Origin: Oxalobacteraceae bacterium
Lineage (GTDB): Bacteria; Pseudomonadota; Gammaproteobacteria; Burkholderiales; Burkholderiaceae_D
Assembly (NCBI GenBank): GCA_947374865.1
Contig: CANCDR010000001.1
Coordinates: forward strand, 496,001 to 560,000
Direction: 5' to 3'
Length of the DNA: 64,000 nt
Shown here: positions 1-64,000 of the stretch, piece after piece
Position numbering within the stretch: the stretch's first letter is position 1
How the letters are laid out: every line of letters begins with the position of its first letter
Position numbers and translations under genes: made by a program
Notes under the pieces: model-generated
Told to the model about the DNA's origin: nothing
Databases searched by the model: none
The model's input: the letters and a program-made list of their open reading frames with translations, nothing else

Positions 1-459
1 GAAGAAAAAGAACGCGCGGATCGCAAAGTCAAAGCGGGCGCCATCCCCATGCAGGCCTACCGGATTGAAGTCGGCAATACGCACGGCGTCAAACCGGCCA
101 ATATCGTCGGCGCCATCGCCAACGAAGCAAGTCTGGAAGCCAAGCATATCGGCCGCATTTCGATTTTTGATACCCACAGCCTGATCGATCTGCCGGACGG
201 CATGCCGAATGAATTGCTCACGCACCTCAAATCAGTCTGGGTTGCCGGGCAGCAGCTCAACATTACCAAGAGCGATGAAAGCCCGATGCAGCCCGATCCC
301 AAGGTGGTGCAAAAGACCGGCGGGAATCGGCGTGTGGAAGAAAAAAATACCGGTAACAAGCCGCCATTTAAACCCAAGGCTACTGGTAAATTTGCGGAGA
401 AATCCGCGACCAAGCCCGGCGCAAAACCGTTTGTCAAAGCAAAGCCGAAAACAGTTTAA
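1..459 (+). CDS. DEAD-box RNA helicase, C-terminal part (5' truncated by window edge)
   Basis: The frame is open from base 1 and ends at TAA 457-459, giving about 152 C-terminal residues. The first ~80 form a DbpA-type RNA-binding domain as in DeaD/CsdA helicases: an IEVG strand, then VGAIANEA, and an ISIFDTHS...LPDGMP block very like E. coli DeaD. A lysine-rich low-complexity tail follows (repeated KP and AK), as usual for cold-shock RNA helicases. The helicase core lies outside the window. The stop overlaps the stop of the convergent permease gene by 4 bp. The family is clear; whether it is the deaD orthologue cannot be settled from the tail. Confidence 0.85.
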   Translation, partial: EEKERADRKVKAGAIPMQAYRIEVGNTHGVKPANIVGAIANEASLEAKHIGRISIFDTHSLIDLPDGMPNELLTHLKSVWVAGQQLNITKSDESPMQPDPKVVQKTGGNRRVEEKNTGNKPPFKPKATGKFAEKSATKPGAKPFVKAKPKTV

Positions 460-1625
460 GCGGCCCGCAGGCAGTCGACGATCTTCATTCTGGCCGCACG
501 CCAGGCCGGAATGAAGCCGCCGACAAAGCCCATGAAGAGCGAAAAAATCAGCGTCTTGAAAATAATCGCCGGCGTGAGTTTGAACTGAAATGCCAGCTCG
601 CTGAAGGTCTGAAAATTGGTGGTGGAAATATCGACCACCTGCATCCACGATGCCGCAAACAGACCGATCAAACCACCGACAAACGCCAGCAGTAAAGACT
701 CTAGCAGGAAAGCGATCAACACCGCACTGCTGCGAAATCCCAAGGCGCGCAAGGTACCGATTTCGCCCACCCGCTGGGCGACTGCGGCAAACATGGTGAT
801 CATCGCGCCGACGACGGCACCGATAGAAAAAATCACCGACAGACTTAGCCCCAGAATACGAATGAAGGTCGACAGCGCTTCGCTTTGTTCGGCATAAAAG
901 GTGATCTCTGGCTTGGCATCGATTTGCAGTCGCGGATCGGCCGCGATGTCGGTCAACATTCTCGGCAAGGCATCCTGTCCGGCCAGACGAAATACCATGG
1001 TCGAGTACGCATTGCGCCGAAAGGCCGCCATCATCTGTTCGGCATCGCCCCAAATTTCCGAATCAAATCCGGTCTTGCCCGAATCGAAGACCCCCACCAC
1101 CAGCCAGTCGCGCTGGGCAAAATGCAGCGTCTCACCCAAGCCGGTACCTCGAAAGCCTTTGGCAATGGCATGGCCGGCGATAATTTCCGAGGTGCCGGGT
1201 CGGAACATACGTCCTTCGGTGATCTGTACCTGCGGCCGCAGTTCGAGGCCGATCGCGGAAGTCCCGCGCACCGTCACATTGCTCGGTTTGCCGTTACTGC
1301 GTTTAGGCAGCGTATTGAGCACGACCGGCTCCTTGCTCACCAGGGGCTGACCGCGCAAATTAGTGGCAATACCGGAGAGGGATTCGATGATGGCTGCCTG
1401 ATCGCGCGTGATGCCGCTATTGATTTCAGCACCGGCGCCTTTGCGCAGCACCAGCACATTATCGGGCTGACCGGTCGCGATCAAAGTGGCGCGAATCCCT
1501 TCGCTCATCATCAACACCGTGGCAAATACAAATACCACCAGTGCCATGCCGCCGGCGGTGAGCAGGGTCGTTACGCGCCGCACCCACAAATTCCGCGCGA
1601 CATAAGAAAATGGAATCGCCTTCAT
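456..1625 (-). CDS. ABC transporter permease, FtsX/MacB type (second permease of efflux operon)
   Basis: A 389-residue membrane protein with an N-terminal transmembrane segment (~18-40), a large extracytoplasmic MacB_PCD-like domain (~45-260) and three C-terminal transmembrane segments of the FtsX fold. The GEIGTLRALGF motif before the second membrane helix is typical of this permease family. It is the last gene of hlyD-like / ATPase / permease / permease; its ATG overlaps the previous gene's stop by 4 bp, so translation is probably coupled. These systems export substrates, or extract them from the inner membrane, together with an adaptor protein. The substrate cannot be told from sequence. 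Confidence 0.88.
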   Translation of the reverse strand: MKAIPFSYVARNLWVRRVTTLLTAGGMALVVFVFATVLMMSEGIRATLIATGQPDNVLVLRKGAGAEINSGITRDQAAIIESLSGIATNLRGQPLVSKEPVVLNTLPKRSNGKPSNVTVRGTSAIGLELRPQVQITEGRMFRPGTSEIIAGHAIAKGFRGTGLGETLHFAQRDWLVVGVFDSGKTGFDSEIWGDAEQMMAAFRRNAYSTMVFRLAGQDALPRMLTDIAADPRLQIDAKPEITFYAEQSEALSTFIRILGLSLSVIFSIGAVVGAMITMFAAVAQRVGEIGTLRALGFRSSAVLIAFLLESLLLAFVGGLIGLFAASWMQVVDISTTNFQTFSELAFQFKLTPAIIFKTLIFSLFMGFVGGFIPAWRAARMKIVDCLRAA

Positions 1626-2779
1626 GCGACGTGCCGCAATCCATTGACGATATGAATACGGCTCATTTTCCAGGCCGGCCAGGCCGCCGCCACCAGACCG
1701 ACGATCACGCTGGCCAATAGCTGCAATATCATAGTGGTATGGGAGACCATGAAGACCGGGAACAGTGTGCCGACGGCGCGGGCAAAGTTGGCGGCGATCG
1801 GCAAGGTGATCAGCATCCCCAGCCCACCACCCAGCAAGGCGATCACCAGACTTTCACCGAACAGCAGTTTAACTACAAAGCCGGGAGAAAATCCCAGGGC
1901 TTTGAGGGTGGCATATTCCGCCAGCCGTTCGCGCGCCGTCATGCTCATGGTGTTGGCCATGACGGCCATAATGATGAGCACGATCACAAAACTGACCGCG
2001 TTAATAGCGACCAGAATCGCCTCACTCATGGAGACAAAACCCAGCTGAAAGGCTTTTTCTGTCTCGGTCATGGTCTCGGCCAGCGAATTTTTAAACTCGC
2101 CATCGATGCGTTCCGAAATCACCGGCGCATTATTCGGTTCATTAATCTGCACCACATAGACGCCCACATAATCGGCGGCACTGCCGCGCCGTTTGCGCGC
2201 CGACTCGGACAAATACTGCCAGTGAAACAAGAACTGCGACTCATCCGTCTTGGCGTCGACGCCGTCCCAAATACCGCGCAGGGTAAAGGTCCAGGTGCCG
2301 GGATAGATGGTGCCGCGAATCGGTATCCGGTCGCCGATCTTCCAGCCGAATTGATTGGCTAGCTTGCGGCCGACCAGACAGCCCTGACGATCCAGCAGAA
2401 ACGCTTTGCGCTCTTCATCCTTCAAGAGGTACTCGGGATAGAGCGCAAGATAGCTGGCCGGTTCCACCGCAAACTGGGGAAAGAAATTACGCTCGGTGAT
2501 ATACACCCCGCCAAACCAGTTCGACCAGCTCACGCCGGTCACGCCCTGAACCGACTTGATGCGTTCGGCATAATTGAGCGGCAGCGGAAAAGTCAACGAG
2601 ATCGAATTACGGGTAATGAGTCGGGTACTCGAGGTGCCTTCCACCCCGGCATACCAGGCATCGACAATGGTCCGTAACAGACCAAAAGCACAAATCGCTA
2701 CCACCAGACCGACCATGGTCAGGATGGTGCGCAGCCGGTGGCGGAAGGCATTTTTGAGCAGGAGCCGAAGCAGGAACAT
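1622..2779 (-). CDS. ABC transporter permease, FtsX/MacB type (first permease of efflux operon)
   Basis: A 385-residue FtsX-like permease with one N-terminal membrane segment (~15-35), a periplasmic MacB_PCD-like domain and three C-terminal membrane segments. The cytoplasmic coupling motif TARERLAEYATLKALGFS resembles that of its neighbour, so the two probably form a heterodimer. It starts 17 bp after the ATPase gene and overlaps the next permease by 4 bp. The family includes MacB, LolCE and DevC. Two separate permeases plus an adaptor fit the DevBCA or YknXYZ type better than single-chain MacB. Confidence 0.88.
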   Translation of the reverse strand: MFLLRLLLKNAFRHRLRTILTMVGLVVAICAFGLLRTIVDAWYAGVEGTSSTRLITRNSISLTFPLPLNYAERIKSVQGVTGVSWSNWFGGVYITERNFFPQFAVEPASYLALYPEYLLKDEERKAFLLDRQGCLVGRKLANQFGWKIGDRIPIRGTIYPGTWTFTLRGIWDGVDAKTDESQFLFHWQYLSESARKRRGSAADYVGVYVVQINEPNNAPVISERIDGEFKNSLAETMTETEKAFQLGFVSMSEAILVAINAVSFVIVLIIMAVMANTMSMTARERLAEYATLKALGFSPGFVVKLLFGESLVIALLGGGLGMLITLPIAANFARAVGTLFPVFMVSHTTMILQLLASVIVGLVAAAWPAWKMSRIHIVNGLRHVA

Positions 2780-2796
2780 AGGGTGCGATCCGCTTC

Positions 2797-3513
2797 TCAG
2801 TGCGCTGAATCAGGCGGCGACGTGTCGGGCACGAGCAGGCCTTTTTCGAGCTGAATCTGACGTTTGGCGCGCGCCGCCGCCTTGGGGTCGTGCGTGACCA
2901 TGACGATGGTTTTGCCTAAATCGGTATGCAGCTCTTCGAGTAAATCGAGCACCTCACCGGCCGTGGTGCGATCCAAGTCCCCGGTCGGTTCATCGGCCAC
3001 GATCAGTGCCGGATCGGTGACCAGCGCACGGGCAATAGCCACGCGTTGCTGCTGACCGCCGGATAATTCGTTAGGATAGTGATCCATACGATCCGTCAGA
3101 CTAACCATGCCGAGCGCCGCTTCAACATGCGACTTACGTTCGGCGCGCGAGAGACGCGTGAGCAGCAGCGGCAATTCGACATTTTCGAAAGCTGTCAGCA
3201 CTGGCATCAGATTATAAAACTGAAAAATAAAGCCAACATTCGCCGCTCGCCAGTCAGCCAGTTCGGCCTCACTCAACGTGGCAATATTGACGCCGCCAAT
3301 TTCGATCACGCCGGAAGTCGGTTTGTCGATGCCGGCGATCAGATTGAGCAAGGTGCTTTTACCCGAGCCGCTGGGGCCCATCAGGGCGATGAACTCCGCA
3401 CGTTTGACGTCCAGGTCGACGCCTTCGAGAACCGGAATGATTTGCTCGCCGCGTTGATACGATTTGGCCAGACCGCGAATGCGGATCAGCACGTCGTCGT
3501 CCTGCGCCATCAT
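2797..3513 (-). CDS. ABC transporter ATP-binding protein, MacB/LolD type
   Basis: A 238-residue ATPase with all nucleotide-binding motifs: Walker [10 protein letters not shown] (46-54), Q-loop at FQFYNL (~98), signature LSGGQQQR (150-157), Walker B IVADEP (171-176) and a switch histidine in THD. Length and motifs fit the LolD/MacB/YknY group that energises FtsX-type permeases. The gene overlaps the upstream adaptor gene by 4 bp (ATGA) and lies 17 bp before the first permease. Two ATGs stand in tandem at the start; the first is used here. Confidence 0.93.
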
Positions 3514-4715
3514 TTCGTGATCACCACGACCTTCGTCCCCGCAACAATTTTATCGGTCGGTGCGAGCACCAGTTTATCGCCCGAGGCCAACGCGCCGATG
3601 ACTTCCACCGATGTGCCGATAGTGCGACCGCTGCGCACCATCACCGCTTCCACCCGATCGTCCTTGATGCGTAAAACCTGCTGCTTACCCTCGCGTTCAA
3701 CGATGGCTTGCGGATTAACTGCCAACAAGGGCTTTTGGTCGGCATCGCTGACTGCCTGCGACAAGATGGTGACCTTGGCGCTCATCTCCGGCAGGATGCG
3801 CGGGTCGAGATTTTCAAAACGAATTTTGGTCATCACGGTCGCCTTGGCGCGATCGACCGTTGGCACGATGCCGACGATGCTGCCACGGAATCGGCTGTCA
3901 GGCAGTGCGTCGAGGGTTATTTCTACCGGCTGACCAATCTTGGCCTTGGCCAGATTACTTTCTGCGACATCGGCTTCAACTTCCAGCGTCCGCATATCGG
4001 CCATCGTCACCACCGCACCCTGGGTACCGGCAGCGCTGGAAAACGGCGTGATGATATCGCCCACATTGGCATTCTTGACCAGCACAACGCCATCAAAGGG
4101 CGCGCGAATTTGCGTGAAGTCCAGATTCACCAGCTGCACTTTCATCTGTGCCTGCGCAAACGCGACGCTGGCCTGGGCCGAGCTGACTGCTGCGCGCGCT
4201 GCATTAACGCGCGTACTGGCCGTATCGAGCGCCTGCTGCGACACAAAGCCCTGCGTACGCAAGGCCTGCAAACGTTTGAATTCGGACTCGGCATTGACCA
4301 GCTCCACATTCGCCTGCGCCACACCGGCTTCGGCCTGGCGGATACCGGCCTGGGACTGGGCAATCGCCGCCTGCACATCACTGGCATCCAGACGCGCCAG
4401 CACCTCACCCTGTTTGACCTGACTGCCTTCGCGTACATTCAACTCCACCAGCCGGCCGGTGGCCTTGCTGGCCACGGCCGCGCGGCGCTGAGCGACGACA
4501 TAACCTGAAGCAGTAAGTTGGGCAAATTGCTGCGACGGGTAGGTGGTAATCACCGAGACCGCCTGCACTTCCTTTTTGCCTGGCCACAGCATCACGACCG
4601 CCAGCACCAGCAAGGCGGACAGTCCAGCTACCCAGCGACCCCAGCGTCGTCGCTTGACGGGACTGATGGCGCTGCGGTCGATTTTTAAATTTTTGAGAGC
4701 GGAAGGAAGCGTCAT
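3510..4715 (-). CDS. Efflux periplasmic adaptor, HlyD/MacA (RND adaptor) family
   Basis: A 401-residue membrane-fusion protein: basic N terminus, one membrane anchor (~29-44), a biotinyl-lipoyl-like half (VVAQRRAAVASKATGRL), a long Ala/Gln-rich coiled-coil hairpin (~105-190), the returning lipoyl half (IRAPFDGVV) and a beta-barrel domain. The order matches MacA/HlyD. It opens the efflux operon, bridging the inner-membrane ABC pump to an outer-membrane channel that is not encoded here. An 11-bp perfect inverted repeat lies 18 bp before the start and may control the operon. No strong Shine-Dalgarno is visible at ATG 4713-4715. Confidence 0.9.
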   Translation of the reverse strand: MTLPSALKNLKIDRSAISPVKRRRWGRWVAGLSALLVLAVVMLWPGKKEVQAVSVITTYPSQQFAQLTASGYVVAQRRAAVASKATGRLVELNVREGSQVKQGEVLARLDASDVQAAIAQSQAGIRQAEAGVAQANVELVNAESEFKRLQALRTQGFVSQQALDTASTRVNAARAAVSSAQASVAFAQAQMKVQLVNLDFTQIRAPFDGVVLVKNANVGDIITPFSSAAGTQGAVVTMADMRTLEVEADVAESNLAKAKIGQPVEITLDALPDSRFRGSIVGIVPTVDRAKATVMTKIRFENLDPRILPEMSAKVTILSQAVSDADQKPLLAVNPQAIVEREGKQQVLRIKDDRVEAVMVRSGRTIGTSVEVIGALASGDKLVLAPTDKIVAGTKVVVITK

Positions 4716-4732
4716 GGCGGCGTGAGGGAATA

Positions 4733-4773
4733 AACGTAATAGCGTAATTTACAACAATTTAGGCTATTACGTT
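4733..4773. repeat. Perfect 11-bp inverted repeat ahead of the efflux operon
   Basis: AACGTAATAGC (4733-4743) is exactly complementary to GCTATTACGTT (4763-4773), with a 19-nt spacer. It sits between the end of the first GH28 gene and the start of the adaptor gene, both on the minus strand. The arm centres are 30 bp apart, about three helical turns, which would suit a dimeric regulator. It could also fold in RNA as a weak terminator, but only a short T-rich stretch follows. Confidence 0.6.
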
Positions 4774-4793
4774 CATTCGCTTCATGACGGCCT

Positions 4794-6680
4794 TTAACCC
4801 GACAGCGTCGTATTGTGCAGCACACCGCCCACGCTTACGTTCTTGAGCTGCAGCCCCTGAATGTTATAGAGGTAAAACGGCTGCGCCGCATTGGCTGGGG
4901 TGCCGAAATTGCAGTCACTGATCACGACATCGGTCACAGGCAGTACCCGCGGCGCTGGTTCGGCGCCGTTGTAGTCGGACGCCACCGGACCGAGCACGAC
5001 GATCGCCTGATAACAGGAGAAGGCACCATTTTTTGTCGTCACATTCCCCACCGTGACGTTGGAGATATGTACATTCGAGACCACTGGCGGACGTGTGCGA
5101 ACGTTGTCATTGCGCGGCGCATAATCACAGTCAAACGTGACGATGCCACCGCCCGAGGTCGCTACGCTGCGGTTTTTGATCGGCGAACCTGGCAGGGAAG
5201 CATAATAGGCCGGTGTAGTCTGCACACCATTAGGTATAGAAATATTACGTACATAAAAATGCCGCAGATAGCCGCCACGATTCATGTTGGTCTTGAGACG
5301 AATCGCAATATTGAGCGGATCGGTGCGCCAGTTAATATTTTCAAATACCAGATTCTGTGCGAAGACATTTTGAATCCCGCCCGCCATTTCGCTGCCAAGC
5401 GTGACGGCGCCATGACCGCTTTGCATGATGCAGTGTTGGATTACGATATTTTGTGAGGGGCCATACTGGGTATCAAAATTCTTGCCGGCCTTGATGGCGA
5501 TGCAATCATCGCCGGTATCAAAAGTACAGCCCTCGACCAGCACATGGTCACAGGCTTCCGGATCGAAGCCATCGCTGTTCGGTCCCAGACTATTGGCATG
5601 CACCTTGCGGATCACGACATTACGACAGTGAACCGGATGGTGCTGCCAGAAAGGCGAATAATTAACTTGATAGCCCTGCATAAGCACATTGGTGCAGCCA
5701 ACAAACTGAATCATCGGTGCGCGCAAATAATGACCAACGCCGAAGATACGTCTGGCCAGCGGCACACCGGCTTCGGATAAGGCCGGCAAAAATTGGCCAT
5801 CCATACGCCAACGATCGCCTTCGCCTTGAATCAATTGACGCTGTGCTTCCGACAGACTAGGGGCAATTTGTGCGAGCGAGCTTGGGTTTGCTGGATTAGG
5901 CGTATTTTCTGACAACGCATTCAGCGGCGCCGTGCCATTGCCAGCCTGCAGACCATCCGGATGGAAGGCGGCATTCGCGCCTTTCCATCGCCACCAGCAA
6001 TTGCCGGCTGCGTCAAACGGCACGCCACCCTGACCGTTCAAAATACTGCTCCAGTCTTCCCCCGTGATGGCGATATTGTCCTGGCCATAGGCATACACCA
6101 TAGGCGAGTAATTAAGGCAGTCATTTGACTGCCAGCGCGATATCACCAGCTTGCCATTGGCGCCGCAGTCGATATCACCGTACTTGGCAAAGTCGGCCGG
6201 GTTACTGCTGAAGTAGATTTGTGCGCCGGCTTTTAAATGGACGTGCACATGCGAGCGCAAAACGATCGGTCCAGCACAATACCAATTCCCGGCCGGGATC
6301 ACGACCCGTCCGCCACCGGCCTTGTGACAGGCGGCGATGGCCGCACTGATCGCCGGATAACAGTCTTTGGCATTCGGCGCCTGGGTATTGACCTCGCCCT
6401 GTTCGTGATGGGATATCCAGGCGCGCACTTTGATCAATTTACACGTCGCCGCACCATAGGCGGTGATGAGAAAATCCTGCGCGCGAAACGGCAGCGGCTT
6501 GGATAAGCGGTCAATGATGGCCTGCGCCTGCAGCCATGGATCGCCGGGCGGATTATCTGCCAGACTTGGCAGTGTGGCGCCCAGGCCTAATCCGGTGACG
6601 GAGGCGGCTTGCAGCAGTCGACGGCGCTGCAAGTCTGGCTGTGCTTGAGTATCTACTTTAGGCGGTTTTTTGTTATTCAT
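4794..6680 (-). CDS. Polygalacturonase, glycoside hydrolase family 28 (Tat-exported)
   Basis: A 628-residue GH28 enzyme that should hydrolyse alpha-1,4-galacturonan. The catalytic signature is complete in order: NSDGFD (368-373), TGDDC (389-393) followed by IAIK, SGHG (421-424) and RLK (461-463), on a right-handed beta-helix. The N terminus has a twin-arginine signal (QRRRLLQAA, ~19-27, then a hydrophobic stretch), so it is predicted to be exported folded by Tat. It is longer than typical ~400-residue polygalacturonases because of ~100 extra residues before the catalytic core (~210-320). The next gene upstream is a paralogue. Endo- or exo-action cannot be decided. Confidence 0.92.
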   Translation of the reverse strand: MNNKKPPKVDTQAQPDLQRRRLLQAASVTGLGLGATLPSLADNPPGDPWLQAQAIIDRLSKPLPFRAQDFLITAYGAATCKLIKVRAWISHHEQGEVNTQAPNAKDCYPAISAAIAACHKAGGGRVVIPAGNWYCAGPIVLRSHVHVHLKAGAQIYFSSNPADFAKYGDIDCGANGKLVISRWQSNDCLNYSPMVYAYGQDNIAITGEDWSSILNGQGGVPFDAAGNCWWRWKGANAAFHPDGLQAGNGTAPLNALSENTPNPANPSSLAQIAPSLSEAQRQLIQGEGDRWRMDGQFLPALSEAGVPLARRIFGVGHYLRAPMIQFVGCTNVLMQGYQVNYSPFWQHHPVHCRNVVIRKVHANSLGPNSDGFDPEACDHVLVEGCTFDTGDDCIAIKAGKNFDTQYGPSQNIVIQHCIMQSGHGAVTLGSEMAGGIQNVFAQNLVFENINWRTDPLNIAIRLKTNMNRGGYLRHFYVRNISIPNGVQTTPAYYASLPGSPIKNRSVATSGGGIVTFDCDYAPRNDNVRTRPPVVSNVHISNVTVGNVTTKNGAFSCYQAIVVLGPVASDYNGAEPAPRVLPVTDVVISDCNFGTPANAAQPFYLYNIQGLQLKNVSVGGVLHNTTLSG

Positions 6681-6782
6681 GCTTTGTCATCTATCCGGTT
6701 GAAATTGGCGGGCAAAATCTCCCATGTAAGCCGTCGCATCTGCGCATGCTTACCGCACGCAAAGTTTAAGAAAATATCATCA

Positions 6783-8648
6783 TTATCCCGACAAGGTTTC
6801 ATTGAAGGTCTTGCTGCCGATCTTGACGTTTTTGAGCTTGAGACTCTTGACGTTAAAAAGATAAATTGGTTTATCTGCATTGACCGGCGTACCCAAATCG
6901 CAGTCACTAATATGGATATCGTTCACCGGAAGAATCGCCGGCACAGGCAGCGGCCCGTTGTAGTCGGTCACGACCGGACCCAGGATCACGACTGCCTGGT
7001 AGCAGGAATGTTTGCCACCGGGAGGCGTACCAACTTTGATGTTCGAAATATGCACGCCTGATACCGTCGGTGGACGGATGCGCACGTTATCAGAGCTTGG
7101 ATCATAGCCGCAGTCGATCGTAATGATGCCACCGGCCGACGTCGCCACCGTTTTAGACGGAATCAGCGAACCAGGCAAGCTGGAGAAAGTCGCCGGTGTG
7201 GTACGAATCCCGTTCGGGATCTGCACATTGCGCACATGCAGATTATGCAGAAATCCACCCCGACTCATATTGGTCTTGAGACGAATGGCGATGTTGAGCG
7301 GATCCGTCTGCCAGTTACTGTTTTCAAACACCAGATTCTGCGCATAGATATTGCGAATACCACCCGACATGATGCTGCCCAGCGTAATGGCGCCATGGCC
7401 GCTCTGCATGCGACAACGCTGAATCACAATATCCTGCGCCGGTCCAAACTGGATATCCGGACCCTTGCCGGAATCGATGGCAATGCAATCGTCGCCGGTA
7501 TTGAAATGACAGTCTTCGATCAGCACATTACTGCACGATTCGGGATCAAAGCCATCGCTGTTAGGGCCCATGCTATTAGCGAAGATTTTCTTCACATGCA
7601 TGTTGTGGCAATTGACCGGATTGTGCTGCCAGAACGGCGCATGGTTAAGCTGATAGCCTTCAAACAGAACATTCGTGCAGCTGATAAATTGCACCATGTG
7701 CGGTCGCAAATAATGGCCAATGCCGAGAACGCGCTTTTCGATCGGTAATCGGGCTTCGGCCATGGCGCGCAAAAAGTTTGCGTCATTGCGCCAGCGATCG
7801 CCTTCGCCCTGAATAAATTTGGCTTCCTGCTCGCTCAGATGCGGTGCAATCTCGCGCAGGGATTGTGGATTATTGACGTTGACCGATACTTCGGTCTGAC
7901 CTTTGTGATGCTTGATGTAGTCGCCGGAACCGGCAGCGATATCACCCGCCCAGTTTGGTTTGTCACGTCCCTTCCATGACCACCAGCAGTCGGTACTGTC
8001 GGCGAATGTTACGCCGGCCTGACCATCTAAAATGCTGGTCCAGTCTTCACCTGTGAGGGCAATATTAGTCTGCCCGTAGGCGTACACCATCGACGAATAA
8101 TTCAGGCAGTCGTTACCTTCCCAGCGGGTGATCGAGAGTTTGCCGTTGATACCGCAGTCGAACTTGCCGTATTTGGCGTAGTCCGCCGGATTATTACTGA
8201 AGTAGACATGCGCGCCAGCAGCCAAGTGCACATGCACATTCGACAGCAGCACGATCGGTCCGCAGACATACCAGTTCCCGGCCGGGATCAGTACCCGTCC
8301 GCCGCCGGCTTTATTGCAGGCCGCGATCGCGGCGCTAATGGCTGGATAACAATCCGTTGATCCCGCAGCCGGCGTTTTCAAGCTGGCTTTTTCGACGAAG
8401 GAAATCCACGCCGTGGTCGGCACCAGCGCACAGGGGGCGGCACCAAAATTCGTAATCAGAAAATCTTCTTGGCGAAACACGATCGGCTTGGAGACGCGAT
8501 CAATAATGACTTGCGCAGCCTTCCAGGGATCAGCGCCGGCACTGGCTACCGATTCGGCAGACGATTCGGCAGCCAATACTGCTGGCGCTGTTCCCAGCAA
8601 GCTCATACCAGCGGCAGACAAGGTCTGCATGAAATCTCTACGTTTCAT
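6783..8648 (-). CDS. Polygalacturonase, glycoside hydrolase family 28 (Tat-exported paralogue)
   Basis: A 621-residue GH28 protein collinear with the downstream paralogue: NSDGFD (363-368), TGDDC (384-388), SGHG (416-419) and RLKTN. The N terminus MKRRDFMQ is a compact Tat signal ending near AVLAA. The strand after the catalytic DD differs: the paralogue has IAIK, this protein IAID (Asp392), followed by SGKG. The difference beside the active site may mean another product pattern or substrate. The gene follows the TonB receptor gene on the same strand, but an intrinsic terminator stands between them, so its expression may depend on read-through. Confidence 0.92.
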   Translation of the reverse strand: MKRRDFMQTLSAAGMSLLGTAPAVLAAESSAESVASAGADPWKAAQVIIDRVSKPIVFRQEDFLITNFGAAPCALVPTTAWISFVEKASLKTPAAGSTDCYPAISAAIAACNKAGGGRVLIPAGNWYVCGPIVLLSNVHVHLAAGAHVYFSNNPADYAKYGKFDCGINGKLSITRWEGNDCLNYSSMVYAYGQTNIALTGEDWTSILDGQAGVTFADSTDCWWSWKGRDKPNWAGDIAAGSGDYIKHHKGQTEVSVNVNNPQSLREIAPHLSEQEAKFIQGEGDRWRNDANFLRAMAEARLPIEKRVLGIGHYLRPHMVQFISCTNVLFEGYQLNHAPFWQHNPVNCHNMHVKKIFANSMGPNSDGFDPESCSNVLIEDCHFNTGDDCIAIDSGKGPDIQFGPAQDIVIQRCRMQSGHGAITLGSIMSGGIRNIYAQNLVFENSNWQTDPLNIAIRLKTNMSRGGFLHNLHVRNVQIPNGIRTTPATFSSLPGSLIPSKTVATSAGGIITIDCGYDPSSDNVRIRPPTVSGVHISNIKVGTPPGGKHSCYQAVVILGPVVTDYNGPLPVPAILPVNDIHISDCDLGTPVNADKPIYLFNVKSLKLKNVKIGSKTFNETLSG

Positions 8649-8684
8649 GATGCGTCTTTTTTAAATAAGGGGATCAGTACCGAT

Positions 8685-8718
8685 AAAAAAATCCCCCCAA
8701 ACGTTAGTCTGGGGGGAT
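8685..8718 (-). terminator. Rho-independent terminator after the TonB receptor gene
   Basis: Read on the minus strand, a perfect 9-bp stem (ATCCCCCCA / TGGGGGGAT, 8691-8699 and 8710-8718) with a 10-nt loop is followed by a run of at least six T (8685-8690). It begins 8 bp after the receptor stop codon and ends 36 bp before the GH28 start codon. Confidence 0.9.
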
Positions 8719-8726
8719 GTGCTTGC

Positions 8727-11420
8727 TTAGTACGCGTACGTTACGCGGGTATTGAAAGAACGTCCGATCGGACTTGCTGCGCTGCTCAAATAGCCGTTGG
8801 AATACAGGCTGCTATTTGTCACTGGCGGATTGACGTTAAACAGATTGGTAATGCCCGCTGCGATCGTGACATGCTTGATGCCGCGATAGTTAGTGCTCAG
8901 ATTCCAGACGTTATAGGACTCAATATCACGGAAGTATTGGGCCGCGACCAGGTTCTGATCGTGGTAGCCCGCATTATGATTTTGCGTCAGCTGGGCCGAA
9001 AACGGTCCATTCGCCCAGGAGAATGCTAGGGTATGTTTCCAACGATAGGTAATGATCGGGAAGCTGCTGGTCGTACCATTGCTAGCCAGTCCAAATTGAC
9101 CAATGTTGGATGTGAACGGCGCATCTTTTTCAAGCTGGTTATCAAACTGGGTCAGGTAGGTACCATCGAGCTGAATCTTGAAATCACCGGCCCATGTTTT
9201 TGGCAGGTCATAGGTGACGCTCAAGTCAATACCAGCTGCTTTTTGACCACCCAGGTTCATCACGATATTTTTGATGTAGTTGAGTGAACCGTCTGCGTTA
9301 CGCACAAACAGGCTGCTGTATTTTGCCGGATTCAGAAAGTAGGATTGCTCCGGCAAGTTCGCGATCATGTTATCCATCGTGATACGCCAGTAGTCTACCG
9401 ATACCGTCAGATTCTTGTTCGGCTCGAAGACCAGACCCAGTGTTGCGCCTTGCGAGGTTTCTGGTGTCAGATCAGGATTCGCACCAGTCTGTTTTGGCAT
9501 CGTGGCATTACATACTGTGGCCGAGACCTGCCCAGCGATCGCCTTACCTGTACCAGCAACGCCTGGTGTACCGCCTGGGCAAAGTACCGGATCATCCCAT
9601 TTTGCCGAGGTCGTCGCATTGGCACCGGCAACCCGGTAGCCATACGCATCAAACAGGGTCGGTGCACGGAAGCCTGTGTTGGCCGAACCACGGAACATGA
9701 CGAGTTTGGAAGGCTGATAGCGGAAGCTGGCCTTTGGATTGATCGTGTTACCGAAGTCACTGAAATTATCGTCACGCACAGCAAAGTTCAGATTGAGTTC
9801 TTTCGTGATCGGCGCATCCAGCTCGGCAAACAAGGCCGCCACATTGCGCTCGCCTTTGCCCTCAACAGACAGCGTGTAATTGTAGAGATAGCCTGCAGGG
9901 GTCTTGGTGTCGATGGTCGTGTCACGATGGTAATCGGCACCGATCGCGACGGCCAGCTGACCACCGCCCAAAGCCATTAGTTCGCGATTGATCGTGACAT
10001 CCACACCGGCAAAGGTACTCTTTGATGTACGGATATTGTTACCATCAAACGAAATGCTCTTCAAATAAGCCAGACCAGCAGCATCTTGCAGACCAAATGG
10101 ATTGAGTGCACCACTCGTTAAGCCGGCTTGAATTTTTGCTGCTTCGACGGTGCCGGCAGCGGTATCCGATTTACGATCACTAATCGCATAGGTCGCACCG
10201 AGTTTGTAGTCCCAGCCAGCCATACGTCCTTCGTCGACCAGGGTTGTGCGTTGCAAAACCTGGACATCTTTGGTGGTTTGCAAACCCAGATCAGCGATAC
10301 TCCAGGTGACCAGTAATGGCTCGCCTTTCAGACCGGCGACAGCTGGCACACCACCGCTAGCACCCGGATACCATTTACTGGTCGATGGCAAAGAGCCAAG
10401 GACACTATTCAAACCCAGACTCGTTACCGGATTAGCGACCCGTTCAATAAATTCCTGACCGCGCGTGTAATCGAGGGTGATCGTATGATCATCACTAATT
10501 CGCTTGGTGCCTTTGGTGTAGAACGAAATTTGTTCATTACCGTATAAGGCGGTGTTGTAGTTGAGCGTATTTAAAATACAGGTGCCCTTTTGACCCAGGA
10601 TCGAATACGGCGCAGAACAACTTGTTCCGTAAGGATTAGCGGCCGTTTTGTTAGTCGCGGTCGTGAAGTTGGCCGGCATGGCGTAGCCACCGGTGCCCAG
10701 CGACGGCGCGCGGCCAATGCTGGTGAGCAGTTCGGCGGAACTCAGTTCGGCCCGGTCGCTTGCTGCAAGACGGCTGCGATTATGCGCATCCATCGTGGCA
10801 TACACGTTCCAGCCATCGACTGCCAGATCACCCTTACCGACCGTGAAGCCCAGACGCTTTTCAGCGCCGCCACCAGTCGCCTGTGGCCTGACCATTTGCG
10901 CTGTGGCAGTGGCACCTTCAAAAGATTTACGGGTAATGAAGTTGACCACGCCGCCAATCGCATCCGAGCCGTAAATCGACGATGCGCCATCGCGCAAAAC
11001 TTCGACCTTGGAAATGGCGCTCATTGGAATGACGTCCAGATTGGCGTAACCGTCAGCGATCGCTTCATTGGTGCCGCGACGTCCGTTGATCAAGACCAGC
11101 GTACGGTTCACGCCCAAGCCACGCAAATTGATGTTGGTACCGGATCCGGCGTTGGATGGTGCCAGCGATGCGGACTGCGGCAAGGCCATCATCAAATCTG
11201 CCAGCGTGGTCATACCGCGGCTAACCATTTCTTCTGATGAAATGGTCGACACTGGCAAAGACGCTTCGGTAGCCAAACGCTTGATGCTCGAACCGGTCAC
11301 TTCAATGCGCTGAACGCTTTCGTCTTGCTGTGCCCATGCCGGGTTTGCCAGGCTCATGACGGCCAAGGTAATGGACGATAAAACCAGTCCGCTGTGAATG
11401 TGCTTGATACGCTTACTCAT
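8727..11420 (-). CDS. TonB-dependent outer-membrane receptor of the pectin locus
   Basis: About 897 residues. The frame stays open to 11555, but ATG 11418-11420 is preferred: it has a GAGGAG Shine-Dalgarno at good distance and begins a proper signal peptide ending ANPAWAQ. A plug domain follows (VEVLRDGASSIYGSDAIGGVVNFITRK), then a 22-strand-type barrel that ends in an aromatic C terminus (TRVTYAY). It should import a substrate over the outer membrane using TonB-ExbBD, not encoded here. Its neighbours (two GH28 enzymes, udh, garD) and the operator array in its promoter point to oligogalacturonides. That substrate is an inference from context. Confidence 0.93.
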   Translation of the reverse strand: MSKRIKHIHSGLVLSSITLAVMSLANPAWAQQDESVQRIEVTGSSIKRLATEASLPVSTISSEEMVSRGMTTLADLMMALPQSASLAPSNAGSGTNINLRGLGVNRTLVLINGRRGTNEAIADGYANLDVIPMSAISKVEVLRDGASSIYGSDAIGGVVNFITRKSFEGATATAQMVRPQATGGGAEKRLGFTVGKGDLAVDGWNVYATMDAHNRSRLAASDRAELSSAELLTSIGRAPSLGTGGYAMPANFTTATNKTAANPYGTSCSAPYSILGQKGTCILNTLNYNTALYGNEQISFYTKGTKRISDDHTITLDYTRGQEFIERVANPVTSLGLNSVLGSLPSTSKWYPGASGGVPAVAGLKGEPLLVTWSIADLGLQTTKDVQVLQRTTLVDEGRMAGWDYKLGATYAISDRKSDTAAGTVEAAKIQAGLTSGALNPFGLQDAAGLAYLKSISFDGNNIRTSKSTFAGVDVTINRELMALGGGQLAVAIGADYHRDTTIDTKTPAGYLYNYTLSVEGKGERNVAALFAELDAPITKELNLNFAVRDDNFSDFGNTINPKASFRYQPSKLVMFRGSANTGFRAPTLFDAYGYRVAGANATTSAKWDDPVLCPGGTPGVAGTGKAIAGQVSATVCNATMPKQTGANPDLTPETSQGATLGLVFEPNKNLTVSVDYWRITMDNMIANLPEQSYFLNPAKYSSLFVRNADGSLNYIKNIVMNLGGQKAAGIDLSVTYDLPKTWAGDFKIQLDGTYLTQFDNQLEKDAPFTSNIGQFGLASNGTTSSFPIITYRWKHTLAFSWANGPFSAQLTQNHNAGYHDQNLVAAQYFRDIESYNVWNLSTNYRGIKHVTIAAGITNLFNVNPPVTNSSLYSNGYLSSAASPIGRSFNTRVTYAY

Positions 11421-11773
11421 TACTGTCTCCTCGAGATCTTCTAAAAATATTCCTGCGACGATCTGCCGCATTGAACGTTGTTTGAGCACCTCGCGTACTC
11501 TTTGCCACTGTGACGAGAACCAGGCATGCCTTAAGTCGAGGTCGCAGACGGTCATTTACTTCTTTATTTACTTCTTGATTAACTTCCTGTGCTGATTGAC
11601 GAAAAGCGCTGGCGCTTTGTCGTTCTGAATCATTTTGAGGCTACTTGTTCTGGTCTGACCATTTTAAAGTGGCTAGACCACATTTGCAATCGGTCTAGCC
11701 AGAAAAGGTTTATTGTTGCAACTGTGCATCATGCTAAATAGGCATCAACACTCTCTGCCGCTGGCCCAAGCGA
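11421..11773. other. Intergenic region carrying the receptor promoter and operators
   Basis: A 353-bp gap between udh and the TonB receptor, both on the minus strand. It holds three operator-like palindromes and a predicted promoter (11651-11701). The remaining ~230 bp before the receptor start would be transcribed leader. I see no convincing small gene or riboswitch fold in it. Confidence 0.6.
11651..11701 (-). promoter_or_regulatory. TonB receptor promoter with three GntR-type operators
   Basis: On the minus strand a -35 TTGCAA (11684-11689) and a -10 TAAAAT (11661-11666) are 17 bp apart. Three 11-bp palindromes surround them: one just upstream of the -35 (11691-11701, TGGCTAGACCG), one inside the spacer (11670-11680, TGGTCTAGCCA) and one sharing the last base of the -10 (11651-11661, TGGTCAGACCA). 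The sites start 19 and 21 bp apart, so they lie on one DNA face. The TGGTC-type half-site is of the kind bound by FadR-subfamily GntR proteins such as PdhR. A regulator here would block polymerase directly. Confidence 0.72.
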
Positions 11774-12595
11774 CTACTTGTAAATTGGCCCGGAGAGCAC
11801 AAAGGGTCCGCCTTGAAAAATTGTCGTCGGATCATCTTTTGCTGGTCGCTCGGCGGTCGGTGGAAATTTGTCGGCAAATTTTTCCGAGCTGTCTTTACCC
11901 TGGTAACCAAGGTGGCCCGCCTTGCTGTCGTCCCACCATTTTTTAGGATTATTGGAGACGCCAAAGGCAATCGTATGGCCCACACGCGGCGCAAATAAGG
12001 CACAACGCAGGGACTCCACCAGATCGTCATAACTGAAATACGTGACCATCATGCGCGGATTGAGCGGCTCCGGAAACGAGGAACCAATGCGCAGACAAAC
12101 GGTTTCAATGCCAAAGCGGTCGTAGTAATAGCGTGACAAGACTTCACCAAAACATTTACTCACGCCGTACATGCTGTCGGCCCGAAACGGCATATCTGCA
12201 TCGACCAGATCCGTGGTGCGATAAAACCCGACCGTATGATTTGAGCTGGCAAAAATCACCCGCTGCACATTACATTTATGGACCGCCTCGTAAAGATTGT
12301 AGGTGCCCTGAATATTGGCCAGCATGATGGGCTCAAACGCTGCTTCGACCGAAATGCCGCCGAAATGCAGCACCGCATCGACACCCTCCATCATGGCCAT
12401 CACAGCGGATTTGTCGGCCAAATCACATTGCACAATTTCTTCACCCTCACGCGCGGGGCCAAGATCACTCAGATCACTCAGTCGCAGCACCTCCGTAAAA
12501 GGTTTGAGACGCTCGCGCAGAACGCGCCCGAGTCCGCCGGCGGCGCCAGTGAGAAGTAAGCGCTTGAATGGTTTGCTGTTGGTTTGCGTCGTCAT
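11774..12595 (-). CDS. udh: Uronate dehydrogenase
   Basis: A 273-residue NAD-dependent short-chain dehydrogenase. It has the N-terminal Rossmann loop TGAAGGLG (16-23), the ASSNHTVGFY block and the YGVSK catalytic pair (Tyr143, Lys147) seen in characterised uronate dehydrogenases. These oxidise D-galacturonate or D-glucuronate to the aldarolactone, the first step of the oxidative uronate pathway. The gene lies 48 bp downstream of garD, which handles the resulting galactarate. No lactonase gene is seen in the window. Length and motifs fit Udh (~265-275 residues). Confidence 0.9.
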   Translation of the reverse strand: MTTQTNSKPFKRLLLTGAAGGLGRVLRERLKPFTEVLRLSDLSDLGPAREGEEIVQCDLADKSAVMAMMEGVDAVLHFGGISVEAAFEPIMLANIQGTYNLYEAVHKCNVQRVIFASSNHTVGFYRTTDLVDADMPFRADSMYGVSKCFGEVLSRYYYDRFGIETVCLRIGSSFPEPLNPRMMVTYFSYDDLVESLRCALFAPRVGHTIAFGVSNNPKKWWDDSKAGHLGYQGKDSSEKFADKFPPTAERPAKDDPTTIFQGGPFVLSGPIYK

Positions 12596-12643
12596 AATGA
12601 AGTATAAAAAAGTCGAAAAAGGTCAATGCTGGCTTGCAGGCGA

Positions 12644-14200
12644 TCAGGTCACTGGCGCCGGGTTAAAGAGCACCAGCGCGTTATGTAATTTCCAGTGCTC
12701 GGCCCAGGTTTTTTTACCGCTGGCGATCGATAACATGAGATGAAAAAGCTCCCAGCCAATGTCGGCAATACTCGCCTCGCCACTAGCGATGCGGCCGGCA
12801 TTCAGATCCATCAGGTCGTGCCAGCGTTCTGCCAGTTCATTGCGCGTGGCGACTTTGATGACCGGCACCGCCGCCAGGCCGTAAGGCGTGCCGCGTCCGG
12901 TGGTAAAAATATGCAGGTTCATACCGGCAGCGACTTGCAGAGTGCCGCAGATGAAATCACTGGCTGGCGTCGCGGCATAGATTAAACCTTTTTGCTGCAG
13001 CTTTTCGCCCGGCGCGAGCACGCCAGAGATGGGGCTACTGCCTGATTTGACGATCGAGCCCATGGCCTTTTCAACGATGTTCGACAAACCACCGGCTTTA
13101 TTACCCGGCGTTGTATTGGCGCTGCGGTCAACCCCGCCACGCTTGAGATAATTGTCGTACCAGGCCATCTCACGCACCATCGCCTCGGCGACTTCCGCGC
13201 TCACAGCGCGTGAGGTGAGCTGATCGATCCCGTCGCGCACTTCGGTAACCTCTGAAAACATCACTGCTGCACCAGCGCGCACCAGCAGATCGGTCGCAAA
13301 GCCGACCGCCGGATTCGCCGTCACGCCAGAAAAAGCATCACTGCCGCCACATTGCACGCCGACGACGAGGTCGGATGCCGGACAGGTTTCACGGCGCCGC
13401 AGATTGAGTTTTTCCAGCTGACCTTTGGCCGTTTGCATGATCGAATCGACCATCGATTGAAAGCCGATATGCTGCTGGTCTTGCAGACACACCGTCACCG
13501 GGTCGCCACCATTCTGGATCGGAATCGAGCCCTTGGGGAACAGGCGGGCGGGCTGTAATTTTTCACAGCCCAGACTAACCACCATCGCCTGGCCACCAAA
13601 ATTGGGATTAAGACTGATATTGCGCACAGTGCGGATCGGGATCATGGCATCCGGCGCGTCGATGGCGACACCGCAGCCGTAGCTGTGTTCCAAGCCGATC
13701 ACGTCATCCACATTCGGGTAGTGCGGCAGCAGTTCCGACTTGATTAATTTAACCGCATGCTCCACCACGCCGGCCACGCATTGAACGGTGGTCGTGATGG
13801 CCAGAATATTGCGCGTACCGACGCTGCCGTCGGCGTTACGAAAACCCTCAAAGGTGTGGCCTGCCAGCGCTGGCAGTGGCGCGGGCTTGTGGGTGGCCAT
13901 CGGTAAATCGGTGAGGACTCTGGCGGGCGGCATCGTGATCAACGCCTCTTTGACCCAACTGCCTTTGGCAATCGCGCTCGCAGCGGTTCCGATCGTCACG
14001 TTATAACGAATGATGGGTGCGCCTTGCGCGAGGTCGCATAGCGTCACCTTATGACCCTGCGGCACCGCCTCAATCAGCGTCAAACCAGAGGGGAAAACTG
14101 CACCAGCGGGCAAGCCGCCATCATTGACGATGATCGCGACGTTGTCGTTTTCGTGCATGCTTATATACAATGGGATCTTGGCCGCGTCGCGCTTGTTCAT
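12644..14200 (-). CDS. garD: Galactarate dehydratase
   Basis: A 518-residue member of the UxaA/GarD family, collinear with E. coli GarD (523 residues). It has the N-terminal SAF domain ([14 protein letters not shown]), [15 protein letters not shown], the iron-binding-type [18 protein letters not shown] and CGGSDAFSG blocks, and ends in the same FNPAPVT sequence. It dehydrates galactarate to 5-dehydro-4-deoxy-glucarate in the cytoplasm. It is preferred over altronate dehydratase because of this full-length similarity and the adjacent udh. Start ATG 14198-14200 has a GAGG Shine-Dalgarno. Its upstream region holds the second operator array, shared with the divergent GntR gene. Confidence 0.93.
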
Positions 14201-14251
14201 GTTTTTCCTCAGCGCCGAGAAGCTATTCTGGGCGTGTTTTTGATTGCATTG

Positions 14252-14336
14252 TGTTCTAACCAGTATGCCATTAAAATGGTCATTTGGCTAGTCCACATCG
14301 CTAAATTGGTCTAACCACATTAAAATGGCCTGACCA
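14252..14336. promoter_or_regulatory. Operator array between garD and the GntR regulator gene
   Basis: Four 11-bp palindromic sites: TGTTCTAACCA (14252-14262), TGGCTAGTCCA (14285-14295), TGGTCTAACCA (14307-14317) and TGGCCTGACCA (14326-14336). They match the three sites before the TonB receptor gene. Starts are 33, 22 and 19 bp apart. CATTAAAATGG also recurs directly at 14269-14279 and 14318-14328. The array lies in the divergent garD/GntR gap, so it can serve both genes, including autoregulation. Confidence 0.7.
14298..14326 (+). promoter_or_regulatory. Predicted promoter of the GntR regulator gene
   Basis: A weak -35 TCGCTA (14298-14303) and a -10 TAAAAT (14321-14326) are 17 bp apart. The arrangement copies the TonB receptor promoter: operator, -35, three bases, operator in the spacer, three bases, TAAAAT, operator sharing the last T. 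Transcription would start near 14333, about 43 nt before ATG 14376. Confidence 0.5.
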
Positions 14337-14375
14337 AAATTTGCTTTTTCAACATTATTGGCTGGATACGGACTC

Positions 14376-15077
14376 ATGAATAAAAAACACGCTGGCGCAC
14401 CCGCAGCACCGCAACATGAACCGCGACTTTATCGCGTCGTCGCCGAACGGATTCTCGACCTCATCCGCGAGGATCATATTCAAGGCGGCGAACGATTACC
14501 TTCCGAACGCGACCTGGCGACCAAACTGAGCGTGAGCCGCGCTTCCCTGCGTGAAGCCCTGATCGCGCTCGAATTAGGCGGCGTGATCGAAGTGCGCGGC
14601 GGTTCAGGCGTGTATGTGAGCGAGAAACCCAACGTATCAGAAGAAATGACCGAAGTGGGCCCTGGCCCGTTTGAAGTCTTGTCTGCACGGCGTCTGATCG
14701 AATCAGAAATCGCCGCCATCGCCGCCCGCGTGGCGACCGATAGCGCCATCGATGCCATCCTCAAGGCCGTGGTGGAGATGGAACGTCATCATGCCAATAC
14801 CGCCAGCAATGAACAGGATGATCGAAACTTTCATCTGGCGATTGCCCGTGCTACCGGCAATAGCGCCATGGTCGGCGTGATCGACTATTTGTGGGATCAA
14901 CGCGGACATCTGTGGCATAAATTAAAAGAACATTTTCAAACCGAAGAACTGCGCCAGCAAACGCTCACCGACCATCGCAATATTCTGGAAGCGATCGCGG
15001 CCCACGACCCGGCCGAAGCACGGCGCGCAATGCGGGCGCATCTGGAACGCGTCACGCGGACTTTTTCACGTGGCTGA
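14376..15077 (+). CDS. GntR-family (FadR subfamily) transcriptional regulator of the pectin/uronate locus
   Basis: About 233 residues from ATG 14376 (a TTG at 14358 is an in-frame alternative). A winged-helix GntR domain (~15-85; LPSERDLATKLSVSRASLREAL, then IEVRGGSGVYV) precedes an all-helical FCD ligand-binding domain with conserved FEVLSARRLIE, the HLAIA stretch and the closing DHRNILEAIAAHDPAEA segment. FCD domains bind carboxylic acids, often with a metal ion. The position between garD and the pectinesterase gene, and seven flanking palindromes, make it the likely uronate- or galactarate-responsive regulator. The effector is inferred, not shown. Confidence 0.9.
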   Translation: MNKKHAGAPAAPQHEPRLYRVVAERILDLIREDHIQGGERLPSERDLATKLSVSRASLREALIALELGGVIEVRGGSGVYVSEKPNVSEEMTEVGPGPFEVLSARRLIESEIAAIAARVATDSAIDAILKAVVEMERHHANTASNEQDDRNFHLAIARATGNSAMVGVIDYLWDQRGHLWHKLKEHFQTEELRQQTLTDHRNILEAIAAHDPAEARRAMRAHLERVTRTFSRG

Positions 15078-15112
15078 TGGCGACATTGTTGCTGCATTTT
15101 TAAAGAAAAAAT

Positions 15113-17305
15113 ATGTTCACTCGATTGACTTTTTCATGCTGGATTTTTAGCGCCCTCTTGTCACTTAACGCTCGGGCTGTCGAGCTATCGCTTGCCAGTC
15201 CGGCGCCCGCTGCAGTGACTAAAACCATGCGCGTGATTTTGGTCGGCGACTCCACCATGGCGCCGCGCAATGGCTACGGCGATGCGCTCTGTGAGCGCTT
15301 TCAAGCGCATGTCGACTGTATCAATCTGGCCAAGAATGGCCGCAGCTCCGGCAGTTTTCGGGCCGAAGGCTTATGGGATAAGGTACAAACGCTGCTGCAA
15401 GCCCCGGCTGCCATCACGCCGACGTATGTCTTGATCCAGTTTGGGCATAACGACCAGCCGGGAAAGCCGGGACGTTCCACCGATCTGGTGACGGAGTTTC
15501 CAGTCAATATGGCGCGCTATGCAAAGGAAGTCAGTGCACTGGGCGGCATTCCAGTCCTGGTGACCCCACTGACGAGACGCACATTTCGCAATAATTTTTT
15601 ACAAGACGATCTGCAGCCCTGGGCCCAGGCCACACGCGAAGTCGCCCGCGCACAGCACATCACTTTGCTGGAGTTGAATGCCGACAGTGCCGCTGTCGTG
15701 CAGGCGATGGGCGAAGCCGAAGCCGACACCTTGGCAGTCGAGCCACCGCCTGCGAAAGTCCCGACCAAGCCGGCAGCCGATTTAAATCAGCTGGAAAATA
15801 CCAGCCCGGCACGCAGCGCCTTTGACCACACCCACGTCGGTATCAAAGGTGCACAATTATTTGCCGGAATCGTCGAGAAAGAATTGCTGCAGGCGCGACC
15901 AGAACTGCGCGCGCATTTTAAATCCACCGCTGGCCAGATTCAACGCCCACAGTTAACACCAGAACAGGCGAAGGCATTTTCGCTGCGCGAAGTACTCAAA
16001 TTGACTGGCCAGGGTGGGCATGAAACCATCGATCCCTGGGATCCCTTGGCGCAGCCGATTCGTGCAGCGGCCGCGCTAAAGCCTGACTACATCGTCGACC
16101 CCAAGGCAATCGCCGATGGTCGCCGGGTGTTTCATCATGTGCAGACAGCGGTCAGCCGAGCGCTGAGTGATGCCCGTAGCGGTCACCGCAAAGCGCGTAT
16201 TCACATCCTCATTAAACCAGGGGTCTATCAAGAACTGGTCTACGTTCCAGCCTCTGCGCCGATCACCTTGTATGGTATCGGCACGAATGCCGCCAGTACC
16301 AAAATCACGGCCAATCTCGATGCTGCGCTGAGTGGCGCCGATTACCAGGCCCAGTTTGCCGCCCAATTCGATGGTCTGGATGCAGACATCCGCGCTATGT
16401 TTGATTCACTAAAAGATCGCCCCACATTGGGCACCTTTGGTACCGCCGTCTTATGGATCAAAAATGCTGGTTTTCAGGCCAAAAATATCACCATCGAAAA
16501 CGCCTATAACAAAGCACAAGGCAACGCGCGCGAAGAATGCCCGCAGGGTGTGTGCGGCGATCAGGGGATTTACGCGCAGACCTTACTGGTACATCACCAG
16601 GCACTGGCCGTGATGGTCGATGGCGCCGACAAGGTGCAATTCGAACAGGTTCGCCTGCTGGGCTTTCAAGACACCTTGTATTTGAAGTCACCCAAACCGG
16701 GGGACACCGTGCGCAGCTTTTTTTATCAGTCGTATATTGAAGGCGATGTCGATTTCATTTTTGGCGATGCGACCGCTTACTTCTATCAGTCTGAAATCAA
16801 GTCGCTGGGCGACCGTACTAACTCCTATGTCGGCGCACCCAGTACCAGTGTCAAAACGCGCTATGGCTTTGTCTTCGATCACTGCAAATTTACCCACGAT
16901 GGCACGGCTAATGCATTGGCTGGCAAATTCAATCTGGCGCGTCAGTGGCCGCATAATCTGCGCTGCACACCCTACGGCGATGTGCCGGTCGCGGGCTATG
17001 CCTGCCAGTTAGGCAGCATCAATATTTATCAGGCGCCGCAGGGAACGATTACCCCAACAACGCTCGAAGCAGTCGGTAAAATGGTGGTACTGCATTCGCA
17101 GATCGGCGCGCATATTCAGCGCCAGGAACCATGGGCGAACTGGAATAAACCGGGCACGCTGGTCTATCGCCCAGCGCAATTCGGCACCGACGATTACCTG
17201 CGCAATCTTCAGCAGGCCAGGATCGATCCCCAGCGTTTAAACACTGTGCGGCAAACATCCCCCGCCGGTATCTTTCTGGCGGAGTTTGAGAATTCAATCG
17301 AGTGA
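15113..17305 (+). CDS. Secreted bifunctional SGNH (CE12-like) esterase - pectin methylesterase (CE8) fusion
   Basis: A 730-residue protein with a Sec signal peptide (to about ARA, 20-22) and two catalytic modules. Module 1 (~38-275) is an SGNH/GDSL esterase of the rhamnogalacturonan acetylesterase type: GDST (45-48, nucleophile Ser47), LAKNGRSS, GHND (111-114) and DHTHVG (239-243, catalytic Asp/His). Module 2 (~330-720) is a pectin methylesterase: AVMVDGADKVQF, GFQDTLY (517-523, Asp520) and VDFIFG (Asp547). It would strip acetyl and methyl groups so that GH28 enzymes can cut. It starts 35 bp after the GntR gene, probably cotranscribed. Confidence 0.92.
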   Translation: MFTRLTFSCWIFSALLSLNARAVELSLASPAPAAVTKTMRVILVGDSTMAPRNGYGDALCERFQAHVDCINLAKNGRSSGSFRAEGLWDKVQTLLQAPAAITPTYVLIQFGHNDQPGKPGRSTDLVTEFPVNMARYAKEVSALGGIPVLVTPLTRRTFRNNFLQDDLQPWAQATREVARAQHITLLELNADSAAVVQAMGEAEADTLAVEPPPAKVPTKPAADLNQLENTSPARSAFDHTHVGIKGAQLFAGIVEKELLQARPELRAHFKSTAGQIQRPQLTPEQAKAFSLREVLKLTGQGGHETIDPWDPLAQPIRAAAALKPDYIVDPKAIADGRRVFHHVQTAVSRALSDARSGHRKARIHILIKPGVYQELVYVPASAPITLYGIGTNAASTKITANLDAALSGADYQAQFAAQFDGLDADIRAMFDSLKDRPTLGTFGTAVLWIKNAGFQAKNITIENAYNKAQGNAREECPQGVCGDQGIYAQTLLVHHQALAVMVDGADKVQFEQVRLLGFQDTLYLKSPKPGDTVRSFFYQSYIEGDVDFIFGDATAYFYQSEIKSLGDRTNSYVGAPSTSVKTRYGFVFDHCKFTHDGTANALAGKFNLARQWPHNLRCTPYGDVPVAGYACQLGSINIYQAPQGTITPTTLEAVGKMVVLHSQIGAHIQRQEPWANWNKPGTLVYRPAQFGTDDYLRNLQQARIDPQRLNTVRQTSPAGIFLAEFENSIE

Positions 17306-17397
17306 GTCTGCATATCCTCGCATTTCCTCGCGTATCCTCTATACTCTTCGCCACATGTACTAAAACTTAAAAAATAATCCACCCGGAGACCACCGTC

Positions 17398-19170
17398 ATG
17401 CATCCCAACTTCCTTGCTGCTCTGCGTCCCCTACTTTTATCCGCCACGCTCTGCATCGGCGTTTTTCATCTGACCCAAGCCAATGCCGCAACGCCTACCC
17501 AAGCACTGCATGCCTTGTTCAATCAAGCCTGGGAACGTGATCTGCAGGACAATCCACTCGCTGCGACCTATTACGGCGAAACCCGTTTGAATGCGCGCTG
17601 GCCGGAAGTCAGCCGCGCCAATGACGAACGCATCGAGCGCGACAATAAAAAAGTATTAGCAGATCTGGAAAAAATCGCCCGCAGCGCACTGCCGGCCAAT
17701 GAACAATTAAATTACGACCTGTTTAAAAAACAGTATCAGGAACGCCTCGCCGTGGTGCCATTCCGCACACAGTCGTACGACATTTCGGCACGCGAAGGCA
17801 TACAGACTGCCAATGAAGTCATCGAGCTCATGCCGTTTGCTAATGGCGCCGATTACGAAGTTTGGCTGCAGCGCATGCAGGCACTACCGCGCTATATCGA
17901 TCAAACCATCCTCATGCTGCGTCAGGCGGCACTGGAAAAACGTACCCAACCGCGCGTACTCATGGAGCGCGTCGTGCCACAGCTGGCCATGCAGATCGTC
18001 AGTAGTGCCGAGCAGAGTCCCTTCTTTGAGCGTTTCAAACAATATCCCGCCACCATACCTGTGGCGGAACAAAAGCGTCTGACAGCCCGCGCGTCGGCGC
18101 TGATCATGGACAGCATCATTCCGGCTTACCAGCGTTTCGATACCTTCTTCCAAAAAGAATATCTACCAGCCTGCCGTACCTCGGTCGGTATCTGGGATAC
18201 ACCGGATGGCGACGCCTATTATCAAAACCGGGTCGCGGCCTTTACCACCACCAACCTCACGCCAGAGCAGATTCACGCGATCGGCTTGCAGGAAGTTGAA
18301 CGCATTCGCGGTGAAATGCAAAGCGTGATGACGGAAGTGGGCTTTAGCGGCACACGGCAGGAATTTTTTGCCAAACTACGCAGCGATCCGCAATTTTATT
18401 TCACCAATCCCGACGATCTGTTTCGTGCCTATGTGGTGACGGCCAAGCTGATTGAGCCTGAACTGCCCAAGTTGTTCAATAAGCTCTACCGCACGCCCTT
18501 TGGTGTGCGCGCTATTCCCATGACCAGCGCGCCCAATACCACCACGGCCTACTACAGTGGCCCGTCAATCGACGGACAACGTGCGGGTTACTACTACGTG
18601 AATTTATACCGTCCGGAAGTCCGGCCAAAATATGAGATCGAAGTCCTGACCGTGCATGAAGCAGCACCGGGACATCACCTGCAGATCGCCTTGGCGCAGG
18701 AACAGGGTGAGCTGCCGACCTTTCGCCGCTTTGCGCACTACACGGCGTTTATCGAAGGCTGGGGGCTGTACTCGGAACGATTGGGCTTTGAACTCGGGCT
18801 GTACAAAGACCCGTATTCGCATTTTGGTCAGCTGACCTACGACATGTGGCGTGCTGTGCGACTCGTGGTTGACACCGGCATCCACGCCAAACACTGGACC
18901 CGCGAACAGGCGATCGACTATTTCAAAGATAACGCCCCCAAGACCGAAACCGACATCATCAACGAAGTCGATCGTTACATCGGCTGGCCGGGTCAGGCCT
19001 TGGCGTATAAGATCGGCCAACGAAAAATTCTCGCCTTGCGCTCTGAAGCAGAAAAAACGCTGGGGAAAAAATTCGATATCCGGGCTTTTCATGCAGCGGT
19101 GCTGGAAAATGGCGCCCTGCCGCTCGACGTCCTGGAACAAAAAATTCACCAGTGGGTCAAGCGCCAATAG
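17398..19170 (+). CDS. DUF885 family protein, predicted secreted metallo-hydrolase
   Basis: A 590-residue protein with a signal peptide ending near QANAA (residue ~31). It belongs to the DUF885 family, marked by HEAAPGHH (420-427) and the downstream FIEGWGLYSERLG block; together these resemble a gluzincin zinc site (two His plus a distal Glu). Relatives are annotated as hypothetical or M3/M32-like peptidases; activity is unproven for most. A GGAG Shine-Dalgarno lies 9 nt before ATG 17398. It overlaps the convergent SNF2 gene by 14 bp at the 3' ends. It follows the pectinesterase but has no visible link to pectin. Confidence 0.85.
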   Translation: MHPNFLAALRPLLLSATLCIGVFHLTQANAATPTQALHALFNQAWERDLQDNPLAATYYGETRLNARWPEVSRANDERIERDNKKVLADLEKIARSALPANEQLNYDLFKKQYQERLAVVPFRTQSYDISAREGIQTANEVIELMPFANGADYEVWLQRMQALPRYIDQTILMLRQAALEKRTQPRVLMERVVPQLAMQIVSSAEQSPFFERFKQYPATIPVAEQKRLTARASALIMDSIIPAYQRFDTFFQKEYLPACRTSVGIWDTPDGDAYYQNRVAAFTTTNLTPEQIHAIGLQEVERIRGEMQSVMTEVGFSGTRQEFFAKLRSDPQFYFTNPDDLFRAYVVTAKLIEPELPKLFNKLYRTPFGVRAIPMTSAPNTTTAYYSGPSIDGQRAGYYYVNLYRPEVRPKYEIEVLTVHEAAPGHHLQIALAQEQGELPTFRRFAHYTAFIEGWGLYSERLGFELGLYKDPYSHFGQLTYDMWRAVRLVVDTGIHAKHWTREQAIDYFKDNAPKTETDIINEVDRYIGWPGQALAYKIGQRKILALRSEAEKTLGKKFDIRAFHAAVLENGALPLDVLEQKIHQWVKRQ

Positions 19171-21682
19171 TATCGTCAGCCGCCGACCAATCCAGCGGTG
19201 CCAGAAGACCCGCCAGATCGTCGGCGCTGAACTTGGGCGCAAAAGCGGCATCGCTGCCTAATACACCTTCGACTAAGGCCGCCTTGCGCGCCTGCAGTGC
19301 CAGCATGCGCTCCTCAATGCTGCCTTCAATGACGATTTTATAAACGAACACCGCCTGCTCCTGACCGATCCGGTGCGCACGCGCGGTGGCCTGTTCTTCC
19401 ACCGCCGGGTTCCACCAGGGATCAAGGTGAATGACCGTGTCAGCCGCTGTCAGGTTCAGTCCCACACCGCCCGCCTTTAAACTGATCAGCATAATCGCTT
19501 CCTGCCGGTCCTGAAAACGCGCGACGACCTGCGCCCGCTTTGCCGGCGGCGTACGACCGGTCAGGGATAGCCAGGGTAATGCCAGCGTCGTCAACTTTGG
19601 ACCAATCAGGCTGAGCATTTCGGTGAACTGAGAAAATACCAGAACACGTCTACCCTGCGCGACCAAAGCGGGCAGCATCTCGCATAAGAGTTCGAGTTTG
19701 GCGCGCTCCATATTGTTAGCCAGCGTCTTGCCTTTTAACAGAGACGGATCACAGCACACCTGACGCAGTTTGAGCAGGGCATCGAGAATACTGATTTGTG
19801 CGCCGGCAAAACCTTTGCGCTTTAATATTTTTCGTACTTCTTCATCGGCTGCCACGCGCACGCTCTCATACAGATCGCGCTGCTTACCTTGTAATTGCAG
19901 ACGCTGGATCACATCGGTTCGTGGTGGCAGTTCGCGCAAGACATCGTCTTTGCGCCGTCGTAAAATAAAAGGCTGAACCCGTTGCGCGAGTAATTTGGCG
20001 CGCAAGGTTTGACCGTTGACCTCAATCGGTTTGCGCCACAGCCGCATGAAACTGCGCGCGTCACCCAGAAAGCCCGGCATGAGAAAATCGAACTGCGTCC
20101 ACAGCTCGCCCAGATGATTTTCCATCGGTGTGCCGGTGATGCAAAGACGGTGCCGGGCCTGAATGCGCCGAATCGCATGGGCCGAGCGTGCGCTGGCATT
20201 TTTGACTGACTGCGCCTCGTCAAGAATCAGATAATGAAATAACTGCGCCTGCAACACCGCGGCGTCACGCCACAGCAGCGGATACGTCGTCAGCACGACA
20301 TCATGCCGATGGATACTGACAAATCGGTCAGCCCGGTCAGCGCCCTGCAGCGTGAGTACGCTGAGCTGCGGCGCCATGCGCGCGAGTTCGCTTTGCCAGT
20401 TAAAAATGAGCGAGGTCGGTAAGACAATCAACGCCGGCACATCGAGTCGGCCAGCCTGTTTTTCCAGTAGCAGATGGGCCAGCACTTGGGCGGTTTTTCC
20501 CAGTCCCATATCGTCCGCCAGAATCCCGCCCAGATGCTGTGCGCGCAAATACTGTAACCACGCCAGACCATGCAGCTGATAAGCGCGCAGCGTGACGCCA
20601 AGACCTTTGGGCGCCTCGACCGGCAGTAATCCTGCACTGCTTTGTAAGCGCTCGGCCAGGCTGCGTAAGCCCGCTGCGCCCTGCAATTGCCACTGACCGT
20701 AAGCGCCGGCCCGCTGGGCCTGGGTGTCGTACAGACTGCGCTGCAGAGCTTGCAGTCGATAGGTGTCCCAGTGCGATAACAGCAGCGGACCTTCCTTGCG
20801 CCGTGCATCGGTCAGCAGGTCGAGCATCTGGCTGACGATCGCCTTGAGAGGCGCCGCCAAGGCATCGATGCGCTTGCCCCCGGGGGCGCGTAACTGGATC
20901 ACCGATAAATCATCGATGGCGGCGACCTGCTGGGCATTCATCCAGCGCGCATCACGCTGCAAGAGATTAGCGATCATCGGCACCAGGTCGAGTACCTGAC
21001 CATCGATCTCGATACCCAAAGAAAGCAGCCACGACCCTTCCTGCGCCGGCAGACTCAGGGCACCGGGAACTTGCGCGCGCCCCTGCATGGCTGCCGCGAC
21101 TTCACGGCCGATTACTTCGCCAGTTTGCTGGCTCACGATCAGGTGCCAGGCCTGCACCGGCACGCTCTCATGGGCGAAGCCGGGACACACCACGATCATC
21201 CAGCCGCTGGCCTGAAACAGAGGCAGCTGCTCGGCCCAGAAATCCGCAAAAAAATCTTCCTGCAGCAGCGTCCAGCAGGCTGAAAATTCACTGCGCTGAT
21301 CAATGAGCGGATCACTGCGCGGATCACTGCGCCATTGCAAACCCAGTTCAGGAATCGGCTGTAGGCCACTCTCCCACACCAGATCCAGCGCGTCCGCTTC
21401 AGCGCCTAAATCACGTAGTAGCGTCACGCTGCGACCTGTTGCGTCGAGCAGTACTTCGGTGGAGTCTGGTCGACGATTCAGCAAGCGCGTGGGTGCCGGC
21501 GTTTGCCATTGCAGACCGCTGTCGGTGGTATAGCGCCAGTCGATATGGGCCACGGTGACCATCCCACCGCGCGGACCAAAACTGCCCGAAGGCCGCATAC
21601 CGAGTAAGCCATCGCCGCGGGTGAGGGTCTGCAATGTCAGGCAGGGGCGAAAATGGCCGATGTGTTCAGCACTGCGACTCAT
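19157..21682 (-). CDS. SNF2/RapA-family DEAD/DEAH-box helicase
   Basis: An 841-residue SNF2 ATPase. The catalytic core has DDMGLGKT (Walker A, ~389-396), DEAQ (~488), TGTPMENHLGELW, FSQFTEM, and the C-terminal LKAGGVGLNLTAAD and WWNPAVEEQATARAHRIGQ motifs. The ~370 residues before the core match no domain I can name and lack an obvious SWIM zinc finger. Such proteins translocate on double-stranded DNA, remodelling complexes or recycling RNA polymerase. It is last in the order DUF962 / panE-like / SNF2 on the minus strand. It is a housekeeping-type bacterial SNF2 protein; no restriction or defence partner is near. Confidence 0.9.
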   Translation of the reverse strand: MSRSAEHIGHFRPCLTLQTLTRGDGLLGMRPSGSFGPRGGMVTVAHIDWRYTTDSGLQWQTPAPTRLLNRRPDSTEVLLDATGRSVTLLRDLGAEADALDLVWESGLQPIPELGLQWRSDPRSDPLIDQRSEFSACWTLLQEDFFADFWAEQLPLFQASGWMIVVCPGFAHESVPVQAWHLIVSQQTGEVIGREVAAAMQGRAQVPGALSLPAQEGSWLLSLGIEIDGQVLDLVPMIANLLQRDARWMNAQQVAAIDDLSVIQLRAPGGKRIDALAAPLKAIVSQMLDLLTDARRKEGPLLLSHWDTYRLQALQRSLYDTQAQRAGAYGQWQLQGAAGLRSLAERLQSSAGLLPVEAPKGLGVTLRAYQLHGLAWLQYLRAQHLGGILADDMGLGKTAQVLAHLLLEKQAGRLDVPALIVLPTSLIFNWQSELARMAPQLSVLTLQGADRADRFVSIHRHDVVLTTYPLLWRDAAVLQAQLFHYLILDEAQSVKNASARSAHAIRRIQARHRLCITGTPMENHLGELWTQFDFLMPGFLGDARSFMRLWRKPIEVNGQTLRAKLLAQRVQPFILRRRKDDVLRELPPRTDVIQRLQLQGKQRDLYESVRVAADEEVRKILKRKGFAGAQISILDALLKLRQVCCDPSLLKGKTLANNMERAKLELLCEMLPALVAQGRRVLVFSQFTEMLSLIGPKLTTLALPWLSLTGRTPPAKRAQVVARFQDRQEAIMLISLKAGGVGLNLTAADTVIHLDPWWNPAVEEQATARAHRIGQEQAVFVYKIVIEGSIEERMLALQARKAALVEGVLGSDAAFAPKFSADDLAGLLAPLDWSAADDTIGA

Positions 21683-21758
21683 TGCTGCGTGCCTTGTATG
21701 CGACTTTTTACCGAAGGGGTAGCGCGATAAAATAGCCGCGGAAGTAGCAACGGCATTG

Positions 21759-22805
21759 TTATGACGACGTCGATGAGGACGACAATGAGAACGACACTGA
21801 GGACATCAATTCAGCAAGCAGTGCCTCGCCACTCAGTGCTGGCTGACGGCCAGCCTCGGCGTTGCGGATCAGCGCCACCATGCGCCGGTTCGCTGGCGCA
21901 TCACGCCCCAAGGATTCGGCCAGATGAAGCACTGCGCCATTGAGGTAATCCACTTCGGTACGACGGCCGGCCTGCAGGTCTTCCCAGGTCGACGAACGGG
22001 CTTCCGGATCAATGCGCAGCGTGGCTGCAGCGAGTCGTTGAAACAGCCAGTCCGGCAAACGCAAAACCCAAGGTAACCAGCGCGGCCCTATCTTTGCCAT
22101 CTTGACCGGTCGGATACCTGCGGCCTGCACAATACTAAAAGCCTCCTCGATCAGCAGCGCCAGACAGCGTCGGTAAGCGCGCTGTGCGAGTTCGGTTTTC
22201 AGTGGCACATCCGACAAGGCATTGACGCCATTGTTCAGATTCATCAGCAGCTTGCCCCACAAGACAGCGACAAAATCCGTACGCTCGATGAGCGGCAGAC
22301 GAGCCTTTGCAAAGCAAGGCAAAAAGCGCTGGATGGCAGGCGAAGCTTCGACCATCAGTTCCCCTTCCGTACCGCGGTGCAGCCGACCGTCGGGTGTTTG
22401 CAAGACATTGAAGGGCACCATGCCGGCCAGGACTGTTCGCCCCGGCAGCGTTGCGCGTAACAGCTCAGCGTTACCGACACCATTTTGCAAACTCAGAATA
22501 ACTGCCGAAGGATGGGCATGCGCCAGAATGCTGGCGGCGGCGACAGCCGTATCGGCGCTTTTTACGGCGACGATGATGAGCGCCGCATCGGCCATCAGCG
22601 CAGGATCTTCCGTGTAATTGACCTGCGCAGCCCCCAGGCTTGCACGCCATCCCTGCAGGTCAGAGAGACACAGACCAAAGCGCAAAATCCGTTCACGCAT
22701 ACGGGAACGGCCCAGCATGAGCACCTCTGCGCCGGCTAACTGCAAACTGCCGCCGACATAGGCGCCGACGGAACCGGCGCCAACGATGACAATCTTCGCC
22801 GTCAT
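21759..22805 (-). CDS. 2-dehydropantoate 2-reductase-like protein (ApbA/PanE family)
   Basis: A 348-residue NADPH-dependent ketopantoate-reductase-family protein. The N-terminal Rossmann fold shows VGAGSVGAYVGG (8-19), AVKSADT and SLQNGVGN; the C-terminal helical domain contains the KLLMNLNNGVNAL segment with the catalytic-type Lys and Asn. True PanE makes pantoate for CoA, but many paralogues act on other 2-oxoacids, so specificity is open. Its ATG follows the stop of the upstream DUF962 gene with no gap. The protein ends in a short serine-rich tail (SFSLSSSSTSS) encoded by a GA-rich repeat and absent from typical members. Confidence 0.85.
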   Translation of the reverse strand: MTAKIVIVGAGSVGAYVGGSLQLAGAEVLMLGRSRMRERILRFGLCLSDLQGWRASLGAAQVNYTEDPALMADAALIIVAVKSADTAVAAASILAHAHPSAVILSLQNGVGNAELLRATLPGRTVLAGMVPFNVLQTPDGRLHRGTEGELMVEASPAIQRFLPCFAKARLPLIERTDFVAVLWGKLLMNLNNGVNALSDVPLKTELAQRAYRRCLALLIEEAFSIVQAAGIRPVKMAKIGPRWLPWVLRLPDWLFQRLAAATLRIDPEARSSTWEDLQAGRRTEVDYLNGAVLHLAESLGRDAPANRRMVALIRNAEAGRQPALSGEALLAELMSSVSFSLSSSSTSS

Positions 22806-23249
22806 TTAGTAGCGGATATGAAAGCGACGAAACAGAAAACTCATCACGAAGACTGGACCGACCATCAAAAAACGCAGGTCATCAAAAAAGGACGGTTTCT
22901 TGCCTTCGATTTTATGACCGATGAACTGACCAATCCATGCCAACACAAAAACTAAAATAGAAACTTGGCCGATCAGCTGCTGCGGCATGAGCGCCAGGAT
23001 CAGTAACATGGCCGCCATCATGATGGCCGAGCCAATCGCCATCGGCACCGACAGCGGTACGTAATAAAGCATGGAGGCGAGCGCCATGCCGAGCGCGCCT
23101 AAAGGATGGAGTGTCCAGATCAAACCCAAGACGGTGAAGACGATGGTCGGCACACAGATGAAATGAATGATTTCGTTAACCGGATGCTGATGGCTCTCGC
23201 CGTAGGTCGTGATCAGCTGGTCGATTGGCCGGGTCGTGCGATCTTCCAT
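22806..23249 (-). CDS. DUF962 / Mpo1-like membrane protein
   Basis: A 147-residue protein of the DUF962 family (yeast Mpo1, YGL010w). It has an N-terminal HPVNEIIHFICVP block, several hydrophobic segments (~28-110) and the conserved WIGQFIGHKIEGKKPSFFDDLRFLMVGP stretch, whose histidines match the family. Mpo1 is a dioxygenase in 2-hydroxy fatty acid alpha-oxidation; bacterial members are mostly untested. The stop TAA directly adjoins the ATG of the PanE-like gene, so the two are cotranscribed. Confidence 0.87.
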   Translation of the reverse strand: MEDRTTRPIDQLITTYGESHQHPVNEIIHFICVPTIVFTVLGLIWTLHPLGALGMALASMLYYVPLSVPMAIGSAIMMAAMLLILALMPQQLIGQVSILVFVLAWIGQFIGHKIEGKKPSFFDDLRFLMVGPVFVMSFLFRRFHIRY

Positions 23250-23377
23250 GGGTTCTCCTTTACAATGCGTTTGTTGATTTGCTTATTTGGCTATCTTACG
23301 TTGGGCCTAGCCGTTTGCCAATCGACTTCTTTGGGCCCTGTAAGCTATTGGGCTATTGTTTCTCATTCACCGCCACC

Positions 23378-24166
23378 ATGCTCATAAAACGAAAATCGAT
23401 TGAAGCCGAAGCCAATCACCGAGACGGCCCCGTCAAGGCGCGCAAGATCCGCTACGCACCGGTGACTTTGAGCGAGCTCGATGGGGTGCGCTATCTGCAT
23501 TTCGGTACCGAATGGGTACAAGGCGCCATGCGTCTGCGCAAACCAGATTGGCTCGAGCTCGAATACGCGCAACAGATGATGGCCTGGATGCTCTTCATTC
23601 AACAGCCGCAGCACATCGTCCAACTCGGCCTGGGAACGGCTTCGCTGACCAAATTTTGCTATCGCCAGTTTCCGGCTGCACGCGTGACGGCGATTGAATT
23701 GAATCCTTCGGTAATCACGATCTGTCACAGCATGTTCAAGCTGCCCGAAGACGATGCGCGCCTGACAGTGCGCGAAATGGATGCGATGGACTATGTACTC
23801 GATCCGGCGCAGCACGACAGCATCGACGTTCTGCAAGTCGATTTATACGATGCCACCGCGCGCGGACCGGTACTCGACAGTGCCGAATTTTATCGCGCTT
23901 GCGCAAACTGCCTGCGCCCGAATGGCATCATGACAGTCAATCTGTTTGGCGATCATCCCAGCTATGCCAAAAATCTCAAGGCCATGAAATTTGCCTTTCA
24001 TACCGTGCTGTGCCTGCCTGAGGTGCACGAAGGGAATGTGGTCGCGCTCGCTTTCAAGGCGGCCCCCTTGTTAGACAAGGCAAGCCTGCAGCAACGCGCT
24101 ACCGAGATCAAAAATACGACAAAATTACCAACGAAAGCATGGATAACAGGTCTTAAACCCGACTAA
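23378..24166 (+). CDS. Spermidine synthase-like (polyamine aminopropyltransferase family) protein
   Basis: About 262 residues from ATG 23378; a longer frame to 23225 would run into the divergent DUF962 gene and encodes no recognisable domain. It has a class I methyltransferase-like fold as in SpeE: QLGLGTASLTKF (cofactor loop), TAIELNP with an acidic residue at the strand end, and LQVDLYDA. The polyamine-binding motifs of true spermidine synthase are not clear and the N-terminal tetramerisation domain is short, so it may act on another substrate or be non-catalytic. Confidence 0.8.
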   Translation: MLIKRKSIEAEANHRDGPVKARKIRYAPVTLSELDGVRYLHFGTEWVQGAMRLRKPDWLELEYAQQMMAWMLFIQQPQHIVQLGLGTASLTKFCYRQFPAARVTAIELNPSVITICHSMFKLPEDDARLTVREMDAMDYVLDPAQHDSIDVLQVDLYDATARGPVLDSAEFYRACANCLRPNGIMTVNLFGDHPSYAKNLKAMKFAFHTVLCLPEVHEGNVVALAFKAAPLLDKASLQQRATEIKNTTKLPTKAWITGLKPD

Positions 24167-24240
24167 ATCCGTGCGCCGCTTATCAAAGTGCGCGCTTGCT
24201 GATAGGCTGATTTGCATGCCAATGTCGACCTGAATTCATC

Positions 24241-26022
24241 ATGCAAAAAGTAGCGAGCTCGAGCATCGATCTGCATCAGCTGTTTTCCTGGCTGCTGGCC
24301 GACCAGATACTCACCAAAGCCGAACTCAAACAGCACTTCATCCAGGCCCAGGGTATTCTGCGCAACGCTCCTCTGGCCATGCATCCCCTGACCGCCATCG
24401 CGCAATGCAAACTGACATCGGCCCTCGCGCCTCATCGCCAGCTCACATTGGACTGGCTCACTGAATGGATGGCAGACAAAGTCGGTCTGCCGTTTTATCG
24501 TATCGATCCGCTCAAAATTGACTTCACCAAAGTCGCTGACGTGATGTCGGCACAGTACGCGATGCGCTTTCATATTCTGCCGCTCGAATTGAGCAGCCTT
24601 GAACTCACCGTCGCCACCTCTGATCCGCGCGCACTCGAATGGGAAGCCGAAATTGCCCGCATATCGCGCCGTAAGGTCAGACTCGTCATCGCCAATCCGC
24701 TTGACATTGCGCAGTATACGGCGCAGTTTTTTTCCCTCGCCAAATCGATCAAGGGCGCAGCCAAAAATGGCAGCCAGGATCTCGCGCTGCGTAATAATTT
24801 TGAGCAGTTGGTGGAAATGGGCGCCAGCAATCGCCAGGTTGACGCTAACGATCAGCACATTATTTATATCGTCGACTGGCTGTGGCAATTCGCCTTCGAG
24901 CAACGCGCTTCCGATATTCATCTTGAGCCTAAACGCGAACTGGGCACGATTCGCTTTCGCATCGACGGAATTTTGCATCAGGTCTACCAGGTACCGGTCG
25001 TGATCATGATCGCCATGACCGCGCGCATCAAACTGCTGGGCAGAATGGACGTGATCGAAAAACGCCGGCCGCTGGATGGGCGAATTAAAACCCGCACCCA
25101 GAGCGGGCAAGAAATTGAGCTACGCCTATCGACCATGCCGACGGCGTTTGGTGAAAAGCTGGTCATGCGTATATTCGATCCCGAGGTCGTGATCAAGACC
25201 CTGCCAGAGCTTGGCTTTCCGCCAGACGACGCGGCCCGTTGGGACAGCCTCACAGCGCGCCCCTACGGCATCATCCTCGTCACTGGCCCGACCGGCTCCG
25301 GCAAGACCACTACTCTCTACAGCACGCTCAAGGCGCTGGCGACCTCGGAGGTGAATGTCTGCACCGTGGAAGATCCGATTGAAATGGTCGAAGCTTCCTT
25401 CAATCAGATGCAAGTCCAACATGGCATTGATCTGTCATTCGCCGACGGCGTGCGGGCGCTGATGCGGCAGGACCCCGACATCATCATGGTCGGTGAGATC
25501 CGTGATCTGCAAACGGCCGAAGTCGCTATCCAGGCTGCGCTCACCGGGCATTTAGTGCTGTCGACGCTGCACACCAACGATGCGCCATCGGCCATCATGC
25601 GCTTACTCGAACTCGGGGTGCCGCATTATCTGCTTGAAAGCACGCTGATCGGCATCATGGCGCAGCGCTTGGTACGCACCTTGTGCCCGGACTGCAAATC
25701 GCCCGATGGTGAGCTCGATGACGAGGTCTGGGCTAGTCTGGTCGCCGGCACCACGCTGTCCAAGCCCGCTGCCCTGTACCGTCCGGTAGGCTGTCCAGAA
25801 TGTCGCCAGACCGGATTTCGTGGGCGTGTTGGACTATACGAATTACTGACCGTCAGCCGGCCCTTTGCCAAACTGATTCAACCGAATGCCAGCATCCAGT
25901 CATTGACCGAGCAGAGTATGCGCGATGGCATGAAGCCGCTGCGACTTGCCGGCGCGCTGAAAATTGCTGAAGGCGTCACCAGTGCGGAAGAAGTACTCAA
26001 GGTATGCGCCACCAGTCAATAA
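24241..26022 (+). CDS. Type II/IV secretion ATPase, GspE/PilB family (stand-alone)
   Basis: A 593-residue secretion ATPase with an N-terminal MshEN/GspE_N-like domain (~1-190), then the ATPase core: DIHLEP, Walker A GPTGSGKT (349-356), the Asp-box TVEDPIE, Walker B-type IIMVGEIRD and the His-box TLHTNDAPSA. A tetracysteine zinc motif follows (Cys482, 485, 518, 521; CPDC and CPEC). Everything needed for activity is present. No pilin, GspF/PilC, GspD/PilQ or prepilin peptidase gene lies nearby, so it must serve a machine encoded elsewhere, or another process. Its stop abuts the stop of the convergent LysR gene. Confidence 0.9.
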   Translation: MQKVASSSIDLHQLFSWLLADQILTKAELKQHFIQAQGILRNAPLAMHPLTAIAQCKLTSALAPHRQLTLDWLTEWMADKVGLPFYRIDPLKIDFTKVADVMSAQYAMRFHILPLELSSLELTVATSDPRALEWEAEIARISRRKVRLVIANPLDIAQYTAQFFSLAKSIKGAAKNGSQDLALRNNFEQLVEMGASNRQVDANDQHIIYIVDWLWQFAFEQRASDIHLEPKRELGTIRFRIDGILHQVYQVPVVIMIAMTARIKLLGRMDVIEKRRPLDGRIKTRTQSGQEIELRLSTMPTAFGEKLVMRIFDPEVVIKTLPELGFPPDDAARWDSLTARPYGIILVTGPTGSGKTTTLYSTLKALATSEVNVCTVEDPIEMVEASFNQMQVQHGIDLSFADGVRALMRQDPDIIMVGEIRDLQTAEVAIQAALTGHLVLSTLHTNDAPSAIMRLLELGVPHYLLESTLIGIMAQRLVRTLCPDCKSPDGELDDEVWASLVAGTTLSKPAALYRPVGCPECRQTGFRGRVGLYELLTVSRPFAKLIQPNASIQSLTEQSMRDGMKPLRLAGALKIAEGVTSAEEVLKVCATSQ

Positions 26023-26931
26023 CTAGGCTTGGGTAGAAAAATGCAGCCGGGTCTGCTGTAAAAATTCCGCTGCCAGCCGGGTCGGCGCAGAGATGGAAGA
26101 CGTCACGAAGGCATATTCATTCAAGAGCCGCGGACTAAAGCGGCAAATCACCATCCCTGGGCGCAAATACGACCTAGCCAGCAGTTCATTGACCAAAGCG
26201 ATCCCCAGTCCGCGCGCAGCCAAGGCGCAAGCTGATCCCACCGTATGGGTCTCAAAGCGCACATCGGCGCGTACACCAGCGCGCGAAAATGCCGACTCAA
26301 TCTCAATGCGCGCCATGCCACCCAGACCGAGCAGGATGAGCGGCACACCAGCGAGCAAGGTCGGCGTGAGTACCGGCGTGCTGCTCAGCGGATGGCTTTG
26401 CGTAAGAATGCAGACGGTTTCACTGGTCACGACTTTTTCGGCCCGCAAATCGGGACGGTCGAGCGGTAATTTGAGGAAGCCGCCATCAACGACGCGGGTC
26501 GCGATCATGGCTTTGGAAGTTTCTACACTGCGTGAATCAATCGTCAGGCGCAGCTTGGGAAAACGCGCCACAAAGGCAGCGGCTATATCAGGCAAAATAC
26601 CTTCGGAAAAACTCGGTGGCGCGACCAGTTTGAGATGCCCCACGCGATATTCGGAAATATCGCGCACCAGACTATGGATCCGGTCGACACTGCCGATCGA
26701 CAGATCGACTTCCTCAAACATCAGCAAGCCGTCCTGCGTGGGCACCAGGCGACCATGATCGCGATGAAACAGCGCAAAGCCAATTTGTTGTTCGAGTTGC
26801 GCTAACAGACGGCTGACTGCTGGCTGCGTCAAACCCATACGACGCGCGGCTTCGGTCACCGAACCGGTGCCGACGATTTCATGAAAGGCGCGCAGGGCGC
26901 GGAAATTAATATCCAGGCGAGCGTTATTCAT
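26023..26931 (-). CDS. LysR-family transcriptional regulator
   Basis: A LysR protein of ~302 residues. ATG 26929-26931 (MNNARLDINFRAL) is preferred over an in-frame GTG two codons upstream. An N-terminal helix-turn-helix (GSVTEAARRMGLTQPAVSRLLAQLE, ~20-45) precedes a periplasmic-binding-protein-like effector domain. The sequence resembles the subgroup with ArgP/GbpR-like regulators of amino-acid and opine genes. It starts 22 bp after the CocE/NonD hydrolase gene on the same strand and is probably the last gene of the TonB receptor/YfcC/hydrolase group, which it may regulate. Confidence 0.88.
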   Translation of the reverse strand: MNNARLDINFRALRAFHEIVGTGSVTEAARRMGLTQPAVSRLLAQLEQQIGFALFHRDHGRLVPTQDGLLMFEEVDLSIGSVDRIHSLVRDISEYRVGHLKLVAPPSFSEGILPDIAAAFVARFPKLRLTIDSRSVETSKAMIATRVVDGGFLKLPLDRPDLRAEKVVTSETVCILTQSHPLSSTPVLTPTLLAGVPLILLGLGGMARIEIESAFSRAGVRADVRFETHTVGSACALAARGLGIALVNELLARSYLRPGMVICRFSPRLLNEYAFVTSSISAPTRLAAEFLQQTRLHFSTQA

Positions 26932-26952
26932 TCGCACTGCCCGCTGGTGAGA

Positions 26953-28806
26953 TTATTTTGTGTCTTGCGTCGGAGGCCGAACGACGACCGGCAAGAGCAG
27001 ATGCGAAGGCCGGCGCTGATCAAGAAAGACCCTGTTGGTCGCCACCACTGGCGTACTGTCGGTGCCGGCCGGCGCGCCGGTATTGGGATTGATGTCGAAA
27101 TGGGGGAAATTACTGCTGGAGATGTCGACACGAATCCGGTGTCCTGCGGCGAACAGATTACTGGTCGGGAAAGCCTGGATCTGGATCGGGTAGACGGCAT
27201 CTGCTTCCATGAGTTCTGATTTTTCAAACGAATTCCGAAAACGCATCCGCAGTATGCCATGCACAAGATTGATGGAGCAAGCCTGCGGATAATCTTCGCT
27301 GGGCGGATAAACATCGATGAGCTTGATGGTGAAGTCGGTATCGCGTGCCGAGGAAGATACCCACAGGTGCGCGACGATCGGACCAGTCACCTCGATCGCG
27401 TTTTCCAGCGGCTCGGTCTGAAACACCAGCACATCGGCGCGCTCAGCCAGGGCCTGATACGGCGGCGTGGCACCAAAAATAGCCGCCGTCTCGCGCTGAT
27501 CGAAGGCGCCGGCTACCATGATCGGCGCACCGGAGGCAATTGCGCCGCCGATGGTCGGCACCGGATCGGATGGATCAAATTGATACTGTAAAAATGCGTG
27601 ATCGACCTGCGGTGCGGCAGTCGATAAAAGTCCGTTGGCATGCAGATGATACGGCGTTGGCTGCGCGTCGGGCAGCGGCCAGTCGGCTTCGTCGCGCCAG
27701 CGACCGCCATGCTCGAGGCGACCAGCGGCATTTTTTTTGCCACTGCCGCCACCCATAACGAATATTTTCACCGGCGTTGGAAAATAATCCGGTGCATCGC
27801 TCTGTCGCAGATATCGATCGAACCAGGCGCGACGTAAGGATAAATAATCCGGCGCGACATGATCGTCAAGCGTTGCCGCCGTTCCAAAGTCTACGTCGCC
27901 GGCATATGTCACCGAGCGCTGACCATGCGTCCAGGGGCCCATTAAAAGTTTTACCGGACCGCGCTTGCAAGCTGAGAGACCAATATAATTTTCGGTGGCT
28001 GTCATGGCATACGGATCAAACCAGCTACTCACATGCACCATTGGTACATCGGCAAATTCGGCATATCGGCCACGCGCATACAAGGCCGGCTGTTGCCAGA
28101 ACGGGGTAAACAATTCGTTCTGCCATTGTTCGACGACCGCCTGCTCGTACTCTGGCGCTGCGCTCAGGGGTGAGTGGCCAATTTTCCATGGCATGACCCA
28201 CATCCACTCACGCAGATTTTGTGCTGCCAGCGCGGCCTTGCGTGCGGGATTAGCCTTCGTTTCAGGCGCTAATTGCGCATGTTTGTAGGACCAGGTGAGC
28301 TGTTTGAGTTCGAATGCGCCACCCTGGCGGATACCGCTGTGATAGGCGCTGGAAAAGCCCCCCGAATCAAGGAACATCGCGCTTAAACCCGCCGGTGCAA
28401 ATGCTGCCAGTGCTGTCTGCACATGCGCACCGTAAGACAGCCCCATGGTTCCGACGCGTCCATTACACCAAGACTGACGCATGATCCAGGCCAGCGTATC
28501 GACGCCGTCTTCACTTTCGTTCAGATATTTTGTAAACACGCCTTCCGAGCCATATCGGCCACGACAATCCTGTAGCACGAACACATACCCTGCGCGAGAA
28601 AACTGCGCCGCCACTTCCGGTTTGGATTTGGCGACCGGATCGTCGCGCGTGATATCGGCATGATTGGTGCCGCGTTTGCCATATGGCGTGCGTTCGAGCA
28701 GCACTGCAAACGGGCCTGGTCCATCGGCAGGAAAATAAATATCCGTTTCCAGACATACGCCATCGCGCATGGGGACCATCACGGATTCGAAGCGCAAACC
28801 GCTCAT
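26953..28806 (-). CDS. CocE/NonD family hydrolase (X-Pro dipeptidyl-peptidase S15-like)
   Basis: A 617-residue alpha/beta hydrolase with the PepX N-terminal domain: MRDGVCLETDIYFP, ERTPYG, QDCRGRYGSEG, the nucleophile elbow GLSYGA (Ser in GxSxG) and MGPWTHG with the catalytic His. The C-terminal jelly-roll domain (~380-600; YLHANGLL, RVDISSSNFPHFDINPNTG) is typical of the CocE/NonD family, which cleaves esters, cephalosporin esters or X-Pro peptides. No signal peptide is seen, so it should be cytoplasmic. One base separates its ATG from the stop of the upstream YfcC-type carrier gene, so the carrier may deliver its substrate. Confidence 0.9.
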   Translation of the reverse strand: MSGLRFESVMVPMRDGVCLETDIYFPADGPGPFAVLLERTPYGKRGTNHADITRDDPVAKSKPEVAAQFSRAGYVFVLQDCRGRYGSEGVFTKYLNESEDGVDTLAWIMRQSWCNGRVGTMGLSYGAHVQTALAAFAPAGLSAMFLDSGGFSSAYHSGIRQGGAFELKQLTWSYKHAQLAPETKANPARKAALAAQNLREWMWVMPWKIGHSPLSAAPEYEQAVVEQWQNELFTPFWQQPALYARGRYAEFADVPMVHVSSWFDPYAMTATENYIGLSACKRGPVKLLMGPWTHGQRSVTYAGDVDFGTAATLDDHVAPDYLSLRRAWFDRYLRQSDAPDYFPTPVKIFVMGGGSGKKNAAGRLEHGGRWRDEADWPLPDAQPTPYHLHANGLLSTAAPQVDHAFLQYQFDPSDPVPTIGGAIASGAPIMVAGAFDQRETAAIFGATPPYQALAERADVLVFQTEPLENAIEVTGPIVAHLWVSSSARDTDFTIKLIDVYPPSEDYPQACSINLVHGILRMRFRNSFEKSELMEADAVYPIQIQAFPTSNLFAAGHRIRVDISSSNFPHFDINPNTGAPAGTDSTPVVATNRVFLDQRRPSHLLLPVVVRPPTQDTK

Positions 28807-28807
28807 C

Positions 28808-30214
28808 TCAATAGCCGATGACGACGGCGATCATCGTCGCGGCGATGGATAGCACAGTAAAAATACCAAAGATCGGCAGCACGAAGCGAAACCAGGCGCC
28901 ATAGGTAATATTAGCGGTAGCCAGATAGGCCAGCAGCATGCCGGAGGTCGGGGCAAACATATTGACTAGTCCGTTACCCAGTAAAAAAGCCAGCACCGTC
29001 GTTTGCCCGCTCACCCCCACCGTTTGGGCAATGGGCCCAAGAATAGGAATGCTCAGCGCAGCCTTGGCCGAAGTAGAGGGAATCAATAAGGTGAGGAACA
29101 TTTCAAATACCATCACCAGCGGCGCGACCAGGATCGGTGACAGATGCGCGACCTGATCCGACGCGACTGCAATGATCGTGTCAAGAATGCGCCCTTCGCG
29201 CAATACCAATTCGACTGCACGCGCCATGCCGATCAGTAGCGCTGCCAGCATCATTGATTTCATGCCGTCGACAAAGGCATGCGCACCTTCGCGCGGCGAC
29301 ATCCCCGCTGCCAGCGCCATGATGACTGCTGTCAGCACAAACAGCGAAGCAAATTGCACATCCCGCCAGCCAAGCACCGCCGAGCCGTAGATCAGCATCA
29401 CGACGGTCGCGCTGACCGTCAGCAAAACAGCAAAATGGCGTGCCGATAAACGACCACCATGCCAATCAACGACCTTTCGCGCGCCGTCCTTACCCAGTCT
29501 GAGCACTATCCAGATGGCGATCGCCAGATAGACCGCCCAGATCACAAACCGGAACAGTGCGCCGCTAAATACCGGTACACCCACAATAGGCTGTGCGATC
29601 AGCAAGGCGACCGGATTGGTTACCGAGGCCAGATAACCCACCTTGGCCGCCAGTGTGAGCATGGCAAAGCCGTATAGCTTGCTCAGCCCAAGACGTTCAG
29701 CCAGTGCGATGATGATAGGGATAATCAGCAGATATTCAGAAATCAGACCGAGAAACGTACTGCCAGCCGAGATGGCGATCATGACCACCGGCGTGACCAC
29801 GCCCACCCGACCACCGGACAAAGCAAGTAAGCGCTCAATGCCGGCATCCAGCGCACCTGAAGTACGCAAGACGCCGAACATACCGCCCAACAGCAGGATC
29901 ATAAAAATCAGCCCGGACGACTTGGCCAGTCCGGCAGGAATGGACGTCACCATGGCCGCCGGTGACACCGGACTCACTCGCTCACTCTTTGCCGACTGCG
30001 GTATCAAGGCGGCTGGCGATAATTCTTTTGCCAGCTCCTGGTAAGTTCCCGGCACGACAGCAGCAGTTTCAGAACTGCCGCGCCGCTGGTATTCGCCGGA
30101 AGGGATAGTCCAGGTCAGCGCAATGGCGATCGCCAGCGCTGTGAACATCATCATGACGGGATCAAGCGCCCAACGACGCTTAGTGGTATTGCCTTTACTG
30201 TCGATGTGGCTCAT
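28808..30214 (-). CDS. YfcC family carrier (putative basic amino acid/peptide or carboxylate transporter)
   Basis: A 468-residue integral membrane protein with about 12 hydrophobic segments. It matches the YfcC family (C4-dicarboxylate carrier/ArgT-related part of the ion transporter superfamily): N-terminal TWTIPSGEYQR, a hydrophilic loop (~45-85), then GLIFMILLLGGMFGVL, STFLGLISEYLLIIPII and LIPSTSAKAALSIPILGPIA, the paired re-entrant-loop signature. It lies 62 bp after the TonB receptor gene and 1 bp before the CocE/NonD gene. A role in moving a periplasmic peptide, amino acid or acid inward is likely; the substrate is unknown. Confidence 0.82.
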   Translation of the reverse strand: MSHIDSKGNTTKRRWALDPVMMMFTALAIAIALTWTIPSGEYQRRGSSETAAVVPGTYQELAKELSPAALIPQSAKSERVSPVSPAAMVTSIPAGLAKSSGLIFMILLLGGMFGVLRTSGALDAGIERLLALSGGRVGVVTPVVMIAISAGSTFLGLISEYLLIIPIIIALAERLGLSKLYGFAMLTLAAKVGYLASVTNPVALLIAQPIVGVPVFSGALFRFVIWAVYLAIAIWIVLRLGKDGARKVVDWHGGRLSARHFAVLLTVSATVVMLIYGSAVLGWRDVQFASLFVLTAVIMALAAGMSPREGAHAFVDGMKSMMLAALLIGMARAVELVLREGRILDTIIAVASDQVAHLSPILVAPLVMVFEMFLTLLIPSTSAKAALSIPILGPIAQTVGVSGQTTVLAFLLGNGLVNMFAPTSGMLLAYLATANITYGAWFRFVLPIFGIFTVLSIAATMIAVVIGY

Positions 30215-30247
30215 GCCATTCCCGTCTTGATATTTTTCTTACTTAGA

Positions 30248-30285
30248 ACTTATTTAAAACTTATTTAAAACTTATTTAAAACTTA
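30248..30285. repeat. 11-bp tandem repeat at the 3' end of the TonB receptor gene
   Basis: Three perfect copies of ACTTATTTAAA (30248-30258, 30259-30269, 30270-30280) plus a partial fourth (30281-30285). The last copies include the stop codon and final codons of the receptor gene, read on the minus strand as repeated AAGTTTTAAAT. It looks like slippage duplication of the gene end. Confidence 0.85.
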
Positions 30286-33134
30286 CTCGCGACCTTGACG
30301 TAGAAATACCGGCCGCGAATATCGTAGGTGTACATATCAAAATTGATCGGATTATTAGCCGCAGACGCTGGTGGCTGTTTATCGAACACGTTATCAATAC
30401 CGAAGGTGAAGTTGAACGCTGAACCAGGCAGCTTGAAGCCGGCCTGTAAATCATTGTAGTAGATGGCCGGCAGTGTACCGCCGTTGACGAGGTTATTCGG
30501 TAAATCGTCACTGCTGCCGATGTAGCGCATTTTCCAGCCAGCCGACATGTCGGTCGCCAGATAACGCACACCAGCCTGGCCCTTCAGACGCGGAAAGGTC
30601 GAACGCGGCTGATCGGATTTGCCGGCACGGTCATCAATCACGGTCGTGCCGTCAGGCTGTGGCAGGTAAGACTTGAAACTCTGCAGATACGACACATCCA
30701 AGGCCGTGTCAATTTTTGCGCCCGCTACCGGAAAGATGTAGCGCGCCGTCGCATCTACACCAGCGACTTCAATCCGGCTCAGATTCACCACTGCCTGCGT
30801 CAACATCGTGATTTCGCCAGTAGGACCGCGCTTAACCAGATCGCAGAAGTTCCCTGTCTTGGCGCAGGACTGCAAAATCTGCGTCGCACTTTGTGCAGCA
30901 ATCGCGTCTTTGACTTTGATCAAAAATTTATCTGCTGTGAGCGTCAGACCCGGGATCGACTCAGGCGTCAATGCAATACCCAGACTATAGGTGTCGGCAG
31001 TCTCGGCCTTCAGATTGGTATTGCCAGCGGTGATGCCGCGCGCCAGACCGCCGTTGTATTGGCTCTGATTATAGTTCGATGGCACACCAGCGCAGCCGGG
31101 TTGGCCTGCTCCGCCACCGTTACACGGATCGACACCGGGGAAGTTCGTCTGCCGCTGCCCCTGGTACAGTTCGAGAATCGACGGTGCGCGGAAACCCTGT
31201 GAGTAAGTACCACGCAAGAGCATGGAACTGACAGGCCGGTACAGGATGCCCAGCTTGGCCGTAGCCTTAGCGCCGACAGTGGAATATTTCGAGTAACGCA
31301 CCGCTGCATCGAGGTCGAGTTTTTTAATCCCCGACAAATTCGCCAGCACAGGCGCATTCAATTCTGCATAAGCTTCATGCAAATCGTAGGAGCCATTGGT
31401 GGCATCACGGCTTTGCGCAGACGTCGGCGACTGTGGCACACCGGCGAGCAGCGGCAGCACGGTCGAAGCGGTCGCAGCGAATGCATCCGGCAGATCATAG
31501 GCTGACTCACGGCGATATTCGTAACCCGTTGCCAGGCCTAATGGACCACCTTGTAACTGCATCAGACTGCGCGTGGCATTGATGCTCAAATCGCTCTGGC
31601 TGGTGCCGTTGAGATCATGTCCGTTATAGCGAATGTAGTTCGCCATTTCCGGCGTGATGGCGCCAAAGATATTGAGCGGAACACATCCTGGCGCAGCCGC
31701 ACACACTGTCGGCGAAGCCAGCGCGCGATAGACATTATCCAGATTGACCTGATTGATGGCGTCGAAGGTCGCCTTGGTTTTCGAATACGTGTAAGTCGCA
31801 TCCCACTGCCAGCTGCCTAAAAATTGTGCCGTGCCATCCAGCCCGAGCAAAATGCGCGAGGTATCGACGTTTTGAATATTCACCCGGTTACCGACTTCCA
31901 CCGGCACCCGCTGAATACGGAATACCGAACCCGAAAATGCCAGCGCATTCGCCAGCGGCACACCATTGGCAGTACCGAAAGGATTGTAGGCCTGATTGTT
32001 TGGAATGCTAAAGCCATTACTGCCGCGCACATCCAGTGAGTACGGCGCATACAGCTGACTCGATTCGCGCGACGACGTTAATGCTTCGATGCGCGCGGTA
32101 ATATCGTCATTGAGCGCGAACGTTCCGCGGGCAAAGAAGCCGGTGCGCTTGCTCGGTCCGGTCGAATAAATTCCCTGACCTTGGGTATTGTAGTAGTCGC
32201 CAGCCAGCGTCGCGCTGTGGAAGCTATTGTCAGCTGTATTGGCCGTGCCAATGGTGTTCACGCCGGCATTGCGGGCGACTGCCGTCGCAGCGCTCGAGGC
32301 AAAGCCGGTGGCAGTGCCAAAGTATGCGTTATTCGACAAACCCGGCAAAATATACAGACCTTGCGGGCTGGTCGGCGCAGCCGTTAATGGTGTCAAGGCA
32401 GTCGTGGTCAGCGCGCGGTCTGAGGTTAGGATCGGCTTTGAATCGTTATAACTGGCCGACAGAAAAACCGAACCCTTGGCAAAGCGCTTACCCCAGTTCA
32501 GGTAACCGCTGACGTTATCATTGTCGCCTTGCGATGTTCTGCCCAGTCGCAGATCACTCTCGAATCCGTCCAGCTTGGCGCGGGTATGAATATTGACGAC
32601 GCCGGCAATCGCATCGGCACCATAGATCGCCGAAGCGCCGTCCTTGAGGACTTCAATATGGTCGATGATACCGAGCGGGATAGTATTGAGATCGACAAAA
32701 TCGCGAAATCCGCGGCCACCTGCGGCGTTCACCCAACGGTGCCCGTCGACCAGCACCAGCGTACGGTTACCACTGCCCTCGGCGCTACCGAGATAGCGCA
32801 GGTTAATCGAACTCACGCCAAAGGCAGTACCTTGGGTACCATTCGAATTCAGACTCACGCCAACATTCGGCAGGCTCTGCAGCAAATCACCGACCGAAGT
32901 CGGCGCGGTGAAATTCATATCTGCGCGGGTCAGGGTCACCATAGGTCCGACGGTATCGGCATCGCGGCGTGCAATCCGTGAACCGGTCACGACCAGCTGT
33001 TCAGGTGCAGCAGAGACGGCAGATGCGGCGGCAGATGCCTCACCGGCGACCTGCGCGTGACCAACCTGGGCCGTCAGGGCACCCATCGAAAAGAGCGTCG
33101 CCGCCCTAACATACTTACCCAATTTTGCAGTCAT
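30276..33134 (-). CDS. TonB-dependent outer-membrane receptor (unknown substrate)
   Basis: About 952 residues from ATG 33132-33134, chosen over the longer frame (to 33251) for its GGAG Shine-Dalgarno and the signal peptide ending VGHAQ. The plug domain shows [28 protein letters not shown] and [24 protein letters not shown]; a long beta-barrel ends in the aromatic-rich [10 protein letters not shown]. It belongs to the large oligomer-type receptors, like the receptor of the pectin locus but diverged. It heads the group with a YfcC carrier, a CocE/NonD hydrolase and a LysR regulator. The ligand is unknown; a peptide or ester would fit the partners. Confidence 0.92.
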
Positions 33135-33313
33135 TGATTTCTCCACACGATGAATTGTCCGACGCGTCAGATCGCCACGGTTATTACAGTTTGGGAGAAT
33201 AGTTGCGGTGGAGAATGAAATCAATCTTATAGCAAAAATAGCGCACTCCATAAGAAATTGGTATAGGGTGGCGCTCTGTCCCTCTCGTTCTCTGTGCCTC
33301 TACATTATCGACA

Positions 33314-34234
33314 CTACACAGCGGATTTTTCTACCGAAGCCGGCGCCGGCGCCAGTGCCAGGGCCGCCGCCACCGTCGCATAACGCAGGCGCATTCCCAG
33401 CTCGGTCTTCATGCGCCGATTGATGATGCGCCGCGATTCGGACATGAATGACAGCAGCATGGGCGAGACAATTTTCTGTAATTCTGCCCTTGCCAGGCGC
33501 GGCGGATGCGGCAGCTGGTAAGCATCGGCAACGGCGTCAAAGTAAGCCGCCATTTTCATGTCACTGTCGTCGACGGCATTCACCACCCGTCCCGGCAAGG
33601 CACGAAAGATCGCCAGCGCCAGCAGATGGGCCAGATCGTCGGCATGGATATGATTGGTGTAGACATCATCCTGCTCGGCCAAGGCCGGCGTGCCTTTTTG
33701 CAAACGTTCCAGGGGCAGACGATCGGCGGCATAAATACCGGGCACCCGAATAATGCTCAGCCGGCTGTGTGAGCGCCTGGCCCAGCCGCGCAAGACCTGT
33801 TCTGCATCCACCCGGCGCACCGCGCGGGCATTGTGCGGCATCACAGGACGCGTCTCGTCAATGATGGCACCATCACAGTCACCGTACACGCCGGTGGTGC
33901 TGACATAAACGAGTATGGCGCGCTCAGGTAAAATAGCGCACAGATTGCGGGTTCGGCGATCCTGCGTTCCGCTCGACTGGGGCGGCGCCAGATGGACGAC
34001 GATGTTGGCCAGTCGTGCCAGACGTGCCAGCGTGGACGGTACATCGAGGTCGGCGACGATGGGAATAGCGCCCGCATCACGCAATTGCTGGCAACGTGCG
34101 GGCTGGCTGGTAACGGCAAATAAACGGAAGCGCCCACGCAACAAAGGCAGCAGCCGCATACCGACATCGCCGCAGCCGAGTATCATGAGGCGTGGCAGAC
34201 CCAAAGTCGTTTTTTTAATAGCAGTTTTTTTCAT
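33314..34234 (-). CDS. NAD-dependent epimerase/dehydratase-like protein (YeeZ type)
   Basis: About 306 residues from ATG 34232-34234; a longer frame to 34285 overlaps the divergent reductase gene and is rejected. The N-terminal Rossmann loop LGCGDVGMRLL (GxGxxG), VYVSTTGVYGD and HADDLAHLLALAI are seen. The pattern is that of atypical SDR proteins such as E. coli YeeZ, whose enzymatic role is unproven; a classical YxxxK pair is not obvious. The C terminus is alanine- and proline-rich. Its ATG lies only 12 bp from the divergent reductase ATG. Confidence 0.82.
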   Translation of the reverse strand: MKKTAIKKTTLGLPRLMILGCGDVGMRLLPLLRGRFRLFAVTSQPARCQQLRDAGAIPIVADLDVPSTLARLARLANIVVHLAPPQSSGTQDRRTRNLCAILPERAILVYVSTTGVYGDCDGAIIDETRPVMPHNARAVRRVDAEQVLRGWARRSHSRLSIIRVPGIYAADRLPLERLQKGTPALAEQDDVYTNHIHADDLAHLLALAIFRALPGRVVNAVDDSDMKMAAYFDAVADAYQLPHPPRLARAELQKIVSPMLLSFMSESRRIINRRMKTELGMRLRYATVAAALALAPAPASVEKSAV

Positions 34235-34246
34235 CTTCAGGATTGT

Positions 34247-35275
34247 ATGACTTTTCAAGTAACAGTTGAGCCAAGCGGTAGGCAATTTCCCTGCGAGGCA
34301 GACGAAACCATTCTTGCCGCCGCCTTACGCGCCGGTGTAGGTCTCCCTTATGGCTGTAAAAATGGCGCCTGTGGCAGCTGCAAGGGCAAATGTATTTCTG
34401 GTCAGGTTGTGCACGGCACGCATCAGGAAAAAACCTTATCAGCGGCGGAAGAAGTGGCCGGTGGCGCACTGTTTTGCTGTGCCACGCCGCAGTCCGACGT
34501 GGTGATTGAAGCGCGCGAAGTGCAGGGACTGGATGACTACCCGATCCGCAAGATGCCCTCACGCGTAGCCAAGTTGGAAAAACTGTCGGACGATGTGATG
34601 CTGGTCGCGCTGCAGCTGCCGGCTAACGAACGCCTGCAATATCGCGCCGGTCAGTACATCGAGTTCCTCTTGCGTGATAATAAACGGCGCAGCTATAGCA
34701 TGGCCAATGCACCGCATCTGGATGAGCAGATCACCCTGCATGTGCGTCACATGCCGGGCGGCTTATTTACCGATCAGGTTTTTTCCACGCTGAAAGAGCG
34801 CGACATCCTGCGTTTTGAAGGCCCCCTGGGCACCTTCTTTTTGCGCGAAGAATCTGATAAACCCATCGTCCTGCTGGCCTCGGGTACCGGCTTTGCGCCG
34901 ATCAAGGCAATTATCGAGCAAGCCATCCACATCGACAGCAACCGACCAATGACCCTGTACTGGGGCGGTCGTCGTCCGGCGGATTTATATATGCATGCAC
35001 TGTGCGAAGAATGGGCCAGCAAGCTGCCGCATTTTAAGTATGTGCCAGTGGTATCGAATGCCACCGCCGAAGATCAGTGGCAGGGACGCGACGGCTTCGT
35101 GCATCAGGCAGTCATCAAAGATCTGCCGGATCTGTCGGGCTATCAGGTCTATGCCTGCGGTGCGCCGATCGTAGTGGATTCAGCAAAGAGGGATTTTGTT
35201 GAAAAGTGCCGGCTGCCCGAAGATGAATTTTACGCCGACTCATTTACTACTGAAGCCGATCTGGCGAAAGCCTGA
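34247..35275 (+). CDS. Ferredoxin-NAD(P)H flavoreductase (CDP-6-deoxy-delta-3,4-glucoseen reductase-like)
   Basis: A 342-residue redox protein: N-terminal plant-type [2Fe-2S] domain (CKNGACGSCKGKC, ~37-49, plus a distal Cys near 75 in LFCCATP), an FAD-binding domain with RSYSMANAP (~143-151) and an NAD(P)-binding domain with LLASGTGFAPIKAI and a C-terminal YACGAP. The layout is that of AscD/RfbI and phenol hydroxylase reductases. In Burkholderiales this gene stands alone and the partner oxygenase is unknown; no sugar-dideoxy genes are near. An AGGA lies six bases before the ATG. A terminator hairpin follows the stop. Confidence 0.9.
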   Translation: MTFQVTVEPSGRQFPCEADETILAAALRAGVGLPYGCKNGACGSCKGKCISGQVVHGTHQEKTLSAAEEVAGGALFCCATPQSDVVIEAREVQGLDDYPIRKMPSRVAKLEKLSDDVMLVALQLPANERLQYRAGQYIEFLLRDNKRRSYSMANAPHLDEQITLHVRHMPGGLFTDQVFSTLKERDILRFEGPLGTFFLREESDKPIVLLASGTGFAPIKAIIEQAIHIDSNRPMTLYWGGRRPADLYMHALCEEWASKLPHFKYVPVVSNATAEDQWQGRDGFVHQAVIKDLPDLSGYQVYACGAPIVVDSAKRDFVEKCRLPEDEFYADSFTTEADLAKA

Positions 35276-35287
35276 TCAAGCTTCACG

Positions 35288-35317
35288 CCATGTGCCCCGC
35301 TCAGGGCACATGGTTTT
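35288..35317. terminator. Intrinsic terminator, likely bidirectional
   Basis: A perfect 10-bp stem, CCATGTGCCC (35288-35297) with GGGCACATGG (35304-35313), a 6-nt loop and then TTTT. It lies between the stop codons of the reductase gene and the convergent TerC gene. Confidence 0.8.
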
Positions 35318-35330
35318 AAAACGTGATCGC

Positions 35331-36065
35331 TCAGTCGATCTTGTCTTCCAGGCGCAGTGCGGCCTGTTTGTCTGCTTCGAGCACATCGCGCGCAGTGCGT
35401 CCGGCCTGAACATTATTCCACCAGCCTCCACCCAATACACCGACTGTCAGCAGCAGCGGTAAGTAGGGTGTGCCATGAAAAATCGCTGGCAGATAGGCTT
35501 GAATCGCCTGATCCGAATCGATCATTTCACCCGCCGTCCAGGCGATCAGACCCGCACCGATATAGACCACGATCGGAAATTTATCCATGATTTTCATGAT
35601 CACCGTGCTACCCACGATGATCAGCGGAATCGACAAGGCCAATCCGACGATCAAGAGCGTCCAGTCACCTTTTGCCACGCCGGCGATGGCCAGCGTGTTA
35701 TCCAGACTCATGACGACGTCGGCGATCAGGATTGTTTTAACGGCCGCCGAAAGACTGCTATGCGAATGATGGGCGCCAGCTTCTTCGTCCTGTTCCAGCA
35801 AAAGCTTCAGTGCAATCCATACCAGCAGTAGGCCGCCAAGACACTGCAAGAACGGGATCTTCAGTAACTCCACAGCGACGACAGTGAGCACGATACGCAG
35901 CACGATCGCACCACCGCTACCCCATATAATCGCCCTTCTCTGATGTTGCGCCGGCAGATTGCGCGCCGCCAGCGCGATGACCACCGCGTTATCACCGGAG
36001 AGAACAATATTGACCAGCATGATTTGCAAAAGCTGTGTCAGAAAGGCGGTAGTAAAAATGTCCAT
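35331..36065 (-). CDS. TerC family integral membrane protein (YjbE type)
   Basis: A 244-residue protein with about seven membrane segments and both TerC signatures: NIVLSGDNAVVIALAARNLP near the N terminus and DVVMSLDNTLAIAGVA in the middle, each with the conserved acidic Asp in the membrane. A histidine-containing loop (EEAGAHHSHS, ~92-101) separates the halves. TerC proteins are tied to metal ion export, notably manganese, and to tellurite resistance. The upstream gap to the PAS gene is ~50 bp, too short for a yybP-ykoY manganese riboswitch. Confidence 0.9.
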   Translation of the reverse strand: MDIFTTAFLTQLLQIMLVNIVLSGDNAVVIALAARNLPAQHQRRAIIWGSGGAIVLRIVLTVVAVELLKIPFLQCLGGLLLVWIALKLLLEQDEEAGAHHSHSSLSAAVKTILIADVVMSLDNTLAIAGVAKGDWTLLIVGLALSIPLIIVGSTVIMKIMDKFPIVVYIGAGLIAWTAGEMIDSDQAIQAYLPAIFHGTPYLPLLLTVGVLGGGWWNNVQAGRTARDVLEADKQAALRLEDKID

Positions 36066-36116
36066 TGATCCCGTTTATGATGATTCATCCAAAAAATTTG
36101 CCTAGCTGAGACAGCC

Positions 36117-36545
36117 TTAGCCGGCCTTCGCTTCCAGTTCTGCCAGCCGTTTGCGCAACAGACGGTCTTCGGCAAAGCGCGCCGATTCATCACGGATGAT
36201 GGCGACGATGGCGCTGACTTTTTTCTCCGGCGTGTGCAGCATGGCCACGGTAAACGCAATCGACAGCGAATGGCCGTCTTTATGTAGAGCGGGTACGCGC
36301 AAAACATCATTACCGTAGCGTGTTTCGCCGGTCTCCATGGTCTTGTGATAGCCATCCCAATGCCGCTGACGCTGGCGCTCGGGGATGATCAGATCCAGTG
36401 ACTGACCCAACGCATCGGCTTCGGTGAAACCAAACATGCGCGTGGCCGCCGGGTTCCACAGCGTGATCGCACCACTGCCGTCACAGACCACGATGGCATC
36501 GCCCACAACGTTGACGAGCTGGGCTAAGTCGAGTGTGCTTGTCAT
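36117..36545 (-). CDS. PAS-domain sensor protein (single domain)
   Basis: About 142 residues, nearly all one PAS domain: AIVVCDGSGAITLWNPAATRMFGFTEADALGQSL, LIIPERQRQRHWDGY, then GHSLSIAFTVAMLH and IVAIIRDE, with a short C-terminal coiled coil (~120-142). There is no kinase, GGDEF or HTH output domain, so it must act through a partner. ATG 36543-36545 is chosen because AAGGA lies six bases upstream; an ATG two codons earlier is too close to it. TerC follows on the same strand. Confidence 0.85.
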   Translation of the reverse strand: MTSTLDLAQLVNVVGDAIVVCDGSGAITLWNPAATRMFGFTEADALGQSLDLIIPERQRQRHWDGYHKTMETGETRYGNDVLRVPALHKDGHSLSIAFTVAMLHTPEKKVSAIVAIIRDESARFAEDRLLRKRLAELEAKAG

Positions 36546-36568
36546 ACTCATTCCTTCATATTGAACTC

Positions 36569-36599
36569 AAAAAAAAACGACGTCCTTGCAGACGTCGTT
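36569..36599 (-). terminator. Rho-independent terminator after frc (first copy)
   Basis: Read on the minus strand: stem AACGACGTC / GACGTCGTT (36591-36599 with 36576-36584), a 6-nt loop, then a T run (36569-36577). It lies 33 bp after the frc stop and before the PAS gene. Confidence 0.88.
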
Positions 36600-36631
36600 C
36601 TTGTCACGGACAAAAATAAGAGTCTATTTTT

Positions 36632-37882
36632 TTAGACCGCATTCGCCGTATGCAAGGCAGCAATTTGCGCTGCGCTGTAACCAAGACCAGTCAATACTTC
36701 ATCAGTATGCTCGCCTAACAATGGCGAACCGGTGATCTCGACGGTCGTGTCCGAGAACTTGATCGGGCTACCAACAGTAAGGTACATACCGCGTTCCTTG
36801 TGCTGCACTTCCGTAATGGTACCACTCGCACGCAGGGACGGATCAGCCGCGATTTCTTTCATCGACAGCACAGGCGAACATGGGATGTCGAATTTACGCA
36901 GGATGTCGACCGCTTCAAACTTGGTCTTATCTTTGAGCCATTCTTCGATGATGGCGAAGATGTCAAAGATCTTGTCCTGACGTGCCGACGCGGTGTTGTA
37001 GGCAGGATCGTTGATCCACTCTTCACGACCCAATGCCTTACAGATTGGCGCCCAGGCATGACCCTGGATGGTGAAATAAATGTAGGCGTTCGGATCAGTT
37101 TCCCAGCCCTTACACTTCAAGACCCAGCCTGGCTGACCGCCACCACCGGCGTTACCACCGCGCGGCACGACATCGGTAAATTTACCGTGCGGGTACTGTG
37201 GATACTCTTCCAGATAACCGACACGATCCAGACGCTGCTGGTCGCGCAGTTTGACGCGGCACAGGTTCAAGACACTATCCTGCATCGAAACGGCGACTTT
37301 CTGGCCTTTGCCAGTTTTATCGCGCCCGATCAGCGCTGTCAGAATACCGATGGCTAAGTGCATACCCGTATTGGTGTCACCCAAAGCCGCTGCGCTGACA
37401 GTCGGTGGGCCGTCCCAGAAACCGGTCGTCGAGGCAGCACCGCCGGCGCACTGCGCGACGTTTTCGTAAACTTTCAAGTCTTCGTAGTGGTGACCATCGC
37501 TAAAGCCCTTGACGGACGCAACGATCATCTTCGGATTCAATTCGTTGATGTGTTCCCATGTGAAGCCCATACGATCCAATGCGCCCGGACCGAAGTTCTC
37601 GACCATGACGTCGCAATCCTTGATCAGCTTCTCCAGCACTTCCTTGCCTTCAGGCGTTTTGGTGTCGAGGGTCAGTGAACGCTTATTACTGTTCAACATG
37701 GTGAAATACAGCGCATCAACACCGGGGATGTCGCGCAGCTGACTACGTGTCACGTCACCTGAACCTGGGCGCTCGACCTTGATCACGTCGGCACCAAACC
37801 ATGCCAGCATCTGCGTACAGGCTGGTCCGGCTTGTACGTGGGTGAAATCGATAATCTTGATACCTTCTAGTGGCTTACTCAT
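36632..37882 (-). CDS. frc: Formyl-CoA:oxalate CoA-transferase (first copy)
   Basis: A 416-residue class III CoA-transferase from ATG 37880-37882 (MSKPLEG). It matches E. coli YfdW in length and sequence. The catalytic Asp169 lies in ALGDTNTG exactly as in characterised FRC, the glycine loop GGGGQ (246-250) is intact, and [15 protein letters not shown] and GEHTDEVL are present. Residue 48 is Gln, as in YfdW, not the Trp of the Oxalobacter enzyme, and the ~12-residue Oxalobacter insertion is absent. It transfers CoA from formyl-CoA to oxalate in the cytoplasm. It lies 141 bp downstream of oxc. Confidence 0.95.
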
Positions 37883-38023
37883 GAGTCCAGGTCTCCATTG
37901 CAATGGTTAAACTTGATACCTGGTCCAGCAACAGCGCTGCTGTCCAAGTGATAAATGCTCCACAATTTTGTGGAAATTCTTTGCTACTTTTCTTGTTAAT
38001 GACAATCCTGCCTGCTGCCGTAC

Positions 38024-39733
38024 TTACTTTTTACTGGCAGCGCTTTGCGGATTCAGATTCGTCAAACGACCACTCTCGGTGCCCGCTGTTTCATCAATCA
38101 CCGCATTGATCAGGGCAGGCTTACCTGCCGCGATCGCCTCCAGCAAGGCCTTGGTCATTTCTTCTGGTGTCGTGACGTGATAACCGATGCCGCCGAAGGC
38201 TTCGATCATCTTGTCGTAACGGGCATTTTTGACGAACACCGTTGGCGCTACATCTTTGCCACCAGTCGGGTTCACGTCGGTACCGCGATAGACGCCGTTG
38301 TTATTAAATACAATCGTCGTCACCGGTAGGTTATAGCGGCAGATGGTCTCGAGTTCCATGCCGCTAAAGCCAAATGCGCTGTCGCCTTCGATCGCCACGA
38401 CTGGCAAACCGCTGGTCACCGCAGCACCGATCGCGTAGCCCATGCCGATGCCCATGATGCCCCAGGTACCGGAATCGAAACGCTTACGTGGCTCGTACAT
38501 GTCGATGATGCTACGTGCGTAATCGAGCGTATTGGCGCCTTCATTGACGACATTAATGTCCGGCCGTGTTTTGAGTACATCACGAATCGCCCGCAGCGCG
38601 CTGTGGAAGTTCATCGGCGAAGGATTGAGCGCGAGCGTCGCGGCCATCTTGCTCAGATTTTTTTCCTTGCGTTCGTTAATCGCGCCAGTCCAGTCTGCGC
38701 TCGGCTTGGTAAAGCCGGCTTCGATACCGGTTAAGAGAGCGGCCACGCAGGAACCGATATCACCGATCACCGGTGCGGCGATCGCCACGTTGCTGTCGAT
38801 TTCTGTCGGCGAAATATCGATCTGGATAAATTGTTTTGGTGCGCCCCAGGTTTTGCCCTTGCCGTGCGAGAGCAGCCAATTCAAGCGTGCACCGATGAGC
38901 AGCACCACGTCGGCTTCTGCCAGAACGTAAGAGCGTGCAGCAGAGGCGGACTGTGGATGCGTATCCGGCAGCAGGCCTTTGGCCATCGACATCGGCAGAT
39001 AAGGAATACCGGATTTTTCGACCAATGCGCGAATGGCGGCATCGGCTTGGGCGTAGGCGGCGCCTTTACCCAACAAGATCAGCGGACGCTTGGCGCCCTT
39101 GAGCAGGTCGAGCGCGCGCTGCACAGAGTCTGGCGCAGGAATTTGACGCGGCACCGGATCGACGACCCGCACCAGCGATTTTCTGCCGTGCTCAGCATCG
39201 AGCGACTGACCCAGCAATTGGGCCGGCAGATCCAGATACACACCGCCCGGACGACCCGACACCGCCGCCCGAATCGCGCGCGCAATGCCGATGCCGATGT
39301 CTTCGGCTTTGTTAATCCGATAAGACGCTTTGGCATACGGCTTGGCCGCATTGAGCTGATCCATCTCTTCGTAATCGCCCTGCTGCAGATCGACGATTTC
39401 ACGCTCACTGGAGCCGCTGATCAGAATCATCGGGAAGCAATTGGTCGTGGCATTGGCCAAGGCGGTCAGTCCATTCAAAAAGCCAGGGGCTGACACAGTG
39501 AGGCAAATACCTGGCTTTTGCGTCATGTAGCCAGCGATCGCGGCAGCATTACCCGCGTGCTGCTCATGGCGAAAACCGATAAAGCGCATGCCTTCAGCCT
39601 GTGCCAGACGGGCCAGATCGGTGATTGGAATACCGACCAGACCAAAAATGGTGTCAATGTCATTATGTTTCAGTGCATCGATTACCAGATGAAATCCGTC
39701 TGTTAATGCAGGCGATTGTGTGTCGTTTGTCAT
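38024..39733 (-). CDS. oxc: Oxalyl-CoA decarboxylase
   Basis: A 569-residue thiamine-diphosphate enzyme, the same length as the Oxalobacter formigenes enzyme (568). It has the N-terminal PYR domain with the catalytic-type Glu in [17 protein letters not shown], a central domain and the C-terminal PP domain with the ThDP motif [21 protein letters not shown], closing on NN. It converts oxalyl-CoA to formyl-CoA and CO2, so with frc it regenerates the CoA donor. Upstream are a long hairpin in the leader and a promoter sharing a dyad with the divergent Crp/Fnr-type regulator. Confidence 0.96.
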
Positions 39734-39780
39734 AATAGGCGCTTCTCGTAGTTTGAATTCGGTGATTGCGGGACTTTTAG

Positions 39781-39826
39781 CTTCGCACTTGGCCTCACTA
39801 TCAGGAGGGCCTGTTACGGTGCGAAG
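39781..39826 (-). other. Hairpin in the predicted oxc leader
   Basis: CTTCGCAC (39781-39788) pairs with GTGCGAAG (39819-39826); inside, GGCC (39791-39794) can pair with GGCC (39808-39811). The element would lie in the oxc mRNA leader, about 48-93 nt before the start codon. No T run follows, so it is not a plain terminator. Confidence 0.5.
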
Positions 39827-39891
39827 GACGGCATTTTATTGCAGAGTCGCCTTGACGAATATCTCATCAAGTTAAACATGATACGCATCTG

Positions 39892-39920
39892 ATCATGCAA
39901 CTATCATTGACCACGGTCAA
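39892..39920 (-). promoter_or_regulatory. Predicted oxc promoter
   Basis: On the minus strand a -35 TTGACC (39915-39920) and a -10 CATGAT (39892-39897) are 17 bp apart. The -35 is one half of the FNR-type dyad at 39907-39920. Confidence 0.45.
39907..39920. promoter_or_regulatory. FNR/CRP-type operator dyad between oxc and its divergent regulator
   Basis: TTGAC-N4-GTCAA, a dyad of exactly the FNR geometry (TTGAT-N4-ATCAA), extended by one more pair (ATTGAC...GTCAAT, 39906-39921). Each half supplies a TTGACC -35 for one direction: oxc on the minus strand, and on the plus strand a candidate -10 (39930-39935, CATCAT) 17 bp away for the regulator gene. A bound regulator would act on both promoters. 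Confidence 0.6.
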
Positions 39921-39982
39921 TTTTCCCATCATCATGATTGCCATCTTTGATTTTGCCGTTTTGCCCCCCGGCCTTCCTTCCC

Positions 39983-40591
39983 ATGTCGTCAGTCGATCAA
40001 CATTCCGAACGCAACGTGATCCGCGTTCAGCTCAAGCAAAATTTAGTCTTGAAGGGCATGAGCGACGCGGAGATCCTGGCGCTCGAACCGCTCCTGACCG
40101 TGGTGGACTGCCATAAGGGCGATTACCTGCTGCACCAGGGCGTGCATGAGATGGAGCAGTACTTTATTCTCGACGGCATTCTTAAACGGGTGGTGACGAG
40201 TCTGCAGGCCAAGGAAATGATTCTGCGCTTTACCCATAATCGTGACATGGAAACCAGCTACGCCGCCTGGCGCCTGAAAACCCCCACGCCGTACAGCATT
40301 GTCTGCGTGACCAAGGCGCGGGTCGTGAAATTGCCACTTTCACAATGGGTGGCGTTTATTGAAGAACATCCGCATTTGAAGGAAAGCTTCGAATTTGAAG
40401 TGATGCGTCACATGAGCGAAATCATGGCCCATTCCATCACCCTGCATTTACTTGATGCGCCGGGGCGGGTGCACCGCTTCTTGCGCAAACATGCCGATCT
40501 GTTTGACCTGATTCCCAAAAAGGAACTGGCGTCGTATCTCAACATGTCGCCAGAAACCCTGTCCCGCTTAAAGCATCAGGGCAAAATCTAG
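39983..40591 (+). CDS. Crp/Fnr-family transcriptional regulator, likely controlling oxalate genes
   Basis: About 202 residues from ATG 39983 (a longer frame begins at 39938). An N-terminal cyclic-nucleotide-binding-type beta-barrel (~15-110) is followed by a long dimer helix and a C-terminal HTH ending in SPETLSRLKHQGKI. The recognition helix reads E191-T-L-S194-R195, the same E..SR pattern by which FNR reads TTGAT, fitting the adjacent dyad. Only two cysteines are seen, so it lacks the four ligands for an FNR iron-sulfur cluster and must sense something else. The gene is divergent from oxc. No good Shine-Dalgarno is visible. Confidence 0.87.
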   Translation: MSSVDQHSERNVIRVQLKQNLVLKGMSDAEILALEPLLTVVDCHKGDYLLHQGVHEMEQYFILDGILKRVVTSLQAKEMILRFTHNRDMETSYAAWRLKTPTPYSIVCVTKARVVKLPLSQWVAFIEEHPHLKESFEFEVMRHMSEIMAHSITLHLLDAPGRVHRFLRKHADLFDLIPKKELASYLNMSPETLSRLKHQGKI

Positions 40592-40600
40592 TCGACATTT

Positions 40601-41419
40601 TTAGCCGTAGTGCATACCTACCTGGACGAGCAAGATGATCGACATGCCCCATAATAATTGCCGCAGTAGCGCCACATAACGCTGCGGATCAATCCGGCTG
40701 CGAAGTCGGATTCCATACATAAGCGCCGCCACTGAGATGAATGTCAGGGGGACCGATTGCAGTAAGGTCTTCAGACTGATTTCTCCGATCAGACTCAAGC
40801 TCACTGCCTGCGTCATTTTGCCGACCAGGAAGCACAGATTCAGCATCTGCGTCATCGGCAGCGCCTCTAATCCCAGTGCCATAAAATAAATGACTAAGGG
40901 CGGCAAGGCGACGTTGACCGAACCCGACAAAAATCCCGCCAGCAGGCCAAAAACAAGCGCCGAACTATGTGGATGGCGCTTGAGCAGGGTCCAGTCAAGC
41001 TTTCGAAGGTAGGCCTGCTGCAAATACACGACGATCATCAGCGCAAGTAAGATTTTCAGCGGCTCGGGGTCGGCGATGAGCAAAAATCGCGAGCCGAGTA
41101 CCGTTCCAATGACAACGTAGACCGATACCGGCCAATAGCGCCCAATACTCAGCCGCCAGTTCCCACCTGACACGATACTGATGATGTTGATCACGATATT
41201 CGGAAACAAGGTCAAAAAAATGGCCGTCTTCATATCCGAAAACATCGCCACGATCGGTGTCGAAATGAGTGGAAAGCCAAAACCCAGAGCGCCATGCGCC
41301 AGGGCCGCCACAATTAACAGGGCGACTAGGGCCAGCAACATGAACCAATCATGGGTAGGGAATAAATAGAACATCATGCTCATCATGTGATGCGGCCATC
41401 CTGAGGGGATGGAGCGCAT
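40601..41419 (-). CDS. TauE/SafE (TSUP) family membrane exporter
   Basis: A 272-residue membrane protein with about eight hydrophobic segments and two related halves: AALAHGALGFGFPLISTPIVAMF near the N terminus and LVFGLLAGFLSGSVNVALPPLVIYF in the second half, both typical of TSUP transporters. Members move sulfite, sulfoacetate or other small organic acids; some lie in oxalate and C2-acid loci. The stop is 9 bp from the stop of the Crp/Fnr-type gene (convergent). Several in-frame ATGs cluster at 41386-41419, so the exact start is uncertain. Confidence 0.87.
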   Translation of the reverse strand: MRSIPSGWPHHMMSMMFYLFPTHDWFMLLALVALLIVAALAHGALGFGFPLISTPIVAMFSDMKTAIFLTLFPNIVINIISIVSGGNWRLSIGRYWPVSVYVVIGTVLGSRFLLIADPEPLKILLALMIVVYLQQAYLRKLDWTLLKRHPHSSALVFGLLAGFLSGSVNVALPPLVIYFMALGLEALPMTQMLNLCFLVGKMTQAVSLSLIGEISLKTLLQSVPLTFISVAALMYGIRLRSRIDPQRYVALLRQLLWGMSIILLVQVGMHYG

Positions 41420-41529
41420 TGTTATTCATATTTTTTATATCTGGTATGACATCTCTCAATTGGACAAGTCACTTTCCGACTAAGATACTTCGCACAATTA
41501 CAGAATTTTAATTGCTTAGGAGTTTTACC

Positions 41530-41676
41530 ATGTCGACATCAACATACGCGTTCCAAAATACCAATCAGGCGACCACAGCCACTAAGTTTTCATTTTTGTC
41601 CTTCTTGTTCGCGCTGGAATTACGCGAAGCAAACAGCGCAGAAGGCTCGGATGGCGCTTTCACTTGGGGCATGTAA
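41530..41676 (+). CDS. 48-residue small ORF of unknown function, next to oxlT
   Basis: This ORF begins at ATG 41530 with a strong AGGAG Shine-Dalgarno (41518-41522) seven bases away and ends at TAA 41674-41676, just before an intrinsic terminator. It is therefore a complete small transcription unit. The peptide has a polar Ser/Thr/Asn-rich N terminus, a short hydrophobic stretch FSFLSFLFALEL (20-31) and an acidic, glycine-containing tail ending TWGM. It is too short and broken for a clear signal peptide or a full membrane helix. I do not recognise the family. It sits between the TauE-type gene and convergent oxlT. Confidence 0.6.
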   Translation: MSTSTYAFQNTNQATTATKFSFLSFLFALELREANSAEGSDGAFTWGM

Positions 41677-41694
41677 TCGGTCAGCTGTAAAAAT

Positions 41695-41728
41695 AAAATG
41701 CGCCGTGTCTCCACGGCGCATTTTTTTT
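41695..41728. terminator. Bidirectional intrinsic terminator between the small ORF and oxlT
   Basis: Stem TGCGCCGTG (41699-41707) with CACGGCGCA (41712-41720), a TCTC loop, an A-rich left flank and eight T on the right (41721-41728). It works in both directions, ending the small ORF (plus) and oxlT (minus). Confidence 0.92.
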
Positions 41729-41773
41729 GACCGCTTACTTAGCAGCCGGTCAGTCGATTGATACGATGACGGA

Positions 41774-43051
41774 TCAGGCTTTTACCTCATCCATGAATTT
41801 TTCTCGCATCGGTTTTAACACATACCAGGCCAGGATGGCAGCGACTGCATTCAAACCGCAGCCGACGAAAAACACCGCTTCCCAACTACCGGAAACCGCC
41901 GCGATATAGCTCGAGATCGGTACAAAGATAGATGCCGTTCCTTTTGCGGTGTACAGCAGACCTGCGTTGCCGGCAGCATTTTTAGTACCGAATGTATCGG
42001 CACATGTCGCCGGAAACAGGCTGTAAATTTCACCCCAGGCAAAGAACACCACACCTGTCAGGATCACAAACATGATCGGATCACGACCCCAATAGTACAG
42101 CGCCAGGATACCGACCGATTCCAGTGCGAAGGCAATGAACATCGTCTTCTCGCGACCGATCTGATCCGATACCCAGCCAAAGAAAGGCCGTGTCAAACCA
42201 TTCAGCACGCGGTCAATCGCCAGTGCAAATGTCAGTGCTGGCAAAATCATGCCCATGATATTGAAGGTCACGCCATCAATTTTAAAATCCTTGGCGATCG
42301 GGCCCATTTGCGCCGTTGCCATCAAACCACCTGCGGCGACCAGCACAAACATGATGTACATCACCCAAAATACGGGCTTACGGACAATTTGTGTCGGCGT
42401 GAAATCAACCTTCGACTGGCGGAGTTTAGACACCTTGGCCACCACACCACCGACATGCGCAGGTGGGCGAACCATGAACAACGCCAGCAAGATCACGATC
42501 AAACCTTGTACGACACCAAAAAACAAGAAGGTATATTCATAACCGCTCTTGCTGATCATGGTGGAAATCGGAATGATCGTCGCTGCAGAACCCGCGCCAA
42601 ATCCGGCGGCGGTCAAACCCGCTGCTAAACCACGACGGTCCGGGAACCACTTCAGCGCAGATCCGACACAGGTACCGTAGACCGCACCAGCGCCAATACC
42701 GCTAATAGCGGCTGCGATGTAGAGGTACATCAGTGAATCAGCGTGGGAATTCATGACCCAGCCAATACCACACAACAGACCGCCAAACAGAACGACTGGA
42801 CGCGGACCGAATTTATCGACCGCCCAGCCTTCAATCGGCACCAACCATGTCTCTGTCAAAATGAAAATGGTGAACGCGACTTGAATCGCCGTTTTCGACC
42901 AGCCATATTTGTCAGCGATCGGATTGACGAATAGGGTCCAACCGTATTGCAAATTAGCGATCATCGCCATACAGATGATGCCCATGATGAGCTGCATCCA
43001 ACGGTAATATGGCGGCCGAACTACCGCCGCGCCTGTATTTTCTTGTGTCAT
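41774..43051 (-). CDS. oxlT: Oxalate:formate antiporter (MFS, OxlT family)
   Basis: A 425-residue, 12-helix major facilitator close in length to Oxalobacter OxlT (418). It shows NLQYGWTLFVNPIADKYGWS in helix 1, GWAVDKFGPRPVVLFGG after helix 2 (the MFS A motif), GIGAGAVYGTCVGSALKWFPDRRGLAAG and the C-terminal-half repeat GWVSDQIGREKTM. OxlT exchanges external oxalate for internal formate; with Frc and Oxc the cycle consumes a proton and builds a proton-motive force. The presence of frc and oxc supports oxalate as substrate. A bidirectional terminator follows. Confidence 0.92.
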   Translation of the reverse strand: MTQENTGAAVVRPPYYRWMQLIMGIICMAMIANLQYGWTLFVNPIADKYGWSKTAIQVAFTIFILTETWLVPIEGWAVDKFGPRPVVLFGGLLCGIGWVMNSHADSLMYLYIAAAISGIGAGAVYGTCVGSALKWFPDRRGLAAGLTAAGFGAGSAATIIPISTMISKSGYEYTFLFFGVVQGLIVILLALFMVRPPAHVGGVVAKVSKLRQSKVDFTPTQIVRKPVFWVMYIMFVLVAAGGLMATAQMGPIAKDFKIDGVTFNIMGMILPALTFALAIDRVLNGLTRPFFGWVSDQIGREKTMFIAFALESVGILALYYWGRDPIMFVILTGVVFFAWGEIYSLFPATCADTFGTKNAAGNAGLLYTAKGTASIFVPISSYIAAVSGSWEAVFFVGCGLNAVAAILAWYVLKPMREKFMDEVKA

Positions 43052-43532
43052 TGCACCATCTCCATAATGTTATTTTTTATATCGTAGTGATTACGCGTTT
43101 TGTCAGTATTTTGTCGCAAAGACGAAACCCGAAAAACAAAACCGGAACGGATTCCGATTCTGCCAACTCAAGCCAGGACGTGCGAAACGCCTCTTAAATT
43201 TTCATCTGAAGTAACAACATAAACCCGGCAATGTCGCCGGTTGAGACACGGATTTGCACCACGGGGCAAAAACGCTTGATTGAGTGGAACAGAACTGATG
43301 TGCGTTTTCCTTGACGCAGGTTAAGATTTTATAGATTGCAAGCAAGCATTTATCCCGCATTGCAATAATTTTGTACGAAAATAATGGAGCGATTTATCGC
43401 ATCTAAAAGGCAATATCGGGCAAAATTTACCCACAAGGCAGGCGCCTGTTAAAGCAGGTGAAATAATAGGTCAGCCAAAAATGCAGGTGCGCCTGCAGCA
43501 TTCAAAACAGTTATTCAAAAAGGAAAGTAATC
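43052..43532. other. 481-bp intergenic region between oxlT and the OsmC gene
   Basis: This divergent gap must hold the promoters of oxlT and the OsmC-family gene. I see no coding sequence with a credible start. There are short palindromes near the OsmC side: CAGGCGCCTG (43439-43448), and TGCAGG/CCTGCA (43482-43497) with a 4-nt loop, preceded by further copies of the word GCAGGTG. No TTGAC-N4-GTCAA dyad like that of oxc is found here. Confidence 0.5.
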
Positions 43533-43976
43533 ATGAGCGATGCCGTCACCGTCACCATCACACAGCAAAAAAATTATCAGTTCCTCGTCGACTTCGGCGA
43601 CGCCATACCGACCCTGATCGCCGATGAGTCGGTACCACTTGGCGAGGGCGAAGGGCCGACGCCGACGCATTTTTTACTGGCAGGGGTCGCCAATTGTTTG
43701 TCGGCGAGTCTGTTATTTGCGCTGCAAAAGTTCAAGCAGGACGCCGGCGGCTTAACCAGCAAGGCGACCTGCACCATGGGGCGCAATGAACAAAACAGGA
43801 TACGGATTCAAGCCATCGAGATCAGCATGCAATTCAAAAAGCCGGGCAGCGAGCTCGATAATATTGCCCGCATCCTCGAGCAGTTCGAAGCCTTTTGTAC
43901 TGTCTCGCAAAGCGTGCAGGCAGGGATTCCGATCAAGGTGAGCGTGGTAGACGGTGATGGGACGCGCTTGAAGTAG
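43533..43976 (+). CDS. OsmC family protein
   Basis: A 147-residue OsmC/Ohr-fold protein with the two conserved cysteines, Cys55 in GVANCLSASLL and Cys122 in EAFCTVSQS, that form the peroxidatic site in family enzymes. Length and fold fit peroxide- or disulfide-reducing OsmC proteins. The start is preceded by AAAGGAAAG. It may protect against oxidative stress; no link to oxalate metabolism is visible beyond position. Confidence 0.88.
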   Translation: MSDAVTVTITQQKNYQFLVDFGDAIPTLIADESVPLGEGEGPTPTHFLLAGVANCLSASLLFALQKFKQDAGGLTSKATCTMGRNEQNRIRIQAIEISMQFKKPGSELDNIARILEQFEAFCTVSQSVQAGIPIKVSVVDGDGTRLK

Positions 43977-44010
43977 CGCGCCTGTATTAGACCCTTGTTG
44001 AGCACGACAG

Positions 44011-44964
44011 CTACGTCGTCGGCAATCCCATCAAGGCCCGCAGGTGGGCTGCGGTACCGCCTGCCAAACCTTCGAGGCTATAGCCGCCTTCGAGGATGGA
44101 GACGATGCGTCCCTCGCTCGAGGTCGCGGCAATTTTTTTCAGCTCGGCGGTAATCCAGTAGAAGTCATCATCTTCCAGATTGAGTCCGGCCAAGGGGTCA
44201 AGCCGGTGCGCGTCGAAGCCGGCCGAAATGATCAGCAGCTGCGGATTGAACCGCCGCAGTGCCGGCAATACAGTCGCTTGCATGCGCTCGCGGAAGGTGG
44301 CGGAGTCACAGCCGCGCGGCAGGGGTTCGTTGACAATATTATGCTCGACGCCGGTTTCCGACTGCGCGCCGGTATAAGGATAAAACGGCGACTGATGACT
44401 CGAAGCGTAGAACAGTTCCGGCCGGTGATAAAACGCTTCCTGGGTGCCGTTACCATGATGCACATCAAAGTCCACCACCGCTACCCGTTCCAGATAATGC
44501 GTCGCGACCGCATAAGCGGCGGCGATGGCGGCCTGATTGAAAATACAAAACCCCATTGCCTTGGCCGGTTCGGCATGATGACCGCAAGGTCGCGTGGCAC
44601 AAAAGACTTGTCGTACATCATTGACGCTTTGCGCATCCATCACGCGATCCACGCCGGCACAGGCGGCGCCCACACAACGCATCACGGCTTCCCATGAACC
44701 GGGCGACATGACCGTATCACCGCCATCAAGCGTGACCTGACCGCGCTGCGGTGCGAGATCGGCCACGTCGTCGATGAAGGCCGGATCATGAATCAGTTCG
44801 AGCTGCTCGCGCGTACCCAGCGGTGCATCCTGCCATTCAAGGGCAGCAAACTCGGGTGTGCGTAAAGCGCGCAGCACAGCCACCAGCCGGGCGGGTGATT
44901 CGGGATGGCCCGAGCCAGGCAGGTGCTCCAGACAGGCGGCGTGGGAGTAGACCAAGGTAGTCAT
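44011..44964 (-). CDS. Histone deacetylase-like amidohydrolase (HDAC/AcuC family)
   Basis: About 317 residues from ATG 44962-44964 (MTTLVYSH; a longer frame to 44994 lacks conserved sequence). It has the class II HDAC/acetylpolyamine amidohydrolase motifs: SGHPESPARL, RPCGHHAE (His129-His130 pair), VVDFDVHHGNGTQ (zinc ligands Asp167 and His169), SAGFDAHRLDPLAGL (third zinc ligand) and EGGYSLEGLA. It should remove acyl groups from lysine or polyamines in the cytoplasm. It lies 63 bp downstream of the second frc on the same strand, possibly cotranscribed. Confidence 0.92.
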   Translation of the reverse strand: MTTLVYSHAACLEHLPGSGHPESPARLVAVLRALRTPEFAALEWQDAPLGTREQLELIHDPAFIDDVADLAPQRGQVTLDGGDTVMSPGSWEAVMRCVGAACAGVDRVMDAQSVNDVRQVFCATRPCGHHAEPAKAMGFCIFNQAAIAAAYAVATHYLERVAVVDFDVHHGNGTQEAFYHRPELFYASSHQSPFYPYTGAQSETGVEHNIVNEPLPRGCDSATFRERMQATVLPALRRFNPQLLIISAGFDAHRLDPLAGLNLEDDDFYWITAELKKIAATSSEGRIVSILEGGYSLEGLAGGTAAHLRALMGLPTT

Positions 44965-45027
44965 AAATAAACTCTCATAAACAAACGTATTCAAACGACT
45001 TATTTAACCGACCTTCAAGGACGATTT

Positions 45028-46275
45028 TTAAATCACCTTCTCATCCCGCATGGCATGGATTTCCTCTGCGCCATAGCCGAGAAACGCCATCACCTCGTCG
45101 GTATGCTCACCCAGTAAAGGCGAACGCGTCACTTCGGTGCTACTGTCCGACATCTTGATCGGATTGCCGACGGTCAGATACTTGCCGCGCGTCGGATGAT
45201 CGACTTCGACGATGGTGCCGCTTTCACGCAGCGAGGGTTCTTCGGCGATTTCCTTCATCGACAGGATCGGCCCGCAGGGAATATCGTAGGCATTGAGGAT
45301 GTCCATGACTTCGAACTTATCTTTGGTCATGGTCCATTGTTCGATGCGCGCGAAGATCGGCTTGAGATGCAGCAGGCGCGCCGCCGGGGTGGCGTAGGCT
45401 TCATCGGTAATCCAGCCAGGCTCACCAATTACCTTGCACACCGCCGGCCACACTGCACCCTGGGTAATGAAGTAAATGTAGGCATTCGGATCGGTTTCCC
45501 ATCCCTTGCATTTTAAAATCGATCCTGGCTGACCACCGCCTGAGGCATTGCCAGCGCGCGGGACCGCGTCACCAAAATGCTGATCCGGGTATTGCGGATA
45601 TTCCTTCATCACGCCGGTACGTTCGAGGCGCTGCTGATCGCGCAATTTGACGCGGCATAAATTGAGCACGCTATCCTGCATCGCTGCCAAAACTTTCTGC
45701 CCGCGTCCCGTCGTATTACGCTGATACAGCGCTGCCACAATACCGAGCGCCAGATGCAGGCCAGTGCCGCTGTCGCCAATCTGCGCACCCGTGACCATCG
45801 GCGGACCGTCATCGAAGCCGGTGGTCGACGCCGAACCGCCGGCACACTGGGCGACGTTTTCATACACCTTGCAATCGACATATGGACCCGGGCCAAAACC
45901 CTTGACCGAGGCGACCACCATGCGCGGGTTGAGTTCCTGAATACGCTCCCAGGTAAAACCCATACGGTCTAAGGCGCCGGGGGCAAAATTTTCGACCATC
46001 ACATCGCAGTTCTTGATCAACTTGTCGAGCACCGCTTTACCCTTGGGGTTCTTGGCGTCGAGCGTGATGGAGCGCTTATTATGGTTAAGCATAGTGAAAT
46101 ACAAACTGTCGACATCGGGAATATCGCGCAATTGACCGCGCGTGGCATCGCCCTCACCGGCTCTTTCCACCTTAATGACGTCTGCCCCAAACCAGGCCAA
46201 CAGCTGGGTGCATGTCGGGCCTGACTGCACATGGGTAAAGTCAAGAATCCGAACTCCGTCGAGCGCTTTGCTCAT
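45028..46275 (-). CDS. frc: Formyl-CoA:oxalate CoA-transferase (second copy)
   Basis: A 415-residue class III CoA-transferase from ATG 46273-46275 (MSKALDG) with an AGGGGA Shine-Dalgarno; the open frame to 46410 is not conserved. It is strongly similar to the first copy over its length and keeps the catalytic Asp168 (IGDSGTG). It differs in the glycine loop, SGGGQ (245-249) instead of GGGGQ, and has FDDGPP for FWDGPP before the active site. These changes may alter the CoA donor; it could be an acetyl-CoA:oxalate or related transferase. An HDAC-like gene follows. Confidence 0.9.
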
Positions 46276-46576
46276 TGTTATCCCCTGAAAATATCGAAAC
46301 GATCTGAAATGTGGATGAATGCATGTCTTTTGCAAGCTGTATTCCACGAAGCAATGCACAATGCCTTCATCGCTAGCTTTACTATGCTGCAGGCCAATTT
46401 TGGCGCTCATCTTAGCGAACGAGCTTCCACATTAGCAATGACTGTAATCAATTTTAACCAATCAAGTTCCCATTTTAAGGCACCAGACGCGAATTAGTTG
46501 CTGCAGCACTCTTCGTGATACATTCGGCAAGAAAATGCAATCTTGAATTTCGCTCATTGATAAGGTCCCGATCGCC
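46276..46576. other. 301-bp intergenic region between second frc and HPP gene
   Basis: A divergent promoter region. I see no gene with a start and ribosome site, no strong hairpin and no FNR-type dyad. Both promoters must lie here but none stands out. Confidence 0.45.
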
Positions 46577-47764
46577 ATGCCGTTTTCCATTCTGCGCAGT
46601 CTGCTGCCTCGTCCAGGCACGATCGACCGCTTTGAAAAAATGCGCGCCTGTGCCGGCGCCCTGTTCGGCATCGTCTTAACCGGACTGTGCAGCGTTCAAT
46701 TACTGGGCAATACGCCGGAGGCGATTTTTCTTTTAGCACCCATCGGCGCCTCTGCCGTCCTGCTATTTGCCATTCCTTCGAGTCCGCTGGCGCAGCCCTG
46801 GGCCATCTTGGGCGGCAATATCGTCGCCGGGCTGATCGGCGTGAGCTGCGCCAAGCTGATCGGCACACCGATTCTGGCGGCGGCCTTGGCCGTCTCGCTG
46901 ACAATTGCCGCCATGTTCGCCTTGCGCTGTCTGCATCCACCCAGCGGTGCGATAGCCCTGACGGCGGTGATCGGCGGACCGGTCATCCACGCCATGGGCT
47001 ATCACTATGTTTTGCTGCCGGTGGCGGTCAATACCGTGCTGCTGTTGGCGACTGCCTTGTTCTTTAATAATTCAACCGGCCGACGCTACCCGCATCAACT
47101 TTCTGCGCCCGCCGTGGTGACGCAGAAAAATGAAGAACACACGCTTGTGACGAGCAGCGGTATCACGGCCGAGGATCTGGATAAGGTATTGGCCAGCTAT
47201 AACCAGGTGATCGATATCAGCCGCGATGATCTGCAGGCGATCCTGCAAGCCACCGAGCAAGCCGCAACAGTGCGCAGGCTTGGCACACTGCGTTGCGCGC
47301 AGGTGATGTCGGGCGATGTCCACAGCGTAGAATTCAGCACCAGCTTACAAAGCGCCTGGGACCTGTTACGCCTGCACCGGCTACCAGCCGTGCCGGTGAT
47401 TGACCGTGCCCGGCATGTGATCGGCATGCTCAGCACCGAACACTTTATCGAACAGGCCGAGCCCGGTGATGTCAGCGGACTGGCAGAAAAACTGCGGCAC
47501 CTTTTACGAGCTTCAGGCCACAGCCATTCTGAAAAACCCGACGTGGTAGGACAGATCATGCAAAAAAATGTGCCGCGCGCGCAAGCCGATCAGCCGGTCG
47601 TTGAACTGGTGGCCAGCATGGCGGCATCCGGTACACGGGTGATGCCAGTGGTCGATGATGGCGGGCGATTAGTCGGTATGCTGACGCAGGCGGATATGAT
47701 TGCGGCTTTGTATCGGAGATGCTTTCATGCTGCAGCGGATACGGCAGTCATCAAAGCGGATTAG
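46577..47764 (+). CDS. HPP family membrane protein with C-terminal CBS pair
   Basis: A 395-residue protein. The N-terminal ~165 residues hold four to five membrane helices with the family motif CLHPPSGAIALTAVIGG (~118-135) and PIGASAVLLF. The C-terminal half carries two CBS domains (~235-390), including VMSGDVHSVEF, RLPAVPVIDRARHVIGML and MPVVDDGGRLVGMLTQADMI, which usually bind adenine nucleotides. HPP proteins have been tied to nitrite transport in plants and cyanobacteria; bacterial HPP-CBS proteins are untested. Its end overlaps the convergent MFS gene by 14 bp. Confidence 0.88.
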   Translation: MPFSILRSLLPRPGTIDRFEKMRACAGALFGIVLTGLCSVQLLGNTPEAIFLLAPIGASAVLLFAIPSSPLAQPWAILGGNIVAGLIGVSCAKLIGTPILAAALAVSLTIAAMFALRCLHPPSGAIALTAVIGGPVIHAMGYHYVLLPVAVNTVLLLATALFFNNSTGRRYPHQLSAPAVVTQKNEEHTLVTSSGITAEDLDKVLASYNQVIDISRDDLQAILQATEQAATVRRLGTLRCAQVMSGDVHSVEFSTSLQSAWDLLRLHRLPAVPVIDRARHVIGMLSTEHFIEQAEPGDVSGLAEKLRHLLRASGHSHSEKPDVVGQIMQKNVPRAQADQPVVELVASMAASGTRVMPVVDDGGRLVGMLTQADMIAALYRRCFHAAADTAVIKAD

Positions 47765-49160
47765 TCCGGCCCCGACTGACGCTCTCGCCGTCTTCAGGGC
47801 GTAAAGTCCAGAAGGCCGCCGATGTCACAGCGGTCAAGATCCCCAGGCTCAAGAAAGTATGATGCAAGGCCACCGTCACCGCTGCGCTGTCGGTCTGCGG
47901 TAAAGTCCCCAAATACCAACCCGTCACCAGCGAACCGATCGCCAGGCCAAAACTAAGCGACATCTGCTGCAGCGAACTGGCCATCGAACTGGCCATGCTG
48001 GTGTCGGCCGACTCAATGTCGGAATAGGCCATGGAATTCATGGCAGAAAACTGCAAGGCATTCAAAAATCCCTGCGCCAGTCCGAGAAGAACGATCAGAA
48101 TCGCCGGCGTTTGCACGCTCACCAGAGCAAACAGACTAATGTTCACACCGATAAAAAGCGTATTCACGATCAGGATCTGCCGGTAGCCGTAACGTCTTAG
48201 CAAAGGCACGACGAACATTTTCATACCCATCGCCGCCGCTGCCGCGGGCATCATCAACAGACCCGACTGCCAGGCCGGCAAGCCTAATCCAACCTGATAC
48301 AGCAGTGGCAAAAGAAACGGCATACCGCCCATGCCAAGACGCGTGACAAAGCCGCCGGCCACAGACACCCGAAAGGTCCGAATCCGAAACAGACTCAGTC
48401 TGAGCAAGGGATGTTGTGCCAGTCGCGCATGCCAGACATACGCCGCCAACAAACTCAGGGATAGCACCAGCAGCACAGCAGCCGAGGTCGTATCGATCTG
48501 GTGTTCGCCAAATACTTCCAGCAGCCACGACAGCAGCGCTGCGCCACTGCCGAACAAGACCAGCCCGATCACATCCAGCGGACGCTGTTCTTCGCTGCGG
48601 TAATCCGGCATGTGACGGTGAATCAAAAATTGCGCCGCCAGACCAACAGGGACATTAATAAAAAAGATCACCCGCCACGATGTCCAGTGCACGATCATCC
48701 CGCCCACCACCGGACCCAGCAAGGGGCCGATCAAGGCGGGAATAATCACAAAATTCATCGCGCCGAGCAGCTCGGATTTGGGAAAGGTGCGAATGATGGC
48801 CAGACGTCCGACCGGCATCATCATCGCCGCGGCCACGCCCTGCAAAATACGCGAGGCGACTAACATCGGTAAATTCTGTGCCAGTCCGCTAAGGACGGAG
48901 GCCAGGGTAAACAGCGCGATCGCGCTGCTGAAAATACGTCGCGTACCAAAGCGATCTGCCATCCAGCCACTGACCGGAATGCAGACCGCCAGGCTCAGAA
49001 TATAACTGGTGACGGCGGCCTTGAGACTGAGTGGCGTGACGTGCAAGTTCAGCGCCATCGACGGCACCGCCGTGTTGAGAATAGTCGCGTCAAGCTGCTC
49101 CATAAACAAAGCAGAAGCCACGACCCACGGCAAGTAGCGTTTTACATCGACATTGTTCAT
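47751..49160 (-). CDS. MFS drug efflux transporter, DHA2 (14-TMS) family
   Basis: A 469-residue major facilitator of the EmrB/QacA (DHA2) family. It shows LDATILNTAVPSMA in helix 1 (family motif D1), GWMADRFGTRRIF (motif A), ASRILQGVAAAMMMPVGRL (motif B) and the motif C stretch GPLLGPVVGGMI. Its nearest type appears to be the HsrA/MdtD group. It should export drugs or metabolites with proton exchange. It starts 31 bp after lpdA on the same strand and may be read from the pyruvate dehydrogenase operon. Confidence 0.9.
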   Translation of the reverse strand: MNNVDVKRYLPWVVASALFMEQLDATILNTAVPSMALNLHVTPLSLKAAVTSYILSLAVCIPVSGWMADRFGTRRIFSSAIALFTLASVLSGLAQNLPMLVASRILQGVAAAMMMPVGRLAIIRTFPKSELLGAMNFVIIPALIGPLLGPVVGGMIVHWTSWRVIFFINVPVGLAAQFLIHRHMPDYRSEEQRPLDVIGLVLFGSGAALLSWLLEVFGEHQIDTTSAAVLLVLSLSLLAAYVWHARLAQHPLLRLSLFRIRTFRVSVAGGFVTRLGMGGMPFLLPLLYQVGLGLPAWQSGLLMMPAAAAAMGMKMFVVPLLRRYGYRQILIVNTLFIGVNISLFALVSVQTPAILIVLLGLAQGFLNALQFSAMNSMAYSDIESADTSMASSMASSLQQMSLSFGLAIGSLVTGWYLGTLPQTDSAAVTVALHHTFLSLGILTAVTSAAFWTLRPEDGESVSRGRTNPL

Positions 49161-49191
49161 GCAGCGCTTAAAGAGTAAAAATCAGACGATT

Positions 49192-50988
49192 CTATTTCTT
49201 TTTCATCGGCGGCAAATCGGTACAGACGCCCTTGAATACTTCTGCCGCCATACCGATCGATTCACCCAGCGTTGGATGCGGATGAATCGTCTTGCCGATA
49301 TCCACAGCATCGGCGCCCATCTCGATAGCCAGGGCAATTTCGCCGATCATGTCGCCCGCATGGGTGCCAACGATGCCACCGCCAATGACGCGCTGCGTTT
49401 CAGCGTCGAACAGCAGTTTGGTAAAGCCTTCATCGCGTCCGTTAGCGACCGCACGACCACTCGCGGCCCACGGAAAGTGACCTTTTTCGATGCGGATGCC
49501 TTTGGCCTTGGCTTCGTCTTCGGTGATACCGACCCACGCCACTTCCGGATCGGTGTAGGCCACCGACGGAATCACGCGCGCATCAAAATGCACCTTCTCA
49601 CCGTGTGCTGCTTCGGCCGCCACATGCGCCTCGTGCACCGCTTTGTGGGCCAACATGGGTTGACCGACCAGATCGCCAATGGCAAAGATATGCGGCACGT
49701 TGGTGCGCATTTGCGAATCGACAGGAATGAATCCGCGCTCGGTGACGGTAACGCCGGCTTTGTCGGCGGCGATCTTGTTTCCGTTCGGGCTACGGCCGAC
49801 TGCCACTAACACCATATCGTAGAGCTGCGGCTCAGGCGCGGCCACACCCTCTTCGGCACTGGCAAAAGTAACCTTGATACCTTCTTTTAAAGCTTCCACC
49901 GCGACCGTTTTGGTCTTGGTCATGATCTTGTCGAAACGTTTTTCGTTAAACTTTTGCCAGACCTTGACCATGTCGCGATCAGCGCCTTGCATCAGGCCGT
50001 CCAACATTTCGACCACATCGATGCGCGCACCCAGAGTGGAATACACGGTCGCCATTTCCAGACCAATAATGCCGCCACCGATGACCAGCATGCGCTTGGG
50101 CACGCTGCGCAGTTCCAGCGCGCCGGTTGAGTCGACGATCCGCGGATCTTGCGGCACAAACGGCAGCTTCACCACGGCCGAACCGGCGGCGATGATCGCC
50201 TGCTTGAACTGCACGACTTTCTGGCTGCCGTCAGCAGCCGTGACTTGCAGATGGTGCGGGCTGACGAACTGACCTACGCCTTGCAGCACGCTGACTTTAC
50301 GCGCCTTGGCCATGCCAGCCAAGCCAGCCGTCATTTTGCCGATGACTTTTTCCTTGTAGCCGCGCAGCTGATCGATATCGATCTGTGGTTTGCCGAAGGT
50401 GACACCGTGCGCCGACATGGACGCCGCCTCATCGATCACAGCGGCCACATGCAAAAGTGCCTTGGAAGGGATACAGCCCACATTGAGGCACACACCACCC
50501 AGCGTGGCATAGCGTTCTACCAGCACGGTCGACATACCCAAATCCGCAGCGCGAAAAGCACCAGAGTAACCGCCGGGACCGGCACCCAATACCAGCATGT
50601 CGCATTCCTGATCGACCTGGCCGGCGTACTGGCTGGCTGCGGGGGCTGCTACTGATGCAGGTGCTACCGACGCAGATACTGGAGCAGATACTGGAGCAGA
50701 TGCGGCCGGCGCTGCTGCCGGTGCTGCTGCCGGTGCTACCGCCGCCGCCCCTACCGCATCAAGAATCAATACCAGCGATCCTTCAGCGACCTTATCGCCA
50801 ATCTTCACGCGCAGTTCCTTGACGACGCCGGCGTGGCTGGAAGGAATTTCCATGCTGGCCTTGTCGGACTCGACCGTCATCAAGGACTGATCAACTTTAA
50901 TCGTATCGCCCGGCTTGACCAGCAATTCAATCACTTCGACTTCCTTGAAGTCGCCAATATCGGGAATCTTTACTTCGATCGTGCTCAT
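49192..50988 (-). CDS. lpdA: Dihydrolipoyl dehydrogenase (E3) with N-terminal lipoyl domain
   Basis: About 598 residues from ATG 50986-50988, with GGAG seven bases upstream. Residues 1-~80 form a lipoyl domain with the DKA lysine site (ESDKASME), nearly the same as that of aceF; an Ala/Pro-rich linker (~85-120) leads to a complete E3: FAD loop [12 protein letters not shown], redox disulfide CLNVGC (~167-172), NAD loop [10 protein letters not shown] and the C-terminal HPHPTLGE catalytic His/Glu. It reoxidises dihydrolipoamide in the pyruvate dehydrogenase complex. Lipoyl-E3 fusions are usual in beta-proteobacteria. It is third in aceE-aceF-lpdA. Confidence 0.95.
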
Positions 50989-51027
50989 CAATGTGCTCCG
51001 TTATCTGGAATGGGGGACCTCAAGGTA

Positions 51028-52353
51028 TTACAGCAGCGTCTTGCGTAAGTCGCCCAAGACCTCGGCCAGATACACGGCAAAGCGCGCGCCCGAAGCCCCA
51101 TCGATGACGCGATGATCGTACGACAGCGAGAGCGGCAATATCAGACGTGGCTGAAACGCCTTACCATCCCAAACCGGCTTCATATCAGAACGGGCCAGAC
51201 CCAAAATCGCCACTTCCGGCGCATTGATGATCGGCGTGAAGGCCGTGCCACCGATGCCGCCCAGCGATGAAATCGTAAAGGTGGCACCCTGCATATCGGC
51301 CGGCTTGAGCTTGCCGTCGCGCGCCTGGGCTGACAGCTCACCCATTTCGGTGGCAATTTGCGACAGGGTTTTCTGATCGGCGTTTTTAATCACCGGCACC
51401 ACCAAACCATTCGGCGTATCGGCCGCAAAGCCGATGTTGTAAAACTTTTTCAGGATCAGATTTTCACCCGCCGCATCCAGCGAAGAATTAAACGCTGGAT
51501 ATTTTTTCAAGGCGCTCACCGAAGCCTTGATGACGAAGGCCAGCATGGTCAGCTTGACGCCCGATTTGGCCAAAGCGTCATTCGACGATTTGCGGAAAGC
51601 TTCCAATTCAGTGATGTCGGCATCTTCGTATTGCGTCACATGCGGAATCATGACCCAGTTACGATGCAAATTCGGACCGCTGATTTTCTTGATCCGCGAG
51701 AGCGGTAATAATTCGGTCGCGCCAAATTTGCTGAAGTCCAGCGATGGCCATGGCAATAAATCCAGACCCACACCGCTACCTTTGCCCGACGTACCGGCCG
51801 ACTTGCTCACGCCACCTCCGGCCATCACGCCCTTGATGAAGTCTTGCACGTCGCTTTGCAGAATGCGCCCCTTGGGACCTGTGCCCGTGACGCGCTGTAA
51901 TTCCACCCCGAGTTCGCGGGCAAATTTACGAATCGATGGCGAGGCGTGCGATAGCAGATCGGTGCTGGCAGGCGCGGTGGCGACTGCGGTGATCACTGGT
52001 GTAGCAGCTGCGGTGGCAACGACGGCTGGTGCAGCAGCAGGTGCTGGTGCAGGTGCTGGCGCTGGTGCCGCTGCTGGTGCAGCCGCCACCGGTGCAGCCG
52101 CAGCCGTTTCAGCGCCCGCAGTCTCCAGCAAAATCATCAGCGAACCTTCAGCGATCTTGTCGCCGATCTTGACCTTGATTTCCTTGACCACACCGGCATG
52201 GCTGGAGGGAATCTCCATGCTGGCCTTGTCAGATTCCACCGTGATCAGTGACTGATCAAGCTTGACGGTATCGCCCGGCTTGACCATCAATTCAATCACT
52301 TCCACTTCTTTAAAATCGCCGATATCCGGGACATTGACTTCCACGATACTCAT
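51028..52353 (-). CDS. aceF: Pyruvate dehydrogenase E2, dihydrolipoamide acetyltransferase
   Basis: A 441-residue E2 with one lipoyl domain (1-~78, ESDKASME), a flexible Ala/Pro linker (~80-125), a peripheral-subunit-binding domain (SPSIRKFARELGVEL...GPKGRILQSDV, ~133-170) and a catalytic domain ending with SYDHRVIDG (His ~412). It transfers acetyl groups from lipoamide to CoA and forms the complex core. It has one lipoyl domain where E. coli has three; the E3 protein supplies another. It lies 39 bp after aceE and 39 bp before lpdA. The linker DNA is a GC-rich GCTGGTGCA-type repeat. Confidence 0.95.
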   Translation of the reverse strand: MSIVEVNVPDIGDFKEVEVIELMVKPGDTVKLDQSLITVESDKASMEIPSSHAGVVKEIKVKIGDKIAEGSLMILLETAGAETAAAAPVAAAPAAAPAPAPAPAPAAAPAVVATAAATPVITAVATAPASTDLLSHASPSIRKFARELGVELQRVTGTGPKGRILQSDVQDFIKGVMAGGGVSKSAGTSGKGSGVGLDLLPWPSLDFSKFGATELLPLSRIKKISGPNLHRNWVMIPHVTQYEDADITELEAFRKSSNDALAKSGVKLTMLAFVIKASVSALKKYPAFNSSLDAAGENLILKKFYNIGFAADTPNGLVVPVIKNADQKTLSQIATEMGELSAQARDGKLKPADMQGATFTISSLGGIGGTAFTPIINAPEVAILGLARSDMKPVWDGKAFQPRLILPLSLSYDHRVIDGASGARFAVYLAEVLGDLRKTLL

Positions 52354-52392
52354 TTTGTTGGCTCCGCGTTATGTGCTGGTTTTTTGTTCGTT

Positions 52393-55089
52393 TTATTGCG
52401 TCACCGGATTTGGCTTGTCCGGATTGATGCCATATTTCGCAATCGCCTGCGCCACCACCGACGGTGAAATGACGCCATCATCAGCCAATGTTTTCAGTGC
52501 AGCCAGTGTCACATAGTGACGATTGACTTCAAAGAATTCACGCAGTTTTTGCCGGCTGTCAGAACGACCAAAACCGTCCGTGCCCAGCACTTTATAGCTG
52601 CGACCTTTCGGAATGAAAGCCCGTATCTGTTCAGCGAAGGTACGCATGTAATCACTCGCCACCACGACTGGACCAGTGCTACCAGCCAGACATTGCGCAA
52701 CGTGGGCTACCCGCGGTGTCTCTGTCGGATGCAGCATGTTCCAGCGCTCGACATCCTGACCGTCACGAGCCAGCAAGGTAAATGAGGGCGCCGACCAGAC
52801 ATCGGCATCGATACCCCAGTCGTTTTGCAGCAAATCAGCGGCGGCAATCACCTCGCGCAGAATGGTGCCTGAACCCATTAACTGCACCCGATGCTTGTTC
52901 TTTTTCGGGCCTTCCTGCAGCAGGTATAAGCCTTTCAAAATATCGGTTTCCGAACCTGGCTTGAGACCAGGATGGGCGTAGTTTTCGTTCATCAGGGTGA
53001 TGTAATAAAACACGTCTTCCTGATTTTCGATCATCCGCTTTAAGCCATCATGCATGATGACTGCCACTTCGTGGGCAAAGGTCGGATCGTAAGGAATACA
53101 GTTCGGAATGGTCGACGCCAGCACATGGCTATGGCCATCTTCGTGCTGCAGGCCTTCGCCGTTGAGGGTGGTCCGACCAGCGGTACCACCGAGCAGGAAG
53201 CCGCGCGCGCGCATGTCGCCCGCCGCCCAGGCCAGATCACCAATACGCTGCAATCCAAACATCGAATAGAAGGTATAGAAAGGCACCATGATGCGATTAT
53301 TGGTGGAGTAGGACGTCGCCGCCGCAATCCATGAACTCATGGCGCCGGCTTCGTTGATGCCTTCCTGCAGAATCTGTCCGGCCTTGTCTTCGCGGTAGTA
53401 GCTGACCTGGTCTTTATCAACCGGCTCATAAAGCTGTCCCTGCTGATTGAAAATACCGATCTGACGGAACAGGCCTTCCATACCAAAGGTACGCGCTTCA
53501 TCGACTAAAATCGGCACCACGCGCGGCCCCAGATTTGCGTCGCGCAGCAGGATCGAAATGATCCGCACATACGCCTGGGTGGTGGAAATTTCACGCCCCT
53601 CCGCCGTCGCATCCAGCACGGCTTTAAAAGCGGCCAATTCAGGCACCGGCATTTTTTCGTCGGCTTGCATACGGCGTTGTGGCAGATAGCCACCCAAAGC
53701 CTGCCGGCGCTCGTGCAGATACTTCATTTCCGGCGCGTCGTCGGACGGCTTGAAGAACGGCACGTCGGCTAATTGATCATCCGGAATCGGGATCGCGAAA
53801 CGGTCGCGCATTTCACGGATCGCTTCGTCGTCGAGTTTTTTGGTCTGATGCGCGGTATTACGCGCCTCACCCGATTTACCCATGCCGAAACCCTTGACGG
53901 TTTTTACCAGCAGCACGGTCGGCTGACCTTTGTGTTCTTGCGCGACTTTGAACCCGGCATAAATCTTGTGCGGATCGTGACCGCCGCGGGTCAAACGCCA
54001 GATATCATCGTCGCTCATGTTAGCGACCATCGCCAATAGTTTTGGATGCTTGCCGAAGAAATGTTCGCGCACATAGGCGCCATTTTTGGCTTTGTAATTC
54101 TGGTATTCGCCGTCGACGGTTTCCATCATCACGCGTTGCAAAATGCCTTCCTTGTCTTTGGCCAGCAGCTCATCCCAGCCTGGTCCCCAGATCACCTTGA
54201 CGACATTCCAGCCAGCGCCACGGAAATCGGCTTCCAGTTCCTGAATGATCTTGCCGTTGCCGCGCACCGGACCATCCAGACGTTGCAGATTACAGTTCAC
54301 CACCATCACCAGATTGTCCAGCTGCTCACGACCAGCCATACCAATCGCGCCCATTGATTCCGGCTCGTCCATTTCGCCGTCGCCGCAGAATACCCAGACC
54401 TTGCGGTTATCGGTCTTGGCAATTGCGCGGGCATGCAAATACTTAAGGAAGCGCGCCTGATAAATCGCCATCAGCGGTCCCAGTCCCATCGACACGGTCG
54501 GGAACTGCCAGAACGACGGCATCAGTTTTGGATGCGGATACGATGACAAACCTTTGCCATCGACTTCACGACGGAAGTTCAGCAGCTGGTCTTCGGAAAG
54601 CCGGCCTTCCAGATACGCGCGGGCATAAATGCCGGGCGAGGAATGACCCTGTATATATAAGAGATCGCCACCATGATCTTCGGTCGGCGCATGCCAGAAA
54701 TGGTTAAAGCCGATGCCGAGCATATTGGCCAGCGAAGCAAAGCTGGAAATATGCCCGCCCAAATCACCATCAGCGCGATTGGCCTTGACCACCATCGCCA
54801 TGGCATTCCAGCGCATCCATGAGCGCAGACGTTCTTCGATTTCGAGATTGCCCGGGCAGTGTGCGCCGAGGTGCGCCGGAATCGTATTGACGTAGGCGGT
54901 GTTACTAGAGAAGGGAATATGGGCACCGCGTCGGCGCGCCAGATCGACCATGCGCTCCATGAGGTAGTGGGCGCGTTCAGGGCCCTCTTTTTCGATCACC
55001 GCTTCGAGGGCGTCGAGCCACTCCTGGGTTTCCATGACATCGGGATCGGTCGCGGCTTGTGACAAAACTTGATCGAGCTGGGCTGACAT
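52393..55089 (-). CDS. aceE: Pyruvate dehydrogenase E1 component (homodimeric type)
   Basis: An 898-residue homodimeric E1, close to E. coli AceE (887). ATG 55087-55089 (MSAQLDQV) has a strong AAGGAG; the open frame continues to 55305 without conserved sequence. It shows HIPFSSNTAYVNTI, GGHISSFASLANMLGIGFNHFW, the ThDP motif GDGEMDEPES (~235) ending in NCN, and GFGMGKSGEARNTAHQ. It decarboxylates pyruvate and acetylates the lipoyl domains of E2. It heads aceE-aceF-lpdA under a near-consensus promoter. Confidence 0.96.
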   Translation of the reverse strand: MSAQLDQVLSQAATDPDVMETQEWLDALEAVIEKEGPERAHYLMERMVDLARRRGAHIPFSSNTAYVNTIPAHLGAHCPGNLEIEERLRSWMRWNAMAMVVKANRADGDLGGHISSFASLANMLGIGFNHFWHAPTEDHGGDLLYIQGHSSPGIYARAYLEGRLSEDQLLNFRREVDGKGLSSYPHPKLMPSFWQFPTVSMGLGPLMAIYQARFLKYLHARAIAKTDNRKVWVFCGDGEMDEPESMGAIGMAGREQLDNLVMVVNCNLQRLDGPVRGNGKIIQELEADFRGAGWNVVKVIWGPGWDELLAKDKEGILQRVMMETVDGEYQNYKAKNGAYVREHFFGKHPKLLAMVANMSDDDIWRLTRGGHDPHKIYAGFKVAQEHKGQPTVLLVKTVKGFGMGKSGEARNTAHQTKKLDDEAIREMRDRFAIPIPDDQLADVPFFKPSDDAPEMKYLHERRQALGGYLPQRRMQADEKMPVPELAAFKAVLDATAEGREISTTQAYVRIISILLRDANLGPRVVPILVDEARTFGMEGLFRQIGIFNQQGQLYEPVDKDQVSYYREDKAGQILQEGINEAGAMSSWIAAATSYSTNNRIMVPFYTFYSMFGLQRIGDLAWAAGDMRARGFLLGGTAGRTTLNGEGLQHEDGHSHVLASTIPNCIPYDPTFAHEVAVIMHDGLKRMIENQEDVFYYITLMNENYAHPGLKPGSETDILKGLYLLQEGPKKNKHRVQLMGSGTILREVIAAADLLQNDWGIDADVWSAPSFTLLARDGQDVERWNMLHPTETPRVAHVAQCLAGSTGPVVVASDYMRTFAEQIRAFIPKGRSYKVLGTDGFGRSDSRQKLREFFEVNRHYVTLAALKTLADDGVISPSVVAQAIAKYGINPDKPNPVTQ

Positions 55090-55498
55090 GAAGCGTCTCC
55101 TTGAGTGTGGCTTGGTTTTACCTGATATTTCTTCAATTACTTGGCGTCGCCGCAGCGCAGTTTTGTCGCGCTTCATGGCGAGCGCTATGACATGACCGTC
55201 TTGGCATTGTGCATCAGCCAGCATGGTGTGTGCTGGTAAAACGCGGATTGTACCTAGCTTTTTTGCATTTATCAAATGGTGATACGTGATTTCATAATGT
55301 GACATTTACATTGCACAGCAACATAAACAGGGCCTTGCCGGCCATGGCTACCAGTACGATCGCGCGTAAAACAGCGCAATAACCCGTGGGTAAAGCCACG
55401 TAATAGATGCAGCATAAGGTGGTGCTCAAGCCGCAAAGCATGGCACCATACTGCACTGACGCCATCCCGGCCACGCCTTTGATCAATTTACCCCCCCC
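55090..55498. other. 409-bp intergenic region upstream of aceE
   Basis: A divergent gap between aceE and the DUF2863-like gene. It holds the predicted aceE promoter (55247-55275) and a ~150-nt aceE leader. A 64-residue hydrophobic frame (55292-55486, minus) lies in it but lacks a convincing ribosome site. No terminator or riboswitch was recognised. Confidence 0.5.
55247..55275 (-). promoter_or_regulatory. Predicted sigma-70 promoter of the aceE operon
   Basis: On the minus strand a -35 TTGATA (55270-55275) and a -10 TACAAT (55247-55252) are exactly 17 bp apart; each differs from consensus at one base. Transcription would begin near 55240, giving a ~150-nt leader. Confidence 0.72.
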
Positions 55499-56662
55499 AT
55501 GTCTAAATACACACCTCCTGTCTTACAAATGACCAGTGCCAGCATTGATGAACAGGATGAGGCCATGACCGCGCAAATGTGCGAACTCGCACAGGTCCAT
55601 TCAAAATCCTCCCTGAAGGAAGCCGACCCGCAGCTGCGCAATCTGATCAAAAAGTGTCTGCAGCTCAGAAATGACGACGTGCTATACGACGCGCTTGAGC
55701 GGGCGCGCGAAACCGAGCATGCCGCCTGGCTCACGCTCAAGGAGCAGATTGAAGAAGCGGCCGCCACGGTCTACCTCAAGCGTGATGGCGGGATTACCCT
55801 GGAAGTGAACGCCTTCGTCATTCCGCTGTTTATTCGCACCCAGGGTGGCCTCGATGCCGCCCAGACGTTTGCCGACCAGCCAGCGTTTGAGCTACTGGGA
55901 GCAAGCCTGCAACAAGCCGGACTGGAAAGCCCCAAAGCCAAGGTCGTCTTAATTAGCCATGCTTATCATCTTGATGAGATCGACGGCATCACCTTTAGTC
56001 AGTTAAATGAAATGGTGCGCGACGCCGCGACCGCCATGACCGACAAAAAAATCAGCGCCACGCCAGCCATTGAGCGCAGTATCAGCGGCTGGCCGGCAGC
56101 CAGTTTCGCCGCGGACGATGCCGCGCTCGAACTCCGTTTTTTACTCGGCTTTGCCCTCAAAGATACGCGCGACAGCTTCTATCAGGTGCCGCGTAAGGAA
56201 GCCGATGCCGATGCCTGGTTTGACGCCCGCGCACAGCGCTTCGAACAATGGGCGGCGATGGCCCAGCCGCTGGTGCAACGTTGCCTGATGCCGGCAGAAC
56301 GGACGTCGCGCATCGATTTTCTGTATCAAGACCTTTTTCATGGCGGGAAAGAAGCCGGTATGGCAGAGCTGGCCATGCTGGAACTGATGGCCAGCCTGCA
56401 TCAAGCCTGCCAGACGCAGCAGACCGCGCCGGAACACACCAGCGCCACCATCGCTCTGACCGATTTGGGCGAAGAAGTCGTCTTACGCATCAGCCTTGTT
56501 CGGTCAACCGATCAGCATCTCTTGTGCGAACTCGATAAAAGCCTCGACCCCAGCCGTGTATTGGCAGCAGAAATCGACGATGTCCTGGACGCCTTGCAGT
56601 CGATCGGCATCCAGGGTCAGCAGGTGTCGGCAAAAAAGACCAACACCGGCGGCAAGCCTTAG
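55499..56662 (+). CDS. Conserved hypothetical protein, DUF2863-like
   Basis: A 387-residue soluble protein with no signal peptide and no membrane segment. It is mostly alpha/beta and Ala/Glu-rich, with an N-terminal acidic helical stretch and a central block VYLKRDGGITLEVNAFVIPLFI (~92-113). I take it as DUF2863, a family of Burkholderiales with unknown role often found near folD; this rests on recall of the family, not a search. ATG 55499 follows a C-rich stretch without a clear ribosome site; later ATGs within 25 codons are possible starts. Confidence 0.65.
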   Translation: MSKYTPPVLQMTSASIDEQDEAMTAQMCELAQVHSKSSLKEADPQLRNLIKKCLQLRNDDVLYDALERARETEHAAWLTLKEQIEEAAATVYLKRDGGITLEVNAFVIPLFIRTQGGLDAAQTFADQPAFELLGASLQQAGLESPKAKVVLISHAYHLDEIDGITFSQLNEMVRDAATAMTDKKISATPAIERSISGWPAASFAADDAALELRFLLGFALKDTRDSFYQVPRKEADADAWFDARAQRFEQWAAMAQPLVQRCLMPAERTSRIDFLYQDLFHGGKEAGMAELAMLELMASLHQACQTQQTAPEHTSATIALTDLGEEVVLRISLVRSTDQHLLCELDKSLDPSRVLAAEIDDVLDALQSIGIQGQQVSAKKTNTGGKP

Positions 56663-56746
56663 CAAGTAGAAGCAAGAACGTCGAAGTCAAGCCGGTGCGA
56701 GCGCTTTATAATGGTGTTTTAATCTGCACGAGACACTTTGCACACC

Positions 56747-57592
56747 ATGTCAGCCCAACTCATCAGCGGTACCGCCCTCTCACAACAATTACGCGCCGAA
56801 ATCACCCAGCGCGCTGCCGCGCTCACGGCCGGCGGCCATCAGCCCGGCCTGGCAGTGATTCTGGTCGGCGAAGATCCGGCCAGCCAGACCTATGTCAAAA
56901 ACAAGATCAAGGCCTGCGAAGACACCGGCATCCGCTCGATCCTAGAAAAATATCCGGCCGATTTTGCCGAGTCCGCCTTATTACAACGCATCGCCGCACT
57001 GAATGCCGATCCGGCCATTCACGGCATCCTGGTGCAAATGCCGCTGCCAAAACAGATTGATCCCAATAAGGTCATCGAAGCCATTGCCACTTCAAAGGAC
57101 GTGGATGGCTACTCGGTGCTGTCAGCCGGCGAACTCCTCACCGGCCTACCTGGTTTTCGTCCTTGCACGCCGTATGGCTGCATGAAACTGATTGAAAGTA
57201 CCGGGGTCTCATTACGTGGCAAACATGCAGTCGTGATTGGCCGCAGCAATACGGTCGGCAAACCAATGGCGCTACTGCTCTTGCAAGCCAATGCCACTGT
57301 CACCATCTGTCATAGCGCAACGCCGGATATCGGCCACTTCACGCGCGATGCCGATGTGGTGGTGGTCGCTGTCGGCCGGCGCAATACGCTCACGGCCGAC
57401 ATGGTCAAGCCGGGCGCGATCGTGATCGATGTCGGTATGAACCGCGACGACCAAGGCAAACTGTGCGGTGACGTTGATTTTGCCAAACTTCGCGAAGTCG
57501 CCGGATTCATCACCCCGGTACCGGGCGGCGTTGGCCCGATGACGATCACCATGCTTCTCATGAACACGATTGAATCTGCTGAAAGACGCTGA
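56747..57592 (+). CDS. folD: Bifunctional methylenetetrahydrofolate dehydrogenase / cyclohydrolase
   Basis: About 281 residues from ATG 56747 (MSAQLISG; a TTG three codons earlier is in frame). The active-site stretch [20 protein letters not shown] carries the catalytic Tyr and Lys, followed by [23 protein letters not shown], the NADP loop [17 protein letters not shown], and the C-terminal signature [16 protein letters not shown]. It interconverts methylene-, methenyl- and formyl-tetrahydrofolate. A TATAAT lies at 56707-56712. Four bases separate its stop from the start of the oligopeptidase gene, so the two are an operon. Confidence 0.96.
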
Positions 57593-57596
57593 CACC

Positions 57597-59648
57597 ATGA
57601 ACACCAATCCACTTTGCGATTTTTCCGGCCTGCCGCGCTTTGAAGCCATTCAGCCAGAGCACGTCGGCCCGGCCATTGACGCCCTGCTCGTGCAAGCCCG
57701 CGCTGTCGTCGAACAGCTGGCGTCGCCCGCTACGCCTGTCACCTGGGACCAATTTGTGGTGCCACTCGAAGACGTGACCGAAAAACTCGCGCGCGCCTGG
57801 GGCATCGTCGGTCACTTAAACGCCGTCGTCGATACACCTGAACTGCGCGCGGCCTACAATGAGAATCAACCCAAGGTCACCGAATTCTGGACAGCGCTGT
57901 CGCAAAATCTGGCGCTGTTTGACAAATACAAGGCGCTCGCCAAGTGCCCAGACTATGCCGAATTTTCCGCCGCGCGCAAAAAGATTTTGCAGAATGCTTT
58001 GCGTGATTTTCGTTTGGGTGGCGCTGAATTGGCAGCCGATAAAAAAATCCGCTTCGCTGAAATTCAGGAACAGCATGCTGCGCTGTCGACCAAGTTTTCC
58101 GAGAACGTGCTCGACGCCACCAATGACTACACTCTGCTCGTCGCTACCGAAGCCGAATTACGCGGTCTGCCCGACGACGCCATAGAGGCCGCGCGCGCAG
58201 CCGCGCAAGCGGCGGGCAAATCCGGCTACCAATTTACGCTGCACTTCCCGTCTTACTTTCCCCTGCTGCAGTTCGCCGATGATCGCGCCTTGCGTGAAAA
58301 AATCTATCGCGCCAATGCGACCAAGGCCTCTGAACTCGGTGTCAAAGCCGAGTGGGACAATAGCCAGAACATCGTCAACCTGCTCAAGCTGCGCAGCGAA
58401 GAAGCCCTGCTGCTGGACTTTAAAAACTTTGCCGAAGTATCGCTGGTGGCCAAGATGGCCGAAACACCGGACCAGGTCATCGACTTCCTGCAAGACTTGG
58501 CCGTTCGTGCCCGGCCGTATGCCGAAAAAGATCTGGCCGAGCTGCGCACTTTCGCCGCCGAACAGCTCGGCATAACCCAGCTCGAAGCATGGGATACCAC
58601 CTACGCTTCCGAAAAACTACGCGAACAACGGTATGCGTTTTCTGAGCAGGAAGTGAAACAATATTTTCCCGAACCGCAGGTCGTCGCCGGCCTGTTCCGT
58701 CAGGTCCAAAACCTATTTGGCGTCGAAATTAAAACGGAGTCGGCAGCGGTGTGGCACCCGGATGTGAAGTTTTACCGCATCGAACGTGCAGGCCAGCTGA
58801 TCGGTCAGTTCTATCTCGATCTGTATGCCCGCAGTGGCAAACGTGGCGGCGCCTGGATGGACGATGCGCGCGGCCGGCGTCGCACAGCCCACGGCATGCA
58901 AACCCCGGTGGCCTATCTCACCTGTAACTTCACCGCCCCGTCGGTGCAAGACGGCGTGGTCAAACCGGCCTTGTTCACGCACGATGAAGTCATCACTCTG
59001 TTCCATGAATTTGGCCACGGCCTGCATCACATGCTCACGCAAGTTGACGAGCTGGGCGTCTCCGGCATTTCCGGCGTAGAGTGGGATGCGGTCGAACTGC
59101 CCTCGCAATTCATGGAAAATTTCTGTTGGGAGTGGGATGTCTTGCAAGGCATGACTGCCCACGTCGAAACCGGCGAGCCACTGCCACGTTCCCTGTTCGA
59201 CAAAATGACGGCCGCGAAAAATTTTCAGTCCGGCCTGCAGACCCTGCGTCAGGTCGAATTTTCGCTATTCGATATGCACATCCATTTCGACCATGATCCG
59301 CATGGCGACAAGAGCGTGCAGGATGTCCTGCAAAGCGTGCGCGATCAGGTTGCGGTACTCATGCCGCCTGCTTTCAATCGTTTCCAGCATTCCTTCGGCC
59401 ATATTTTTTCTGGCGGCTATGCGGCGGGTTACTATAGTTATAAATGGGCCGAAGTTTTATCGGCCGATGCCTACGCCGCTTTTGAAGAAGCACCGGACGC
59501 GGCAACGCTGGCCGCGACCGGCAAAAAATTTCAGACTGAGATTTTAGCCATGGGTGGTGCACGTCCGGCACTGGCATCGTTTACGGCCTTCCGCGGCCGT
59601 GCGCCGAAGATAGATGCCTTGCTGCGTCATAGCGGTATGGCGGCATAA
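57597..59648 (+). CDS. prlC: Oligopeptidase A, M3 family metallopeptidase
   Basis: About 683 residues from ATG 57597, chosen over a TTG inside folD. E. coli PrlC has 680. It is a cytosolic thimet-like peptidase with the zinc motif HEFGH (470-474) and downstream SGVEWDAVELPSQFMENFCWE carrying the third ligand Glu. It should degrade short peptides and signal-peptide fragments. It follows folD by four bases and ends 16 bp before the next start, so it is mid-operon. Confidence 0.95.
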   Translation: MNTNPLCDFSGLPRFEAIQPEHVGPAIDALLVQARAVVEQLASPATPVTWDQFVVPLEDVTEKLARAWGIVGHLNAVVDTPELRAAYNENQPKVTEFWTALSQNLALFDKYKALAKCPDYAEFSAARKKILQNALRDFRLGGAELAADKKIRFAEIQEQHAALSTKFSENVLDATNDYTLLVATEAELRGLPDDAIEAARAAAQAAGKSGYQFTLHFPSYFPLLQFADDRALREKIYRANATKASELGVKAEWDNSQNIVNLLKLRSEEALLLDFKNFAEVSLVAKMAETPDQVIDFLQDLAVRARPYAEKDLAELRTFAAEQLGITQLEAWDTTYASEKLREQRYAFSEQEVKQYFPEPQVVAGLFRQVQNLFGVEIKTESAAVWHPDVKFYRIERAGQLIGQFYLDLYARSGKRGGAWMDDARGRRRTAHGMQTPVAYLTCNFTAPSVQDGVVKPALFTHDEVITLFHEFGHGLHHMLTQVDELGVSGISGVEWDAVELPSQFMENFCWEWDVLQGMTAHVETGEPLPRSLFDKMTAAKNFQSGLQTLRQVEFSLFDMHIHFDHDPHGDKSVQDVLQSVRDQVAVLMPPAFNRFQHSFGHIFSGGYAAGYYSYKWAEVLSADAYAAFEEAPDAATLAATGKKFQTEILAMGGARPALASFTAFRGRAPKIDALLRHSGMAA

Positions 59649-59664
59649 GTTCCAAGGAGCCATG

Positions 59665-60369
59665 ATGATATGCGCCTACAGGATCAGCGATAGCACGTTC
59701 GAGGTCAAAATACCGACTTTCATGCGCTGCTTCATCATGCTCGCCGCACTCGTCCCGCTCCTCTGGTGTGCGCCGGCGCAGGCACAGTTATACAAATGGG
59801 TCGGACCGGATGGCAAGCTCAATTACACCGACACACCGCCACCGCCCTCGGCCAAGTCGAGTGAAAAAAAATCACTTAATGGAGCTAATACTGTCGAAGC
59901 GAATCTGCCTTACGCGCTGGCGCAAAGCGTCAAAAAAAATCCGGTCACGCTGTACACCATGAGCGATTGCGCACCCTGCACTCAGGCACGCAATCTGCTG
60001 ACGACGCGCGGTATTCCCTTCAGCGAAAAAACGATACAAACGCCAGACGATTTGGCGCAGCTCAAAAAACTGGGGGGCTCGCAGCTGCCTTTTCTGCTCA
60101 TCGGCGGCAGCAGCGAGGAAGGCTTTGAAGCCAGTCAATGGCATCGTCGGCTCAGCGACGCCGCTTATCCGGAAGTCAGTCAGCTACCCAATACCTACCG
60201 CTATCTGCCGGCCGAACCGGCCGCACCATCGGCACCATCTGCCACATCGGCCACATCTGCAGCCAAAGATCCGGCACAGCAGACCAAGGACAAAAAACCG
60301 TCCGCCTCACCCATCGATACGCTGCCGCCGCCGAACCGCCCCAAGGGCGCGCCGGACTTTCGTTTTTAA
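59665..60369 (+). CDS. Secreted DUF4124 / glutaredoxin-domain protein
   Basis: About 234 residues. ATG 59665 lies five bases from a strong AAGGAG; ATG 59662 and 59722 are alternatives, the last giving a more compact signal peptide. After a hydrophobic export segment ending AQAQ comes a DUF4124 domain (LYKWVGPDGKLNYTDTPPP), a linker and a glutaredoxin-like domain with CAPC (TMSDCAPCTQA) and the cis-Pro loop GSQLPFLLIGG. The tail is Ala/Pro/Ser-rich. A role in periplasmic thiol chemistry is likely. The stop overlaps a TAATG just before holC. Confidence 0.85.
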   Translation: MICAYRISDSTFEVKIPTFMRCFIMLAALVPLLWCAPAQAQLYKWVGPDGKLNYTDTPPPPSAKSSEKKSLNGANTVEANLPYALAQSVKKNPVTLYTMSDCAPCTQARNLLTTRGIPFSEKTIQTPDDLAQLKKLGGSQLPFLLIGGSSEEGFEASQWHRRLSDAAYPEVSQLPNTYRYLPAEPAAPSAPSATSATSAAKDPAQQTKDKKPSASPIDTLPPPNRPKGAPDFRF

Positions 60370-60380
60370 TGGAACAGACC

Positions 60381-60803
60381 ATGACCCGCATCGATTTTTA
60401 TACCAATGTGGCAGACCGCATCCAGTATGCCTGCCGTCTGGCGCGCAAGGCACGCGCTGCCCGCTGCCGTATCGTCATGCTGACCACGCCAGAAGATATC
60501 GATGCGCTTGATCTGGCACTCTGGTCGGTCGCCGACGATGCCTTTTTGCCGCACGTCAGAGCCACCGACAGTCTGGCCGCGCAAACGCCCATCATCCTCT
60601 CCGATAAGCACACCGACGAACTGCCGCATCATGATGTGCTGATCAATCTGACCGATAGCACGCCATCGCATTTCGCCCGTTTTGAGCGGCTGCTGGAAGT
60701 CGTTCCGGGAAGCGAAAGCGAAAAAAATGCCGGCCGTGCGCGTTATGCTTATTACAAAGAGCGAGGCTATCCACTGTCCCACTTTATTGCAGAATCCACA
60801 TGA
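60381..60803 (+). CDS. holC: DNA polymerase III chi subunit
   Basis: About 140 residues starting MTRIDFYTNVADR (ATG 60381; an ATG at 60369 overlapping the previous stop is possible). The HolC pattern is clear: RLARKARAARCRIVMLT, LDLALWSVADDAFLPHV, PIILSD and the C-terminal RYAYYKERGYPLSHF. Chi binds single-strand-binding protein and links it to the clamp loader. It overlaps the next gene by 4 bp (ATGA). Confidence 0.93.
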   Translation: MTRIDFYTNVADRIQYACRLARKARAARCRIVMLTTPEDIDALDLALWSVADDAFLPHVRATDSLAAQTPIILSDKHTDELPHHDVLINLTDSTPSHFARFERLLEVVPGSESEKNAGRARYAYYKERGYPLSHFIAEST

Positions 60804-61207
60804 GCGAACCACTCACAGACAATATTCCTGTGCTAACTGAAATCGTCAGCCGCGGTGAAAAGCATGTGGCGGATTCTTTTCCTCCCCTCGATCTCGACAC
60901 AGAAGATGCCCCAAACCCAAGTACCGAATCTACACGCATTCCGTCACCCCTTACACCTCAGGCGAAATCGACTTTAGAGCTCGAAAATGCCGTCGTTGAT
61001 CGTGTTCTGCAAGAGATGCTGGGTACGGTCGATACGGAACTTAGCGCGACGCTCGCTCAAAGCGTGAATCTGGTGGTTCAGGCGGCCAGTGAGCAACTGA
61101 TGGAGGATATTCGTGCCAGTTTACACAGCACCATTTCCCATGCTGTCACCGTCGCCGTGCGCAAAGAACTCGAAAAACTTATTTTTGAAAAAGAAAATAA
61201 TTTGTAA
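60800..61207 (+). CDS. Conserved hypothetical protein, DUF2486-like
   Basis: A 135-residue protein: IPVLTEIV near the N terminus, a disordered acidic Pro/Ser-rich middle (~25-55) and an amphipathic helical C-terminal half (~60-130) likely to form a coiled coil. It overlaps holC by 4 bp, so it is translationally coupled. Burkholderiales commonly carry a DUF2486 gene next to holC with the same IPVLTEV opening, which is why I assign it; function unknown. The base composition of its end is AT-rich. Confidence 0.7.
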   Translation: MSEPLTDNIPVLTEIVSRGEKHVADSFPPLDLDTEDAPNPSTESTRIPSPLTPQAKSTLELENAVVDRVLQEMLGTVDTELSATLAQSVNLVVQAASEQLMEDIRASLHSTISHAVTVAVRKELEKLIFEKENNL

Positions 61208-61332
61208 ATTATTTGTTTTTTCAAATGCTATCGAACTCGAAATAATTTTTTTTAAAATTAATACCGCTTATCTTGACTGCCCTAACAAGTCAGAACTTTC
61301 TACAATAGAGCCATGATTTTCTGGAGCTCAAA

Positions 61333-62649
61333 ATGAAAGTAATCGTCTTAGGTGCGGGTATTATCGGTACATCATCGGCCTGGTTTTTAAACAAGGCGGG
61401 GCATGAAGTCACGGTCATCGATCGTCAGCCGGGCGCTGCGCAAGAAACCAGCTTTGCCAATGGCTGCCAGATTTCGGTCTCCCACGCCGAACCTTGGGCC
61501 AATCCCGCAGCACCCATGAAAGTTCTCAAATGGTTGGGCAAGGAAGACGCGCCTTTACTGTTTCGCTTGCGCCCCGAATGGCTGCAATGGAAATGGGGCA
61601 TGTCATTTTTACGTGAATGTACACCGGCCCGCACAGCACATAATATTCGGCAAATCGTTTCGATCTCTGAATACAGCCGTCAAACCCTGCAAGCGGTACG
61701 CGCAGAAACCGGCATCAAGTACGACTGCCTGACCGCTGGCATCCTGCACTTTTATACCGAACAAAAAGAATTTGACGAGTCGCTCTCGGCCGCGCGTCTG
61801 ATGCGCGAACTCGGCTGTCAGCGTGATTCGATCTCGGCAGATGAAGTCGTTAAAATCGAACCGGCCTTAGCCGGCATACGTGACAAAATTGTCGGCGGTG
61901 ATTTCACTGCCACCGACGAATCTGGCGACATCTATCAGTTCACCACCGGCCTGGCCGAGAAATGTGTCGAAAAGGGCGTTGAATTTCAGTACAACACCAC
62001 GGTCACGCGTCTGCTCACGGAAGGCACGGGTGCTGCCGCCCGCATCACCGGCGTGGAAGTGATCGACGCCTTGGGTCGCCACACGACGCTGCGGGCTGAT
62101 GCCTTCGTCATGGCCATGGGCAGTTTCTCCCAGCCGCTGTGCAAACCCTTGGGAATTGACCTGATGATTTATCCTGGCAAAGGCTATTCCGCGACGTACC
62201 AAATTACCGATGCGCAGAAAGCACCGACCGTCTCGCTCACCGATGATGGCTACAAACTGGTGGTATCGCGTTTGGGCGATCGCCTGCGTGTGGCAGGTAC
62301 CTGTGAATTGAACGGTTATGGTCGGGATCTGAACACGGCCCGCTGTGAAGCCATTACGCGCCGTGCACGTGAATTGTTCCCCAATGCCTGCGACTTTGAC
62401 AATCCCACCTATTGGACCGGTCTGCGGCCATTGACGCCATCAAATGTGCCCTACATCGGCAAAACAAAATTCGCCAATCTTTTTCTCAATACCGGCCACG
62501 GCACGCTGGGCTGGACCATGGGCGCCGGTTCCGGACGGGCGATCGCCGAGATCGTGTCGGGTCGCGTGCCAGAGCTTGATTTTACCTTCACCGGTATGCC
62601 ACGCTCCGCCGTAGCCGGTAGCCGTATCGGTGCTGCTGTGCGGGCTTAA
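61333..62649 (+). CDS. dadA: D-amino acid dehydrogenase, small subunit type
   Basis: A 438-residue FAD enzyme of the DadA family: FAD loop VLGAGIIGTSSAWFL (4-18), ERQ-type strand end VIDRQPGAAQETSFANG, SVSHAEPWANPAAP, the central GGDFTATDESGD and C-terminal RPLTPSNVPYIG and LNTGHGTLGWTM blocks. It oxidises D-amino acids such as D-alanine to 2-oxoacids, passing electrons to the membrane quinone pool. A GGAG stands before ATG 61333 and a TACAAT -10-like element at 61301-61306. It is convergent with an Lrp-type regulator. Confidence 0.93.
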   Translation: MKVIVLGAGIIGTSSAWFLNKAGHEVTVIDRQPGAAQETSFANGCQISVSHAEPWANPAAPMKVLKWLGKEDAPLLFRLRPEWLQWKWGMSFLRECTPARTAHNIRQIVSISEYSRQTLQAVRAETGIKYDCLTAGILHFYTEQKEFDESLSAARLMRELGCQRDSISADEVVKIEPALAGIRDKIVGGDFTATDESGDIYQFTTGLAEKCVEKGVEFQYNTTVTRLLTEGTGAAARITGVEVIDALGRHTTLRADAFVMAMGSFSQPLCKPLGIDLMIYPGKGYSATYQITDAQKAPTVSLTDDGYKLVVSRLGDRLRVAGTCELNGYGRDLNTARCEAITRRARELFPNACDFDNPTYWTGLRPLTPSNVPYIGKTKFANLFLNTGHGTLGWTMGAGSGRAIAEIVSGRVPELDFTFTGMPRSAVAGSRIGAAVRA

Positions 62650-62664
62650 GTCATATTTCAAGGT

Positions 62665-63174
62665 TTATTTCGGTCCGCGCACCTGCACAGTGGCGGCCTT
62701 TTCGTCGAAGCCGATGCGCGTATTGAACTTTACGCGCTTCATCGGAAAACGCGACTGAAAGTGCCGCACATTGCCGGAGCCGGAAATCACCTTGCGCACA
62801 AACTGGTAATAGGCCTGCATGTCGATCACATGCACCACCAGAAAATAATCGTAATCGCCTGAGACAAAATAGCACTGCATGACTTCCGGCTCTTTGTTCA
62901 TGCGCGCTTCAAACGCCTGCATGTGCTCGTCGGACTGATTCGTCAGTGATACCTCCAGAAACGCCAACATCCCATAACCCAATACAAACGGATCGACCAG
63001 CGCCACATCGGCGCTGATGATGCCGGCATCGCGTAAATCGCGCAGACGGCGCAGACAGGTCGGCTGCGAAATGTGGGTCTTTTCCGCCAGCAGGCGGGTC
63101 GGCATCTGGTTATCTTTTTGCAAAAGATTCAGCAATTTTCGATCGACCTTATCTAGCGCGTGAATTTTAGTCAT
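62665..63174 (-). CDS. Lrp/AsnC family transcriptional regulator
   Basis: A 169-residue Lrp-type regulator. The N-terminal winged helix (LDKVDRKLLNLLQKDNQMPTRLLAEKTHISQPTCLRRLRDL) precedes the RAM ligand-binding domain (VMQCYFVSGDYDYFLVVHV). It starts 154 bp from the divergent livJ-type gene and ends 15 bp from the dadA stop, so it may control amino-acid uptake and catabolism here. The amino acid sensed is unknown. Confidence 0.9.
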   Translation of the reverse strand: MTKIHALDKVDRKLLNLLQKDNQMPTRLLAEKTHISQPTCLRRLRDLRDAGIISADVALVDPFVLGYGMLAFLEVSLTNQSDEHMQAFEARMNKEPEVMQCYFVSGDYDYFLVVHVIDMQAYYQFVRKVISGSGNVRHFQSRFPMKRVKFNTRIGFDEKAATVQVRGPK

Positions 63175-63227
63175 GGAGTGTCTGCTACAAAAAAGTCAAA
63201 AAAATCAAAAAAGGCGCACAAAGGACT

Positions 63228-63269
63228 TTGCGAAGCCGACCTATTATTGTATTGTCAAGCACGGACAAT
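63228..63269 (+). promoter_or_regulatory. Candidate promoter and dyad before livJ-type gene
   Basis: TTGCGA (63228-63233) and TATTGT (63250-63255) are 16 bp apart. An inverted repeat ATTGTC-N7-GACAAT (63251-63269) overlaps the -10 and could bind a dimeric regulator, perhaps the divergent Lrp protein. The promoter is only moderately like consensus. Confidence 0.35.
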
Positions 63270-63328
63270 TTCCGAGAGTTGAGTGTTACAGGTAGCTTGG
63301 CATTTTTCAATCCTTAGGAGCAAAAAAT

Positions 63329-64000
63329 ATGCAAATTAAACATAAATTTATTCCCCTGGCTGGTGCTGTCGCCTTCGCGCTGACTGGCCTGGCTCACGCG
63401 CAAGTACAAATCATTAAAATCGGTCACGTAGCGCCGATCTCCGGCAATCAGGCCCATCTGGGTAAAGACAATGAAAACGGCGCCAAGATGGCGATCGAAG
63501 AGTTAAACGCCAAAGGCGTGACGATCGGCGGCAAGAAAGTTAAATTTGAACTGCTGGCTGAAGACGATGGTGCCGATCCAAAACAGGGTACCGCCGCAGC
63601 GCAAAAGCTAGTCGATGCCAAGGTCAACGGTGTCATTGGTCACCTCAATTCCGGCACCACCATTCCGGCCTCGAAGATTTATCACGATGCAGGCATTCCG
63701 CAAATTTCCCCTTCCGCGACCAATCCCACCTACACCAAGCAAGGCTACAAAACAGCCTTCCGTGTGGTCGCCAATGACGGTCAGTTAGGCGGCACGCTGG
63801 GCCGTTATGCAGTCAATACACTCAAGGCACAAAGAATTGCCGTCATCGATGACCGCTCCGCATATGGTCAAGGCGTAGCAGAAGAATTCGTCAAGGGTGC
63901 CAAAAAAAGTGGCGGCGCACAAATCGTGGCACAGGAATTTACTAATCCAAATGCGACGGACTTCAACGCCATCCTGACCAAAATCAAATCCAAAAAGCCG
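63329..64000 (+). CDS. Branched-chain amino acid ABC transporter substrate-binding protein (3' truncated)
   Basis: The frame is open from ATG 63329 to the window end (224 codons, no stop). AGGAG lies nine bases upstream. A signal peptide ends near AHAQ, followed by the LivJ-type periplasmic binding fold: KIGHVAPISGNQAHLGKDNENGAKMAIEELN, VIGHLNSGTTIPAS and FRVVANDGQLGG. It should bind leucine, isoleucine, valine or a related amino acid and hand it to a Liv-type ABC importer, presumably encoded just beyond the window. The nearby Lrp and DadA genes fit amino-acid metabolism. Confidence 0.92.
   Translation, partial: MQIKHKFIPLAGAVAFALTGLAHAQVQIIKIGHVAPISGNQAHLGKDNENGAKMAIEELNAKGVTIGGKKVKFELLAEDDGADPKQGTAAAQKLVDAKVNGVIGHLNSGTTIPASKIYHDAGIPQISPSATNPTYTKQGYKTAFRVVANDGQLGGTLGRYAVNTLKAQRIAVIDDRSAYGQGVAEEFVKGAKKSGGAQIVAQEFTNPNATDFNAILTKIKSKKP

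Follow-up and report, generated by a model that had tools for sequence, protein, structure and literature searches.

A conserved small reading frame of oxalate catabolism loci carries an upstream promoter element in common with RF02278 small RNAs

Introduction

Oxalate is a widespread carbon source derived from plants and fungi, and also the acid of kidney stones, and the genes for its degradation are well known. Carbon control in bacteria also offers cases of a small protein working beside a small RNA (sRNA), namely SgrS/SgrT and Spot 42/SpfP, in which sRNA and protein come from one transcript, and in which SgrT works on a glucose permease.

The closest described sRNAs are those of Rfam family RF02278. 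The available text of the Burkholderia cenocepacia report describes CU-rich double hairpins predicted to cover ribosome-binding sites, attenuation of growth by ncS27 overexpression, and an upstream motif common to three of four homologs of this species, and states that the control of sRNA accumulation in Burkholderia is unknown (PMC5688073). A further report, in the part available, describes effects of ncS27 on growth on several carbon sources, and proposes that it balances metabolic shutdown upon nutrient deprivation (PMC10987360). Excerpts of other studies describe RF02278 RNAs as toxic in E. coli when cloned (PMC4603805), list four of them for Herbaspirillum seropedicae (PMC7011215), and describe Bordetella S17 as related to RF02278 at its 5' end and not toxic in the same way (PMC11722255). 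Among small proteins, the nearest comparison is the DUF1127 family, for which the available excerpts describe CcaF1 as a small protein that binds RNA and takes part in sRNA maturation (PMC10253847), and an action of DUF1127 proteins on the sensor kinase PhoR (PMC12501420). In the literature searched, which leaves out most subscription papers, we found no report of a small protein for the oxalate catabolism locus (oxc, frc, oxlT), nor of the small protein or the promoter link described here.

The small-protein gene and its signals

The window, i.e. the whole 64-kb stretch of DNA analyzed, contains a 48-codon ORF which a sequence-only reading had proposed as a small gene with its own ribosome-binding site and terminator, of the kind that automatic annotation could skip. 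The ORF, its AGGAG site and the hairpin are all where that reading placed them, and its two nearest genes, named as a TauE-type exporter and oxlT, are confirmed by matches to PF01925 and TIGR04259 (Table 1). The terminator is not the gene's own: T runs flank the 13-bp hairpin on both strands, so that it can serve both the peptide gene and the convergent oxlT. A -35/-10 pair (TTGGAC, 18 nt, GATACT; in a promoter scan variant TGGACA, 17, GATACT) lies 41-70 nt ahead of the ATG, and its position predicts a transcript of about 230 nt that begins with a leader of about 35 nt. No Rfam family reaches threshold anywhere in the 64-kb window. The terminator loop of the peptide gene (41705-41711) contains TGTCTCC, the seed of the RF02278 sRNAs, probably by chance.

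Table 1. Features of the oxalate locus in the window
Feature	Position	Strand	Basis or remark
Formyl-CoA transferase frc, first copy	36632..37903	-	TIGR03253, 728.9 bits
Oxalyl-CoA decarboxylase oxc	38024..39733	-	TIGR03254, 1008.7 bits
CRP/FNR-type regulator (cyclic-nucleotide-binding domain)	39938..40591	+	PF00027; recurrent upstream neighbor, in the peptide's orientation
TauE-type ORF	40601-41419	-	PF01925; nearest gene on one side of the peptide
Conserved upstream element	41421..41464	+	runs into the -35 box; consensus gaTATtcac-N7-ATAtC.g.TATcaga.ctcgcaATTGGA
-10 box	41484..41489	+	GATACT; promoter scan; position agrees with the TATAAT-like box of relatives
Shine-Dalgarno	41518-41522	+	AGGAG, 7 bases ahead of the ATG; AGGAG-type site recurs in relatives
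Small-protein gene (very probable)	41530-41676	+	ATG at 41530, 48 codons, TAA ending 41676, C-terminus GAFTWGM
Bidirectional intrinsic terminator	41695-41724	either	13-bp hairpin, common to the peptide gene and oxlT
Oxalate/formate antiporter oxlT	41774-43051	-	TIGR04259, 623.4 bits; convergent with the peptide gene
Formyl-CoA transferase frc, second copy	45028..46410	-	TIGR03253, 731.8 bits

The hydrophobic stretch noted earlier is present in the 48-residue protein (Kyte-Doolittle mean 0.91 for the best 19 residues), and would be short as a transmembrane segment. The AlphaFold model consists of a single helix at residues 13-39 and is poor (mean pLDDT 59.6, pTM 0.26); a helix model of such low confidence establishes neither insertion into a membrane nor a mode of docking, and the proposed association with the membrane is possible for a one-helix protein but weak.

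A protein family under purifying selection

The ORF is very probably a gene, since it has 50 relatives, a conserved Shine-Dalgarno site and C-terminus, and about three times as much synonymous as nonsynonymous change per site. When the window protein alone was used to query 392 genomes of the same bacterial family, themselves a sample of a larger group, relatives from several genera emerged above much noise, the best at E 5.5e-5. Profiles were built from relatives (A1, 14 rows; A2, 37 rows), and at E <= 1.4e-4 these found 50 loci, spread over 42 of the 392 genomes; the 37 distinct A2 sequences do not cover all 50. The frame, described in the sequence-only reading as an orphan, accordingly has relatives at 50 loci, and these retain the frame, the Shine-Dalgarno site and the C-terminus for which a search had been suggested. 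The window protein matches the A2 profile, of which it is itself a row, over positions 1-54 (E 2.1e-12), and possesses the Arg that is invariant across the 37 aligned sequences and the C-terminal Gly that is conserved in at least 90%. All 37 start with Met, coded in one (L069) by GTG. The usual layout is a polar start, a hydrophobic stretch, LRE.L, a linker rich in Gly, Asp, Lys and Ser, and a terminal A-x-x-[W/Y/C]-G-[M/L], with a different end, AAYLA, in one A2 row (L090) and in two later relatives (L117, L118). Over the 25 sequence pairs with more than 62% identity, pooled pS is 0.42 and pN 0.14, with single-pair nonsynonymous/synonymous ratios of 0.12 to 0.66 and two pairs saturated. Judged by these substitutions, the reading frame is under purifying selection, which, together with its conservation, supports the view that this is a gene of the sort that annotation could miss.

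The records with relatives include named Collimonas and Massilia, a Herminiimonas MAG, an Oxalobacteraceae MAG and a Pseudomonadota MAG, and from these names the bacterial family is taken to be Oxalobacteraceae. An order-wide profile search of 399 genomes, in which at most 16 candidates per genome were scored and diverged members may be missed, gave three matches at E <= 0.01, two of them in the same bacterial family. The third, outside it (G774, E 0.006), sits inside a 260-residue frame and was judged to be chance. Searches of Pfam, NCBIfam (window protein alone), PHROGs and PDB gave no convincing match for the small protein, and single-member Pfam and PHROGs matches among the 37 members (E 0.019-0.1) were taken as chance. 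In the genome contig collection, a single sequence as query gave no match and a profile of close rows gave 11 loci; one relative as query gave no match in the plasmid collection. By these searches, the small protein is a member of a family without a name in the libraries searched.

Outside the count of 50 are 11 weaker matches (E 0.006-0.05). Seven were inspected (L120-L126; the other four are G349, G070:C173, G230 and G150), and are cousins of about 80 residues in other genomes of the bacterial family, with a polar start and helix as in the family and a different conserved C-terminus, e.g. ...NLSAELRFMASRG. In six of these seven, the gene may overlap another one downstream, to judge by a TGATCATG junction.

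Association with the oxalate locus

The peptide gene lies inside an oxalate locus at 41 of the 50 loci, spread over 14 genus codes; 40 were assigned by neighbor comparison, and one (G315) by coordinates, the peptide gene being 4.4 kb from oxc. Some contigs are short, showing only an OxlT-like gene (L068), or only panE and the FAA-hydrolase gene or more (L083, L085). The recurrent locus comprises LysR, a 111-residue protein, OxlT, an FAA-hydrolase-family protein, a PanE/ApbA-family reductase and the peptide gene, followed by the CRP/FNR-type regulator, oxc, frc and a PAS protein. The LysR and PAS proteins were named by eye, and the other neighbor families from genes of the window and of L037. 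It is panE, rather than oxlT, that adjoins the peptide gene in many loci, while oxlT is the convergent neighbor in several. The TauE-type gene, from which a function had earlier been argued, has a match in only one of 35 loci (L091), and that argument falls away; what does recur near the peptide gene is the CRP-like regulator, panE/oxlT, oxc and frc. The 111-residue protein that recurs beside oxlT (L047:13887-14222), with 35-56% matches in many oxalate loci, has no Pfam match at E <= 1.

The oxalyl-CoA decarboxylase gene oxc (TIGR03254) is present in 67 of the 392 genomes, and the peptide is present in 32 of these 67 compared to 10 of the 325 oxc-negative genomes (odds ratio 28.8, Fisher p 7e-20, a statistic that treats related genomes as independent). 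A copy lies in the oxalate locus in 28 of the 32 genomes with both. Nine of the ten oxc-negative exceptions share one genus code, g28, which holds two named Collimonas records, and two of these nine have a ThDP enzyme, only 26% identical to Oxc, beside frc in the oxalate locus (L078:4503-6146, acetolactate-synthase-like, and L092:4996-6639). Profile search did not detect the peptide in 35 of the 67 oxc-positive genomes, so the pathway can exist without it. G027, the one further genome searched from the genus of the window, lacks peptide and oxc alike, and nine inspected oxc regions (L128-L136, the last being a 3.1-kb contig of G077, whose peptide is elsewhere) have neither a peptide match nor a site scoring >= 14 for the element described below.

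Nine loci are found elsewhere (G090:C401, G090:C597, G003:C3, G055:C5, G055:C1, G077:C66, G015:C1 and two in G096), all in genomes that possess oxc; given these loci, the target of the peptide may not be oxalate-specific. In L080 (about 3800-9200), a family member lies directly 3' of prpC, acnD and prpF of the methylcitrate cycle, as read by eye, an arrangement that may point to another pathway having a small protein of its own.

The upstream promoter element

Alignment of the upstream regions of peptide genes at ATTGG gave the consensus of a 44-nt element, the second TAT of which lies 79-100 nt ahead of the start codon, with a TATAAT-like box downstream. By an in-sample matrix made from 37 rows, the element is ahead of 36 of the 37 aligned peptides; the matrix misplaced two rows, one of which (L047) was regained by scanning (25.3) and the other (L076) was not. 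The peptide promoter of the window scores 45.9 at 41421, also in-sample, and is the sole site scoring >= 14 in the 64 kb. Outside the matrix rows, the element is carried by L117 (29.4) and L118 (33.7). In L119 one of two peptides has it (17.1), and members L076 and L127 have no site scoring >= 14.

In 878,503 bases from 56 sources, sites scoring >= 14 are peptide promoters, one sRNA promoter, three cousins and two others, namely an opposite-strand overlap in L037 and one site in L090 that we could not explain; no such site arose in 192 kb of window sequence after mononucleotide shuffling. With the element so rare, a generic strong promoter was rejected as its explanation. The cousins with the element are L126 (23.3), L123 (17.9) and, barely, L124 (14.3), and in the matrix scan L120-L122 and L125 are without it. 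The local CRP-like protein is not favored as the binder, as the element is also ahead of RF02278 sRNAs in G011, a genome without an oxc match. A spacing of 22 bp between the TAT triplets would fit a tandem dimeric activator bound beside the -35 box. A TATACTGCACTGCAACA-like sequence is found at and just after the -10 box in several peptide promoters (e.g. L037, L041, L044, L045 and L083), as well as ahead of six of the seven cousins, and is possibly a second regulatory site.

Promoter link to RF02278 sRNAs

A pattern search for the element in six genomes also turned up, in three of them, a short unit consisting of TGTCTCC...CTCCTCC, a hairpin and a terminator; by Rfam, this is the Betaproteobacteria toxic sRNA, RF02278. 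Two copies in L140 score 72.0 and 70.2 bits, and those in L141 (49.3) and L143 (47.4) fall just below the gathering score of 50. A Guanidine-II riboswitch match (43 bits, gathering score 32) is also present at L140:1035-1081 on the minus strand.

RF02278 was then searched in six genomes of the family (53 matches) and in fifteen order-level genomes. The element was scored for 30 of the 53 family matches, 23 of these 30 being over the Rfam cut-off, and for 8 of 17 non-family matches, nine from G028 being omitted. It occurs (score >= 14) in 15 of the 30 same-family sRNAs, always starting 74-75 nt before the seed, one of the 15 (L174) having been found via the element itself; at this score it is absent from the other 15, and from all eight scored sRNAs of other bacterial families. 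A reciprocal matrix was made from sRNA promoters only, using the 27 of 30 sRNAs with an exact TGTCTCC seed, placed by seed distance; the start offset of 75 nt derives from the earlier element scoring, and is free by 72-78. Its consensus is g.TAT..a.......aATaac.ggTAT...aaaaataaatTaGa, and across the 64-kb window it scores the peptide promoter highest (34.0, the next site reaching 13.5). The sRNA and peptide matrices correlate at 0.73 in register, and at most at 0.28 over 16 shifted registers. The peptide gene of the window has the same element in the same register as RF02278 promoters, and this two-way promoter evidence lifts it above an ordinary missed ORF.

In the 3.27-Mb genome to which the window belongs, the core pattern with at most one mismatch has two sites only, ahead of the peptide gene (no mismatch) and of an RF02278 sRNA on C30 (one mismatch), and the reversed-pattern control has none. 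Two sites with two mismatches have no peptide or RF02278 gene by eye, and the other two of the three RF02278 sRNAs in this genome are without the element at score >= 14. In L088, outside the oxalate locus, a peptide gene is followed in tandem on the same strand by an RF02278 sRNA (L088:9046-9107, minus strand, 54.5 bits), and the element precedes both. CTCCTCC was not found in the 64-kb window.

Targeting of the peptide mRNA by the sRNA was considered and does not seem likely. The predicted pairing of the genome's own sRNA with the peptide leader is weak, ranking 33rd of 42 mechanically called starts, so that peptide and sRNA look co-regulated, and not like regulator and target. The same sRNA pairs with oxlT at -14.0 kcal/mol (6th of 41) and with one frc at -14.4 kcal/mol (4th of 41). 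Any anti-Shine-Dalgarno sRNA pairs with any good Shine-Dalgarno site, and such ranks are weak evidence either way.

Proposed mechanism and alternatives

In the mechanism that we propose, to which we give an even chance, the ORF would be translated into a small regulatory protein that acts on the oxalate pathway, and is driven together with an RF02278 sRNA by an activator at the common element. One putative activator, probably responding to carbon or growth state, would bind the TAT/ATA/TAT element just upstream of the -35 box, and would turn on the single-gene peptide unit and at least one RF02278 double-hairpin sRNA together. In line with what is published on its relatives, the sRNA arm would cover the ribosome-binding sites of genes for carbon use. 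The protein arm would act post-translationally on the oxalate pathway encoded around the peptide gene, most likely by docking of its helix, the candidate partners being OxlT and the oxalyl/formyl-CoA enzymes and the free C-terminal [W/Y/C]G[M/L] serving as recognition motif, and this contact may set the activity of the pathway by restraining or promoting it. The earlier suggestion of a regulatory peptide gains support from the conservation, the purifying selection and the promoter in common with regulatory RNAs.

A competing explanation, which we consider unlikely though worth keeping in view, is a general stress or starvation small protein of DUF1127-like type, acting cell-wide on RNA turnover or a sensor kinase, for which the oxalate locus would be mere hitch-hiking. 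It would account for the 9 of 50 members outside oxalate loci, most of which have the same kind of promoter, and for the element in two of the seven 80-residue cousins clearly (L126, L123) and in one barely (L124), and a precedent exists in the action on PhoR described in the available part of the DUF1127 report (PMC12501420). However, hitch-hiking would predict a weaker pattern than the one seen, in which 41 of 50 members, from 14 genus codes, lie in a single functional locus and presence goes with oxc, and a match to DUF1127 is absent. The stable linkage to one catabolic locus also speaks against a reading as a type I toxin.

The protein might instead be a small membrane-bound inhibitor or stabilizer of OxlT, by analogy with SgrT on the glucose permease. 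Convergence with oxlT here and in several loci, the one predicted helix and the short hydrophobic stretch would fit this, but the frequent adjacency of panE in place of oxlT, the shortness of the hydrophobic run and the members outside oxalate loci make it improbable. Still a little less probable is a dual-function RNA, in which the transcript would act mainly as an sRNA and the peptide would be secondary. The RF02278-like promoter, the close terminator and the TGTCTCC at its loop are consistent with this; against it, selection acts on the protein, the window has no Rfam match, and the seed is not seen in the 60-90 nt after the stop codon inspected in relatives. The precursor of a ribosomally made, modified peptide or signal, also raised by the sequence-only reading, has a leader-like N-terminus and a strongly conserved C-terminal end in its favor, but is very improbable, as no peptide-modifying enzyme was recognized among the recurrent neighbors, a part of which (nine proteins) were named, and the C-terminus is rather uniform for a diversifying product.

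Returning to the activator-driven regulatory protein, a broader form of this proposal, which we rate as a toss-up, is that one transcription factor of this bacterial family drives a mixed regulon of entirely tiny products, comprising anti-ribosome-binding-site sRNAs that repress carbon genes at the RNA level and proteins of at most 66 residues that, through protein contact, each tune a single catabolic pathway, mostly that of oxalate. If this is true, the common promoter would be a tag for finding unannotated small proteins. This small gene, conserved and set amid the oxalate genes, is unmatched in the family libraries searched, and the locus and the promoter in common with growth-slowing sRNAs suggest a hidden protein partner in carbon-use control. 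The defined 44-nt element, with two clear sites in its own genome, makes the control of the double-hairpin ‘toxic’ sRNAs testable.

Comparison with known systems

Compared with the RF02278 sRNAs (ncS03, ncS05, ncS27, ncS62), the peptide gene has the element and register of half of the scored sRNAs from this bacterial family, but is a protein gene and not an sRNA; the published relatives act in carbon use, and the upstream motif published for Burkholderia may or may not be the element found here, both as far as the available text of that report goes (PMC5688073). Compared with the known oxalate catabolism locus of oxc, frc and oxlT, the difference is a peptide gene lying inside it in most cases. 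The DUF1127 proteins (CcaF1, YjiS) are likewise tiny, and we take their architecture to be like that of the window protein, which has no DUF1127 Pfam match at E <= 10, nor do the 37 members at E <= 0.1. In SgrS/SgrT and Spot 42/SpfP, sRNA and protein are joined in one RNA, whereas here they are separate genes with like promoters, and no sequence relation is claimed. By analogy, the window protein appears to resemble the sRNA-partner small proteins CcaF1, SgrT and SpfP in its principle of action.
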